This document shows, in pieces, positions 1-53,502 of a stretch of DNA of 53,502 bases. Below the pieces are notes generated by a model that was given only the letters and a program-made list of their open reading frames with translations, was not told where the DNA came from and did no database searches. The DNA is from a bacterium (GTDB taxonomy: Bacteria; Actinomycetota; Acidimicrobiia; Spongiisociales; JAENVV01): NCBI GenBank assembly GCA_024641305.1, contig JAHEDI010000025.1:1-53502 (forward strand), written 5' to 3'. Position 1 is the first letter of the stretch. The number at the start of each line of letters is the position of its first letter. Position numbers and translations under genes: made by a program.

Positions 1-29
1 GATCGGCTGATACCTCAACACATTTGGTA

Positions 30-57
30 TTGACGATGGGCGGCGCTGTGGCATACT
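30..57 (+). promoter_or_regulatory. Promoter of the metY-metX unit
   Basis: A TTGACG hexamer (30-35) and a CATACT hexamer (52-57) lie 16 bases apart. Transcription would start near 64, just before the first strand of the riboswitch P1 helix at 67. That fit makes this the likely housekeeping-type promoter for the leader and the methionine genes. Confidence 0.6.
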
Positions 58-66
58 TCGTCCGTA

Positions 67-145
67 CTTATCAAGAGCGGTGGAGGGACAGGCCCTTTGA
101 GACCGCGGCAACCAGTTCGGCTGGTGCCAATGCCTGATCGATGAG
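67..145 (+). promoter_or_regulatory. SAM-I (S-box) riboswitch
   Basis: The leader carries the S-box core in order: the P1 strand CTTATC (67-72), AAGAG, GGTGGAGGGA, GGCCC, GACCGCGGCAACC, GGTGCCAA, and the closing strand GATGAG (140-145), which pairs with 67-72. This family binds S-adenosylmethionine and lowers expression of methionine genes when SAM is plentiful. The next genes are metY and metX, so biology and sequence agree. The effector step (termination or start-site masking) is not obvious; see the hairpin at 215-259. Confidence 0.93.
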
Positions 146-214
146 AAGAGGTTGCACGAAGATGACTACTAGCCCAACCGCCCCCAACTCCTTCATGGGT
201 TTGTGTATGCCGTG

Positions 215-259
215 CTCTCAGGTGGTCCGTCCTTCGTGATGTGTGCCGCCACCTGAGAG
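215..259 (+). promoter_or_regulatory. Long perfect hairpin in the metY leader (candidate expression platform)
   Basis: CTCTCAGGTGG (215-225) and CCACCTGAGAG (249-259) form a perfect 11-bp stem around a 23-base loop. No T-run follows, so it is not a standard intrinsic terminator. The 3' arm GAGAGG (255-260) could instead pair with CCTCTC (289-294), four bases before the AAGGAA ribosome binding site (298-303). This would allow a switch between two folds. The pairing is seen; the role is inferred. Confidence 0.5.
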
Positions 260-308
260 GGAATCTCACCGGCACCTATCCGCATCGACCTCTCAACAAG
301 GAATCTGA

Positions 309-1625
<1,317 letters not shown>

Positions 1626-1638
1626 GCCCATCCCTTCG

Positions 1639-1665
1639 GGCGGGAGGTCGGGTTGACCTCCCGCC
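1639..1665 (+). terminator. Hairpin between metY and metX (possible attenuator)
   Basis: GGCGGGAGGTC (1639-1649) and GACCTCCCGCC (1655-1665) form a perfect 11-bp GC-rich stem with a 5-base loop GGGTT. It ends 16 bases before the metX start and has no T-run. It could stabilise the upstream mRNA end, partly terminate, or be a processing site, making metX expression differ from metY. Confidence 0.45.
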
Positions 1666-1681
1666 TAAGCTCTGATCTCTC

Positions 1682-2830
1682 ATGACTGATCCAGATACGC
1701 TCCCCAGCGTCACCGAGTTCTATGACTTTCCGGCAGATCTGTTGCCATACAAGTTGCAGAACGGCGAGATGCTGTCACAAATCCGACTTGCGTATCAAAC
1801 GTACGGGCAACCGAACTCCGATCAATCGAACGTCATCCTTTTGTTCCATGCCCTTACCGGAAGCCAGAATCCGGCCGGTATCAATCGGTCGGTCCCCGGC
1901 GTCGACCTATGGAGCGAAGAGTGTCAGGTGGGGTGGTGGCCTGGCTGGATCGGTCCTGGTCGGACCATCGACACGGATCGTTTCTTTGTAGTCTGCGTCA
2001 ACTACCTCGGGGGCTGTTACGGCTCGACAGGTCCGACGTCGATCAACCCTGAGACGGGCGTTCAGTTTGGCGGATCGTTCCCGGAAGTGACCTTTTCGGA
2101 CATCGTCGACACGCAGATGGCATTGCTCGACCACCTCGGGATCAGGAAGCTTCACACGGCGATTGGCCCGTCGGTTGGTGGCATGATGTGTGTGAGCCTG
2201 GCGACCCGGTATCCAGATCGCGTTGAACGGGTGGTGCCGGTTGCGTCCGGTTTGTACACCTCGTCGTTGCAGTTCATCTATAACTTCGAGCAGACCAACG
2301 CCATCTTGAACGACCCAAACTTCAACGGCGGCGACTATTACGATGGGCCCCGCCCTGATCAGGGCCTGGCCCTCGCCAGAATGATCGGGCACAAAACCTT
2401 TGTGTCTCTCGACGCGATGAAATTTCGAGCTCGCGGCGAAGTGACCGACGGGATTGGTCCGGCCGGCTATCAGATGAGATCACCGCTTGAGTCGTACATG
2501 TGGCACCAGGGCCAGAAGTTTCTTCAACGATTCGATGCCAACACCTACGTCAGACTGATGACTGCATGGCAACACTTCGACCTACTCGAAGAAGCCGGTG
2601 CTACGGATATGACGGAGCTGCTCAAACGATCGCGACCTCATCGGTACTTGTTGTTCACGATCGATTCGGATGTTTGCTACTACCCCGAAGAACAGGCACT
2701 CATGCTGGACGCGCTGCGGGAGGCGGGTGTGGCGGCTCGCCGGGTCATCGTCTCGTCGGAAAAGGGCCACGACTCGTTCTTGCTCGAACCTGAGTTGTAT
2801 GCCGACGTTCTTGACGACTTCCTTTCCTAG
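1682..2830 (+). CDS. metX: Homoserine O-acetyltransferase
   Basis: An alpha/beta-hydrolase-fold transferase that acetylates homoserine from acetyl-CoA, the first committed step to methionine. Its 382 residues are the usual length. Visible are NVILLFHALTG, the nucleophile elbow GPSVGGMM (Ser164), an acidic residue in TIDSDVCYYP near 330, and the catalytic His in EKGHDSF near 363. It shares the riboswitch-controlled transcript with metY. The ATG at 1682 has no strong Shine-Dalgarno sequence, so translation may depend on the upstream gene or be weak. Confidence 0.94.
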   Translation: MTDPDTLPSVTEFYDFPADLLPYKLQNGEMLSQIRLAYQTYGQPNSDQSNVILLFHALTGSQNPAGINRSVPGVDLWSEECQVGWWPGWIGPGRTIDTDRFFVVCVNYLGGCYGSTGPTSINPETGVQFGGSFPEVTFSDIVDTQMALLDHLGIRKLHTAIGPSVGGMMCVSLATRYPDRVERVVPVASGLYTSSLQFIYNFEQTNAILNDPNFNGGDYYDGPRPDQGLALARMIGHKTFVSLDAMKFRARGEVTDGIGPAGYQMRSPLESYMWHQGQKFLQRFDANTYVRLMTAWQHFDLLEEAGATDMTELLKRSRPHRYLLFTIDSDVCYYPEEQALMLDALREAGVAARRVIVSSEKGHDSFLLEPELYADVLDDFLS

Positions 2831-2831
2831 G

Positions 2832-2865
2832 GATTCGGGCGGAGGCCAGCGCCACCGCCCGAATC
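2832..2865. terminator. Bidirectional terminator-like hairpin
   Basis: GATTCGGGCGG (2832-2842) pairs perfectly with CCGCCCGAATC (2855-2865) around 12 bases. It sits two bases after the metX stop and just beyond the end of the converging gene at 2873, so it can serve both strands. No T-run is present. Confidence 0.6.
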
Positions 2866-2872
2866 TCGCTGG

Positions 2873-3304
2873 TTACTGGTTTGGGTCGAGTTCGGCCGCG
2901 CTGCTCCCGAAGTAGTGATGCACCGGTAGGAACTCACCCGTCGCACTGACTGCGGGGGTGTCGACTTCGTATTCGGGCATCCACCATGTGGGTGTGTCGG
3001 GATCTAGATTGGCGTCCAATCCCGCGTAGCGCTCGATTAACGTGAGCGAGCCACCCGCCTTGGCGAGCACAGCCGCGTTCGCGGGCGTATCGATTTCGTA
3101 CTCGGGCAGTATCTCTTGCACGGTGGCCGGTTCGTTCAACACCGGCGCCGGCTCGTTGTTGTTGATGAACACCAAAACCAACGTCGCGATTACGACGGCT
3201 GCGACGATCAGTGCCCAGAATCCTTGCTTGGCCCAGAATGGCTGTGGAGCCACGATATTGGGTGCGCGCTCCAAGACATCAGGCCGATTGTTCAGGACGA
3301 CCAT
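2873..3304 (-). CDS. Single-pass membrane protein, unknown function
   Basis: I do not recognise a family. The 143-residue protein has a short cytoplasmic N-terminus, one hydrophobic segment around residues 29-47 (WALIVAAVVIATLVLVFI), and an acidic extracytoplasmic part rich in Pro and Glu. A short motif occurs twice: PEYEIDTPA and PEYEVDTPA, about 45 residues apart. The start is set at ATG 3304 because AAGGAG lies 7 bases upstream (3312-3317); an upstream in-frame ATG at 3349 lacks such a site. It converges with metX. Confidence 0.65.
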   Translation of the reverse strand: MVVLNNRPDVLERAPNIVAPQPFWAKQGFWALIVAAVVIATLVLVFINNNEPAPVLNEPATVQEILPEYEIDTPANAAVLAKAGGSLTLIERYAGLDANLDPDTPTWWMPEYEVDTPAVSATGEFLPVHHYFGSSAAELDPNQ

Positions 3305-3427
3305 GCCATGTCTCCTTCCGCAGGCTGAGGAGATCGAAGGCCATTTCAAGAAGCCCGGATTCCCCAGCGTCCTCTTGACCTTTAATGGTCTCGCTTATAG
3401 AGCCCACCCGATAGTGACGATCGGCCC

Positions 3428-3664
3428 TTATGGGACGGTGCGCAGGCTCGGCGCGACATCAGATTCATAATCGGCGTGCCGATTTGTCTCCGACTTGGAG
3501 AACACCAGACGGCCATCGACGACAATTTCAAACACGCCGCCCCGCGATGGGATTAGGTGGATATCGTACTTCGGGCCGAACTCGTCGAAGATCGCTTCAG
3601 CCATGCTCACGGCACGGGCAGTGTAGTTTCAGGCCCGGCAGAACTCGATGGTGATGGGAGTCAT
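3428..3664 (-). CDS. selW: SelW/Rdx-family selenoprotein with in-frame UGA (Sec)
   Basis: Read through one UGA (3629-3631) the gene encodes 78 residues with the full Rdx thioredoxin-like fold. A beta strand and redox motif MTPITIEFCRAU-NY open it (Cys9, Sec12), followed by a helix ARAVSMAEAIFDEFG and the strand pair SRGGVFEIVVDGRLVFSK. SelW-family proteins carry CxxC or CxxU exactly here, and the following NYxxRA is typical. Without readthrough only a GTG start at 3610 remains, losing the redox centre. The ATG has no Shine-Dalgarno sequence; a TATGAT box (3673-3678) 8 bases upstream suggests a leaderless transcript. It is divergent from the enoyl-CoA hydratase gene, with start codons 5 bases apart. 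Likely a thiol/selenol redox protein. A recent stop mutation is the alternative. Confidence 0.8.
3600..3619 (-). promoter_or_regulatory. Candidate bacterial SECIS hairpin
   Basis: Ten bases after the UGA, within the coding sequence, GCC-C-GTG (3619-3613) can pair with CAT-GGC (3605-3600) around a 7-base loop CCGTGAG, with one bulged C and one G-T pair. Bacterial SECIS elements are small stem-loops directly behind the Sec UGA that bind SelB. The stem is short and the match is only suggestive. Confidence 0.4.
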
Positions 3665-3669
3665 GGGCA

Positions 3670-4344
3670 GTGATCATAACGACGGAGGGGCGGGTCGGGG
3701 TCATTCGGTTTGATCGGCCCGAGAAGAGGAATGCCTTGACAAGGGCCTCGCTAGTCGCCCTGCCTGCTGCCATCGATCACCTCGTCGAGAGCGGTTCCCG
3801 CGCCATCATCCTCACCGGGTCTGAATCGATCTTTACAGCCGGGGCAGATTTGACGGAGTTATCGTTTAGGGAAGCCGACCTTGACGTCGAAAGCGGGTTG
3901 GCAGCAGCTGCCGACCGGCTTGCCTCGGTCGAGGTTCCGACCTTTGCTGCAATCGAAGGACCCTGTTTGGGAGCCGGGGTCGAATTGGCCACCGCCTGTG
4001 ATGTCCGGGTGGCGGGCCAAGGATCCACCTTCATGATCCCCGCTGCCCGGCTGGGAATCCTCTACCGGCCCGCTGGAGTGGCTCGATTGCTTCGGACGCT
4101 CGGAGCCGAGACAACCCGACGGCTGCTATTGGCGAATGAGACCATCGGCCCCAACGGAATCGCCGGCGTTCTTGTCCCGGATGGCAGTGCGCTTGCAGCG
4201 GCCCGCGAACTTGCCGATCAATCCGCGGGTCTCGTCCCCGGGGCGGTGGCCGCGACCAAACAACTTATGGTGGAGATAGAGACGAGCATCTCGGCCGGGA
4301 TGGATTGGGACGAGGTCAGGCGCCGCCTTCTGGCGGAACGGTGA
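3670..4344 (+). CDS. Enoyl-CoA hydratase/isomerase family protein
   Basis: A crotonase-fold protein of 224 residues, slightly shorter than the usual 250-260 because the C-terminal helices are reduced. It shows VIRFDRPEKRNAL at the N-terminus, the oxyanion-hole segment TAGADLTEL, and GPCLGAGVELATACD. The position where hydratases often have a catalytic Glu reads AARLGILYRP, so the exact reaction is unclear. The GTG start follows GGGAG (3656-3660) by 9 bases; this site lies inside the divergent selW gene. Its last 29 bases overlap the end of the converging DUF3152 gene. Confidence 0.85.
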   Translation: MIITTEGRVGVIRFDRPEKRNALTRASLVALPAAIDHLVESGSRAIILTGSESIFTAGADLTELSFREADLDVESGLAAAADRLASVEVPTFAAIEGPCLGAGVELATACDVRVAGQGSTFMIPAARLGILYRPAGVARLLRTLGAETTRRLLLANETIGPNGIAGVLVPDGSALAAARELADQSAGLVPGAVAATKQLMVEIETSISAGMDWDEVRRRLLAER

Positions 4345-5122
4345 TCTCTGGATCGAGCGGCCAGCCGTTGGGCCAGCATCCGTCGAGGCCTTTGGTTTGT
4401 TGCATCATGACGGGAGCCAGGTCACCGATGCCCGTACAGGCAACGTGCCCGTGTTTGAGTCCATGACCCACCTCATGGTTGATCACATATATCTGATAGC
4501 CCCACAGGTCGTTGGCGTACTCTTCTGTGCCGGTTTCCCAGCGCCACACGTTGATCATGGCCCGATGGGCGTCCCAGCAGGAATAAATTCCTGCAGTGAA
4601 CAGTGGACGGCAGTGCTCATCGGTCGTCGCCGGCGAGGCCAGAGTCACGCGAAATGAGGGTTCGCCGATATCGACCCGTTGGACGGCGAACCCTTCGCGC
4701 CCGCCCCATGACCGGGGATCACTGAGTACCTGATCCACCCGATCGGCGAAACAGGCGGCGTCAATGCCAAGCCCTTCTTCGACCTCCACGATATAGGTCT
4801 TGATAGGGTCGTCGGACGATGGCAGGGTCGAACCTGGCACCACGATCAGAGTTCCAGTCGGTTGGTGCGGAGTGTTGGTTGAACAGGAGGCATCAACGGT
4901 CGGAGTCGGTGGCGGGTCATCGGCAGACGGTTCGACGATCACCTGGGCGGCAGAGGATGGCGTTTCTGCGACCGCCGAAATGGTGGTCACAGAAACGCCG
5001 GACTCCGGAGCCTGGATCCCAAGGCTCGTGTCGGTTCCTAGCCGTGGTACTGCGAATGCCGCGATGAGAGCGATGGTTGCCAGCATGAGAAAGGCTCGGC
5101 GATGGGGAGTGGGGCGGTTCAC
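4316..5122 (-). CDS. DUF3152 family membrane-anchored putative metallopeptidase
   Basis: A 268-residue protein with an N-terminal hydrophobic anchor (AFLMLATIALIAAFAVP, about residues 10-26), a low-complexity linker, and a C-terminal DUF3152 domain. The domain has HEVGHGLKHGH, a zinc-binding HExGH...H metallopeptidase motif, and paired cysteines (SCWDAHRA, HVACTGIG, LDGCWP). DUF3152 is an actinobacterial family presumed to act outside the membrane; its substrate is unknown. The start is a GTG. The 3' end overlaps the enoyl-CoA hydratase gene. Confidence 0.8.
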   Translation of the reverse strand: MNRPTPHRRAFLMLATIALIAAFAVPRLGTDTSLGIQAPESGVSVTTISAVAETPSSAAQVIVEPSADDPPPTPTVDASCSTNTPHQPTGTLIVVPGSTLPSSDDPIKTYIVEVEEGLGIDAACFADRVDQVLSDPRSWGGREGFAVQRVDIGEPSFRVTLASPATTDEHCRPLFTAGIYSCWDAHRAMINVWRWETGTEEYANDLWGYQIYVINHEVGHGLKHGHVACTGIGDLAPVMMQQTKGLDGCWPNGWPLDPEITVPPEGGA

Positions 5123-5163
5123 GGCAGGTAGATGTTATGCACAAGGTTTGATAGCCTCAACTC

Positions 5164-5589
5164 ATGTCGGGAACTCTTGGTCGTCTCATCGTCGTTGCCA
5201 GTCTGCTGGTCGGCGGCTGGAGCCTGTTCTACAACCAAATCAATGTCGTTCTTTTTCAGGATTATCTTGATGACGGGTCGGTTATCGATCGAGTTGAGCA
5301 CTGTGGAACGATGTATGACGTCCTCACGGGAAATCTCGATGAGACGATTACCGGTGGGGTCGATACCGATCTGTGTGTGAGGTCGGCTCGAACGGATGCC
5401 GTCTTCGGAGGCCTCCTGGTCGGGTTCTTTCTGGCAGTCGGCGTCCTTTTGATGGGCAGCTCGTATCGCAGACCGCTTATAGGGATGGATGCGGTTCGGC
5501 CATTGCCGAATGTTTCGGTATTCCATAGGAGGCAGGCGGCCCACCATCGGAGGGCGGCCGAGTTGGCCGATAACCAGGACGACGAATAG
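5164..5589 (+). CDS. Two-pass membrane protein, unknown function
   Basis: No family recognised. The 141 residues contain a TM helix at about 6-23, an acidic loop of about 55 residues with two cysteines (C47 and C71) that could form a disulfide if the loop is outside, a second TM helix at about 80-100, and a His/Arg-rich tail. It is divergent from the DUF3152 gene (41 bases between starts) and runs into the tandem repeat at 5592. Confidence 0.6.
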   Translation: MSGTLGRLIVVASLLVGGWSLFYNQINVVLFQDYLDDGSVIDRVEHCGTMYDVLTGNLDETITGGVDTDLCVRSARTDAVFGGLLVGFFLAVGVLLMGSSYRRPLIGMDAVRPLPNVSVFHRRQAAHHRRAAELADNQDDE

Positions 5590-5591
5590 AA

Positions 5592-5648
5592 CGATTCGTC
5601 GGCTTCACGACGATTCGCCGGCTTCACGACGATTCGTCGGCTTCGATA
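5592..5648. repeat. Three tandem copies of a 19-bp unit
   Basis: Units at 5592-5610, 5611-5629 and 5630-5648 share CGATTCGTCGGCTTCACGA, with one mismatch in unit 2 and three end mismatches in unit 3. Unit 3 and part of unit 2 encode the last residues and stop of the carboxylase alpha subunit on the minus strand; the others fill the gap to the next gene. This suggests local duplication of the 3' end. Confidence 0.8.
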
Positions 5649-7591
5649 ACGATCAGTACTTGCTCGGCGTCAACTTGTTCGCCGACGGTCACGTTCACAG
5701 AGGTCACCCTGCCGGCCGTCGGGGCGGCGATCGTATGTTCCATTTTCATCGCTTCGATAATGACCAGGCTCGTTCCGGCCGCTACCCGATCGCCGTCAGC
5801 GACGTCCACGCGGATCACCCGACCCGGCATCGGTGAAACCATGGAGCCGACAACGATTTCTGGTTCCGAGGACGGGAACCGGGACAGTTCGATCAACGTC
5901 GATGCACCATCAGGCCCATCGACCAGCCATCGGTCACCCACCTTTCGCGCCTGATATCGCCGCCGGTGCAATCCAAATTGCAGGTCTGCACCCCAATCAT
6001 CGAGGGAGTGGATCGCCAGTGGCATCGGTTGGTCGTTGACCGATACGGTGATTCCGTCCCGATGGAAGAGGTAGGACACATGGAGAGGGCCATTGTGTCC
6101 CATATAGGAGACGTTCTGTGGTTGAGATGGACTGTTGCGCCATCCGCTTGGCAGATCCGGGACCACCTTTGAGCTTTCCCTCCGACGTGACTGGCCGACC
6201 AGGGTGGCGGCGACCGCGTGACGCTGGGTGGCCGAGTCGTCGGCCCGTGGCACTCCCAACGTCCCGGCAGGGTTGCGCTCCAAGAAGTGAGTGTTCGTTT
6301 CCCCTGAGACGAATTCGGGGTGTCGCAGAATTCCCACCAGCAGGTCCCGGTTCGTGATCACCCCGTGGATCGACGCATTGGCCAGCGCGGTAGCGAGCTG
6401 ACGGCTGGCGTCTTGACGGGTTGCCGCATGAACGACCACCTTGGCGATCATTGGGTCGTAGAAGACTGAAACTTCGCTTCCTTCTTCAACCCCGCTATCA
6501 ACCCTGGCACCGTGGATCTGGAAGCGATCGATGGTGCCGATCGAGGGGAGGTAACCATTGCGTGGGTCCTCGGCGTAGAGACGCGCCTCGATGGCGTGGC
6601 CGGTCATGGTCGGCGTCAACGCAGCGTCTGGGAGCGGACGGCCCTCGGCGACCTCAATCTGAAGTCGGACCAGATCGAGACCTGTCACGCACTCGGTCAC
6701 CGGGTGTTCGACCTGGAGGCGGGTGTTCATCTCGAGGAAGTAGAAATCACCATCTTTGAAAAGGAATTCGACGGTCCCGGCACCGACGTAATCAACCGCC
6801 CGGCAGGCGGTCACTGCCGCCGCTCCCATCTGAGCTCGCAACTCCGGAGTCAGCGCGGGGGACGGCGATTCCTCGATGATCTTCTGATGGCGCCGTTGGA
6901 TCGAACAGTCGCGCTCGAACAGGTGCGTCACGTTGCCATAGGTATCTCCGAATACCTGGACTTCGATGTGCCGGGGAGCGTCGAGGTACGGTTCCAGAAA
7001 TACGGTTCCGTCCCCGAAGGCCGCTTCCGCCTCGCGGGCAGCACCGGCAATCGAGTCGGCCAGCCGATCCTTCGATGCGACGATTCGCATACCCTTGCCG
7101 CCACCGCCGGCAGTGGCTTTCACCAGGACTGGGTAGCCGATCGCAGCGGCTTCTGTGGCAGCCGATTCCGGGTCTTCGATGCTGACCAGAACGCTCTTCA
7201 ACGTCGGTACCCCCGCAGCCTCCATCGTTTGTTTGGCTGACAGTTTGTCGCCCATGTCGGCGATCGAGGACGGTGATGGACCAACGAAGATGACCCCGGC
7301 ATCGGCGCAGTCCGATGCGAATTTGGCGTTTTCGGCCAGGAAACCGTAGCCGGGGTGGATGGCATCTGATCCGGTGGCCAGGGCCGCCTCGATGATGGCC
7401 CCGCCCCGCAGGTAGGACTCCGCAGGCGTGTTACCGCCAAGTCCGTAAGCCTCGCCTGCTTCGTGTACAAAAGGAGCGTCCCTATCGGCGTCTGAAAAGA
7501 CTGCCACGGTGGCGATACCCATCTCGTGACACGTGCGGATAATTCGGCGGGCGATCTCGCCCCGGTTGGCGATCAGCAGCTTGGAAATCAT
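5624..7591 (-). CDS. Acetyl/propionyl-CoA carboxylase alpha subunit (biotin carboxylase + biotin carrier)
   Basis: A 655-residue AccA-type subunit. Residues about 1-450 form the biotin carboxylase: ANRGEIARR, the ATP-grasp glycine loop KATAGGGGKGMRIV and EMNTRLQVEHPVTE. A linker and a C-terminal biotinyl domain follow, with EAMKMEHT and biotin-lysine K616. It carboxylates biotin with ATP and bicarbonate for transfer by the beta subunit. The beta-subunit gene (8620-10218) lies upstream on the same strand with an M23 peptidase gene between, probably one transcript. The acyl-CoA substrate cannot be told from sequence alone. Confidence 0.93.
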   Translation of the reverse strand: MISKLLIANRGEIARRIIRTCHEMGIATVAVFSDADRDAPFVHEAGEAYGLGGNTPAESYLRGGAIIEAALATGSDAIHPGYGFLAENAKFASDCADAGVIFVGPSPSSIADMGDKLSAKQTMEAAGVPTLKSVLVSIEDPESAATEAAAIGYPVLVKATAGGGGKGMRIVASKDRLADSIAGAAREAEAAFGDGTVFLEPYLDAPRHIEVQVFGDTYGNVTHLFERDCSIQRRHQKIIEESPSPALTPELRAQMGAAAVTACRAVDYVGAGTVEFLFKDGDFYFLEMNTRLQVEHPVTECVTGLDLVRLQIEVAEGRPLPDAALTPTMTGHAIEARLYAEDPRNGYLPSIGTIDRFQIHGARVDSGVEEGSEVSVFYDPMIAKVVVHAATRQDASRQLATALANASIHGVITNRDLLVGILRHPEFVSGETNTHFLERNPAGTLGVPRADDSATQRHAVAATLVGQSRRRESSKVVPDLPSGWRNSPSQPQNVSYMGHNGPLHVSYLFHRDGITVSVNDQPMPLAIHSLDDWGADLQFGLHRRRYQARKVGDRWLVDGPDGASTLIELSRFPSSEPEIVVGSMVSPMPGRVIRVDVADGDRVAAGTSLVIIEAMKMEHTIAAPTAGRVTSVNVTVGEQVDAEQVLIVIEADESS

Positions 7592-7663
7592 CGTAGGCCG
7601 AGGCTAGCGGGACGGTAGCCAACTGGAGAAGGAGACCGGACGCCAATCGCACCCGGTGGAGTC

Positions 7664-8479
7664 CTAAGCGGGAGGGCGGACCTCAAGTCTGGCCTGTATT
7701 GTCTCAAGTTCCTCGATGAGAATGAACTCCACGACCTGGACGGTGGGATAGAGAAAGTCAACCGACTCTGCGACGTGGCTCTGCCTCGTGAGCAAGAGCA
7801 GCATGTCATCGTTGACCCGGACCGTGGCGGCAGTGGCCGGAAGGGCGTCGTCGCCAACTGTGGTCAAGTCGCCGATCGGCAGCCGCCCACCGAGGGAGTC
7901 GGCTATCGCCGTGGCGGCGTCAAACGGGATCGAGCCTGCGATGGTCAAGGTCTCGGCCTGGGGAGCGGCCAGGAGGGAGTAGTACGGATTGATTTTGGTT
8001 CCATCGGGTTGATGGAGTTCGAAGTGGATATGGGAGCCGGTTCCCTCGGCATTTCCCGAATCGCCGACCCAGCCGATGAGTTGTCCGGCGACGACGCGCG
8101 TGCCCTCTTCGATACCCGGGGCAAATCCCCAGCCTCTGGCGTCGTCGGTGCCAGGGGTGTCGTTGTTCATGTGGATGTAATACGATTCCCATCCGTCATC
8201 GTGGGTGATGCCGAGCGCACAGCAGGTCTTGCGGGTGCCATCGTGAACCCAGTCGATCACACCGTCGGCCACCGCGACGACCGGCAGCATCTTGTCGGCC
8301 ATGATGTCGGTTCCCTGGTGGCGGCGACCACCGGATCGAGCGTTGCCCCAGCTGTTGTCGAACTGAACGTCGCCAATAACGGGGAATACGATGTCGTGTT
8401 CGGTGGCCGCCTGGGCCGGAGTCGATGTTGCCGGGATCAGGGTGAGCGCGATGAGGAGCGCAACGACGATGTGTTTCAT
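7664..8479 (-). CDS. Secreted M23 family peptidase (LytM-type)
   Basis: A 271-residue exported peptidase. A signal peptide (about residues 1-24, ending PAQA-A) precedes an M23 domain with the zinc ligands of RHQGTD (H54, D58) and SHIHFEL (H150, H152), plus YIHM. The motifs are complete, so it is probably an active endopeptidase on peptidoglycan cross-links. The C-terminal 100 residues match nothing I recognise. The start is the ATG at 8479, not the in-frame TTG at 8515, because the signal peptide begins there. It sits between the two carboxylase subunit genes on the same strand. Confidence 0.85.
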   Translation of the reverse strand: MKHIVVALLIALTLIPATSTPAQAATEHDIVFPVIGDVQFDNSWGNARSGGRRHQGTDIMADKMLPVVAVADGVIDWVHDGTRKTCCALGITHDDGWESYYIHMNNDTPGTDDARGWGFAPGIEEGTRVVAGQLIGWVGDSGNAEGTGSHIHFELHQPDGTKINPYYSLLAAPQAETLTIAGSIPFDAATAIADSLGGRLPIGDLTTVGDDALPATAATVRVNDDMLLLLTRQSHVAESVDFLYPTVQVVEFILIEELETIQARLEVRPPA

Positions 8480-8619
8480 GGGGGGTTTCACTCGCGTAGA
8501 GGATTGGTTTCTCAACCACTAGATATCGACGTTCTCGTCTGGAAGCTTGAGGCCGCAGCGAACGTGTGATGGAACCCTATGCAGGTGCGCGGGACAACTT
8601 GAAATCGAGTTCGCCCGGA

Positions 8620-10218
8620 CTACATCCGAAAAACGCCGAAAGCGTCCGTTCCCTTGACAGGTCCCGAGTGCACAGCCGAGAGTGCCATTCCGAATGCCTG
8701 GCGCGTGTCGCGAGGGTCGATAAGACCATCGTCTTTCACCCGGGCGGTGGAGAAGTAGGCAATCTCTTCGCGAAGGATTTGCTGCCGGATGACATCCTTT
8801 TGGGCTTCCAGTGCTTCTTCGTTGACGTCCAGTCCACGGCGTTCCATGCCGGCCCGGGTGATGATGTCCATGACGCCAGCCAGTTGCTCGGCGCCCATTA
8901 CCGCCACCTTGTGGTTTGGCCAGCCAAACACGAATCGAGGACGGAAAGCCTTGCCGGCCATGCCGTAGTTGCCGGCCCCATATGACGAGCCTGCCATGAG
9001 CACGATGTGGGGGACTTCGGAGTTGGCAACCGCATTCACCATCTTGGCGCCGTCCTTGATGATGCCTCGTTGCTCGTATTGTTTGCCGACCATGTAGCCG
9101 GTGGTGTTGTGGATGAAGATGAGAGGGAGATCGTATCTGTTGCAGAGTTGTATGAACTCAGTGGCCTTTTCGGCCTCCTCAGAGAAGAGAACCCCGGCCT
9201 GGTTGGCGAGAACCCCGACCGGGTAGCCGTATATGGTTGCCCACCCCGTCAGCAGGGATTGCCCATACAATTGCTTGTACTCGTCGAACTCGGAGCCATC
9301 GATGATCCTGGCGAGGATCTCTCGCATATCGAATGGCACTCTCAGATCCGACGACACGATTCCGAGGATCTCTTCGGCGTCGTAGCGGGGCGGGCGGGTT
9401 GGTCGTGACGGACCCGGGCCGGCTTTGCGCCAGTTGAGGTGGCCGACGATTTCGCGACCGATTCGAATGGCGTCGTATTCGTCCTGAGCGAAATAGTCGC
9501 TCAGCCCGGATACCCGCGAATGCATTTCCGCCCCGCCGAGTTCTTCATCGGTTGAAATCTCTCCGGTCGCCATCTTGACGAGTGGCGGGCCTCCGAGGAA
9601 TACCTTGGCCCGTTCTTTGACCATGATTGCGTAGTCGCACATCCCCGGGACGTACGCGCCGCCAGCTGTGGAGTTCCCAAAAACGATTGCAATGGTTGGA
9701 ATGCCTTGCTTCGACATGTTCGTCAGATTGCGAAACCATTTGCCGCCGTTGAGGAACACCTCGCTCTGGTTGGGTAGATCGGCACCCCCAGACTCGACCA
9801 GGTTGACCATCGGGAGCCGGTTCTCAATGGCAATGTCCTGGGCCCGGAGCGACTTGGCGAGCGAGTATGGATTGGAAGCTCCCGCCTGCGTGGTCGGGTC
9901 GTGGGCAGACAGAACGCACTCAACTCCATTGATGATGCCAATTCCCGTGACGACGTTAGCCCCGGTCGGGAACTCAGTACCCCAGGCGGCCAATGACGAG
10001 AGTTCGAAGAAGGGAGAGTCTCGATCAATGAGAAGCTCGATCCGTTCGCGGACGAGTAGTTTGTCACGGCTTCGATGGAGTTCGACGTACTTGGGGCCTC
10101 CGCCCGCCCTGGAACGGGCCATTTCGGTCTCGAATTCGAGCAGGATGTCGCGCATGGCAGCCTGATTCGCCAGGTATTGATCCGAGTGTGGGTCGATCTT
10201 CGACGTGATCTGCGGCAT
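8620..10218 (-). CDS. Acyl-CoA carboxylase carboxyltransferase (beta) subunit, methylcrotonyl-CoA-type
   Basis: A 532-residue carboxyltransferase with N- and C-terminal crotonase-like halves. Signature stretches include NSTAGGAYVPGMCDYAI and KVFLGGPPLVKMATGE in the N half, close to methylcrotonyl-CoA carboxylase beta subunits, and NTTGYMVGKQYEQRGI and SYGAGNYGMAGKAFRPRF in the C half. It transfers CO2 from biotin on the alpha subunit (5624-7591) to an acyl-CoA. The MCC-like motifs hint at leucine or isoprenoid breakdown, but no other genes of that pathway are adjacent. Divergent from 10252. Confidence 0.9.
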   Translation of the reverse strand: MPQITSKIDPHSDQYLANQAAMRDILLEFETEMARSRAGGGPKYVELHRSRDKLLVRERIELLIDRDSPFFELSSLAAWGTEFPTGANVVTGIGIINGVECVLSAHDPTTQAGASNPYSLAKSLRAQDIAIENRLPMVNLVESGGADLPNQSEVFLNGGKWFRNLTNMSKQGIPTIAIVFGNSTAGGAYVPGMCDYAIMVKERAKVFLGGPPLVKMATGEISTDEELGGAEMHSRVSGLSDYFAQDEYDAIRIGREIVGHLNWRKAGPGPSRPTRPPRYDAEEILGIVSSDLRVPFDMREILARIIDGSEFDEYKQLYGQSLLTGWATIYGYPVGVLANQAGVLFSEEAEKATEFIQLCNRYDLPLIFIHNTTGYMVGKQYEQRGIIKDGAKMVNAVANSEVPHIVLMAGSSYGAGNYGMAGKAFRPRFVFGWPNHKVAVMGAEQLAGVMDIITRAGMERRGLDVNEEALEAQKDVIRQQILREEIAYFSTARVKDDGLIDPRDTRQAFGMALSAVHSGPVKGTDAFGVFRM

Positions 10219-10251
10219 GGCGGCGAGACTAGTCGGACTACCATCGCCGGT

Positions 10252-10563
10252 ATGGACGACCTGGTTAAGATTGCTCTCTATCTGAGTGACACTGAGGCTG
10301 AGATTGCCAGGGCGAAGCTGGAATCAGGGGGTCTGGAAGCCTTTGTGTTCGTCGAAAACCTTGGCGGGGAAGGCCCCCGGCAGGGACGATTGATGGTTCG
10401 CCCTGCCGACGTCGTAGAGGCGTGTGAGGTCTTGGAACTTGACCGGCCGTCCGCGCGGTTGAATCCTCTTGTCGACAAATCGGTCGTGCTCATCGGGATG
10501 GTGCTTCTCGTCGCGGCCGTGGCGGGTTTGATCTATTTCCTAGCCGACAGTCCCTGGCAGTAG
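10252..10563 (+). CDS. DUF2007-domain protein with C-terminal membrane anchor
   Basis: 103 residues. The N-terminal 70 resemble DUF2007, a small ferredoxin-like domain: it begins VKIALYLSDTEAEIARAKLE and continues with RLMVRPADVVEACEVLE. One TM helix (VVLIGMVLLVAAVAGLIYFL) ends the protein, so the domain would face the cytoplasm as a tail-anchored protein. ATG 10252 was chosen because the domain begins there and it leaves 33 bases to the divergent carboxylase gene. DUF2007 has been described as a putative signal-transducing domain; the function is unknown. Confidence 0.7.
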   Translation: MDDLVKIALYLSDTEAEIARAKLESGGLEAFVFVENLGGEGPRQGRLMVRPADVVEACEVLELDRPSARLNPLVDKSVVLIGMVLLVAAVAGLIYFLADSPWQ

Positions 10564-10589
10564 CCTCGGTTCGTGGATAGCTGCTAAAC

Positions 10590-11801
10590 ATGCGGGCAAT
10601 GCGAATTTTGTTTGCCGATTCTTTCCCAGAGCACCTCCGGTCCCAATTTGTCGGGCACACGGTCGACGTCCGACCAGATCTCGATGGAGATGGCTTGATC
10701 GAAGCGATCGGTTCGTTCGAAGTCCTGGTCGTGCGGTCCACCAAAGTCCCTGTCGAAGTGTTATCTGCCGGGCGGAGCCTCGAACTGGTCATCCGGGCTG
10801 GCGCAGGTACCAACACGATCGATGTGCAGGCGGCGTCCGAGCGTGGCATTTTCGTCTGCAACGTCCCGGGCAAGAACGCCATTGCGGTCGCCGAGCTCGT
10901 GATGGGTCTTATTACCGCAATCGACCGTCGGATCCCTGACAATGTGGCGGATTTGCGGGCAGGCGTTTGGAACAAGAAGCTGTACTCGAAGGGGGATGGT
11001 CTGGCGGGCAAGACGCTGGCGGTGGTCGGACTGGGAGAAATCGGGCTGGCAGTCGCTGAGCGGGCCAGGGCCTTTGACATGATTGTGCTGGCCGCCGACA
11101 AGGGTGGTCGTTCCAAGACGAGTATCACCAGGGCTCGGCAGGCGGGAGTGATCTTCGTGCCAGACGATGATACGTTGCTCGGATCGGCCGACATCGTCTC
11201 GCTCCATGTACCGCTGATCGACTCAACCCGGCACCTCGTCGATCGGGCCTTCCTCGACAAATGCCGCGATGGGGCCTGGATCATCAACACATCGCGAGGG
11301 GAGGTTGTGAACGAAGCGGACCTCATTGAGGCACTGGATACGCGAGACATGATGGCCGGTCTCGATGTATTCGCGGACGAGCCGATTTCGTCGGTGGGCG
11401 ATTTCGTGTCCGAAATTGCCCGTCATCCGCGGGTATACGGCACGCATCACATCGGTGCGTCAACCGAACAGGCCCAGAATGCCATCGCCGAAGAGGTCGT
11501 GTCGATTGTCGAACGTTTCGCAAATGGGGACGTAACCAACTGTGTCAACCTCGTTGATACCCCGCTCGGCCCTTGCACGGTGACAGTGCGTCACCTCGAT
11601 AAGGTTGGCGTTTTGTCTGAGCTGCTTGGAGTGTTGAAAGCTGCTGATGTCAACGTCGAACAGATGAATAATCAGATCTTCCACGGCGCCGTTGCGGCGG
11701 TGGCGACAATTCGTACTGCTCAGGCGATCAGCGACGAGGTCGCCGATCAACTTCGCCAGGTCGACCACGTGCTCGGGGTTACCGTGCAAACAGAGGAGTA
11801 G
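10590..11801 (+). CDS. serA: D-3-phosphoglycerate dehydrogenase with ACT domain
   Basis: First step of serine synthesis: 3-phosphoglycerate to 3-phosphohydroxypyruvate with NAD. The 403 residues show the substrate loop RAGAGTNTID, the Rossmann motif VVGLGEIGLAVAE, the NTSRGEVVNEADL region and the catalytic His in THHIGAS. A C-terminal ACT domain (about 325-400) suggests feedback control by serine. An in-frame ATG at 10599 gives the more usual MRILFAD start and is equally possible. serC follows 6 bases later. Confidence 0.93.
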   Translation: MRAMRILFADSFPEHLRSQFVGHTVDVRPDLDGDGLIEAIGSFEVLVVRSTKVPVEVLSAGRSLELVIRAGAGTNTIDVQAASERGIFVCNVPGKNAIAVAELVMGLITAIDRRIPDNVADLRAGVWNKKLYSKGDGLAGKTLAVVGLGEIGLAVAERARAFDMIVLAADKGGRSKTSITRARQAGVIFVPDDDTLLGSADIVSLHVPLIDSTRHLVDRAFLDKCRDGAWIINTSRGEVVNEADLIEALDTRDMMAGLDVFADEPISSVGDFVSEIARHPRVYGTHHIGASTEQAQNAIAEEVVSIVERFANGDVTNCVNLVDTPLGPCTVTVRHLDKVGVLSELLGVLKAADVNVEQMNNQIFHGAVAAVATIRTAQAISDEVADQLRQVDHVLGVTVQTEE

Positions 11802-11807
11802 TTCCCC

Positions 11808-12887
11808 ATGCGTAAGTTCAATTTCAGTGCCGGCCCGTGCACCCTGCCTCTCGCAGTCCTCGAGGAAGCCCAGGCTGAATTTGTCGATTACCACGGTGCC
11901 GGCATGTCTCTTGTCGAGATGAGCCATCGTTCCTCCACATACGATGCCGTTCATATGGAAGCGATGGCGAAAGCGAAATCGGTCTTTGGCGCTCCAGATG
12001 ACTTCTCAGTCGTGTTCCTCGGTGGGGGCGCGACGCTCCAGTTCGCGATGATCCCCATGAATCTTCTGTCGGATGGGCAGCGAGGCGCCTATGTCGTGAC
12101 AGGAGAATGGGCCTCGAAAGCGCTGTCGGACGGAAGCTATCACGGTGATCTCTACGCCGCTTGGGATGGTGGATCGGAAGGCTACCGGCGTGTGCCGACT
12201 GCCGAAGAGATCGTCATCGAGCCAAATACCCGGTACCTCCATGTCACATCGAACGAAACGATCGGGGGTATCCGGTTCAATGAGTTTCCCGATGTGGGTG
12301 TTCGGCTGGTCGGAGATATGTCATCTGACTATATGACCCGTGCGATTCCGTGGGATCTGTTCGATCTCGTCTATGGCGGTGCCCAGAAGAACCTGGGACC
12401 CGCCGGGGTGGATATCACGTTCATACGGAATTCGGTCCTCGAGGAGACCAATCGTGAGCTTGGTGCGTACTTGCGCTACGACATCCACGCCTCAAAGAAT
12501 TCGATGTACAACACGCCACCGGTCTATGCCATCTACATGGTCGGCAAGGTTCTTCGTTGGATGGAATCGCAGGGGGGCCTGGCGGTCATGGAATCCCAGG
12601 CGTCCAGGAAGTCGGGGTTGGTCTATGACGCAATTGATGCAAGCGATGGCTTCTACCGGAGCCAGGTCGATCGGGAGTCCCGGTCACACATGAATGTGGT
12701 GTTTCACCTCCCGTCTGAGGAACTCGACGCGGGGTTTCTTGCCGAGGCGACCCGTCGGAACATGAGTGGACTCAAGGGATATCGAACCGTCGGGGGAGTG
12801 CGGGCCAGCCTCTACAACGCTCTGCCCGTTGAAGCTGTTGATGCACTTGTGGAGCTGATGGCCGACTTTCGGTCGGCCAACGCCTGA
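11808..12887 (+). CDS. serC: Phosphoserine aminotransferase
   Basis: Second step of serine synthesis: transamination of 3-phosphohydroxypyruvate with glutamate to O-phosphoserine. The 359-residue fold-type-I PLP enzyme starts with the family signature FNFSAGPCTLP and has PLP-lysine K194 in YGGAQKNLGPAG. GAGGAG lies just upstream of ATG 11808. The stop overlaps the start of the DUF1015 gene, so the three genes are translationally coupled. No phosphoserine phosphatase gene (serB) is visible nearby. Confidence 0.95.
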   Translation: MRKFNFSAGPCTLPLAVLEEAQAEFVDYHGAGMSLVEMSHRSSTYDAVHMEAMAKAKSVFGAPDDFSVVFLGGGATLQFAMIPMNLLSDGQRGAYVVTGEWASKALSDGSYHGDLYAAWDGGSEGYRRVPTAEEIVIEPNTRYLHVTSNETIGGIRFNEFPDVGVRLVGDMSSDYMTRAIPWDLFDLVYGGAQKNLGPAGVDITFIRNSVLEETNRELGAYLRYDIHASKNSMYNTPPVYAIYMVGKVLRWMESQGGLAVMESQASRKSGLVYDAIDASDGFYRSQVDRESRSHMNVVFHLPSEELDAGFLAEATRRNMSGLKGYRTVGGVRASLYNALPVEAVDALVELMADFRSANA

Positions 12888-13996
12888 TGCTTCTGGAACC
12901 GATCGAGGTTTCTCTGGTTAGTCCCGAGCTGGCCGATCGGGTGGCTATTCCGGCTTACGACAACTTAACTGCCCGTGAGCGTGTTGCCCTGGCGGACGAT
13001 GAGCCGTTGAGTTTTCTTCATGCAATCGGTTTGGGACCTGATCCGATCGGCGCAGCGGTGGCCGGCCTTGACCGGGTTCGGTTGGCCTTCGACGAGCCCC
13101 GTTCCCGAGCGTTTTGCTATCGATTGCAGCAGGGCGACAGCCTGCAAACCGGTTTGGTTTGTGGGATCCCATTTGATCAGCTGGCCTTGGTCAGACCGCA
13201 CGAGGCCACCAGTCCCAGCAGGGTCGAAGCGCTGGTCACCTACACCGAGAAGGTGAGGGTGGTTTCGTCACCGGTGGCAGTGGCGTACCGCCACACCGAA
13301 GCTATGGAAGCGTTGATGGCTGTTAGTACCGCGGGAACCCCGAGTCACAATTTCGTAAGCCAGGATGGACTTCGCCAGACGATATGGGAAGTGTCTGCCG
13401 ATGACGTAAGGACGGCCGGAGCATCGATCGAGGCTGTCTATATCACCGATGGCCATCACCGGGTCGCCTCGCTCAAAGCATACGCAGAGCGCAACGATGT
13501 GAAGCCAGCCCTGTTGGCAGTGCTGTTTGCCCATGACGACATGACCGTGGCCGCCTACAATCGCATCTTGCTTCGGATGGGTGCCGCCGAGGTGATCGCC
13601 AGGCTGGAGGCCCTCGGTGCCCGGGCGACCGACCTTGAGCGACCAGCCCAGGGCCAAACGATCGCCTTGTTCCAAAACCAACGATGGCTGGTTCGCCTGC
13701 CGGCCGCCACCACCGACTCGGCCGCCGCCCGACTCGATTCGGCTCGTCTCGATGAGCATGTCATCGGGCCTCTGATGGGATCGGCGGTTCCGGGCGGCAA
13801 TATCGTCGCGGTGCCCGGTCCGGTCCCGATAGATGTCGTCCAGGTCGCTGAGGCCCATGGCGTGGCATTTCTGCTGGCTGATCCGACCATCGATCAGATG
13901 ATGGCAGTAGCCGACGCCCACGAAAACATGCCAGCCAAGTCGACGTACTTCAGTCCAAAGCCTCGTTCGGGCCTCTTTCTCCGCTATTTCGATTGA
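12887..13996 (+). CDS. DUF1015 family protein, candidate phosphoserine/serine enzyme
   Basis: 369 residues of the DUF1015 family. The best-conserved stretch is ITDGHHRVASLKAY (GHHR at residues 189-192), which resembles the GxHR motif of the ParB/Srx fold; archaeal free serine kinases use a ParB-like domain. Its start codon overlaps the serC stop (TGATGC). In this operon the step from phosphoserine to serine lacks a gene, so a role in phosphoserine dephosphorylation or phosphotransfer is a reasonable inference, not a proven one. The last 47 bases overlap the converging tetR gene. Confidence 0.8.
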   Translation: MLLEPIEVSLVSPELADRVAIPAYDNLTARERVALADDEPLSFLHAIGLGPDPIGAAVAGLDRVRLAFDEPRSRAFCYRLQQGDSLQTGLVCGIPFDQLALVRPHEATSPSRVEALVTYTEKVRVVSSPVAVAYRHTEAMEALMAVSTAGTPSHNFVSQDGLRQTIWEVSADDVRTAGASIEAVYITDGHHRVASLKAYAERNDVKPALLAVLFAHDDMTVAAYNRILLRMGAAEVIARLEALGARATDLERPAQGQTIALFQNQRWLVRLPAATTDSAAARLDSARLDEHVIGPLMGSAVPGGNIVAVPGPVPIDVVQVAEAHGVAFLLADPTIDQMMAVADAHENMPAKSTYFSPKPRSGLFLRYFD

Positions 13997-14561
13997 CTGC
14001 CAGGGCGCCAGCCATGAGGGATGCCATCGCCATTTGCTCGACAACCGAACGATTCTGATCTTTCGAGTCGGGATGCCCGGCCGTATTGATCATGCCGATC
14101 ACAGCGATGGCGACCGCCTTGAGCTGTGATTCGTCCCCGTCGGGGGCAAGCTGGGACAAGAAGTTCACCCACCCATTGACGTACTCGCGTTGTTTCTGGT
14201 TCACGCGGTCCCTGGCCGGGCCCGGCAGGTTGCGCTCCTCGATTACGTAGACAGTGATGAGTTCTCGCGAACTGAAGACGAACGAAGCGTGGGTTTTCAC
14301 AAGCCGTTCGAGGGCTTTCATCGGATTCGCCTCTTCTTGAGCCACCCGCTCGTTGTGGGCCAGCAATCGCTCGACGACCCGCTCGGACATCGCCACCAGA
14401 AGCGCGTGTTTGTTTTCGAAATGTCGATAGACCCCGGGTCCAGAAATACCGGCAGCTGCCCCGATGTCATCGATTCCGGCCCCGTGAAATCCCTCGGTTC
14501 GGAACAAGGCGACGGCCGCATCGAGGATCATTTCTCGGCGGGAGGGTTCGGTCGTTGTCAT
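13950..14561 (-). CDS. TetR/AcrR family transcriptional regulator
   Basis: 203 residues: an N-terminal helix-turn-helix domain (RREMILDAAVALF, GIDDIGAAAGISGPGVYRHF, about residues 7-50) and an all-helical ligand-binding C-terminus containing VIEERNLPGPARDRVNQKQ. The sequence and the ERNLPG segment resemble regulators of fatty acid or acyl-CoA metabolism, but the target is not evident. The ATG at 14561 is preferred over an in-frame TTG three codons upstream. It overlaps the DUF1015 gene tail to tail and is divergent from the secreted peptidase. Confidence 0.87.
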   Translation of the reverse strand: MTTTEPSRREMILDAAVALFRTEGFHGAGIDDIGAAAGISGPGVYRHFENKHALLVAMSERVVERLLAHNERVAQEEANPMKALERLVKTHASFVFSSRELITVYVIEERNLPGPARDRVNQKQREYVNGWVNFLSQLAPDGDESQLKAVAIAVIGMINTAGHPDSKDQNRSVVEQMAMASLMAGALAVNRNSGERGPNEALD

Positions 14562-14644
14562 CGGAGGCAAGTGTAGGCCCGGTCAGGTTCGGTCGTGTTT
14601 GATGTTATTGGGACAACCACCGGGGCTTCGGTAGGCTGACCGGC

Positions 14645-16699
14645 GTGAAGATTCCGGCCAGCCTTCTCGTTCTTCTCCTTTTTGTCGGGCTCTTTGTCGG
14701 AGCGGTTCCCGATGAGGTTCTTGCCGTCGGGGAAACCTGGCCTAACTCAAATGAATCGGATGGTTGCGGGGGTCTCCAGACACCCACCCCTTTGGCGACC
14801 AGAATCGGGTCCCTTCCTTCCAGCGAGCCGTTGCGAGGACCATACGGCGACATGTTCGGGCGCACCATCGGGGCCGTCAGCGCTGAACTAGTCACGTGGA
14901 CGGTACCAATGAGTGGTGGCCGCACGGTCCGGATACACAAACGGGCTCTCCCGGCGTTCAAAAAGGCCGCCGCCAACCTGGCCGCCGAGCAGGCCAAGGG
15001 TCACTATTACGCCATCGGGGGCTACACCTACGCGTATTCCGCACGAACCGTCGGAGGATCATATGGGATCTCCAGACACGCATTCGGGATAGCGATCGAT
15101 ATCAACGCGAACACGAACCCGTATCAGGACGGACCATTCGAGGATGGCGATCCCTTCAGGACTGACATGCCTGCCTGGTTCGTCAAGGCATGGACCGACG
15201 CCGGGTTTTGCTGGGGTGGCGATTGGCATAGTTCAAAAGACCCCATGCATTTTTCATGGCAGGGACCCGGTTTCACCGACGGATTCGGAACTCCGGATCT
15301 GTCGTACCCCGTCAAGACCGCGGCGACCGATTTTTCGTCGAAGGTGTTTGATGAACCTACCCTTTTTGGCGGTCTGGCAGGTGTTCACCTCGTCGGCGAC
15401 GTGAGTGGCGACGGAGCCCCGGATCCTATCCGGGCCTTTGACAGGAATGGAGACGTCGTCATTCAATATGTCTCCACCCGGTCGGAGTACGCCGAGTGTG
15501 GTGGTGTTTCGGCGGTCATACCCAACGCTTCGATCTCTACCGGTGAAGTGCTCGTTGGCGACTTTGCCGGTTACCGACGGTCCGAGGTCGGGGTGGTTGA
15601 CGAGTCGGGCAGCCTGGTGACGATTGAGTTGGTTTCCCAGCGTGGTGAGGCGGGTGACACGCTGAAGATCGCAACGTCGATACCGGTTCGGCCAGACCAG
15701 TCCTATGTCGTTGGCGACTACAACTGGGACGGGTCCCCCGACATCTATGTGATCGTCAACCGCGGATCGGCTGCCGATGTCGAGGTCTGGGACGGTGCTT
15801 CTGGATTCACGACCAAATCGGTTGAATTCGTGGGACTGTTTGGCGATACGGCGGGGTGGCAGTTCTCACTCGGTGATCGCGACCTTGATGATCGTCCCGA
15901 CTTGTACGCCTTTGAACCGCACTCCGGTGGAGCGGTTGTACACATCTACACGAATGCGGGCCAGATGCTGACCGCCGCCAGTGCGATCGATATTTCGTCG
16001 GCGGTTGTTACGGTGGCCGACTTCGACGGTGACGGTCGCGACGACATATGGGTGAATGCCGGCGGGAGCTCTTTCTCGGCGTACATGGGAGGCAGTGGTA
16101 CGCCGACGTCATCGTGGTTCCGGAACCCGAAATGGGAATGTCCCGACGAGTGGGATCCGCTGGTCTACAACGGCACATTCTTTGACGACGATACGTCCCT
16201 TTTCGAGCCTGACATTGAGTGGCTATTCGGCGAAGGCATCACTTTCGGATGTAACCCACCAAAGAACGACAGATTCTGTGTGGGGGTTGCTGTTACCCGT
16301 GGTCAGATGGCTGCCTTTCTATCGCGGGCGTTCCATCTCCCGGCTGCTCCGAGTGCCGGATTCACGGATACGAGCGAAAGCATCTTTGTGGCCGACATCG
16401 ATCGATTGGCCGCGGCCGGTATCACGCTTGGATGCGGGGATGGCACGCGATTCTGTCCGGATAAGCCTGTCACTCGAGAACAGATGGCCGCTTTTCTTGT
16501 CCGGGGTCTCGGTTACACCGATCGGCTTGACAATCCATTCAGTGATGACGACGGTTCCGTGTTCGAATCGGACATAGAGAAGTTGGCTGCCGCCGGGGTG
16601 ACGATTGGCTGCAATCCGCCTGGCAACACGTTGTTTTGCCCGAGCCAGGCGGTCACCCGGGGCCAGATGGCGGCGTTTCTCCACCGGGCCCTCGGGTAA
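14645..16699 (+). CDS. Secreted D-alanyl-D-alanine carboxypeptidase with FG-GAP and SLH-like repeats
   Basis: 684 residues. A signal peptide (about 1-28) is followed by an M15 (VanY-like) domain near residues 80-215 with SRHAFGIAIDINAN and DPMHFSW, the zinc and catalytic residues. Next are four aspartate-rich calcium-binding loops of the FG-GAP/VCBS type (GDVSGDGAPD, GDYNWDGSPD, GDRDLDDRPD, ADFDGDGRDD) between about 255 and 480. Three C-terminal repeats, about 510-684, read GIT.GC...FCP..VTRGQMAAFL and probably bind the cell surface. The likely job is trimming peptidoglycan stem peptides while attached to the wall. GTG start. Confidence 0.88.
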   Translation: MKIPASLLVLLLFVGLFVGAVPDEVLAVGETWPNSNESDGCGGLQTPTPLATRIGSLPSSEPLRGPYGDMFGRTIGAVSAELVTWTVPMSGGRTVRIHKRALPAFKKAAANLAAEQAKGHYYAIGGYTYAYSARTVGGSYGISRHAFGIAIDINANTNPYQDGPFEDGDPFRTDMPAWFVKAWTDAGFCWGGDWHSSKDPMHFSWQGPGFTDGFGTPDLSYPVKTAATDFSSKVFDEPTLFGGLAGVHLVGDVSGDGAPDPIRAFDRNGDVVIQYVSTRSEYAECGGVSAVIPNASISTGEVLVGDFAGYRRSEVGVVDESGSLVTIELVSQRGEAGDTLKIATSIPVRPDQSYVVGDYNWDGSPDIYVIVNRGSAADVEVWDGASGFTTKSVEFVGLFGDTAGWQFSLGDRDLDDRPDLYAFEPHSGGAVVHIYTNAGQMLTAASAIDISSAVVTVADFDGDGRDDIWVNAGGSSFSAYMGGSGTPTSSWFRNPKWECPDEWDPLVYNGTFFDDDTSLFEPDIEWLFGEGITFGCNPPKNDRFCVGVAVTRGQMAAFLSRAFHLPAAPSAGFTDTSESIFVADIDRLAAAGITLGCGDGTRFCPDKPVTREQMAAFLVRGLGYTDRLDNPFSDDDGSVFESDIEKLAAAGVTIGCNPPGNTLFCPSQAVTRGQMAAFLHRALG

Positions 16700-16702
16700 G
16701 CC

Positions 16703-18064
16703 CTATGCGATAACCGGGATCCGCTCCTGGGCCGCCAGCACTTTCTCTTCCGGATAGTCGTAGTCCTCTAGTTCGCCAGCCAGGTAGGCGTCGTATGAAG
16801 CAAGGTCGAAATGTCCGTGACCGCACAGCGCCATGAGGATGACTTTTTCTTCGCCAGACTCCTTACAGGCGTTCGCCTCCCGAATGCACTCGGCTATGGC
16901 ATGAGTCGGTTCGGGGGCAGGAAGTATTCCTTCGGTCCTTGCGAACTGTATGGCGGCGGCAAAACATTCCGTCTGGTGGATGGCGGTGGCCGTCATGAGG
17001 CCCAGTTCGTAGAGGTGTGACACGAGTGGTGCCATACCGTGATAGCGCAGCCCACCGGCATGAATGGGGTCTGGAACGAAGTCATGGCCGAGTGTGTGCA
17101 TTTTGACAAGCGGCGCCATTCCGGCGGTATCCCCGAAGTCATAGGCGTAGATGCCCTTCGTTAGAGATGGGCAGGCTGCCGGTTCAACGGCCCTGATTTC
17201 GGGACTCATGTTCCCCGCCATCTTCTCGCGAATGAACGGGAACGACAGGCCGCCAAAATTCGACCCGCCGCCTGTGCATCCGACGAGCACGTCCGGTGTC
17301 TCGCCGGCTTTCTTCATCTGGAGAAGCGCCTCTTCACCGATGATGGTCTGGTGCATGAGCACGTGATTGAGGACAGAGCCGAGGGCGTATTTGGCGTCAG
17401 GATCGCCCACGGCCATTTCGACGGCTTCAGATATGGCGATCCCGAGACTCCCGGTGCTGTCCGGATCTGCCTTAAGAATCGCTCTTCCCGAAGAGGTGAG
17501 AGGAGACGGACTCGGATGGACGGTGGCACCCCAAACCTCCATCAGGGATCGACGGTATGGCTTGGCGTCGTAGGATGCCCGTACCTGCCAGACCTCACAC
17601 TCCATGTCGAAAAGCGCACAAGCGTAAGCGAGCGCTGATCCCCATTGACCTGCCCCCGTCTCGGTGGTCAGCTTCTTCACACCTTGCTTGGCGTTGTAAT
17701 AGGCCTGCGGGACTGCGGTGTTTGGCTTGTGGGAACCGGCTGGACTCACTCCTTCGTACTTGTAGTAAATCCTGGCGGGAGTGCCGAGCGCTTGTTCGAG
17801 GCGCCGCGCCCTGTACATCGGAGACGGTCTCCAGGAGCGATAGATGTTGCGAACTTCCTCGGGAATCTCGATGTAGCTCTCCTGGCTGACCTCTTGCATG
17901 ATCAGCTCCATCGGGAAGAGGGGAGCCAGGTCGTCTGGGCCGATCGGCTGGTGGGTTCCCGGGTGCAAGGCTGGGGGTGGAGGGGAGGGAAGATCGGGGA
18001 CGATGTTGTACCAGTGGGTTGGCATTTCGTCTTCGTCGAGCAAGATCTTTGTATGGTCGTTCAT
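16703..18064 (-). CDS. trpB2: Tryptophan synthase beta-like protein, TrpB2 type
   Basis: A PLP enzyme of 453 residues with the N-terminal extension typical of TrpB2 ([12 protein letters not shown]). PLP-lysine 113 is in GSHKPNTA and the phosphate loop is [11 protein letters not shown]. It joins indole and serine to tryptophan; TrpB2 proteins act without, or only loosely with, TrpA and may salvage indole. No other trp gene is present. The start is ATG 18064, 10 bases after AAGGAG; the ATG at 18073 would be one base from that site. Confidence 0.9.
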
Positions 18065-18138
18065 GGGCTTCATGCTCCTTCCAGCATTGCCAGCTCAACC
18101 TACCGCACAGTCCTGGCCTATGGTCGCCATGCCGTCCG

Positions 18139-18648
18139 TTACATCGTGAACTCGAGAAACGCCCAGACCAGCCAGAGAACCCCGATGGCGAGAACGGCGC
18201 CGGCCTGAATCAGGGCAGCAATGCCAAATCCTTTGAGGGTCCCCTTGGTCGAAGTCCAAGCAACGGCGTGGTCTTTGCTGATCCCAAATTCGGCGAGGTA
18301 CACGCCGGCCGCCCCGCCAATGACAAAACCCACCACCGGAATCGCAAAAAACCCGATGATCGCCCCTGCCAAACCGGCCCAGGCCGCGCGGCGGCTGGCC
18401 CCGGCGGCGTCTGTGGCACGTTTGGGTACGACGATGCCCAGCCCGAGGGCCGTCGCCGTGATGAGGGTGATGGCGACCATAAAGCCAACCGCCAGGGGTG
18501 ACCATCCCGCCAAGAAGCCGAACGCCAACGCCACGAGCCAGGCCAATCCGACCCCGGGGAAGGCCGGGAAGATGGTGCCGACCAGAGCGGCGACCATTCC
18601 AAAAGCGACCAGAACGGCCAAGATGATATTTACTGAGGTTGGCTCCAC
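18139..18648 (-). CDS. DUF456 family membrane protein
   Basis: 169 residues, almost entirely hydrophobic, with about five TM helices. Conserved DUF456 features are the FPAFPGVGLAWLVALAFGF segment and a glycine-rich helix pair VGFVIGGAAGVYLAEF. The function of the family is unknown. It is co-directional with trpB2 (74 bases between them) and divergent from the MBL-fold gene. Confidence 0.8.
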   Translation of the reverse strand: MEPTSVNIILAVLVAFGMVAALVGTIFPAFPGVGLAWLVALAFGFLAGWSPLAVGFMVAITLITATALGLGIVVPKRATDAAGASRRAAWAGLAGAIIGFFAIPVVGFVIGGAAGVYLAEFGISKDHAVAWTSTKGTLKGFGIAALIQAGAVLAIGVLWLVWAFLEFTM

Positions 18649-18716
18649 AAGGGCAGGCTAACGGGGGTTGACGGGACGCCGTCCATGTACGCTTGGGCTG
18701 AAGAAAGGCAGGGGGT

Positions 18717-19397
18717 ATGAACCAGGTCATCGAGGGTGTCTACCAGGTATCCAAGGGCGTGAATGCTTTCATCGTCGACGGTGATGACGGTGTGGTCCTC
18801 GTCGACACCGGGCTACCGAAACGTCACGGGGCGATCGTCGATAGCCTTCGTTCGATTGGTCGCTCGGTGGACGATGTCAGAGCCATCATCCTCACGCATG
18901 GTCACACCGATCACTTCGGGGGAGCCGCCGCTCTGATACGGGCGACGGGCGCACCTCTGGTGGCTTCCGAGATCGATGCCGCTGTGGTCGAAGGCCGCCG
19001 GCCGATGCCTGCTCCGCCGATCTTAGATTTTCCGGTGGTGAGGCTATTGGTGAATCTCCTTCCGAACCCTGAGGTTGTATCGGTTGACCATCGGATAACT
19101 GCGGGCAGCGTTCCCATCGCACCGGACTTCGAGGTCATTGCAACCCCGGGTCATACCGCGGGACATATTGCGCTGCTTCTCAATCGGCAGGGTGGGGTGC
19201 TTTTTGCCGGTGACGCGGCAATGGCGACAAGACGAGGGGGCGTTCAGCGGGGTCTGATGAATCGCAAGTCGGTCATCTTTGACACCAGCTTGCGAGCGAT
19301 GGCCGATCGGGATTTCGCTATCGCATGCTTCGGCCATTCGGACCCGATTACCACGAATGCGTCTGGCGCATTTAGGGCCTTTGTCGCCTCTATTTGA
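18717..19397 (+). CDS. MBL-fold metallo-hydrolase
   Basis: A 226-residue metallo-beta-lactamase-fold hydrolase. The zinc motif HGHTDHFGG, the later ATPGHTAGH and FAGDAAMA, and a final His in CFGHSDPI provide a complete two-metal site. Small stand-alone proteins of this kind hydrolyse thioesters or lactones such as glyoxalase II substrates; the substrate here is unknown. A purine-rich GCAGGGGGT lies just before ATG 18717. udk follows in the same direction. Confidence 0.88.
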   Translation: MNQVIEGVYQVSKGVNAFIVDGDDGVVLVDTGLPKRHGAIVDSLRSIGRSVDDVRAIILTHGHTDHFGGAAALIRATGAPLVASEIDAAVVEGRRPMPAPPILDFPVVRLLVNLLPNPEVVSVDHRITAGSVPIAPDFEVIATPGHTAGHIALLLNRQGGVLFAGDAAMATRRGGVQRGLMNRKSVIFDTSLRAMADRDFAIACFGHSDPITTNASGAFRAFVASI

Positions 19398-19465
19398 GGT
19401 CGAGCCATGATGGATGGGTGATCCAGGCGATCCCTGTGGCAACGTCCGCTGGTAGCGTGGACCAG

Positions 19466-20131
19466 ATGGCGGATGGAGATCAACCTGGGGTGGTCTGGCC
19501 GACCTCGGCGGCCCCTCTCATCATTGGGGTTGCCGGCGGTTCGGGGTCGGGCAAGACCACGATCGCCGAGGCGATTGCGTCGAAAGTTGGACCGGAACGG
19601 GCCGCCCGGATTCAGCATGATGCCTATTACCGGGACCTCAGTGATCTTCCCCTTGCGGAACGCGCGGCGGTTAACTTCGATCACCCGGATTCGCTGGAGA
19701 CCGACCTCCTCATAAAGCACCTCAGACAACTGCGCGACGGCAAGAGCATCGAGTGCCCCATCTATGACTTCGGTGAGCACGTTCGGTTGAAGAAGTCCGA
19801 GACGGTTGAACCTCGATCGGTTTTGATCGTCGAGGGTATCCTGGTCTTGGTCGAGGCAGGCCTTCGGGAACTCATGGATGTTCGGATCTTTGTAGATACC
19901 GATAGCGATCTGAGACTGGCCAGGCGCCTTGAGCGAGACGTGGCCGAACGAGGACGCTCGGTGCGGTCGGTATTGAACCAGTACATGAAGACCGTGAGGC
20001 CCATGCATCTTCAGTTTGTTGAGCCATCCAAGCGATACGCCGATGTCGTCATTCCGGAGGGCTACAACACGAACGCCGTGGGGGTAGTGACGCGGATGAT
20101 AGAGAGTGTGCTCGCAGAGGAGACAACATGA
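19466..20131 (+). CDS. udk: Uridine kinase
   Basis: A P-loop kinase of 221 residues that phosphorylates uridine and cytidine for pyrimidine salvage. Walker A is GGSGSGKTT. The substrate region has YYRDLSDLP, FDHPDSLE and YDFGEHVR, and the lid arginines are in RLARRLERDVAERGRS. The start is ATG 19466; an in-frame TTG at 19394 would overlap the MBL gene and add unrelated residues. Its stop overlaps the proC start (ATGA). Confidence 0.92.
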   Translation: MADGDQPGVVWPTSAAPLIIGVAGGSGSGKTTIAEAIASKVGPERAARIQHDAYYRDLSDLPLAERAAVNFDHPDSLETDLLIKHLRQLRDGKSIECPIYDFGEHVRLKKSETVEPRSVLIVEGILVLVEAGLRELMDVRIFVDTDSDLRLARRLERDVAERGRSVRSVLNQYMKTVRPMHLQFVEPSKRYADVVIPEGYNTNAVGVVTRMIESVLAEETT

Positions 20132-20919
20132 TCGGGGTAGTCGGAGTCGGTGCGATGGGGGCAGCCCTGGTTGAAGGTTTGTTGGCAGCCGGACATTCCC
20201 CGGACACCATTTGCCTCGTCGAGCAGGATCAGACCAAATTGGAATCGTTCGGTGACCGGGGAGTGCACATCTCGACGGAGATGGAGGGGATTCGGGCCGC
20301 CGACTGGGTGATCGTGGCAGTCAAACCTCATGCTGTGGCGGAGGTGCTTCGTTCTATGGCCGTTCAGCTTAAGCCGACGGCGGCAGTGATCTCGATAGCG
20401 GCCGGCATCGATACCCGGTTGATCGAAGCCGAACTCCCTTCGGTTTCGGTAGTCCGGGCAATGCCCAACACGCCGGCCCTGGTTGGTCAGGCGATGATTG
20501 GAGTTGCCCCTGGTCGGTTGGCCACCCCGGAGCAGTTGCGGGAAGCTTGCGATATTCTCGGAGCCGTCGGTCAGGTCGCCGTCATTGGCGAGGCTGACCT
20601 TGACGCATTGACGGCTGTCTCAGGCAGTGGTCCTGCCTACCTTTTCTACCTGGCAGAAGCTCTCGTAGAGGCAGCCCAAGAGCAGGGACTGAGCGCCGAT
20701 CTGGCGGATCAATTGGTACGCCAAACCTTGCGAGGGGCAGGTCTGCTGCTGGCCACGTCGGACGTCGACGCGGCGGAGTTACGTCGCAGAGTTACCTCAA
20801 AAGGCGGAACGACGCAGGCTGCCATTGAGGTATTCGACTCGGGAGGCATGAAAGCAACTATTAGACGGGCGGTCCATGCCGCCACCGAACGATCTCGACA
20901 ATTGAGAGGTGACTCGTGA
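20128..20919 (+). CDS. proC: Pyrroline-5-carboxylate reductase
   Basis: Last step of proline synthesis: NAD(P)H-dependent reduction of pyrroline-5-carboxylate. The 263 residues have the N-terminal Rossmann motif GVGAMGAALVEGL, VVRAMPNTPALVGQ, and the ProC signature region SGSGPAYLFYLAEAL with GGTTQAAIEVF. It overlaps udk by 4 bases and the peroxiredoxin gene by 4 bases, so udk-proC-bcp is one translationally coupled unit of unrelated housekeeping functions. Confidence 0.95.
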   Translation: MIGVVGVGAMGAALVEGLLAAGHSPDTICLVEQDQTKLESFGDRGVHISTEMEGIRAADWVIVAVKPHAVAEVLRSMAVQLKPTAAVISIAAGIDTRLIEAELPSVSVVRAMPNTPALVGQAMIGVAPGRLATPEQLREACDILGAVGQVAVIGEADLDALTAVSGSGPAYLFYLAEALVEAAQEQGLSADLADQLVRQTLRGAGLLLATSDVDAAELRRRVTSKGGTTQAAIEVFDSGGMKATIRRAVHAATERSRQLRGDS

Positions 20920-21380
20920 TACAACTAACCGTCGGTTCGGAGGCGCCCGCCTTCTCTCTCCTTGATCACACCGGCGTGCCCCGCGCCATCGACCAGGGCA
21001 GCAAGACGATACTTTTCTTCTATCCGGCCGCGTTTACTCCCGGGTGCACCGGCGAGGTGTGCGACTTTCGTGATCGTACCGATCGACTGGCGGCAGCCGG
21101 CTATCAACTGTTCGGCATCAGCCCCGACCCGGTGGAAAAGTTGGCGGACTTCGCCGCCGAATACGAACTTCCGTACCCACTGCTGTCCGATGAAGATCAC
21201 GCAGTCGCTGATGCGTATGGGGCCTGGGGCGTGAAGAAGAATTACGGCAAAGAGTACGTTGGGCTGATTCGGTCGACCATCGCGGTTGGCGAGAACGGCA
21301 AGGTGATAGCTGCCTGGTACAACGTCAAGGCCACCGGTCACGCAGAGCGAGTAACTGTGGAGTTGCTCGGCGGGTCCTAG
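20916..21380 (+). CDS. bcp: Peroxiredoxin, Bcp/PrxQ type
   Basis: A 154-residue thiol peroxidase that reduces peroxides. The motif FTPGCTGEVCDF carries peroxidatic Cys44 and, five residues on, Cys49, the resolving cysteine of the atypical 2-Cys PrxQ group. Both codons are ordinary Cys codons, in contrast to selW. The GTG start overlaps the end of proC. Confidence 0.93.
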   Translation: MIQLTVGSEAPAFSLLDHTGVPRAIDQGSKTILFFYPAAFTPGCTGEVCDFRDRTDRLAAAGYQLFGISPDPVEKLADFAAEYELPYPLLSDEDHAVADAYGAWGVKKNYGKEYVGLIRSTIAVGENGKVIAAWYNVKATGHAERVTVELLGGS

Positions 21381-21465
21381 CGACTGGTTCGCCGGCTGAC
21401 CCCAGAACGGGTTTTGTCGACCGCACCGGGCCAGGTGAGTGCTTCTGCGGGGTAATGTCATTCTG

Positions 21466-22686
21466 GTGCGTCGTATCAAACCACTCGTCCTTCTAGTCCT
21501 GCTCGGCACCCTCTGGGCCTTGCCCGCTATGGCTCAGGAGGCGGACGCCATTTCCCGGGCGTTGCTCGATGAGGGCTACTACGTTGAATCCAGTTATTCG
21601 ATCGCCGGGTTGGATACAGCCATGGACACGGCTGGAGCGGATGCGCCATTTCTTGTCGCTCTCGACCAGAACATCAGCGACCCGTCCGCCCTTGCGGACG
21701 AGCTGGTAGCTCGCATCGGGTTCGGGACCGTCATCGTCTTGACCCCTGATTCAATTGGCGGCGCCAGTTTTGATTTTGATGCGAACGAGGTCGACGGACG
21801 ACTGGACCAGGTGGTTGAGGCTCTGGGTGCCGACGACGACCTTGCGGCGGCGGTCGAGGCGTTCGCCGGTGGTCCCGGCGGGATCAGTGGTGGCATGGTT
21901 CTGGTTGGACTCGGCATAGTCGGAGTCGGTGGCCTGGCCGTCGCTTCCGTGAGGCGCAGACGTCGACTCGAGTCGGCGGCTCAGAGTCGGCTGGCCGAAG
22001 CACGAACCGAGCTTTCCCGCCAGGTCGATCTCGTCGCTAACGACATCGTCGATCTCAATTCGCGAGTGGAACTGGCGGAGAACGCCACGGCAACCGAGTT
22101 CTATCGGACCGCCTCGGCGACGTATGCGTTAGTCGAGGAAGCCGTCCCCAAAGCTGGAAGCCTCGACGAATTGGAGAGGCTGTCTGACCAACTTGACGAA
22201 GCAAGATGGGAACTAGATGCTGCCGAAGCGACCCTTAACGGTGATGTCACGCCTGAAAGACCCACCGACCGCGCCATGGCGTGCTTCTTTGATCCCACTC
22301 ATCGGGCCGGGATTGAAGACGTCGAGATCGAGACCGCCGCCGGACGCCAGAAGGTAGGTGTGTGCCGGGACTGTGCGCGGCGCCTCCGCTCAGAAGATCC
22401 ACCCAAACCCGGCTCGATTACGGTGAATGGACAGGCAGTTCCGGCCCCTCAGGCACCCCGGCACTCTGGTGGTGGTGGGTTTGATTGGATGGATATCTTC
22501 TCGGTGGTGGTTGACGGTTCCCGGATTCCCTATTCGGTCGGTGGGGGCCGCAACCGGTTGCCGTCTCGGTCGGGAGGCGGTCTCCTCGGTGGCGTAGCAA
22601 GGACCAGTCGATCTTCGACCAGTCCAAAGGCGACCAGGCGGTCTCCGGGAAAGACGATAAGTCGGGGGCGTAGCCGCCGACGCTGA
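21466..22686 (+). CDS. Membrane protein with TPM-like exported domain, coiled coil and Arg/Ser-rich tail
   Basis: 406 residues. A signal peptide (to about PAMAQ, residue 22) is followed by an exported domain of about 110 residues that resembles TPM-type domains (FLVALDQNISDP, TVIVLTPDSI). A TM helix (MVLVGLGIVGVGGLAVASV, about 145-163) follows, then a cytoplasmic coiled coil (about 170-240). A small Cys module (CFFDPTHRAG, VCRDCARRLR) could bind zinc, and the tail is rich in Gly, Ser and Arg. GTG 21466 is chosen for the signal peptide; GTG 21439 is in frame upstream. pspA follows 40 bases later, and such pairs are known in actinobacteria, suggesting an envelope-stress role. Confidence 0.7.
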   Translation: MRRIKPLVLLVLLGTLWALPAMAQEADAISRALLDEGYYVESSYSIAGLDTAMDTAGADAPFLVALDQNISDPSALADELVARIGFGTVIVLTPDSIGGASFDFDANEVDGRLDQVVEALGADDDLAAAVEAFAGGPGGISGGMVLVGLGIVGVGGLAVASVRRRRRLESAAQSRLAEARTELSRQVDLVANDIVDLNSRVELAENATATEFYRTASATYALVEEAVPKAGSLDELERLSDQLDEARWELDAAEATLNGDVTPERPTDRAMACFFDPTHRAGIEDVEIETAAGRQKVGVCRDCARRLRSEDPPKPGSITVNGQAVPAPQAPRHSGGGGFDWMDIFSVVVDGSRIPYSVGGGRNRLPSRSGGGLLGGVARTSRSSTSPKATRRSPGKTISRGRSRRR

Positions 22687-22726
22687 CAGGTACGATGTAG
22701 GCAAGCCAGCGAAGGACTGTGGAAAA

Positions 22727-23443
22727 ATGTTGAAACGAATTATCGGCTATCTCAAGCAGCTGTTCCGTATGACCGCTGAGGCGGCCATGGATCCTGAGAT
22801 CGAGATTGAGCAAGCGATCACGGAGGCCAAGAAGCAGGATCAGGCGCTGCGAAACCAGGCCGCCAAGATCATCGCCCATCGGACCCAGCTCGAATCAAAA
22901 ATCGAGAAGGCTGCCGACATGGTGGGGGAGTCTCGTGAGATGGCCAAGAAGGCGCTGTTGAAGGCCGAAGAAGCCAAGGTGGCCGGCCAGGACGACGAGG
23001 TTGCCAAATGGACCCAGGCGGCCACCGCTCAGGCGCTCAAATTGCAGGCTGCCGAGAACAACCTCAACGGGTTGAAAGAGCAGTACGAATTTGCGGTAAC
23101 TCAATCCGATGACGCCAAGAAAGCAGTTCAGCAGAACGCCATGCGCCTCCAAGAGCTTGGCGCCAAGCGGTACGAACTGGTTGGCAAGATCCAACAGGCG
23201 AAGATGCAGGAAGCGGTCAACACCGCTGTCGAATCCATTAGTGCTTCGATGGAAATGGAATCCCCAAGCCTCGAACGGGTCGAGGAGAAGATCGAGGGTC
23301 GGCTCTCGCAGGCCAAGGCACGCGCTGAATTACGCGAGGCCACTCCGGAGGGCGCCGAAAGTGAACTTCGAGAAGCCATTTCAATTGCTGGTGCCGATTC
23401 GAAGCTTGAGGAGTTACGCGCCGAATTAGGCATCACCGAGTAA
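22727..23443 (+). CDS. pspA: PspA/IM30 family membrane-remodelling protein
   Basis: A 238-residue protein, mostly alpha-helical coiled coil as expected for the ESCRT-III-like PspA/Vipp1 family. It opens with the amphipathic segment MLKRIIGYLKQLFRMTAE and continues with EIEQAITEAKKQDQALRNQA and a long heptad region with many Gln and Ala. The family coats damaged inner leaflets and limits proton leak. It probably works with the preceding TPM-like membrane protein. A GC-rich hairpin follows at 23453-23509. Confidence 0.9.
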   Translation: MLKRIIGYLKQLFRMTAEAAMDPEIEIEQAITEAKKQDQALRNQAAKIIAHRTQLESKIEKAADMVGESREMAKKALLKAEEAKVAGQDDEVAKWTQAATAQALKLQAAENNLNGLKEQYEFAVTQSDDAKKAVQQNAMRLQELGAKRYELVGKIQQAKMQEAVNTAVESISASMEMESPSLERVEEKIEGRLSQAKARAELREATPEGAESELREAISIAGADSKLEELRAELGITE

Positions 23444-23452
23444 CGATTCCCC

Positions 23453-23509
23453 CGCGCCCGCCCTGCCTCCCGCAAGAGTCGGAATTCGTCTAGCTGTCAG
23501 GGCGGCGCG
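23453..23509 (+). terminator. Terminator-like hairpin after pspA
   Basis: CGCGCCCGCCCTG (23453-23465) pairs with CAGGGCGGCGCG (23498-23509) over 12 bp with one bulged C, around a 32-base loop. It begins ten bases after the pspA stop. There is no T-run and the loop is long, so the role as a terminator is tentative. Confidence 0.4.
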
Positions 23510-23615
23510 GTGCTCGGCATGTCGATCGCCAAGCGTGCCCCATTGCAGGTCCCGGACCCACGCGGCTGTTTAGACTCGGCGTCGCCCTGTTGATCGTCTG
23601 GTCGGGAGTCTGATT

Positions 23616-25769
23616 ATGCCAAGAAAAGCCAACCAGCTGTTACTTGCCGTTGGGTTGGTTTCGTTCGTGGCCACTTTGGCTTTCTGGTGGCTTGGCACGT
23701 TGCCTGGCCATTTTGTTCCAGAGGTGGGTCGGGAGGTATTCGGGAACATTGGCGTCCAGCTCCAGGCGATGTTCTACGTCGGCGTCGCCGGTTTCCTCGG
23801 CATCACGTTCTACTTGTTCTCGTTACGTGCCGAGAACTGGCAGCGGGGTGGGGCTGATCGACGTACCGGGTTGTGGAAGGAGCGCCTCAGGCGCCTCGTT
23901 GGGGGCTTGACGATGAAGACGCTGCTCCGGGATCGGGCGGCCGGGTTGATGCATTCGCTCGTGTACTGGGGCTTCCTGCTCCTGTTTCTTGGAACCGTCA
24001 TCCTTGAGATTGATCACCTACTCCCGATCAGCTGGAAGTTCCTCCATGGCTCCACCTATCAGGTCTACTCGGCGACGCTCGATGCGGCAGCACTCGCGTT
24101 CCTCGGCGGGTTGCTTTGGGCCCTGGTTCGCCGGTATGGTCAACGGCCCTGGCGCCTGCGATCCAAGACGAAGCCAGAAGACGGGCTGATCCTCGGGGTT
24201 CTTGCTCTGATCGGCGTCAGCGGGTTGCTGACCGAAGCCGCCCGGATCACGCTCGTAGGGCGCCCGGACTTTGAGTTGGCTTCGTTTGTCGGATATCCGC
24301 TCTCGTTTGTGATTCCCGAATCTTCCGCCGCCGGACTCCACCAACTGTTCTGGATTCTGCACGCGATTGCGTTCCTTGGCTTCTTGATCGTGCTCCCGAC
24401 CACCAAGCTGCGTCACATGGTGACATCACCGGCCAACATGTTCCTCTCGCCAAAGGACCGCCCGAAAGGGGCGATGCGGCCAATCCCGAATCTCATGGAG
24501 AACGAGATCGAGACGATCGGGGCGGCGATCATCGAGGACTTCACGTGGAAGCAGATCTTCGATACGGATGCGTGCACTATCTGTGGGCGCTGTACGTCCG
24601 TGTGCCCGGCCAACCTGACAGGGAAACCTCTCGACCCCCGCGAGATGGTTCTCAAGGTGGGTGAGGTGGCCGCTTCGACGGCACCGAGACCCATTTCGAC
24701 GCCGGTGACGATGGCAACCGGGATCGGGATTGAAACTGCTTCGGTCTTCGAGCGGATCCATCCCGACGAGTTGTGGTCGTGCACGACGTGCGGAGCTTGC
24801 GATGAGATCTGCCCGGTCAACATCGAAATTCTCGACAAGATCCTCGATATGCGTCGGTATAAGTCACTCATGGAGGCTGACTTCCCCTCCGAGTTGGGCA
24901 AGGCGTACGTCGCGATGGAAAACCAGGGCAACCCCTGGGGCCTTAGCCAGACCAATCGGGCTGACTGGACGAAGGGCCTGGAGTTTTCCGTACCCGTGCT
25001 CGGCGAAGACGGTGTGGATTCGGCTGAATACTTGTTCTTTGTCGGATGCGCAGGTTCCTTTGACGACCGTAACACCGCGGTGTCTCAGGCGACTGCTCGA
25101 TTGCTGCACGAAGCCGGCATTGATTTTGCGATTCTCGGATCCCGGGAAATGTGCAATGGCGATCCCGCTCGTCGCTCGGGAAACGAGTACGTCTACCAGC
25201 AACTGGCGCTTCAGAATATTGAGACGATGGACTCGCATGGGGTTACCAAGATCATCACGCAGTGTCCCCACTGCTTTAATACCCTCGGTAATGAGTATCC
25301 CCAACTCGACGGCAACTACGAGGTAGTCCACCACACACAGATGCTTGCTGAACTTCTCAATGCCAAGCGCCTCCGTACCAGGCCGTCTGGACCAAAGAAG
25401 ACCGTCACGTACCACGACCCGTGTTACCTCGGGCGCCACAACGACGTGTACAAGGCTCCTCGTGAGGTTGTTATGGCGTCCGGGAACATCGAGCTGGTCG
25501 AGATGCCCCGGCACGGCACGAAGGGCCTGTGCTGTGGAGCCGGTGGGGCGCGCTTTTGGATGGAAGAACAGATCGGCAAGAAGATCAACATTGAGCGAGC
25601 AGAGGAAGCACTGGCAACGGGGGCTCAAGAGGTAGCCGTTTCTTGCCCGTACTGCTACGTCATGATCGATGACGGCGTCAAGGAACTAGGCCGTGACGAT
25701 GTGGTGGTGCGGGATGTCTCCATGATGATGATGGACTCGCTTGAGCGATCCGGGGATCCCGAGCCATAG
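23616..25769 (+). CDS. Membrane-bound heterodisulfide-reductase-like Fe-S oxidoreductase (EtfD-like)
   Basis: 717 residues. Six hydrophobic helices in the first 280 residues resemble the NarI-type heme b subunit. Two 4Fe-4S ligand sets follow, CTICGRCTSVCP (about 321) and CTTCGACDEICP (about 389). Two CCG domains carry the HdrB/HdrD-type motifs (CPHCFNTLGNEYP; CCGAGGARFW). This architecture matches the actinobacterial membrane oxidoreductase EtfD, which passes electrons from acyl-CoA dehydrogenases via ETF to the quinone pool. ATG follows GGGAG. No etf genes are adjacent, so the partner is inferred. Confidence 0.85.
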   Translation: MPRKANQLLLAVGLVSFVATLAFWWLGTLPGHFVPEVGREVFGNIGVQLQAMFYVGVAGFLGITFYLFSLRAENWQRGGADRRTGLWKERLRRLVGGLTMKTLLRDRAAGLMHSLVYWGFLLLFLGTVILEIDHLLPISWKFLHGSTYQVYSATLDAAALAFLGGLLWALVRRYGQRPWRLRSKTKPEDGLILGVLALIGVSGLLTEAARITLVGRPDFELASFVGYPLSFVIPESSAAGLHQLFWILHAIAFLGFLIVLPTTKLRHMVTSPANMFLSPKDRPKGAMRPIPNLMENEIETIGAAIIEDFTWKQIFDTDACTICGRCTSVCPANLTGKPLDPREMVLKVGEVAASTAPRPISTPVTMATGIGIETASVFERIHPDELWSCTTCGACDEICPVNIEILDKILDMRRYKSLMEADFPSELGKAYVAMENQGNPWGLSQTNRADWTKGLEFSVPVLGEDGVDSAEYLFFVGCAGSFDDRNTAVSQATARLLHEAGIDFAILGSREMCNGDPARRSGNEYVYQQLALQNIETMDSHGVTKIITQCPHCFNTLGNEYPQLDGNYEVVHHTQMLAELLNAKRLRTRPSGPKKTVTYHDPCYLGRHNDVYKAPREVVMASGNIELVEMPRHGTKGLCCGAGGARFWMEEQIGKKINIERAEEALATGAQEVAVSCPYCYVMIDDGVKELGRDDVVVRDVSMMMMDSLERSGDPEP

Positions 25770-25834
25770 TCAAAGTCCTTGAGGCATCCGCTTCTGGCGC
25801 CGAAATATAGGGCATCCCGTAGATCGACGGATTG

Positions 25835-27739
25835 ATGGCACTTTCGGAAACCGAAAATAGATGGGCCTCGCGCGTCTGGCAGGCGCGCCTCCTTCGTTTG
25901 CTCATTTTCTTGGCGCCCGTCGGGGTCGGCGTGGCGGCGGCCATCCTGGCAGGTCAGTTTCTACCGCACACAGACACGACGATCGGCGTAATTCTCTGGT
26001 GGGCTTCGCTGGTCGGTATCGCCACATCCACGTTGCTGCTGGTCGATCGGCTGGCCAGGCGTGCGTTACCGCTGGCGATCCTCATGCAGATGACGATGCT
26101 TTTCCCCGACAAAGCGCCCAACCGGGTAAAGATGGTTCGTAGGGCTGGGTCGGTCAAGCGTATGGAGGAGCGACTCGACGCCGCCAAAGCTGCCGGGGAG
26201 GATGATGTTGCCGGCAACGCGGAAAACGTGCTGGCATTGGCCGGGGCACTCAGTGCCCACGATCGACTCACCCGCGGCCACGCGGAGCGCGTGAGGGTCT
26301 ACGTCGACCTCATCGCCGAAGAGTTGGACCTCGACGATGACGATCGGGACCGATTGCGGTGGGCGTCCTTGCTGCACGACATCGGCAAGCTCGACGTTCA
26401 CCGGGAGATCCTGAACAAAGACGGACGACCCACCGAGGCGGAGTGGGAGGAACTTCGCCGGCATCCGACGTTCGGTGCCGCCTTGATCGGGCCGTTGGCT
26501 CCTTGGCTCGGTGACTGGTCGCTGGCGGTTGAGCAGCATCATGAGAAGTATGACGGGACCGGATATCCCCACGGGTTGGCCGGCGAAGGCATTTCGTACG
26601 CCGCTCGCATCGTCGCAGTGGCCGACGCGTATGACGCAATCACGTCAGCCCGGTCGTATAAGGCGCCGATCAGCGCCCACACGGCTCGCCAAGAGCTAGC
26701 CCGGTCGGCCGGGACACACTTCGATCCCGTCATTGTGCGGGCGTTCATGAGCATTTCGCTCGGTAAGATCCGCTGGGTGATCGGGCCGGCTTCCTGGTTT
26801 GCTCAGATCCCATTCATCGGTGGATTGGAGCGGATCGGACGGGATCTTTCCATTCTTGGTGTGGCGATGCTTACTGTGTTCGGGGCGTTTCGAGGTGGCT
26901 TCATCGACGTACCGGAAGCGGCCGGCCCGGTCGCGGTGACGACCGCGGTGGAACAGGCTCCGGGTAGCGGCAGCGGCGACGGTGAAACCGGGTCAGGGGA
27001 ACCGGGCAGCGCCCCAATCGCCACCACATCGACATCGATTGCAACGACTTCGACCACATCCACGAGCACCACATCGACGACTAGCGTTTCTACAACCGCC
27101 ACGAGTCCGGCCACTACAACGACCCAGGTTCCTCCAACAACGACATCGGCTCCCCGGATAACCACGACCACCGTGGCCGCGCTGCGAGCACCGACTGCCG
27201 GCAACGACCTGGCAACTACTGCAGAGGATATGGCCGTCACGGTGCCGGTATTGGACAATGATTCTGATCCTGATGGGGACGCGCTCGTCGTTGCTGGCTA
27301 TGACGTTCGGACTGCGTTCGGGGGCGACGTTGTCTGTGGCCAAACGTCATGCACGTACAACCCGGCCCTCAACTTTAACGGGACGGACAGCTTCAGCTAC
27401 GTCGTATCGGATGAGAAGGGTGGCCTCGACAGAGGAAAGGTGACTGTCACAGTGACTCCTGTGAATGACGCCCCGGTCGCCAGGGCAGACAACGCATCGA
27501 CGACGGCCGGGAGTGCCGTGGTCATCTTTGTCCTCACCAACGACTCTGATCCTGAGGGGCAGCAACGTTCCATCGTTGCGTTTGATGTTTCGTCTGCCCA
27601 GGGTGGCACGGTTTCCTGCGACGTGGCCTGCGTGTACTCGCCGCCGACGGCTTTCTCAGGTATCGACACCTTCAGCTACACCATGGCCGATCCCGCCGGC
27701 CTTACCGCCACTGCCACCGTCACCATCACGGTCAACTGA
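25835..27739 (+). CDS. HD-GYP domain protein with extracytoplasmic Ig-like domains
   Basis: 634 residues. Two N-terminal TM helices (about 18-70) lead to a cytoplasmic HD-GYP phosphohydrolase (about 120-300) with LLHDIGKLDVH, HHEKYDGTGYPHGL and ADAYDAITS. A third hydrophobic segment near 335-350 would carry the chain outside. There a Thr/Ser-rich linker (about 385-445) and two Ig/cadherin-like domains follow, each with NDSDP(D/E)G and TDSFSY or IDTFSY motifs (about 450-634). HD-GYP domains degrade cyclic di-GMP or related dinucleotides; coupling to exposed adhesin-like domains is unusual. ATG 25835 is used; a TTG lies one codon before. Confidence 0.85.
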   Translation: MALSETENRWASRVWQARLLRLLIFLAPVGVGVAAAILAGQFLPHTDTTIGVILWWASLVGIATSTLLLVDRLARRALPLAILMQMTMLFPDKAPNRVKMVRRAGSVKRMEERLDAAKAAGEDDVAGNAENVLALAGALSAHDRLTRGHAERVRVYVDLIAEELDLDDDDRDRLRWASLLHDIGKLDVHREILNKDGRPTEAEWEELRRHPTFGAALIGPLAPWLGDWSLAVEQHHEKYDGTGYPHGLAGEGISYAARIVAVADAYDAITSARSYKAPISAHTARQELARSAGTHFDPVIVRAFMSISLGKIRWVIGPASWFAQIPFIGGLERIGRDLSILGVAMLTVFGAFRGGFIDVPEAAGPVAVTTAVEQAPGSGSGDGETGSGEPGSAPIATTSTSIATTSTTSTSTTSTTSVSTTATSPATTTTQVPPTTTSAPRITTTTVAALRAPTAGNDLATTAEDMAVTVPVLDNDSDPDGDALVVAGYDVRTAFGGDVVCGQTSCTYNPALNFNGTDSFSYVVSDEKGGLDRGKVTVTVTPVNDAPVARADNASTTAGSAVVIFVLTNDSDPEGQQRSIVAFDVSSAQGGTVSCDVACVYSPPTAFSGIDTFSYTMADPAGLTATATVTITVN

Positions 27740-27764
27740 CCGAGCCCCCCGCTCTCACCGTCCG

Positions 27765-29204
27765 CTAGCTCTCAACCCTCCAGATCACAGCAGTGCGTGG
27801 GGCGACGGCGAGTCGGGTAGTTACTCCGTCGCTGCTGATGCCGCCATCTCCGTACAGAGTCGTGAACGTCGTACCCATCGCCTCTTGCACGGTGGCCGAG
27901 TGGGCGGTATGGCTGGCATTGACTGCCACCAGGATCCGTTCGGTTTCGTTGGCCCGCTCGATGACATACAACTCGGGACCGACTGGAAGCGCTCGATATG
28001 AACCGGTCCGAAGAGCCCGGTGGTCGTGGCGAAGCTGAATGAGCGATCGGTGGGTTTCGAGAGTCGCCCGGTTCCACGAGTCCTCGTCCCAATCGAACCC
28101 GGACCGATTTTCAGGATCCCTCCCCCCGGTCAAGCCGACTTCTGACCCGTAGTAAATGCTGGGAGCGCCCGGGAATGTCATCTGGATCGCCACCGCCAAT
28201 TCGACAGCGATCGGATCGTCTGCACACAAAGTGAGCACTCTCGGGACGTCGTGGCTGTCGAGCAGGTTGAGGTTGGCCAGGGTCGCCGACCATGGATAAA
28301 GACCGATCAGATTGCTCATGGCGTCGGAGAAGGATTGCCCATCCAGCGCCGGGTGAAGCGGGTAGTTGAGATCGGTCGTGAGATGACGGGGGATGGAGTC
28401 ACCGGCGACGAATGCCAGGGTGTAGCCCGTGAAAAGATAGTTCATGGTTCCGTCGAACTGGTCGCCTGATGAGATCCAGTTCGAGGCGTCTTCCCAGATT
28501 TCTGCCACGATGTAAGCCTCGGGGTTGATGGCCCGAACCCTCTCCCGGAACTCCTCCCAGAAACCGGGCGTGGTGATTTCCTGGGGGACGTCGAGGCGCC
28601 AGCCGTCGATACCGCGTGTCATCCAGTACTCGGCAACCTGCATGAGGTATTCGCGCACATGGGGCGTCCCGGTATTGAGCTTGGGCAGTGCCGGCATGCC
28701 CCACCAGGCGTCGTAATTCGGAGTGCGGCCGAATGCATCCACCGGGAAGGAATGGAAGTGATACCAGTCGACGTACGGCGACTGCTGACCGCTCTCAACG
28801 ACGTCCGAGAACTGGAAGAAGCCACGGCCGGTATGGTTGAACACCCCGTCGAGTACAACCCGGATATCCCGATCGTGGCAGGCGGTGATCAGCTGATCGA
28901 AGATGTCGTCGTCGCCGAGGAGCGGGTCGATCCGGTAGTAGTCCCAGGCGTGGTATCTGTGGTTTGAGCCGGAGGCGAATATGGGGTTGAAGTAGAGGGC
29001 GTTGATGCCGAGGTCGACGAGGTAATCGAGGTGCTCGATTACGCCAAGCAGGTTGCCACCTTTGTAACCGTGATGGGTCGGTGGAGCAGCCCAGGGCTCA
29101 AGATTCGGCGGCTGTTCCCATTGGTCCGATGAGGCGAACCGATCAGGAAATATCTGATAAAAGACGGCATCGGCTACCCAGGCAGGAGGTTTATCGAGAG
29201 ACAT
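27765..29204 (-). CDS. Glycoside hydrolase family 13 (alpha-amylase family) enzyme
   Basis: 479 residues with the (beta/alpha)8 core and all GH13 regions: VVLDGVFNHT (region I), GWRLDVPQE with nucleophile D205, VAEIWE with acid/base E235, and LLDSHDV with D319. It lacks the N-terminal domain of neopullulanases and any signal peptide, so it probably acts on maltodextrins in the cytoplasm. It stands alone, converging with the HD-GYP gene and divergent from pheA. Confidence 0.88.
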   Translation of the reverse strand: MSLDKPPAWVADAVFYQIFPDRFASSDQWEQPPNLEPWAAPPTHHGYKGGNLLGVIEHLDYLVDLGINALYFNPIFASGSNHRYHAWDYYRIDPLLGDDDIFDQLITACHDRDIRVVLDGVFNHTGRGFFQFSDVVESGQQSPYVDWYHFHSFPVDAFGRTPNYDAWWGMPALPKLNTGTPHVREYLMQVAEYWMTRGIDGWRLDVPQEITTPGFWEEFRERVRAINPEAYIVAEIWEDASNWISSGDQFDGTMNYLFTGYTLAFVAGDSIPRHLTTDLNYPLHPALDGQSFSDAMSNLIGLYPWSATLANLNLLDSHDVPRVLTLCADDPIAVELAVAIQMTFPGAPSIYYGSEVGLTGGRDPENRSGFDWDEDSWNRATLETHRSLIQLRHDHRALRTGSYRALPVGPELYVIERANETERILVAVNASHTAHSATVQEAMGTTFTTLYGDGGISSDGVTTRLAVAPRTAVIWRVES

Positions 29205-29252
29205 GCAGCGGGGAGATTACTCGGTTCCTACGTGCGGTTATGCTCCACCACG

Positions 29253-30059
29253 ATGATTGGATACCAGGGCGAGCCTCACTCGAATAGTTATGAAGCCGCG
29301 GTGTCGATGTATCCGGACCGCCAGTCGGTCGGCTATCACAGCTTCGCCGAGGCATTTGCGGCGATCGCAGAGGGCTCTGTCGAACTTCTCGTCATGCCGA
29401 TTGAGAATTCGACTACCGGCAGCATCCTTCCCGTCCTCGATCGACTGGTTGGGGGCGGACTGACGATCGTCCGCGAGTACTTGTTGGAGATCCATTATGC
29501 GTTGCTCGGTCTTCCCGGTGCCGATGCCAAGCAGGTGACCACCGTCCATTCCCACCCCGAGGCACTTCGTCAGGCGGAGGGGGCCCTTGTGACAGGTGGT
29601 TATATCGCCATGCCGGAACATGACACGGCCGGAGCGGTCAGATTGGTTTCCGAGCTGGGCGATCCTGGTCATGCCGCCCTCGCCCCCACCAAGGCGGCGG
29701 CCGCCTATGGCCTGGAGGTGCTTGCCGAGGGGGTGGTTGATCGCCGGCACAACACGACCCGATTCGTCGTGCTCGCCAGAGGTGAGTCTCCGTTCGCGCA
29801 GGATGCCAACAAAACCTCGGTCGCGTTTGCTGGCGCTCACCGGCCGGGGGCATTGGCGTTGGCCCTCACAGAGTTGGGTCTCCGTGGTGCCAACCTGACG
29901 AGGATTGAATCCCGGCCCGGCGATGAGGCCTGGCAATATCGTTTCTTTGTCGACCTGCTGCACGAACCGGGCAGAGCCGGGTTCGATCGGGTATTCGACC
30001 CGATGCCCTCGGCGATGGAGTCGGTCCATCACCTCGGCACCTACCCGTCAGCACGGTAA
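29253..30059 (+). CDS. pheA: Prephenate dehydratase with ACT domain
   Basis: Converts prephenate to phenylpyruvate in phenylalanine synthesis. The 268 residues start MIGYQGEPHSNSYEAA, with PIENSTTGSI and the catalytic TRF motif in RRHNTTRFVVL near residue 170. A C-terminal ACT domain (about 185-260) has the ESRPGDEAWQYRFFVD stretch that binds phenylalanine for feedback control. ATG 29253 fits the family start; an in-frame GTG at 29232 is less likely. aroF and tyrA of the same pathway lie 21 kb away. Confidence 0.92.
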   Translation: MIGYQGEPHSNSYEAAVSMYPDRQSVGYHSFAEAFAAIAEGSVELLVMPIENSTTGSILPVLDRLVGGGLTIVREYLLEIHYALLGLPGADAKQVTTVHSHPEALRQAEGALVTGGYIAMPEHDTAGAVRLVSELGDPGHAALAPTKAAAAYGLEVLAEGVVDRRHNTTRFVVLARGESPFAQDANKTSVAFAGAHRPGALALALTELGLRGANLTRIESRPGDEAWQYRFFVDLLHEPGRAGFDRVFDPMPSAMESVHHLGTYPSAR

Positions 30060-30062
30060 CGG

Positions 30063-31076
30063 CTAGCCAACCAGTGGAGCGAGTTCCTCAAGGAGCCCCT
30101 CGGGGGGTGGTTCGGCTCTCACCGATGCCTGGCGGATGGCTGGCTGATATGGGACGAGGACCCGTGGTTCCAACCCGAGAGCATGGCGGGCCGTTCGTAC
30201 CATGTCGTCAGGGTCCGTAGGGGTCCGGTTCAGCAAGACCATCGGCGGCGGAGCCGTCCACCAACGTGCCAGCGCAGCTGCTCGGACCAGCCCGATCGGG
30301 CTGGCGTCACAGACCAAGATGGTGTCGGTAGCCACCTCAAGGAGGGGGTCGCCCTCATCCGGTGAGCCCCCATCGACGATGATGTGATCGGCTCGGTCCC
30401 TGGCAGCCCACAGAACGTCGCGCCTCATGCGGGCCTCATCGATCGTGTGTCTGAACGTGCCGGCCAGAACCTGGATGTTGCCGAACTTCTGGATGGCGGC
30501 ATCGGGCACCACCCCGCGGGAACGGATCGTATCAATGGCTTCATCGATGTTGGGGCTGGGAGGCATCCCCAGGCGAAGGGCGATTGACGGCGAACGGTGG
30601 TCGAGGTCGATGAGGAGTGTCGAGACCGACCGGCTAACTAGGCACGCGATGGCCACGGCGGACTCGGTTCGACCTGGGGCGCCGGCTGGTCCTGAAACAA
30701 CGGTGACTCGGGAGCCGAAGGCGGGTGGAGATGGAAATGTACTGAGGCTTCGGGCCATTGCCAACAGTACTTCTGGTCCTTCAGCGGAGCTGAGTACGGC
30801 GTCAGCTCCGGCGTCTTCGAACATCCGTCTGCCGGGCCGGTCACTTGGCGGGTAGACACCTATCACCCTGATCCCGCGCGCCAACCATTCCTTGATACAG
30901 GCGGGGGTCATCCAGGCCGTTTCTGAGCCACCGACGATGACATCTACGTCCCGGGGCACATCGCCCGGATCGTAGGCCCGGCATACGAGCCGCACCCCGC
31001 CCGAAGTTCTGGCCACGTCCGCAAGCCGAGCTTCCCATGGCTGGGCGGTCAATACGGTCGCCACTCGGGGTCGCAT
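30063..31076 (-). CDS. CpaE-like P-loop ATPase with deviant Walker A
   Basis: 337 residues. The N-terminal 120 resemble a degenerate receiver-like domain (VIGVYPPSDRPGRRMFEDAGADAVL). A MinD/ParA-type domain follows with GPAGAPGRTE in place of the usual deviant Walker A, LLIDLDHRSPSIA and a later HIIVDGGS. Actinobacterial CpaE-like proteins, some linked to Tad pili or septum placement, often have GAPGRT; here the next residue is Glu rather than Thr. ATG 31076 follows the upstream stop by one base (TGACATG), so it is coupled to the 100-residue gene. No pilus genes are nearby. Confidence 0.7.
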   Translation of the reverse strand: MRPRVATVLTAQPWEARLADVARTSGGVRLVCRAYDPGDVPRDVDVIVGGSETAWMTPACIKEWLARGIRVIGVYPPSDRPGRRMFEDAGADAVLSSAEGPEVLLAMARSLSTFPSPPAFGSRVTVVSGPAGAPGRTESAVAIACLVSRSVSTLLIDLDHRSPSIALRLGMPPSPNIDEAIDTIRSRGVVPDAAIQKFGNIQVLAGTFRHTIDEARMRRDVLWAARDRADHIIVDGGSPDEGDPLLEVATDTILVCDASPIGLVRAAALARWWTAPPPMVLLNRTPTDPDDMVRTARHALGLEPRVLVPYQPAIRQASVRAEPPPEGLLEELAPLVG

Positions 31077-31077
31077 G

Positions 31078-31380
31078 TCAGATATGGAATCGGCAGCTGA
31101 CCACATGATTCAGATCAACGTAGGTCTCGGTCCGTAGGTCGGTGACGAGTATGTGATCGGCGCCAACTGCCACCAGATGACCCGAGAACGTCTCCCCGGT
31201 GGTCAGGGTGATATCGATGGCTTCGCTTCGGTCTTCGGATTCCAGAAGTCGGTCGCGCATGGTACGCCGTCGACGCATCGTTGCCCGCGCCGCTTGTTGC
31301 TCGGCGACGAGTACCGAATCGAGCTGATGCCGAAGGGTACGCGAGATCTCCACGAGATCGGGGTGTCGAAGTGGATCCAT
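31078..31380 (-). CDS. Small conserved-looking protein, unknown function
   Basis: No family recognised. The 100 residues have an N-terminal helical region with a very basic stretch (RATMRRRRTMRDRLLE) and a C-terminal beta-rich part (DITLTTGETFSGHLVAVGAD, ILVTDLRTETYVDL) that looks like a small SH3/Sm-like barrel. It is the first gene of a two-gene unit with the CpaE-like ATPase and has a good promoter (31407-31434). Confidence 0.6.
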   Translation of the reverse strand: MDPLRHPDLVEISRTLRHQLDSVLVAEQQAARATMRRRRTMRDRLLESEDRSEAIDITLTTGETFSGHLVAVGADHILVTDLRTETYVDLNHVVSCRFHI

Positions 31381-31403
31381 GACCCTCCCAGTCGGTGACG
31401 TTA

Positions 31404-31434
31404 GATATTATAAACTATCGTAATATCATGCCAA
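31404..31434 (-). promoter_or_regulatory. Promoter with overlapping inverted repeat in the clpS divergent region
   Basis: On the minus strand TTGGCA (31434-31429) and a consensus TATAAT (31412-31407) are 16 bases apart, upstream of the gene starting at 31380. The perfect inverted repeat GATATTA (31404-31410) / TAATATC (31421-31427) covers the -10 box, so a repressor could bind there. A plus-strand pair TTAGAT (31401-31406) and TATCAT (31424-31429), 17 apart, could serve clpS. The region is markedly AT-rich. Confidence 0.55.
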
Positions 31435-31442
31435 TGCCGAGC

Positions 31443-31497
31443 CGGTACCAACAAATGTTTTCGCGTTCTTACCGTCAGCGGTCGGGGGTTGGTACCG
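31443..31497 (+). promoter_or_regulatory. Inverted repeat abutting the clpS start
   Basis: CGGTACCAAC (31443-31452) and GTTGGTACCG (31488-31497) are perfect 10-base arms around 35 bases, ending two bases before ATG 31500. Folded in mRNA it would hide the only purine-rich sequence (GGGGG, 31484-31488) and the start region. Each arm also holds the palindrome GGTACC. The pairing is seen; control of clpS translation is inferred. Confidence 0.45.
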
Positions 31498-31499
31498 TA

Positions 31500-31781
31500 A
31501 TGGGCGTGACGACTCAGCCTTCCACAACGATTGAGGACTCGAAGGTCACGACACCCGTCTGGCAAGTGGTGGTGTGGGACGATCCCGTGAACCTCATGGT
31601 CTACGTGGTGTATGTGTTGCGCACCTTGTTCGGCTACCCCAAAGACAAGGCGACCAAACTGATGCTGCAGGTGCACAACGAGGGCCGATCCGCAGTTGCT
31701 TCAGGGCCGCGCGAGAAGATTGAGATGGACTGCCACCGCCTCCATAGGTTTGGTCTCTCCGCCACCATCGAGCGAGCGTGA
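31500..31781 (+). CDS. clpS: ATP-dependent Clp protease adaptor ClpS
   Basis: 93 residues; ClpS delivers N-degron substrates to the ClpCP or ClpAP protease. The core is complete: VVVWDDPVNLMVYVVYVL, TKLMLQVHNEGRSAVASGPR and RLHRFGLSATIE, with the Asp and His that bind the substrate amino group. ATG 31500 is chosen at the family start; upstream in-frame codons have no similarity. It overlaps the DUF2017 gene by 4 bases, a standard actinobacterial arrangement. Confidence 0.93.
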   Translation: MGVTTQPSTTIEDSKVTTPVWQVVVWDDPVNLMVYVVYVLRTLFGYPKDKATKLMLQVHNEGRSAVASGPREKIEMDCHRLHRFGLSATIERA

Positions 31782-32236
31782 GCGAGGCATTCAGTCTCGA
31801 ACCAGGCGGGATCAAGGTTCAGTTGGCCAGTTGGCAGATCGTCCTACTCCATGATGTCATCGAGTTGGTCGAGGCGTCGGGCGACGACCCGGCGCTGCCA
31901 GTGCGGGCCTACCCGGACGAGCCTGAAGAAGATGCCCAATATCGCCGGCTTATCGAGTCCGAGCGCAGCCAGGCCAGAGCGGCGGACCAATCGGCCGTCA
32001 GCCTGACGCTTGACGCCGCTGCCGAGGGTGTGTTTCTCAGTCGGGCCGAGGCAGAGGCATGGCTTCGGGTTCTTGGCGAAAGCCGGTTGCTCATCGCCGG
32101 TCGGTTGGGGGTGGTCGACAGTGACTGGGAAGACGACGAAGACAGTGAAGAATTGGCCGTTCTTCACTACCTGTCCTGGCTCCAGTCGAGCCTGGTCGAG
32201 ATCCTCTCGGACGAACTCCCGGACGCCAGCAACTAG
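31778..32236 (+). CDS. DUF2017 family protein
   Basis: 152 residues, mostly acidic and helical, with EPGGIKVQLASWQ at the start and LDAAAEGVFLSRAEAEAWLR and LGVVDSDWEDDEDSE later. DUF2017 genes follow clpS across actinobacteria, so a role with the Clp system is likely, but the function is not established. The GTG start overlaps the clpS stop. A terminator hairpin begins within its last codons. Confidence 0.85.
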   Translation: MSEAFSLEPGGIKVQLASWQIVLLHDVIELVEASGDDPALPVRAYPDEPEEDAQYRRLIESERSQARAADQSAVSLTLDAAAEGVFLSRAEAEAWLRVLGESRLLIAGRLGVVDSDWEDDEDSEELAVLHYLSWLQSSLVEILSDELPDASN

Positions 32237-32266
32237 GCGCAACCGTCCGGGAGATTTCGTTGTTGT
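32216..32266 (+). terminator. Intrinsic terminator of clpS-DUF2017
   Basis: CTCCCGGACG (32216-32225, inside the end of the DUF2017 gene) pairs perfectly with CGTCCGGGAG (32244-32253); the T-rich ATTTCGTTGTTGT follows. It ends the clpS operon before the converging transporter gene. Confidence 0.75.
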
Positions 32267-32274
32267 GAATCTGA

Positions 32275-33852
32275 CTAGGCCTCGCCGGACGCCGGAAGCG
32301 GATTTGCTTTGATGGGAGAGCCGGACCCGTGCTCAATGATCTCTGCTTCGTGTTCGGCTGGCATGAACAAGGTGACCAGAACTGCCCCGAGTAGAGCAAC
32401 GCCGACCGCGACGAGGATGGCCGATCCCATGGCGTCTACGAAGGCTTGCTGGGCAGCTCCGAACAGGGCGCTTCCGGCATTTCCCGGGAGGTTGGCGGCG
32501 ATTTGTCGTGCCGCACCAATCGAGTTCGATGCTCCCGCTGCCAGGTCTGGCGGCAACTGGGCGACTGCGGTCGCCATGTTTGTCGCATAGGCCGAGTTGA
32601 ACGCTGATCCGACCACCGCGACCCCAATGGCTCCGGCCACCTGACGAGTGACATCGTTGGTCGCCGACGCCACTCCGGCCTTCGAGACTGGCACGGCCCC
32701 CATGACGGCGTCAGTGGAGGGTGCCATGATATTGCCCATCCCGTATGACAGGGCGATGATGGCGGTCCCGATCACCCAGTACCCGGTGTCTACCCCAAAC
32801 GTGGTGAAGATAGTCAGCACGCCGCCCAGTACGAGGAGGCCGAATGTCACGACCCGGGTCGTTCCGAACCTCTCGACAAGTCGAGGAGATGTGGCGGCGC
32901 CGATGACCATCCCGATGGCGATGGGAGCGGTTCGAAGCCCAGCCTCCAATGCTGAATAGCCCTGTACGAATTGGAGATATTGGGTGAGCAGGAAGATCAC
33001 TCCGAATAGCGAAAAGAAGGCAATGCTGATCGCCGTCGCTCCTCCCGAGAATCGTCGGTTCTTGAAGTAGTCAAGGTTGAGCATCGGATGTTCAGTCCGT
33101 CGTTCGATGAAAAGGAAGAGCAGTCCGAACACGAGGCTCAAACCGAAGGCGATCATGACTCGGGTCGCGGTCCATCCGTAATCAGGCCCTTCGATGATCC
33201 CGTATACGAGCGCTGAGACGGCGACCATCGAGGTAGCGGCGCCCCAGATGTCGAGGGGAGTCGAACTTGGGTCGCGACTGGCGGGAACCAGGAAATACCC
33301 GAGAACGAGAGCTCCGATAACGATCGGCACGTTGATCAGAAACACCGAACCCCACCAGAAATTCTCGAGCAGGGCACCGCCCACAACCGGCCCGACACCG
33401 ATTCCGAGCCCGGCGACCGCTGCCCAGATACCAATGGCGCGACCCCGCTCCTCGCGCGGAAAGACATCAGTGATGATTGATAGCGTCGCTGGCATGATCA
33501 GGGCTCCACCGATCCCCATGACGGCTCTGGCAGCGATGAGTTGGGTTGCAGAGTCCGTGAACGCAGCGACCGCACTTCCCCCGCCGAAGATCACCAAGCC
33601 GATCACGAGCGCCTTGGCGCGTCCGAACCGGTCACCCACGGCTCCCATGGTCAGAAGTAGGCCGGCAAACACCAGTACATATGAGGCGACCATCCACTGC
33701 AGTTGTGAGGCCGTAGCCGACAAATCTTGCTGAAGGGTGGGGATCGCCACATTGAGGATCGTGTTGTCGAGACCGATGATGACGAGACTGAGGCTGAGTA
33801 CCGCGAGAGTCCACCACCGCCGCTGATACTTTTTCTCCTGGGGCATTCGCAT
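32275..33852 (-). CDS. DHA2-type major facilitator superfamily multidrug exporter
   Basis: 525 residues with about 14 TM helices, the DHA2 (EmrB/QacA) topology. Motif A appears as GDRFGRAKALVIG, with the exporter-specific motif C region GLGIGVGPVVGGALLENF. It would expel hydrophobic drugs or metabolites using protons. The ATG at 33852 is likely (33846 is also possible); a TTG at 33894 would run into the operators. It is divergent from a tetR gene and shares its control region, so it is probably repressed by that TetR. Confidence 0.88.
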   Translation of the reverse strand: MRMPQEKKYQRRWWTLAVLSLSLVIIGLDNTILNVAIPTLQQDLSATASQLQWMVASYVLVFAGLLLTMGAVGDRFGRAKALVIGLVIFGGGSAVAAFTDSATQLIAARAVMGIGGALIMPATLSIITDVFPREERGRAIGIWAAVAGLGIGVGPVVGGALLENFWWGSVFLINVPIVIGALVLGYFLVPASRDPSSTPLDIWGAATSMVAVSALVYGIIEGPDYGWTATRVMIAFGLSLVFGLLFLFIERRTEHPMLNLDYFKNRRFSGGATAISIAFFSLFGVIFLLTQYLQFVQGYSALEAGLRTAPIAIGMVIGAATSPRLVERFGTTRVVTFGLLVLGGVLTIFTTFGVDTGYWVIGTAIIALSYGMGNIMAPSTDAVMGAVPVSKAGVASATNDVTRQVAGAIGVAVVGSAFNSAYATNMATAVAQLPPDLAAGASNSIGAARQIAANLPGNAGSALFGAAQQAFVDAMGSAILVAVGVALLGAVLVTLFMPAEHEAEIIEHGSGSPIKANPLPASGEA

Positions 33853-33881
33853 GAATCCATTCCGATCAATTTGTGAAACAC

Positions 33882-33941
33882 TTGTGTTGCACAATACTAC
33901 AGTTACGTTGCGTAGCGCAACACACTTGTATCGGATACACT
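33882..33941. promoter_or_regulatory. Shared operator/promoter region of the exporter and tetR
   Basis: Two palindromes, TTGTG-TTG-CACAA (33882-33894) and GTTGCG-TAG-CGCAAC (33907-33921), have centres 26 bp apart. On the minus strand TTGCGC (33920-33915) and TAGTAT (33899-33894) form a -35/-10 pair with a 15-base spacer overlapping both palindromes. On the plus strand TACACT (33936-33941) is a -10 box 7 bases before the tetR ATG, which implies a leaderless tetR mRNA. The layout is typical of TetR autoregulation. Confidence 0.6.
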
Positions 33942-33948
33942 ATGGCCC

Positions 33949-34518
33949 ATGAACGCAGAAGTTGATCCCCGTATTTCACGAACCCGTGGGGTTGTGCTGG
34001 ACGCAACTGCCACCCTTATCGGCGAGGTGGGGTTCGGCCGTACGTCGATCGAAGCGATTGCCGAACGATCGGGCGTGGCCCGATCGACAATCTATCGTCA
34101 TTGGCCGAATCGCCCGGACCTCCTGGTTGAGGCGATTCGCAGCACCGTTGCTTTGGAACCGTCTAGCGAGACGGGAGATCTCCGCCACGATCTATCGGAG
34201 CTGCTTGGCGGGTTGGCAGACAGACTCGGGTCCCCCCAGACGGGTCCAATCATGTTGTCGTTGATCGCCGAGGCGAGGCGAGACCCCCAAATGGCTTCGG
34301 TATTTACCCGCTTCGCACTGGAGCGCTTTGGGCTGATTCGTTCGATACTCGAACGCGCCATCGAGCGGGGCGAATTGAAGGCCGAAATGGACTCCGAGCA
34401 GATGACCGAGGATCTGGTTGCCCCCCTCTTCTTTCGGGCGTTCATTCGCTCGGCGTTACTGGACCGTGACAGCGTGGATGACCACATCGACCGGTGGATC
34501 GCCGTATACGCCCGTTGA
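33949..34518 (+). CDS. TetR/AcrR family transcriptional repressor
   Basis: 189 residues. The helix-turn-helix is RTSIEAIAERSGVARSTIYRHW (split: IEAIAERSG and ARSTIYRHW, about residues 28-50), followed by a helical ligand domain with a TetR_C-like end (LVAPLFFRAFIRSALL). It is divergent from the DHA2 exporter and probably represses it and itself through the palindromes at 33882-33921. The ATG sits 7 bases from the -10 box with no room for a ribosome binding site. Confidence 0.9.
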   Translation: MNAEVDPRISRTRGVVLDATATLIGEVGFGRTSIEAIAERSGVARSTIYRHWPNRPDLLVEAIRSTVALEPSSETGDLRHDLSELLGGLADRLGSPQTGPIMLSLIAEARRDPQMASVFTRFALERFGLIRSILERAIERGELKAEMDSEQMTEDLVAPLFFRAFIRSALLDRDSVDDHIDRWIAVYAR

Positions 34519-34603
34519 CCTCTGGTCGGGATGATCGTTACCGCGGGTAGCCCGGATCGGCGGCCACGAACCAGTCACCTTTGGTGAGCGGTAGCCTGGT
34601 CTC

Positions 34604-35842
34604 ATGTCAGATCAGATCCCTGAGGTCCTTTCGGTCACTCCTCACGACCTCGCCCATGGCGGAGAGGCGGTAGCCAAGGTTGACGGCAAAGCTATTTTTG
34701 TTGCAGGGGTCATGCCAGGCGAGCAAGCCAGGGTCCGGATCATCAAGGACAAGGGTGCCTGGGCGCGAGCCGAGTTGGTTGACATCGTCGAGCCATCGTC
34801 TGATCGTACCGCCCCTCCCTGCGCTCATTTCGGGGTATGCGGCGGATGCCAGTGGCAGTACGCCCCGCCGGCCACCCAGGTGGCCTGGAAACAAGGTGTC
34901 GTAGAATCGCAGCTGCAACATCTGGCTGGCCTGACCGACGTCGACGTGCGCCCGGTGGAGACTCCGGGACCGCCATTCGGGTATCGAAACCGGATGGATT
35001 TCCAAATTGCCGGCGGAAAGCCGGCGCTCTATCGGGGAAGCACCCGCGTCGAGGTTCCGATTGATGAATGTCTTTTACTGGTCCCGGTGTTGGCCGAGCT
35101 CTACCAGCGGCTTGGCAATGTCGACGGCCTCAATTCGCTGACTATCAGGGCCGGCGTCAATACCGAACAGGTCCTGGCCATTGTGACGGGGAGATTGCCG
35201 GAGTCCGCCAAGAATTGGGGGGTGCCGATCGCCCGGGTTCGCCGTGGCACACCCACCGTGGAGCAAGGTCAGATGCACCTATACGAGGAAGTGGCCGGTC
35301 ACCGGTACCGGATCACTGCCAACGGGTTCTTTCAGAACAACACGTGGGGTGCCGAGGCGCTTGTCCGCCTGGTTAGGGAGGCTCTTGAACCAGAGAAGGA
35401 CGACGTCTTGCTCGATGCCTACGCCGGTGGAGGGCTCTTCTCGGTAGCTCTTGGCAAGTCGGTTTCGCAGCTGATCGCGGTCGAGACCTCGCCACTCGGT
35501 CTGCGGGATTTGGAACATAACCTCGAAGCTGCCGATGGGCCGGCCGCCGACATTGTCGGTATTCCTTTTGAAGAATCGGCCGGAGAATATGACGACTGGA
35601 CGATTGCGGTGTGTGATCCACCGCGCACCGGACTTGGTGCCGCCGGGGTTGATGCCCTCATTGATGCTCGCCCGAGGCGGGTTGCCTACGTCTCGTGCGA
35701 CCCGGCTTCGTTCGCCCGTGACGCAAGAACGCTGGTCGAATACGGCTACGCCTTGAAGTGGGTTTCACCGGTGGATATGTTCCCGCAGACCTATCACATC
35801 GAAACCGTGGCGCGGTTCGACCGCGTTGAGCCGACCGAATAG
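34604..35842 (+). CDS. TRAM-domain RNA (uracil-5-)methyltransferase, RumA/TrmA family
   Basis: 412 residues. An N-terminal TRAM domain (about 1-65) precedes Fe-S cysteines in PPCAHFGVCGGCQWQ. The Rossmann SAM domain has LLDAYAGGGLFSVAL, CDPPRTGLG and the catalytic Cys in YVSCDPASFARD. It methylates C5 of a specific uridine in rRNA or tRNA; the site cannot be assigned from sequence. It stands alone, upstream of the cox-like cluster, and has no visible link to it. Confidence 0.9.
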   Translation: MSDQIPEVLSVTPHDLAHGGEAVAKVDGKAIFVAGVMPGEQARVRIIKDKGAWARAELVDIVEPSSDRTAPPCAHFGVCGGCQWQYAPPATQVAWKQGVVESQLQHLAGLTDVDVRPVETPGPPFGYRNRMDFQIAGGKPALYRGSTRVEVPIDECLLLVPVLAELYQRLGNVDGLNSLTIRAGVNTEQVLAIVTGRLPESAKNWGVPIARVRRGTPTVEQGQMHLYEEVAGHRYRITANGFFQNNTWGAEALVRLVREALEPEKDDVLLDAYAGGGLFSVALGKSVSQLIAVETSPLGLRDLEHNLEAADGPAADIVGIPFEESAGEYDDWTIAVCDPPRTGLGAAGVDALIDARPRRVAYVSCDPASFARDARTLVEYGYALKWVSPVDMFPQTYHIETVARFDRVEPTE

Positions 35843-35944
35843 GTCGTTCCTTCGGAAGATAAACTGCGATGCAGGGGTCGCGGTAGCCGGTCGTTTCGGT
35901 AGGTTTATCCGTGCACCCGCAAACCGCCACGGAGGAGTGTCTTC

Positions 35945-36448
35945 ATGAAGGTATCAATGACTGTCAATGGCCGACTGGTCAACGGTGACGTTGAGCCTCG
36001 CACGCTGTTGGTCCATTTCATACGGGAAGAACTGGCCCTGACCGGCACTCACATCGGTTGCGAGACGTCGTATTGCGGCGCTTGCACCGTGCACGTCGAT
36101 GGAGAAGCCACCAAATCGTGCACGATGCTGGCCGTGCAAGCTGAAGGAGCCAGCATCACGACCATCGAAGGGATGGCCATGGGCGACGAACTTCATCCGG
36201 TCCAAGAAGGATTTTGGGAACGCCACGGCCTGCAATGCGGCTACTGCACCCCCGGCATGATCATGTCTGGCGCCGCTCTGATCGCCGCCAACCCGAGCCC
36301 TACCGAAGATGAGATCCGTCATGGGATTGAGGGCAACTTATGTCGGTGTACCGGGTACCACAACATCGTGAAGTCGATCGAATACGCCGCCGCCAAGGCC
36401 CGTGGCGAAACCCCGCCGCCCGCCGATTGGGAGGAGGCCGTCGTATGA
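35945..36448 (+). CDS. coxS: Molybdenum hydroxylase small (2Fe-2S) subunit, CoxS-like
   Basis: 167 residues with two 2Fe-2S clusters. The N-terminal plant-ferredoxin-type cluster uses [16 protein letters not shown] and a later SCTML; the second uses CGYCTPGM and [10 protein letters not shown]. It passes electrons from the Mo centre to the FAD subunit. CGGAGGAGTG lies upstream of the ATG. It opens the cox-like operon in the order S-L-M, and its stop overlaps the coxL start. Confidence 0.92.
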
Positions 36449-38829
36449 CCATCACGATGAGTCAGGTTGGCGGAATCGTTCGCCGAAAGGAGGATCCGGC
36501 GCTGATCCAGGGTCGGGGCGTGTACGTCGACGATATCAAGCTCAACGGTGAACTCACGGTCGCCTTTGTGCGGAGCCCGTTTGCCAGGGCTCGGATCAGG
36601 TCAGTCGACACGTCTGCTGCTTTGGCCATCCCTGGAGTAAGAGCCGTGTATACGATCGACGATGTTCGTTCGCTCGGACCGCTACTTGCCCAGATCCCGA
36701 TAGGGAAGTTGCGGCCACTGCTTGCCGATGGGGTCGTCAATCATGTCGGCGAGGCCGTAGCCATGGTCGTTGCTCAGGACCGGTATCAGGCGGAGGACGC
36801 GGCCGAGGCTGTACTCGTCGAATATGACCAACTTCCGGCCTCTGTCGGCTTGAAGTTCTCAGCAACCGATGAGGTGAAGATCCACGACGACCTCGAGTCG
36901 AACATCCTGCATACCTGGGTGTCGCACGACTGGTGGCCGGGTGTCTTTGAACTGGAGGATTACCGTCCCGCCATTGCGGCCGCCAAAGAGCGCGACGATG
37001 TGGTCATTGTGTCCCAGGAGATGGTCAACCAGCGGTTGATCCCGGTGGCCATCGAGCCGAGAGCCGTGTTGGCCGATTGGAGTCATGGCTACGACCGGGT
37101 GACCTTGTACACGTCGAGTCAGATACCGCACGCGGTCTCCGGAGCGATCGCCAAGACGTTCGGCCTGCCTGTCAACGCCGTGCACGTGATCGCCCCCGAA
37201 GTTGGTGGCGGATTCGGCTGCAAGCTGAACGTCTATCCAGATGAGATCCTGGTTTGTTTCGCCTCTCACCAACTCGAGGCGCCCGTTCGCTGGACCGAGA
37301 CCCGGCGAGAAGCCGGTTATTCGACGATCCACGGCCGGGGCTGGATCGGTACGGCGACAATCACCGGGACGAAGGACGGTGAAATTCTCGGCTACGAGTT
37401 GGATGCCATGGCCGACATGGGCGCCTACAGCCAGAACTTGACGGTGGCGATTCCGGTGCTGGGCTTGTATGCGGCGAGTGGCCAATACAACATCCCGGTG
37501 GAGTGGACCGTCAAGTGTGTTACCACCAATACTCAGACCACCGATGCCTATCGAGGGGCCGGGCGACCGGAGGCCGCCTATTACCTTGAACGCGCCATCG
37601 ATATGTATGCAGCCGAGATCGGAATGCACCCGGGAGACGTCCGGAAAAAGAACTACTTCAAGAAGGAGGACTTCCCGGCGACCACCCCGATCGGACTCAC
37701 GATGGACAGTGGCGACTACATCACCACCCTCGACAAGTTGCTGATCGACGCCGATTATGCCGGACTCAAGGAGATGCAGGCCCAGGCAAGATCAGAAGGT
37801 CGTTATATCGGTGTTGGGCTGTCGTCGTACGTCGAGGTTTGTGGTTTCGGTCCTTCGATCCTGGCCGAGTTCGGATTTGGGTGGGACGGGTACGGCCTTC
37901 CCACGTCCTTTAGCGGATCTGGATTGGTGCGGATCAACCCCGATGGTTCGGCCACGGTGTTCATCGGGACGGGCCCGAGCGGTCAAGGTCACGAGACCAC
38001 CTGGGCACAGATTGTCTCAGATCGATTGGGGATTGGGATGGAGAGGATTCGGGTTGCCCATGGCGATACCTCCGATGCACCCTATGGAATTGGTACCTTC
38101 GGCAGTCGGTCGGCCGCGGTGGACGGCACGGCAACCTATGAAGCGGCTGAGAAAGTTCGCTCCAAGGCCGCCGATCTCGTTGCCCACATGCTTGAGGCAT
38201 CAGCAGAGGACATCCGGTTCGCAGATGGCGGAGCCCACGTCGTGGGGGCTCCTGGTCATACAGTGACCTGGGCTGAGATCGCCGAAGTTGCCTACAAGCC
38301 TCACAAGGGCCCGGAAGGAATAGAGGCCGGGCTGGAGGCCCACGCCATGTTCAGTCCTGGCAACGCCACCTGGCCGTTCGGCTCGAATATTGCCGTGGTC
38401 GAGGTCGATGTTGAAACTGGCAACGTGGATATTTTGCGCTATGTGGCCATGGATGACTGCGGCAACGTCATCAACCCGATGATCGTCGACGGTCAACTTC
38501 ATGGGGGCATCGCACAGGGCATCGGGCAAGCCCTATTCGAGGAAGCCGTCTACGACCCGGATGGCAACCTATTGTCCACTTCGCTGGTTGATTATCCGTT
38601 GCCAACGGCCACCGATCTTCCGATGTTTGAACTCGACCGGACCGTCACTCTGACGGACGTGAATCCCCTCGGCGTCAAAGGTATCGGCGAAGCCGGCACG
38701 GTCGGTTCTGCCCAGACAATCGTCAACGCAGTGGTGGATGCCCTGGCGCCCCTGGGCGTCAAACATATAGACATGCCCTTGCGACCCAAAAAGGTCTGGC
38801 AAGCCATCCAAGATGCCCAGGAGGCCTAG
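36445..38829 (+). CDS. Molybdenum hydroxylase large subunit, form II CoxL-like
   Basis: 794 residues of the xanthine oxidase/CO dehydrogenase large-subunit family. Mo-cofactor binding stretches include [14 protein letters not shown] and [11 protein letters not shown], and the proposed base Glu is in [12 protein letters not shown] near 748. The active-site loop is AYRGAGR (residues 368-374), the form II signature; true aerobic CO dehydrogenase has AYRCSFR with the copper-binding Cys. It therefore probably oxidises an aldehyde or N-heterocycle. ATG 36445 follows GGGAGGAGG. Confidence 0.92.
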
Positions 38830-38832
38830 AAC

Positions 38833-39687
38833 ATGTATCCACGTCAGTTCGAATACGTTGCCGCCGGTTCCATTGAGGAAGCCGTTGGCGTTCTGGCTGC
38901 CAATCCGGGGGCCAAAGTGATGTCTGGCGGCATGAGCCTCATCCCCATGATGAAACTGCGACTGCTGTCGCCCGAAACGGTGGTCGACATAGGTCGAGTC
39001 TCGGGACTGGACGCCATCGAGGACAAAGGTGACTACATCTCGGTTGGAGCGCTCGTCCGCCACGGCGCAGTTGCGACCTCGGCGGTGATCGGCGAGCACG
39101 CCACGGCGCTTGGACAGGCCGCTTCGTGGACGGGTGATCCTCAAGTCCGCAATCGGGGAACACTGTGCGGGGCGCTCGCCCATGCCGATCTCGCAGCCGA
39201 TACGCCGGCTGCCGCTTTGGCGCTGGGGATGACGATGGTCGCTCAAGGCCCCAACGGGACCAGAGAGATCGCGGCCAGTGACTTCTTCGTAGATTCATTG
39301 ATGTCGGCACTCAGCCCTGATGAGATTCTGGTTGAAGCGCGGATTCCCAAACGAGGCGGCGGATCGGCCTACGACAAGCTGGGGAGACGCGGAGGACACA
39401 GCGATTACGCGGTGGCCGGCGTGGCTTCCTGGGTGGCAATGTCTGATGGCGTCGTGACCGACTGTGCCATCGGGATTACCGGGGTGGGCACAAAGCCGAC
39501 CCTGGCTGTCGGTGCCATGGAAGCCCTGCGTGGCCAGGGACCCGATGGAATCGCCGCAGCCGCCGACCGGGCTCTTGAGGGTATTACCGTCCTTGAGGAT
39601 TTGTACGGGTCGGAGGCCTACAAGGCTCACCTTGCCAAGGTGTATACCCGGCGATCCCTTGAGCAGGCGGTCGCAGCAGCTAGCTGA
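38833..39687 (+). CDS. coxM: Molybdenum hydroxylase FAD-binding (medium) subunit, CoxM-like
   Basis: 284 residues. FAD-binding motifs are AKVMSGGMSLIPMMKLRL near residue 35 and RNRGTLCGALAHADLAAD near 115, followed by the CO_deh_flav C-terminal domain. It takes electrons from the 2Fe-2S subunit and passes them to an acceptor. It starts 3 bases after the coxL stop, completing the three-subunit enzyme. Confidence 0.93.
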   Translation: MYPRQFEYVAAGSIEEAVGVLAANPGAKVMSGGMSLIPMMKLRLLSPETVVDIGRVSGLDAIEDKGDYISVGALVRHGAVATSAVIGEHATALGQAASWTGDPQVRNRGTLCGALAHADLAADTPAAALALGMTMVAQGPNGTREIAASDFFVDSLMSALSPDEILVEARIPKRGGGSAYDKLGRRGGHSDYAVAGVASWVAMSDGVVTDCAIGITGVGTKPTLAVGAMEALRGQGPDGIAAAADRALEGITVLEDLYGSEAYKAHLAKVYTRRSLEQAVAAAS

Positions 39688-39727
39688 TCACATTTGAATA
39701 ACGCCGGTTTTCTGGCAGCATATCGGT

Positions 39728-40072
39728 ATGGATGATCTCAAACCGGTTCCAGAAGTGTCGCCACTCGAAGCCCAGGTTTACCTGGCAGACGGGGCGTTGC
39801 TCGTTGACATCCGCGAACTGGCGGAATGGCAGGAGAGCCGCATTCCTGGAGCCGTGTTCAAACCAATGTCCGAGCTCAACGATTGGTATCACGATCTACC
39901 AGAAGACCGGGTAGTGATTCTGCAATGCCGGACGGGCAATCGATCGGGTGTTGCTGCGAGCGCGCTCATCAATCAAGCCCACATGACCAACGTATACAAC
40001 CTGGCCGGTGGGATTATCGCCTGGGACGGGTCTGACCTCCCGATCGACACCGCCCCCCCGAAGCCGCTTTGA
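39728..40072 (+). CDS. Single-domain rhodanese-like protein
   Basis: 114 residues with VDIRELAEWQESRIPGA and the active-site loop LQCRTGNRSG, whose Cys (about residue 68) can carry a persulfide. It lies between coxM and coxD. Molybdenum hydroxylases need a terminal sulfur on Mo, so a sulfur-carrier role for cofactor maturation is a sensible inference; a general thiosulfate or detoxifying rhodanese is the alternative. Forty bases separate it from coxM. Confidence 0.85.
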   Translation: MDDLKPVPEVSPLEAQVYLADGALLVDIRELAEWQESRIPGAVFKPMSELNDWYHDLPEDRVVILQCRTGNRSGVAASALINQAHMTNVYNLAGGIIAWDGSDLPIDTAPPKPL

Positions 40073-40100
40073 TGTTCGGCCGGCGTCGGCTTGAACTACG

Positions 40101-40997
40101 ATGACTCTCGTGGTTCCCAACTCGGTCGAAGAAGTTCTAGACGCGCTGGCTAGTCAGCATTACGAGGCGGATCGCGGTCTGGCGGTTGCGATTCATCTGG
40201 CTCTTCAACTCGGAAAGCCGCTGTTTCTTGAAGGCGAGGCGGGGGTCGGCAAAACGGAGGTTGCCAAGGTTCTTGCTTCGTTCCTTGGAGAGGATCTAAT
40301 CCGCCTTCAATGCTACGAAGGGCTTGACGTGGGTCATGCCTTGTATGAGTGGGACTATGCCAAACAGATGCTGGCGATCCGCCTGCTCGAGGCCAGGGGA
40401 GAGGGTTCGGCCGCCTCGGTAAGTGACATCATGGGCCGTGAGTTTCTGGTAGCGCGGCCGCTATTGCAAGCAGTCGAAGCTGGCCGGAATGGACGACGAC
40501 CGGTGCTGCTCATCGACGAACTAGACAGGGCCGATGAAGAGTTCGAAGCGTATTTGTTGGAATTGTTGAGCGATTTTCAAGTCACTATTCCTGAGCTCGG
40601 TACGATCCGTGCTGAGAGCAGACCGATCGTCATTCTGACCTCAAACCGGACGAGAGAGATCCATGACGCCCTCAAGCGTCGGTGCATATATCACTGGATC
40701 GATTACCCCGACTACGACCGGGAGGTGGCCATTGTGGCCCGTAAGGTGCCTGGAGTCTCAGCTGAACTGGCGGGCGAATTGGCCGGTGCAATGGAACGGC
40801 TCCGGACCATGGATCTGTTCAAGCCGCCCGGGGTTGCCGAAACCCTCGATTGGGCAGCCGCCATCCAGGTCCTCGGTCAGGAACATCTTGATTCGGCTCT
40901 CATTCACGACACCCTGGGTGTCGTGCTGAAATATCAAGATGACATCGAGCGTGTGCAACAAGCCGGGTTCGATCGGCTGCTCGCTCGAGGGTCATGA
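40101..40997 (+). CDS. coxD: MoxR-type AAA+ ATPase, CoxD-like
   Basis: 298 residues of AAA+ ATPase: Walker A GEAGVGKTEVAK near residue 46, Walker B VLLIDELDRADEE, sensor 1 VILTSNRTREIHDALKRRC. CoxD-type MoxR proteins act with the VWA protein CoxE to mature the Mo (in true CODH, Mo-Cu) centre. coxE lies further downstream (43462), separated by two unrelated genes. It overlaps the following carboxypeptidase gene by 4 bases. Confidence 0.9.
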   Translation: MTLVVPNSVEEVLDALASQHYEADRGLAVAIHLALQLGKPLFLEGEAGVGKTEVAKVLASFLGEDLIRLQCYEGLDVGHALYEWDYAKQMLAIRLLEARGEGSAASVSDIMGREFLVARPLLQAVEAGRNGRRPVLLIDELDRADEEFEAYLLELLSDFQVTIPELGTIRAESRPIVILTSNRTREIHDALKRRCIYHWIDYPDYDREVAIVARKVPGVSAELAGELAGAMERLRTMDLFKPPGVAETLDWAAAIQVLGQEHLDSALIHDTLGVVLKYQDDIERVQQAGFDRLLARGS

Positions 40998-42127
40998 CCC
41001 GGTTGGTCGCTGGGCTCGTCGCGCTGCTCATCTTTTCTGTGAGTTTGCCGGCTCAGGCGACCGTCCCGGAAGCTGACGTCATCTATGTGTGGGAGTCGGG
41101 AGGACTGACTCCCGAGACCCTGGGCAGGATCGAAGAGGTGGCCGATCGTTATGGGGCTTCTGTCAGTGTCGAGCATCGTGGCACCATCCAGCTGTTGTCC
41201 GTCGCCCGTGGAGACGAGCCTGTCCAGAGTGCTCCGGACGGGTATGTGATCCCCATGGCCGCTCTCGCCCTTGATCCCACCGATAGTCGATCGGTGGTCG
41301 GGTCGGCGGTCTCGGCGGCTCTGGAGCGAGGTGAGGTCGTCATGGGTCGGTCGTCGGCCAGGCTCCGTGGAGCAATGGTCGGCGATGTGGTTACCTTTAC
41401 GGGTTGGGATAGCAGTACGCAGAAGCTGCCGATCGGGGCCATCGTGGCAGATAATCGGGTCAGGTCAGCTGAGCTGATTTTCTCGATCGAGACGGCCGAA
41501 CGGTTCGGCTTTTCTCGGCCCTCGTCGGTGACCCTGGGGGGGTTCGCCGACCGCTCCGCGCTCTATCGCGACCTGGAAGTGACTTTCGTCGGCGAGTTCG
41601 TCGGTATCGATCCCGATCCAGGGCGTGGGGTTGACGACGTTTTGTCCGACATTGCCGCCAAACGGCAGTTTGGCGAGTTTGCCTATCGACTCACCGGACC
41701 TGGCGACAAGATAAGAATCGACCCCGAGTGGGTGGCCGTCAACATCGTGACCGTGAATCTTCCGATTCTTGGCACGTTCAAATGCCATCGCTCGATGCTG
41801 CCTTACCTTGAGCATGCGCTCGACGAGGCGATTGATGCCGGACTCGGATCCGTTATCGACCCCGTGGACTTCCAACGGGCAGGCGGTTGCTATAACGCTC
41901 GACTCATTCGCGGTGGTGACAAGGGTGGTGCGATCTCGCGGCATTCTTGGGGTATTGCGGTCGACTTCAACCCGTCGACCAATCGGTACGGCGGGGCAGT
42001 TGTGATGGATCCCCGTCTTGCTGAGATATTTCACAAGTGGGGCTTCGCCTGGGGTGGCGGGTGGGTGTATCCAGACGGAGGCCACTTCGAATGGACCCGT
42101 CTACCGGCGTCGATTGTCGACACGTAG
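40994..42127 (+). CDS. Secreted M15 (VanY-like) D-alanyl-D-alanine carboxypeptidase
   Basis: 377 residues with a signal peptide (LVALLIFSVSLPAQA, cut near 21). The C-terminal M15 domain holds SRHSWGIAVDFNPS and GGHFEW, the zinc-ligand motifs. The middle 200 residues are unassigned. It is translationally coupled to coxD (ATGA overlap), an unexpected neighbour for a cytoplasmic chaperone. Unlike the protein at 14645 it has no surface-binding repeats. Confidence 0.83.
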   Translation: MTRLVAGLVALLIFSVSLPAQATVPEADVIYVWESGGLTPETLGRIEEVADRYGASVSVEHRGTIQLLSVARGDEPVQSAPDGYVIPMAALALDPTDSRSVVGSAVSAALERGEVVMGRSSARLRGAMVGDVVTFTGWDSSTQKLPIGAIVADNRVRSAELIFSIETAERFGFSRPSSVTLGGFADRSALYRDLEVTFVGEFVGIDPDPGRGVDDVLSDIAAKRQFGEFAYRLTGPGDKIRIDPEWVAVNIVTVNLPILGTFKCHRSMLPYLEHALDEAIDAGLGSVIDPVDFQRAGGCYNARLIRGGDKGGAISRHSWGIAVDFNPSTNRYGGAVVMDPRLAEIFHKWGFAWGGGWVYPDGGHFEWTRLPASIVDT

Positions 42128-42342
42128 CCTTCTCAATTGACCGTCATTGGCCGACGCCTATGTGTGACTCCGAGCCCAGGGAATAGTGGTTCTTGCCCGT
42201 ACATAGCTCACACTGATTCGCTAGTGTCGGATTACGTTGCAAGGTTCACAGGGTTCTCGCGACAAGCAGGTCCGACCTACACCTGCACGCGACCCACCAG
42301 ACACCTTCGTGCCCTTTGTGTTGTCACCTTGAAAGGAGTCGT

Positions 42343-43428
42343 ATGTTCCCATTCGCGCAGTCCGTTTCTACCAGGTACCCGGTTCTCTCGGTCTACCTCA
42401 ACAAAGGTCCCGCTCTCGGGGCCCAGCTGACAGATGTGTTGAAGCCGATCAAAGAGCTTGAGCTTGACCATGCTCAAGAGATGTCGCTGCGAGCCGATAT
42501 CGAGAAGATTTCTGACCTCAGGCTTGAGCGCGAAACCGCGCCGGCCATTGGAATATTCAGCTGCGATGGTGAAGGCTGGTTCCACATGGAGCGACTGCAT
42601 CGCTCTGTGCCCGATTTCGCCACCACGGGTCGGCGGCCTTACCTAAGACCGGTCCGAACCCTTCCAAGGAACACCCGCACGAAGGTTGCCGTGGTGGAGA
42701 GCCGATCGGCCTCGCTGTGGTTGATGGAGGCGGGCCAGATTCATCGAGTCGACGACATTGTCGTCGATGAGACGGTCAAGAAAAACTATGGCGGCTGGCA
42801 GGGCTACTCCGAGCGTAAGGCTCATGCCCGGTCTGACGAACTCGTCCATCGCCATTACCGCGAGACGGCTGAAGAGCTTCTGGCGCTTCATCAGAGGCAG
42901 CCGTTCAATTACATCATTGTCGGCGGGCACAAGACCGACACGCGCGAGTTTGTGGAGTCGCTGCACCCGTATCTTCGCAACCTGGTCGCCGGGGAATTCG
43001 TTATCGATCCGCACACGATTACTGCTACTGGCGTCCTCGAAAAAGCAGCCGCCCTGGAAGCCGCTGCCGAACGTGAGCGCCGGGAGGAGATCGTGAAGTC
43101 CATCATGGATGCCGAGGGATCCACTCGAAAGGCGGCGCTCGGGATTCCTGATCTGGTCGACGCTACCAACCTCAAAGCAGTGCAGAGCCTCGTGATTGTC
43201 ACCGGTTCTCCTCGAGTCCCCGGGGCGATCTGCGACGAGTGCACATGGATGTCGATGGCCGGGGGCGAGTGCCAGGGGTGCGGTGCCGAGATGCGCCTGG
43301 TCTCCGACGTCGTCGACGAGGTGATCGAAGCTGTGCTCCGGGATCGCGGAGTGGTTGAAGGGATCGGTCCTGACACGGTTCTGGACGATTACGGCGCGGG
43401 TGGTCTGCTGAGGTTTGCCGTCACCTGA
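42343..43428 (+). CDS. Bacterial eRF1/aRF1-like protein (baeRF10-type)
   Basis: 361 residues with the three-part eRF1-like layout. It starts YPVLSVYLNKGP, continues VAVVESRSASLWLMEAGQIH and FNYIIVGGHKTDTREF, and ends in a domain with four Cys (CDECTWM, GECQGCG). Such proteins were recognised computationally as bacterial relatives of peptide release factors and Vms1, and may act on stalled or hibernating ribosomes. The start at 42343 follows GAAAGGAG by 4 bases. It lies in the middle of the cox-like cluster with its own 215-base upstream gap, where I see no convincing promoter. Confidence 0.78.
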   Translation: MFPFAQSVSTRYPVLSVYLNKGPALGAQLTDVLKPIKELELDHAQEMSLRADIEKISDLRLERETAPAIGIFSCDGEGWFHMERLHRSVPDFATTGRRPYLRPVRTLPRNTRTKVAVVESRSASLWLMEAGQIHRVDDIVVDETVKKNYGGWQGYSERKAHARSDELVHRHYRETAEELLALHQRQPFNYIIVGGHKTDTREFVESLHPYLRNLVAGEFVIDPHTITATGVLEKAAALEAAAERERREEIVKSIMDAEGSTRKAALGIPDLVDATNLKAVQSLVIVTGSPRVPGAICDECTWMSMAGGECQGCGAEMRLVSDVVDEVIEAVLRDRGVVEGIGPDTVLDDYGAGGLLRFAVT

Positions 43429-43461
43429 CCAAAGTGGGGGCCAACCGCCTAAAGTTGGCGG

Positions 43462-44571
43462 ATGGCGGTGGCAGCGGTGGTGCAATTCGGAAGGTTGCTG
43501 CGCGAGCGCGGGCTCAGCGTTGTTCCTGACACGACGGTCGACATGGTGTCAGCTCTTCGTATGGTCGACCTCGCCAGGTCTGACGATGTCCGGTCGGCCC
43601 TCAAGGCGGTTACCGTGGTCAACCCGCAGCAAGCAGTGTTGTTTGATGAGTGTTTCGACGCGTTTTTCGGCGGGGCTGACATGTCAGGGGTCGATGAAGT
43701 CGACGACATGGACGATCAGGCCTTGCGCATGGATTCGTGGACCATTCGTAGTACCGCCAATCTCGAAGGGGAACAAGCTGAAGAAGAGGTCTCCGACCAG
43801 GTCGGAGCTTCAGCGATTCAGCGTTTTGCCAACCGCGACTTCAGCGAACTCGACGATCGTGAATTGGAACGTGCCCGGCGCCTCGTGGCCAACATGCTCT
43901 GGCAGCCGTCGGCAGTCAAGAGCCGCCGCTGGACTCCCGATAGCGGTGGACGACGGCCAGATATGCGCCGTACGCTGCGGCAATCGGTTGGCCCGCGCGG
44001 TGACCTCATGCAACTTGCCATGTCGGATCGGCGGTTTCGCCGGAGGCCACTCATCGTCATTGCTGATGTGAGTGGTTCGATGGAAGCGTACGCCGAGATG
44101 ATGCTGACGTTCGCCCATGCTGCCAGGGCCAAAGTCCAACGTGTTGAAACGTTTGCTTTTTCGACTCACCTCACCCGGATTACGTGGGAGCTGTCTCGTC
44201 GCAGTGTTCGGGCCGCCCTCACGAAAGCAGCGGAGGCCGTCAACGACTGGTCGGGCGGCACGAAAATAGGTGAGGCGCTCCAAATGTTCAATCGTGACTG
44301 GAGTCGGCGGGTCTGTCGTGGAGGGCCGGTTCTTCTCATTGTGTCTGACGGCTGGGACTGTGGAGACCCCGCTCTTCTACGACAAGAGATGGCCCGGTTA
44401 GCCAGGAGTGTTCATCGGGTCGTGTGGCTCAACCCGCTGGCGGGCCGACCCGGGTATGCGCCGGAAACGCGAGGGATGCAGGCGGTTCTGCCGTACGTTG
44501 ACGATTTTCTTCCTTCGGCCAATCTTCGTCACCTCAGTGAGGTGGTCGATCTTCTAGAGTCCATAGGATGA
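43462..44571 (+). CDS. coxE: VWA domain protein, CoxE-like
   Basis: 369 residues. The C-terminal von Willebrand A domain has the MIDAS motif DVSGSMEAY near residue 202 and [13 protein letters not shown]; the N-terminal part is acidic and helical. CoxE works with the MoxR-type CoxD in assembly of the Mo active site. Its stop overlaps the start of the first XdhC-type gene (ATGA). Confidence 0.9.
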
Positions 44572-44879
44572 TGAAGGAAGCGCTCGATACGGTTGACAGC
44601 TGGAAGTCGGCTGGCAAGGACGTCGCCGTCGCCACGGTGGTTCGTGTGCAAGGCTCGGCACCGCGGCCTGAGGGATCCAAGTTCCTGGTCTCGTCGGCTG
44701 GCGATATGGAAGGTTCGGTTTCGGGTGGATGTGTGGAGAACGACGTGTTTCTGCACGCGCAGGACGTGCTTCTGACCGGGCAGCCGAAGTTGGTCACTTA
44801 CGGCATCGCTGATGACGACGCCTTTGAAGTCGGGTTGGCCTGCGGCGGGACGATTCAGGTGTTTATCGAGAAATGGTGA
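44568..44879 (+). CDS. XdhC/CoxI N-terminal domain protein
   Basis: 103 residues corresponding to only the first domain of Xdh[31 protein letters not shown] and [18 protein letters not shown]. XdhC binds the molybdenum cofactor, helps its sulfuration and inserts it into the enzyme. Here the domain is a separate gene that overlaps the next one by 2-7 bases, depending on start choice, and the next carries the second domain. Confidence 0.87.
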
Positions 44880-45655
44880 TGGGAATTGATGAGGCCATTC
44901 GCCATCTGATCGCCAGTGAACGGCTCGGCGCCGTACTCACGGTCGTCGAAGGAGAACGGGTTGGTCGGCGGGCCGTTTACGACTTTGAAGCCGGTGTAAT
45001 CGCTGGCGACCTGGAGCTCTCTGAGGCTGTGGTCGGCGACGCCAAACAGCTCATGGATCGCGAGCAGAACCTCGCCCTTACCTACGACGACGAGTCCATA
45101 TTTGTGGAAACGGTTGGTCCGCCGCCCAGATTGCTCATATTCGGGGCCGTTCACATCGCCCAAGCGTTGTGCTCCTTGGGCACCCAGCTTGGCTACCGGG
45201 TGACTGTGTCGGACGCCAGGGCTGCCTTCACCACGAAAGAGCGCTTCCCCGAGGCCTACGAGCTGCTGGTGGGCTGGCCTGACGAGTTATCTGACCAGCT
45301 CCTGATCGACCGCCGCACATTTGTTGTTCTGCTTTCGCACGACGCCCGATTCGAGGATCCCGTTCTGCCCATGTTGATGGCGTCGGAGGCCAAGTACATC
45401 GGGGCGATGGGCAGTCGCCGAACCGCCGCCAACCGTCGAGAGCGTCTGGCGGCGGCTGGCTATTCGGAGTCTGACTTGGCCCGGATTCATGGACCCATTG
45501 GCATCGATATCGGTGCTGAAACCCCTGAGGAAACTGCGATCTCGATTCTCGCAGAGATGATTCAGGTCCGGTACGGATCCGGTAGCGGTGTCTCGCTCAC
45601 CGGGCGCACCGGGCGCATCCATATGCAACGAACTGACGATTTGGGCGACATTTAG
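44873..45655 (+). CDS. XdhC family protein with C-terminal Rossmann domain
   Basis: 260 residues. The C-terminal XdhC domain is clear: [40 protein letters not shown] and [16 protein letters not shown]. The first 85 residues look like a reduced N-terminal XdhC portion. Working together with the preceding 103-residue protein it would make a complete cofactor chaperone. An alternative ATG at 44879 overlaps the upstream stop by one base. Confidence 0.88.
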
Positions 45656-45722
45656 CGATCGTCATCCCCACAGATATTCGGTCCGTTTCGGTACCCAGAA
45701 CCATGCCACCTACACTGGCACC

Positions 45723-46322
45723 ATGCGCAAGATCGCCGCTCTCGTCCTGGCCGCCGGGAGCTCTCGAAGGCTCGGCACACCAAAGCAACTACTCGATTGG
45801 GGTGGACGACCCATGTTGAACGTGGTTGTTGATCGGGTGAAGGCCTGGCCGATTGACAGCGTCTGGGTGGTTCTCGGGGCTCACGCTGACGAAATTCTTG
45901 ATGCCTGCCAGTTTGAAGGTGTGAACGTGGTCATCAATGAAGACTACGAGGAAGGTCTGGCGTCTTCGTTGCGGGTTGGCATCGATGCGCTCATACGCTC
46001 GGCTGATGTCGATGGTGTCTTTATCGCTCTTGGCGATCAGCCGTTCATCGAACTCGAAGTTGTCGAGACCATCATCGATCGATTTGAAGAGTCGACATCC
46101 AAAGCACTCGTCCCGAAATATCGGTATACAGTTGGTAATCCAGTCCTGGTTGAGAAGTCGTTGTGGCCTCGTCTGATGAGCCTTGAAGGCGACCTCGGAG
46201 CCCAAAAGCTGCTGAAGGCTCATCCGGAATGGGTAGAAGAGGTTTGGGTGGAGAAGCTTCCGCCCCGAGACGTTGACACTCCCGCCGACGTTGAAGAGCT
46301 AGCCCCTAGGAGCACACATTGA
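45723..46322 (+). CDS. MobA-like nucleotidyltransferase (molybdenum cofactor cytidylyltransferase type)
   Basis: 199 residues with the nucleotidyltransferase signature VLAAGSSRRLGTPKQLL and ALGDQPFIE. MocA/CoxMobA proteins of this type attach CMP to molybdopterin, giving the dinucleotide cofactor used by molybdenum hydroxylases. Its place between XdhC and CoxG fits. ATG 45723 begins the family domain. Its stop overlaps the coxG start. Confidence 0.88.
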   Translation: MRKIAALVLAAGSSRRLGTPKQLLDWGGRPMLNVVVDRVKAWPIDSVWVVLGAHADEILDACQFEGVNVVINEDYEEGLASSLRVGIDALIRSADVDGVFIALGDQPFIELEVVETIIDRFEESTSKALVPKYRYTVGNPVLVEKSLWPRLMSLEGDLGAQKLLKAHPEWVEEVWVEKLPPRDVDTPADVEELAPRSTH

Positions 46323-46882
46323 AGATCGAACAAGAGTTCACTGTTACCAGGTCGGTTGAGGCTGTCTGGCAGTTTTTTCAAGACATTGCGGCGGTGGCCC
46401 AATGTCTTCCCGGGGCCGAGCTCATTGAGGATCGCGGCGACGGAACCTACGTTGGGAAGGTCGAGGCGAAGTTGGGCCCCATGACGGCGACCTTCGAAGG
46501 GGATGCCACGGTCACTCCGAACCCGGAGACGAAGTCCGGGCACATCAGCGGCAAGGGTGCCGACCGTCGTGGGGGTAGCCGTGGTCAGGTGGCGGTGGAC
46601 TACCGACTGGAAGCTGACGGCGACGGGACACATGTCTACGTGGACGCTGACGTGACGCTATCGGGTTCGGCTGCTCAGTTCGGACGGACCGGTTTGATCA
46701 AGGAAATTTCGAATCGTCTCGTGGCCGACTTCGTCTTGTGTCTTGAAGGCAAGCTAGGGGCCGAAACCATTGAGGAGGCCGAGGCAGTGACGGCCCCCGA
46801 CGTCAAACCGGCCGGGTTGGTGTTCGCGAGCCTGTGGGCGGCGATCGTTAACTTCTTCAAGAAGCTATTCGGAAAGTCATAA
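46319..46882 (+). CDS. coxG: CoxG-like SRPBCC protein with C-terminal membrane helix
   Basis: 187 residues. An SRPBCC (START-like) domain fills the first 150 residues: FTVTRSVEAVWQFFQDIA, CLPGAELIED and DADVTLSGSAAQFGRTGLI. An amphipathic or membrane tail follows (VFASLWAAIVNFFKKLF). CoxG anchors CO dehydrogenase-type enzymes to the membrane or delivers quinone. The start is TTG 46319, 6 bases after AGGAG (46308-46312) and overlapping the upstream stop. Last gene of the cluster. Confidence 0.88.
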   Translation: MKIEQEFTVTRSVEAVWQFFQDIAAVAQCLPGAELIEDRGDGTYVGKVEAKLGPMTATFEGDATVTPNPETKSGHISGKGADRRGGSRGQVAVDYRLEADGDGTHVYVDADVTLSGSAAQFGRTGLIKEISNRLVADFVLCLEGKLGAETIEEAEAVTAPDVKPAGLVFASLWAAIVNFFKKLFGKS

Positions 46883-46945
46883 CCACCGGGCCCTCGCTCG
46901 TGCTACTCCAGTATTCTCGGTTGTGTCAGCTTGGAAAGGACCGTT

Positions 46946-47350
46946 ATGCCCTCGATTGACGCCATAGATGGCATTGGCCACAAGCGAGCGACCGTCTTGC
47001 GAAAGAATGGTATCCGGACGACTGAAGCTCTTTTGAAGCGTGGCGCCACAAAGCGAGGTAGGAAGGAATTGGCCCGGATCACCAAGCTCGATGAGAAGGT
47101 TCTTCTCGATTGGGTGAATCGAGCCGACTTGATGCGCTGCAAAGGGGTTGGTTCTGAGTACTCGGATCTCCTTGAGGTGGCCGGGGTCGATACGGTTAAA
47201 GAACTCCGGCGACGCAATCCGATCAGTCTGACTGCGAAGATGATCGAACTCAACGAGAAGAAACGCTTGGTTCGTCGTCTTCCCACGGAGTCGATGGTCA
47301 CCGGTTGGATCGAGAACGCCAAGGAACTCGAAGCGATCGTTTCGTATTAG
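46946..47350 (+). CDS. Helix-hairpin-helix protein, DUF4332-like
   Basis: 134 residues with two HhH units: IDAIDGIGHKRATVLRKNGI (residues 4-23) and LMRCKGVGSEYSDLLEVAGV (around 65-85). This resembles DUF4332, a helix-hairpin-helix family of unknown function that may bind DNA non-specifically. GGAAAGGA (46933-46940) precedes ATG 46946. It follows coxG after 63 bases and is probably independent of the cox genes. Confidence 0.75.
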   Translation: MPSIDAIDGIGHKRATVLRKNGIRTTEALLKRGATKRGRKELARITKLDEKVLLDWVNRADLMRCKGVGSEYSDLLEVAGVDTVKELRRRNPISLTAKMIELNEKKRLVRRLPTESMVTGWIENAKELEAIVSY

Positions 47351-47402
47351 TTGGGCGGCGGCCGGCGGCTGTCGACTGGCGGTAACCAGCTGTGGTTAAC
47401 AA

Positions 47403-47431
47403 GACGGGGAGCGCCAATGGCGCTCCCCGTC
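47403..47431. terminator. Bidirectional intrinsic terminator
   Basis: GACGGGGAGCGCC (47403-47415) and GGCGCTCCCCGTC (47419-47431) make a perfect 13-bp stem with loop AAT. It lies between converging genes; read on the minus strand it is followed by TTGTTAAC, read on the plus strand by CTACCTTGG. Likely terminates both. Confidence 0.8.
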
Positions 47432-47464
47432 CTACCTTGGAGGAGGTCTTGTCAAGGTTGCTGG

Positions 47465-48043
47465 CTAGGCGGTTTTCTTGGCAGCCGTCGTCGTCGGGGC
47501 CGTCTTGGCGGCCGGTTTCGGAGCGGCCTTGGCAGCTGGCTTGGCAGCAGTTTTCGCCGCAGGCTTGGCTGTGGCCGTCTTCGCCACGGGCTTCTTGGCT
47601 ACGGGCTTCTTGGCTACGGGCTTCTTGGCTACTGGCTTGGCCGCGGCCGGCTTGGCAGCCTCATCAACCTCAATGACGACCTTGGTGGCTCGTTCGGAAT
47701 CAGGCATGAAGTTCGAACGCCACGACTCGATTATGTCCTCAAGCTGCGTCCGGAGTTTTCCAACCTGCTGCTGGAACTGATCCACGTCGACTCGCTGGGT
47801 GAGGTCTTCTAGGGCTTCGCCGTCCTGGAGTTTCTTCACGAGGGTTTCGCCTTCGGCGGCCCACTTCTCGAACTCGGAACGAGCGTCCTTGAGGAACTTC
47901 CCGCGAAAGTCACTCGCTTTGGTGTTGACCTCGGCGAATCGGCTGCTCAGCTTCTCGCTGACCGATTTGCCAACGAGCACGGGGGCGCCGACTGCGGCAA
48001 ACATTGCCTTGCGGGCGTCTTCTCTGATTTTTGTATCGTTCAC
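47465..48043 (-). CDS. Coiled-coil protein with Lys/Ala/Pro-rich tail (phasin- or histone-H1-like)
   Basis: 192 residues. The first 125 are helical and acidic-basic mixed (KSVSEKLSSRFAEVNTKASD, VDQFQQQVGKLRTQLEDIIE), resembling granule- or envelope-associated coiled-coil proteins. The last 65 are a histone-H1-like tail made of AKKPV and AKPAAKT repeats that could bind DNA or polyanions. The tail contains a 15-bp tandem repeat. Its start overlaps the end of the XRE gene, so regulator and structural protein are co-translated. Possible roles are storage-granule coat, nucleoid protein or surface adhesin. Confidence 0.65.
   Translation of the reverse strand: MNDTKIREDARKAMFAAVGAPVLVGKSVSEKLSSRFAEVNTKASDFRGKFLKDARSEFEKWAAEGETLVKKLQDGEALEDLTQRVDVDQFQQQVGKLRTQLEDIIESWRSNFMPDSERATKVVIEVDEAAKPAAAKPVAKKPVAKKPVAKKPVAKTATAKPAAKTAAKPAAKAAPKPAAKTAPTTTAAKKTA
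47586..47640. repeat. 15-bp tandem repeat encoding VAKKP units
   Basis: The unit ACGGGCTTCTTGGCT occurs at 47586-47600, 47601-47615 and 47616-47630, with a partial fourth copy after it. On the minus strand each codes for a five-residue VAKKP-type repeat in the basic tail. Near-perfect identity suggests recent expansion by slippage. Confidence 0.85.
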
Positions 48044-48390
48044 GTTATTTCTCCTTGTTGGGTCTCGACCATTGTGCGATAGAGGTCGAGCAAGACTTGT
48101 TTCTGGCGGTGAGATAGCGATTCGTCCGCTTCCAGTGCTGCCCGAACCGTGGGTGGCACGCTCGAATCGTCGAGCAATCCCGCTTGTATGTAGAGCGATT
48201 CAGCCTGAATCGACAGCCCCCGCGCCAGAGATTTGAGTATCTCTGCGGACGGTTTTCGGAGACCCCGCTCGATCTGGCTGAGATAGGGGTTTGAGATTCC
48301 TGCCTTCTCGGCCAATCGACGCAGCGACATCTTCGAGCGGGTTCTCTGCTCTCGAATGAAGCCCCCGATGTCATGGCTTTCTTCGCTCAT
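48040..48390 (-). CDS. XRE-family helix-turn-helix regulator
   Basis: 116 residues. The XRE/Cro domain occupies residues 10-65 (REQRTRSKMSLRRLAEKAGI, SNPYLSQIERGLRKPS). The C-terminal half, with AESLYIQAGLL and RQKQVLLDLYRTMVE, may sense a ligand or dimerise. It is translationally coupled to the Lys-rich coiled-coil gene, whose expression it probably controls. In PHA-accumulating bacteria a DNA-binding repressor near a phasin gene is a familiar arrangement. Multiple GCTAA/TTAGC half-sites lie upstream. Confidence 0.88.
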   Translation of the reverse strand: MSEESHDIGGFIREQRTRSKMSLRRLAEKAGISNPYLSQIERGLRKPSAEILKSLARGLSIQAESLYIQAGLLDDSSVPPTVRAALEADESLSHRQKQVLLDLYRTMVETQQGEIT

Positions 48391-48465
48391 ATTAGCAGAA
48401 TAACGCAGTTTGCTAACTATTGCAAGCGTTAGCTGAAAGTTGTCTTTCTGCTAGCTGTGGCTAGC
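48391..48465 (-). promoter_or_regulatory. Operator cluster of the XRE regulator
   Basis: Upstream of the XRE start, GCTAAC (48412-48417) and GTTAGC (48428-48433) form an inverted repeat with a 10-base spacer. TTAGC occurs again at 48392-48396, and two GCTAGC palindromes lie at 48450-48455 and 48460-48465. A minus-strand TATTCT box about 9 bases before the ATG would make the transcript nearly leaderless. Autoregulation is inferred. Confidence 0.5.
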
Positions 48466-48471
48466 GGTACG

Positions 48472-49590
48472 TCAGAACAGAGAGTCTCGTTTGGCCAGCA
48501 TTGCGTTCAGGGCGAACTGGATCTGACTCCGCACGGACTCGGATAGCTCCAGGACGGCGAGTCGATCGGTGTGTTCGATGGTGCTCACATCGATTGGCGG
48601 AAGGAACTTCAGCTTCCATTTGATCGGTAATGGAATTGGGTTTAGCCATACGGCCATTTCCTCGACCCGTTGTTCGGGAAATACCAAGCGGATAAGTTGG
48701 GCCAATCGCTTCGAAGTGAAGAGCACCGGATGAACCTCCTCGCCACCGATGATGGCGACGGGAATGATTTTGGCGCCGGTTTGGAATGCCAGATCGACGA
48801 ACCCGCCCCGTCCGAACCGTTGCGTTTGGTATGCCTGCTCTTGTGGTTTTTGGAACCCGGCGACTCCCTCGGGGAACACGCCCAGCAGGTGGCCGTGGTC
48901 GAGGACCCACCTGGCATCGTCTCGGGCGGCGTAGGCCGAGCCACTCTTGCGGTAGAGATGGGAGACGAAAGGCAACATGTTGAAGATCTCAGTTCCGATC
49001 AGCCGCACTCGGCGTGGAACCGCTGCCTCGTTGGCTACCGCCGCCGCCAGCATGGCGCCGTCGTAGGGAAGGGCAGCACCAGCGTGATTGGCGACGAGGA
49101 TGCCTGCTCCTTCCGACGGGATATGTTCGATTCCTTCCACCTCGACCCGGAAGTAGTCGAAGTACAGGAAGTTGATCAGGTGCCAGACCATGTCGGCAAT
49201 GACCGGGTCGAGCCCGAGCGGATCTACGTCATAGGTGGCGAGTGCGAGTTGCCGCATCAGGGCCGGCCACGTATCGAAACCGAGCTTGCCTGCCACGGGG
49301 ATGGCGAGATCAGAGACGTCATAGCCGCCATGAAGGCCACACAGGTCCGACCCGGGTCCAACCGGAAGGCCACAAGGGTGGTTGCCGCTTACTGAGCTGC
49401 ACCGGTTCTGCCGCGGGGCAGGACCGGCCCGCGGCGGACCCGCCACATCAGCACTGAGATGGGCGAGTAGTGCGGCCTTGAGTTGCATCTTGGTCATCGA
49501 AGAGCGACCCGGAAGCTGGGCAGCCTTGGCCAGTCCGGCGAGTTCCTCCTTGGAGAGACCGTCGAGCATTGTTGCGAGTCGGGAGGTCAC
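48472..49590 (-). CDS. Lysophospholipid acyltransferase family protein with zinc-knuckle-like N-terminus
   Basis: 372 residues. Residues 8-45 resemble a SAP/Rho-N-type helical pair (DGLSKEELAGLAKAAQL). A Cys/His cluster C64-C73-C84-H87 looks like a small zinc knuckle. The PlsC-type acyltransferase domain (about 150-340) has VANHAGAALPYDG and FPEGVAGF. It probably acylates a glycerophospholipid. The spacing between His and Asp (7 residues) is longer than the common HX4D. The GTG start overlaps the stop of the upstream epimerase gene (GTGA), so the two are coupled. Confidence 0.8.
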   Translation of the reverse strand: MTSRLATMLDGLSKEELAGLAKAAQLPGRSSMTKMQLKAALLAHLSADVAGPPRAGPAPRQNRCSSVSGNHPCGLPVGPGSDLCGLHGGYDVSDLAIPVAGKLGFDTWPALMRQLALATYDVDPLGLDPVIADMVWHLINFLYFDYFRVEVEGIEHIPSEGAGILVANHAGAALPYDGAMLAAAVANEAAVPRRVRLIGTEIFNMLPFVSHLYRKSGSAYAARDDARWVLDHGHLLGVFPEGVAGFQKPQEQAYQTQRFGRGGFVDLAFQTGAKIIPVAIIGGEEVHPVLFTSKRLAQLIRLVFPEQRVEEMAVWLNPIPLPIKWKLKFLPPIDVSTIEHTDRLAVLELSESVRSQIQFALNAMLAKRDSLF

Positions 49591-50513
49591 CTGGCCCCCC
49601 GATACGTGCGCTCAACAGCTTGCCGGGTGGTGTGGGCCGGGTTGAATCCGAGGTTGGTGACCATCCGATCGGTCGTCGTGTACCTGCCGTACTTGAGGAG
49701 GTTGGCGGTGTGCTCCGGGAGTCGAATGCCAGAAACGGCCAGGAAGCGACGTGCCTGTTTTAGGAGGGGAGGCGGTAATGGCTGACCGAGACGGCGGCCG
49801 ATTCTGAGCAATCGACTCAAATACAGGATGCCGTCGCCAGCGACGTTGAATATCCCGTCCGCCGCAGTAGACCGCGACGCAAAGACGATCGCTTGAACCG
49901 CGTCGTCTTCGTACAGAAATTGCAGCCGTCCGTCATATCCCATCAACGTCGGAACCACCGGGAGCGTCAGATAGCGACTGATCGGATTCCCGACCGCCGG
50001 GCCGAGAATCGGTCCGAGCCGTAACACTGTGAACGAGACCTCAGGCATCGATGGCTTAAGGTCGGCCACAAAACGTTCGATGTCGCGCAAGTTGCGTTCA
50101 TACCGGGTTGCCCGACCGCTGATTCGGGTCGACTCAGAGAGGACCGAAGCGTGACGGGGGCCTGTCGAATAGATAGCGGCATCAGACTTGACGACGACGT
50201 GGTGAACGGATCGGACCCGCTCGATGGCCCCGAAGAGTGCTTGGGCTCCCTGGACTGCTCCCGCCCGCGAACGGGTGTTGCCGATCTCGGCGGATCGATC
50301 GAGGGTCTGGAGGTGAATTACCGTCGTCGGTTTGCGGTCTACAAGAAACTGGGCGAAGTCGAGCGAGTCCATCGAGTAGCGGTGCAGCCGGGCCGCAAAC
50401 GCCAGTTTCGGTTCTAATTCGTCGACGGCAATAACCTCATGGTGCGGTTCGAGTTCTTGCACGACCCGACCACCAATCCAGCTGGCCGCTCCCGTTACCA
50501 ACACTCGTTCCAC
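49587..50513 (-). CDS. NAD-dependent epimerase/dehydratase family protein (extended SDR)
   Basis: About 308 residues. The N-terminal Rossmann motif VLVTGAASWIGGRVVQEL is an imperfect TGxxGxxG. Later segments FTVLRLGPILGP and IFNVAGDGILYLSRLLR are typical of extended SDRs. The catalytic Tyr-x3-Lys appears altered: the corresponding region reads SGRATRYERNLRDIE. The start is taken as GTG 50513 at the Rossmann strand; an ATG at 50570 would overlap the divergent gene. The substrate is unknown; coupling with the acyltransferase suggests lipid or cell-wall metabolism. Confidence 0.78.
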   Translation of the reverse strand: MERVLVTGAASWIGGRVVQELEPHHEVIAVDELEPKLAFAARLHRYSMDSLDFAQFLVDRKPTTVIHLQTLDRSAEIGNTRSRAGAVQGAQALFGAIERVRSVHHVVVKSDAAIYSTGPRHASVLSESTRISGRATRYERNLRDIERFVADLKPSMPEVSFTVLRLGPILGPAVGNPISRYLTLPVVPTLMGYDGRLQFLYEDDAVQAIVFASRSTAADGIFNVAGDGILYLSRLLRIGRRLGQPLPPPLLKQARRFLAVSGIRLPEHTANLLKYGRYTTTDRMVTNLGFNPAHTTRQAVERTYRGAR

Positions 50514-50559
50514 CGGACCAGTGTAGGCAACTGGCTCGAACCCGATAGCATGGCGGCCT

Positions 50560-50814
50560 ATGGAATCCATCTCGGTCGAATTTCCCCGCCATCACGAGCC
50601 TGCCTGGCTTCAAGAAATGGTCGATGAATTCATCGAGGATCCATATTGTCATCTGGTGATGGTCGGAGCCGACGAGGAGGGTGTTGTACTCACCACCATG
50701 TGGTCGGCTGACGTCGCGGCAGATGTTGCCGCCGCTCTCGTCGCAATGGACCCGGCGGTGAACGTGCGTCGAATGGTCCTATCGGTGCCTGCGGTAGAGG
50801 ATTCGGGACTTTGA
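50560..50814 (+). CDS. Small hypothetical protein
   Basis: 84 residues, acidic, with no family recognised. Features are an N-terminal EFPRHHEPAWLQEMVDEFIE and a beta-alpha pattern HLVMVGADEEGVVLTTMW. It directly precedes aroF with 5 bases between stop and ATG and is divergent from the epimerase gene. A role in aromatic synthesis is possible only by position. Confidence 0.6.
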   Translation: MESISVEFPRHHEPAWLQEMVDEFIEDPYCHLVMVGADEEGVVLTTMWSADVAADVAAALVAMDPAVNVRRMVLSVPAVEDSGL

Positions 50815-50819
50815 ACGCC

Positions 50820-51833
50820 ATGATGATCGTAATGGAACGTTTTTGCTCTCCCGAAGCGGTTGAAGCGGTCGTCGAGCGCCTCGAATCGCGCGGCTGCGAT
50901 ATCCATATCTCTGATGGCCAGGAGCGGATCGTCATTGGCGCCATGGGTGCGGGCACCGATCTTGAACAGTTACCTTGGGAAGCCATGGAGGGCGTTGAGA
51001 AGGCGATCCCCGTCCTCAAGCCGTTCACCTTTGTATCCCGTGATTTCCAGGAGGAAGACACGATCGTTCGGGTCGGGGGCGTTCGGATCGGCGGTAACCG
51101 GTTTACGGTGATCGCCGGTCCGTGTGCCGTAGAAACGCGCGATCAACTGTTCCGCACGGCCGAGCAGGTCGTCAAAGCCGGGGCGACCGTGTTGCGCGGT
51201 GATGCGTTCAAACCGCGTACCTCGCCATACGCGTTTCAAGGTTTGGCCGAAGCCGGACTTGAGTTGATGGCCGCAGCCAGAGAAGAGTTTGGTGTGCCGT
51301 TCGTTGCCGAGGTGCTCGACCCCCGCGACGTGGCGTTGGTGGCAAGTTACGCAGACATGCTCCGGGTCGGTACGAGAAACATGTCGAACTACTCGCTGCT
51401 CGCGGAAGTTGGAAAGCAACCAAAACCGGTGCAACTCAAGCGTGGCTTCACGGCCACGATAGAGGACTGGCTGCACGCTGCCGAGACGATCTACAAAGAG
51501 GGCAACCACCAGATTGTGCTTGTCGAGCGGGGCATCCGGACCTTTGAGACGGCAGCTCGGAACACCCTCGACATCACGGCCGTGCCGGTGGTGCAGCGAT
51601 TGTCGCATCTGCCGATCATGGTTGATCCCTCCCACTCCGGCGGTCATCACTACCTGGTGGCCCCGCTGGCCCAGGCGGCCGTGGCGGTTCGATCATCGGG
51701 CATTATGGTGGACGTGCATCCCTCACCTGACACTGCCCTGGTTGACGGTTCCCAGGCCTTGCTTCCTTCTGACTTTGCCGCGCTCATGGATCGGGTTCGT
51801 AAGCTGGCTGCCGCCGTCGATTTGGAGATGTAG
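50820..51833 (+). CDS. aroF: 3-deoxy-7-phosphoheptulonate (DAHP) synthase, type I-beta
   Basis: First enzyme of the shikimate pathway: condenses PEP and erythrose 4-phosphate. The 337 residues have an N-terminal ferredoxin-like domain of about 70 residues, seen in the I-beta group and linked to feedback control. The barrel has IAGPCAVETRDQL, RGDAFKPRTSPYAF and DPSHSGGHHYLV with metal-binding His. ATG 50820 is chosen (50823 is adjacent). tyrA follows after 2 bases, so the pair feeds aromatic amino acid synthesis. Confidence 0.95.
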   Translation: MMIVMERFCSPEAVEAVVERLESRGCDIHISDGQERIVIGAMGAGTDLEQLPWEAMEGVEKAIPVLKPFTFVSRDFQEEDTIVRVGGVRIGGNRFTVIAGPCAVETRDQLFRTAEQVVKAGATVLRGDAFKPRTSPYAFQGLAEAGLELMAAAREEFGVPFVAEVLDPRDVALVASYADMLRVGTRNMSNYSLLAEVGKQPKPVQLKRGFTATIEDWLHAAETIYKEGNHQIVLVERGIRTFETAARNTLDITAVPVVQRLSHLPIMVDPSHSGGHHYLVAPLAQAAVAVRSSGIMVDVHPSPDTALVDGSQALLPSDFAALMDRVRKLAAAVDLEM

Positions 51834-51835
51834 CG

Positions 51836-52849
51836 GTGAGCAATGCGTTCGTAGCGGGAACCGGATTGATTGGTGCATCTGTTGGACTTGCTCTGCGTTC
51901 GAACGGATGGACGGTCACTGGATGGGATCCCGATCCAGCTGCCCTGGCCGAGGCTATGGCCGTTGGCGCTCTCGACCAACAGGCAGACACGCTCGACGTG
52001 TCGGGCGCTGATCTGGTCGTCCTGGCAGGCCCTCATGACGCGATGATCACGACCCTGCGCGAACTCTCAACGCCTGCCCTGGTCATCGACGTAGCCGGTG
52101 TAAAACACGAGATCGTGCGGGTGGGACAACGAATGGCCCGGTTCGTGGGAACCCATCCCATGGCTGGTCGTGAACAGTCGGGACCGGGGGCGGCGTCGGC
52201 TGGATTGTTCAAGGGTGCCTCCTGGATACTCGCCACAGATCACAGTGCCGAAGCGGATCTCGCCGAGGTTGAGGAGCTCATTAAGAGTTTTGGAGCAGTT
52301 CCGCGCCGCATGACAGCCGCGGAGCACGATTCGGCAATTTCCCTGGTGTCGGCCGTGCCCCACGTTATCTCGGCTTCGCTGTTGCATCTGGTTATGGGCG
52401 ACCTCAGTGCGATGTCTCTGGCGGCCGGGAGTTTCCGTGACATCACGCGCGTGTCCTTATCCGATCCGCACCTGTGGGCTGATTTGTTCGTCGCCAATCA
52501 GGCTGAGGTCACCGCCACCCTGTTTCATTTGACCCAGGAACTTCAGGACTGGTCGGCTCTGATCACCTCTGGAGATCAAGCTGCCCTGGTTGAGCGACTC
52601 CAGCTTTCCCGGGAGGCTCGCCAGTCGTTGGCGCCACCAGTCACGGTGGTCCTCGTAATGCTGGAGGACAAGCCGGGTGAACTGGCCGGGGTTGGTCGGG
52701 CGCTGAATGCGTCCCAGGTTGATATTCGAGACCTGCAACTGCGTCATGGCGAGCATGGTGGTGGCGGTGTTCTTCGCCTGTCGGTGCGACCAGGTGAAGC
52801 CGAAGCGCTGCGCGAGGCCCTCACCTCCGAAGGATTCACCGTCGAATAG
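51836..52849 (+). CDS. tyrA: Prephenate dehydrogenase with ACT domain
   Basis: Oxidative decarboxylation of prephenate to 4-hydroxyphenylpyruvate for tyrosine. The 337 residues have the NAD motif AGTGLIGASVGLAL, VGTHPMAGREQSGPGAA with catalytic His, and a C-terminal ACT domain (about 265-337; VVLVMLEDKPGELAGVGRAL). GTG start, 2 bases after aroF. Confidence 0.94.
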   Translation: MSNAFVAGTGLIGASVGLALRSNGWTVTGWDPDPAALAEAMAVGALDQQADTLDVSGADLVVLAGPHDAMITTLRELSTPALVIDVAGVKHEIVRVGQRMARFVGTHPMAGREQSGPGAASAGLFKGASWILATDHSAEADLAEVEELIKSFGAVPRRMTAAEHDSAISLVSAVPHVISASLLHLVMGDLSAMSLAAGSFRDITRVSLSDPHLWADLFVANQAEVTATLFHLTQELQDWSALITSGDQAALVERLQLSREARQSLAPPVTVVLVMLEDKPGELAGVGRALNASQVDIRDLQLRHGEHGGGGVLRLSVRPGEAEALREALTSEGFTVE

Positions 52850-52862
52850 AGGACCTGGCAGG

Positions 52863-52898
52863 CGCGGCGCCAGCGGCGCTCGCTTCTACGGCGCCGCG
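52863..52898 (+). terminator. GC-rich hairpin after tyrA
   Basis: CGCGGCGCC (52863-52871) pairs perfectly with GGCGCCGCG (52890-52898) around 18 bases, starting 13 bases after the tyrA stop. No T-run follows, so termination is plausible but not certain. Confidence 0.5.
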
Positions 52899-52949
52899 AG
52901 TCGCCCACTGTTGTCGCGTGGCTGGGCTGTCTTAACGAATCAGCGACCA

Positions 52950-53110
52950 TAGAGTGTTGTACGTTGTGGTGTTGGGAGGGTCGGTCCCTCCCCAGCGCAA
53001 CGTACTCGAGCGCCCGGCTCTGGCGGGGGTTGGGTAGACGGAGGTCGTTCCCCCCAGTGAGCGAAGCGAACGATAAGGGGGGGAAGGTTCCTGCGACCCG
53101 CAGGGTCGGA
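52950..53110 (+). other. Array of perfect hairpins upstream of the DUF222/HNH gene
   Basis: This 417-base gap (52850-53266) has no convincing gene. It contains nested stems GTACGTTG/CAACGTAC (52959-52966 / 52998-53005) and GGGAGGG/CCCTCCC (52974-52980 / 52986-52992). These are followed by TTCCCCCC/GGGGGGAA (53048-53055 / 53078-53085) with GCGAAGCGAACG in the loop, and CCTGCG/CGCAGG (53090-53095 / 53099-53104). Four stems in 150 bases suggest a structured RNA or a mobile-element end. Which strand is transcribed is unknown; bases 53110-53266 show no clear structure. Confidence 0.55.
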
Positions 53111-53266
53111 GGTACGGGGGTCGTTCTCTGCTCCAACCATGCAACTGACGGACCCGTTCCCGTCTTCTTGAACTGGACGCGACCTTTGTCTCCCAAACCG
53201 AGATTTGTGGTCGATTGTGCAGTGTTCGTGAGGGTTTTTGTCACAGGCGGGTTATACGATTGGGTT

Positions 53267-53502
53267 ATGTTTGAAGGGTGGGAAGACACCACATTTGACG
53301 ACGAGATCCGAACGGTAGAAACCGTTCGGCATGGGGCCGATATCCCTGCCGGGTTAGACACGATGGCTGCCAGCCCGTTTCTGGCAGCCGTGCTCTCGTC
53401 GATCGATGTGGGCGACTTGTCGGGTCATGACCGGGTAGTCGTGTTGCGGGCCCGTCAGCGGATGGCATCGCATTATCAGGCTCAGGTATACGCCGACATG
53501 GC
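53267..53502 (+). CDS. DUF222 domain HNH endonuclease, N-terminal part (cut by window edge)
   Basis: The reading frame is open from ATG 53267 to the window end (78 full codons). The segment DLSGHDRVVVLRARQRMASH and following AQVYADM match the opening of the DUF222 domain, which is normally followed by a C-terminal HNH nuclease domain in this large actinobacterial family (formerly 13E12 repeat proteins). The nuclease part is beyond the window. These genes are often multi-copy and behave like selfish elements; the hairpin-rich leader lies directly upstream. Confidence 0.75.
   Translation, partial: MFEGWEDTTFDDEIRTVETVRHGADIPAGLDTMAASPFLAAVLSSIDVGDLSGHDRVVVLRARQRMASHYQAQVYADM

Follow-up and report, generated by a model that had tools for sequence, protein, structure and literature searches.

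A SelW-like selenoprotein gene in an Acidimicrobiia genome, with a putative SECIS hairpin in a shifted register

Introduction

SelW-like selenoproteins have been known from bacteria since 2005–2008 and form an abundant family (PMC1794560, PMC2398784). They were found in Symbiobacterium and others (PMC1794560), and SelW-like proteins with a CxxU motif are among the listed prokaryotic selenoprotein families (PMC9312934). The gene described here shares with this bacterial family (PF10262, TIGR02174, NF041051) an N-terminal CxxU, followed by NYxxRA and GGVFEVxVDG within about 80 residues, as well as a UGA followed by an in-frame hairpin. A full-text search of the literature for selenoproteins in Acidimicrobiia found nothing relevant.

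We analyzed a 53,502-nucleotide stretch of DNA (the window), which is contig C73 of an Acidimicrobiia genome of 3.42 Mb in 93 contigs (97% complete). With very high confidence, we identify in it an intact bacterial SelW-like selenoprotein gene, in which UGA would be decoded as selenocysteine (Sec) by means of SelB and a hairpin. The features of the locus are collected in Table 1.

Table 1. Features of the selW locus and its surroundings, in window coordinates.
Feature	Position	Strand	Details
SelW-like (Rdx family) selenoprotein gene	3428..3664	-	78 codons including one Sec codon; TGA=U translation, PF10262, relatives, predicted fold
selW start ATG	3664-3662	-	
Cys9 codon, CxxU motif	3638..3640	-	Cys in 31/31 genes; invariant in alignment A2
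UGA as selenocysteine (inferred), codon 12, Sec of Cys9-Arg-Ala-Sec12	3629..3631	-	TGA column in relatives, TGC/TGT in Cys forms
Putative bacterial SECIS hairpin	3601..3617	-	6-bp stem CCGUGC/GCAUGG, 5-nt loop CGUGA
selW stop TAA	3430-3428	-	
Putative -10 box TATGAT	3673..3678	-	CGT-TATGAT, TANNNT type; 8 nt before ATG
Enoyl-CoA hydratase-like gene	3670..4344	+	Divergent, not part of the system; GTG start 5 bp from selW ATG
SAM riboswitch RF00162	65-147	+	72.1 bits; ahead of O-acetylhomoserine sulfhydrylase
O-acetylhomoserine sulfhydrylase	312-1625		
metX	1682-2830		

Results

Reading frame, family and predicted fold

When TGA is translated as Sec (U), the UGA is the sole break in the selW frame, and the product is MTPITIEFCRAUNYTARAVSMAEAIFDEFGPKYDIHLIPSRGGVFEIVVDGRLVFSKSETNRHADYESDVAPSLRTVP, with the motifs CRAU-NYTARAV and GGVFEIVVDG. 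An earlier note, made from the sequence alone, had proposed that reading through this UGA joins a CxxU motif to an Rdx/SelW domain. The 78-residue frame bears this out, as it matches the Rdx profile PF10262 (E 9.3e-17, 61.4 bits, cut-off 22.6), with residues 4–66 aligned to profile positions 2–65 of 74. The read-through protein also scores over the cut-off of TIGR02174 (CXXU_selWTH, E 1.6e-13). The equivalog NF041051 (SelTWH_Campy) was rejected as an assignment, with 69.7 bits against a curated cut-off of 88, and the protein is filed under the wider family.

The AlphaFold2 model (pLDDT 95.2) has a strand at residues 2–9, then the CxxU motif, then a helix at residues 15–32. In Foldseek searches, the top matches of the model are the SelW-related structures 2fa8, 2obk, 2p0g and 3dex, followed by MIEN1 and mouse SelW, and then thioredoxins. 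The protein is thus predicted to have a thioredoxin-like fold, with Cys9-x-x-Sec12 placed just before the first helix. Both Cys9 and residue 12 are invariant in alignment A2. A thiol/selenol redox role would be the expectation for a SelW family member.

As the earlier note had anticipated for ordinary gene calling, the mechanical ORF list holds this frame only from GTG 3610 to 3428 (60 amino acids), and the CxxU motif is lost. A genuine shorter protein from GTG 3610, with the UGA as the true stop of a tiny upstream ORF, would be exactly what such a caller yields, but it would lack the first strand and the invariant cysteine. The codons before the UGA are, moreover, conserved in amino acid (Glu at -5, Cys at -3 and Ile/Leu at -6 relative to the UGA, each in 31 of the 31 first-aligned genes), and a conserved -10 box and start codon are located before it. 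We consider such a protein exceedingly improbable.

Conservation of the UGA

Among 99 related genomes, including the window's own, 54 have an Rdx match. Exactly one TGA is present in each match spanning the active site; a single match has none, and it is truncated at the end of its contig. Since a single TGA occurs throughout the Rdx matches of these related genomes, the UGA is not there by chance. In all 50 selW genes that were extracted, it is codon 11 or 12, the start codon lying 10 or 11 codons before it. TGA is also found in 29 of 30 relatives from named genomes, the exception being Cereibacter, which has TGC. The closest named relatives are mostly metagenome-assembled genomes (MAGs) called Acidimicrobiia, and those bearing TGA include MAGs labelled Gemmatimonadota, Planctomycetota, Acidobacteria and Anaerolineales. 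A search of viral contigs found no relatives of the protein.

In a wider sample of the phylum, Rdx was detected in 56 of 396 genomes, most with one TGA and a minority with none. The five TGA-free genomes that the search pattern could read have a cysteine codon, TGC or TGT, at the UGA column; the loci recorded with TGC or TGT are L100–L103, L105 and L068. Such pairing of Cys and Sec forms at one column is what a selenoprotein family would lead one to expect. The comparison also settles what the earlier note had left to an alignment, namely whether column 12 is Cys or Sec: UGA is present throughout the relatives, and Cys forms occur only elsewhere. In two genomes of family f20 (L100 and L101), TGT replaces TGA and the GU of the hairpin loop is gone, while most f20 members have TGA; this is a Sec/Cys exchange within the family, as judged from the sequences.

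Another explanation is a Cys-type selW in which UGC or UGU has become UGA, either through a recent nonsense mutation or as an error of sequencing. A single base separates the UGA from a cysteine codon, and other actinobacteria do have Cys forms. The earlier note had foreseen this outcome as cysteine codons in relatives and UGA in one strain, but all 50 genes, which come from several families and genera, have the identical UGA; coding is conserved on both sides of it, a covarying hairpin follows, and the whole Sec machinery is present in the genome. With the UGA conserved across the order, a recent mutation or sequencing error is refuted, and we assign it next to no probability.

Selenocysteine machinery

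The earlier note's implication that this actinobacterium makes selenocysteine is supported by the genome, in which selA, selB, tRNA-Sec and selD, whose absence would have spoken against a Sec reading, were all located. Contig C77 carries selA (E 1e-108; TIGR00474, 425 bits) and, immediately after it, selB (TIGR00475, 353 bits, cut-off 242). Contig C60 carries tRNA-Sec (76.3 bits; identified by ARAGORN as tRNA-SeC with anticodon tca, UCA) and selD (387 bits, E 5e-116). With the genome in 93 contigs, a binning error might in principle have brought in the selenium genes; the agreement of the whole order argues against this. SelA is found in 52 of the 54 Rdx-bearing genomes, compared to 35 of the 45 without Rdx (Fisher p = 0.011). 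The two Rdx-bearing MAGs without SelA are G005, which is 69% complete, and G086, which is about 90% complete and keeps tRNA-Sec.

Sec-type UGA codons occur in at least three genes of the genome, SelW, SelD and FdhA having been checked. The selD gene (G000:C60, L042, 2439-1396, minus strand) has an in-frame UGA in GAGUACK. Its hairpin has 8 bp and a 3-nt loop starting 15 nt from the UGA, just under the published range of 16–37 nt. In fdhA, the in-frame UGA lies in CNRTUHAPSVAGL and is followed by a hairpin with the loop GGUCU. The piece of fdhA that aligns with the first 51 positions of the profile is found on the same strand as the rest but downstream of it (G000:C93, L097); a circular contig, a misjoin or the presence of two genes may account for this.

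The UGA of selW might instead be read as Trp or Cys, through near-cognate readthrough or a reassigned code, and the residue itself can be named by mass spectrometry alone. TGA nevertheless terminates ordinary genes of the same genome (selD, for example), the genome contains tRNA-Sec, selA, selB and selD, the UGA is followed by a SECIS-type hairpin, and homologues have Cys at this column, as for Cys/Sec pairs. Decoding as Trp or Cys is thus very unlikely. We infer Sec incorporation at codon 12; the UGA of selW is almost certainly read as selenocysteine, giving a small SelW-like redox protein.

A putative SECIS hairpin in a shifted register

The stem of the window hairpin begins 11 nt past the UGA and its loop begins 17 nt past it. 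Published rules for bacterial SECIS elements specify a stem of 4–16 bp, a loop of 3–9 nt with G in the first two loop bases, and a loop 16–37 nt from the UGA (PMC13188914). The hairpin lies within these limits on stem, loop and spacing (6 bp, CGUGA, 17 nt). Folded alone, it shows no unusual stability (z -0.36). The 6-bp stem is also present at the same place in one of the six Cys forms examined, so that the stem is in part a by-product of coding. With the lone hairpin not unusually stable and one Cys form retaining the stem, the case for a SECIS rests on comparison rather than on energy.

We compared the hairpin across the 50 selW genes, which represent 48 distinct sequences. The stem (alignment columns 15–20 with 26–31) is paired in 47–48 of these 48, with compensatory changes from U-A to C-G in six sequences and from C-G to U-A in three. 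When the partner columns are shifted by 1–3 positions, the share of paired cells falls from 94% to 17–47%. Of the 50 genes, 43 use CGU and 7 use CGC for the arginine within the stem, and none of the 48 distinct sequences leaves the third base of this codon unpaired; CGU accounts for about 14% of the remaining arginine codons in these genes. Loop positions 2 and 3 are GU in all 50 genes.

Among other lineages, 15 SelW-like genes have a loop that is mostly [A/G]GU[C/U]U, with GU in 14 of the 15; it starts 21 nt after the UGA, compared to 17 nt in the window's order. The GU of the 50 genes in this order is never at the place used by the other lineages and always 4 nt earlier. The loop being 4 nt nearer the UGA, different codons of the same conserved protein are used. 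We know of no report of a SECIS shifted in this way.

Start of the gene and putative promoter

A TANNNT sequence occurs at -14 to -12 from the start codon in 41 of the 50 selW genes, which are related and hence not independent. At the same offset before other ATGs of these loci, it occurs in 11 of 2109 cases (0.5%), and among the long ORFs of the window it is found at 4 of 39 first starts. A Shine-Dalgarno sequence is absent from most of the 50 selW genes of the order, and 8 of the 9 genes that lack TANNNT show a Shine-Dalgarno-like sequence. In Mycobacterium tuberculosis, leaderless mRNAs are widespread, and TANNNT is centred 7–12 bp upstream of the sites at which transcription begins (PMC3898074). 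With a -10 box just before the start codon, these sequences suggest that the selW mRNA is mostly leaderless in the window's order. A literature search for leaderless selenoprotein mRNAs, judged by titles and abstracts, found nothing on point.

Genomic neighborhood

The -10 box of selW lies inside codons of the divergent enoyl-CoA hydratase-like gene, and a possible Shine-Dalgarno sequence of the latter, GGGAG (~3656–3661), lies inside selW codons. The divergent pair is kept in the same-genus relative L074 and absent in L073, also of the genus. A link of selW to the hydratase was dropped, as the hydratase is missing beside selW in L073. A functional link to the upstream methionine genes was likewise dropped, because metX lies close to selW in no loci other than the window and those of two same-genus relatives.

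Two further genes on the minus strand are conserved in the genus beside selW, each without an NCBIfam match. One (2873-3349) encodes a 158-residue protein with a hydrophobic segment, and the other (4316-5122) a 268-residue protein with an HExxH-like motif.

Discussion

Bacterial SelW-like selenoproteins are already known, and the Acidimicrobiia selW adds one well-supported member, together with two modest new details. We propose that RNA polymerase would start at or beside the selW ATG from the -10 box (3678-3673), and that the ribosome would read 11 codons before meeting the UGA. The hairpin 11 nt further on would then bind SelB carrying Sec-tRNA-Sec, allowing Sec to be inserted without termination. 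The 78-residue product is predicted to fold like thioredoxin, with Cys9-x-x-Sec12 before the first helix, and, judging from the SelW family, it probably reduces disulfides, peroxides or glutathione adducts of a partner.

On balance, we favor the view that this lineage of Actinomycetota makes a selenoprotein from a leaderless mRNA whose codon 11 or 12 is the UGA, and that its SECIS has moved 4 nt toward the UGA relative to other lineages, thereby using different codons. If so, SelB can direct decoding on transcripts that lack a leader, and the register of a SECIS can shift while the protein encoded there stays conserved. Both the shifted SECIS and the apparent leaderless expression are relevant to the way SelB locates its hairpin. 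Where UGA is taken as a stop, gene calling would miss selW or truncate it in many Acidimicrobiia genomes, and selenium use is easily overlooked. The relatives of selW that were found are nearly all from MAGs, so that genome reading is the main route to such knowledge.

Among described proteins, the Cys-type SelW-related 2fa8 (Agrobacterium) and 3dex (Streptomyces avermitilis SAV_2001) share the fold (TM up to 0.90; 0.80–0.90 for 2fa8 against the SelW model) and the position of the CxxC/CxxU motif. They differ in having Cys aligned with Sec, with a cysteine codon in place of UGA, and in not needing tRNA-Sec. Mammalian selenoprotein W (2npb) likewise belongs to the Rdx family and has the CxxU motif and a thioredoxin-like fold (TM 0.72, sequence E 0.0016). 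Eukaryotic SECIS elements are located in the 3' UTR; the selW hairpin of the window, unlike that of mammalian selenoprotein W, is inside the coding region. In this respect, it resembles the SECIS of E. coli fdhF, with which it shares an in-frame hairpin right after the UGA and a small GU loop, and presumably a similar spacing. The stem sequences of the two are unrelated, however, and no bulged U was identified in the window hairpin.
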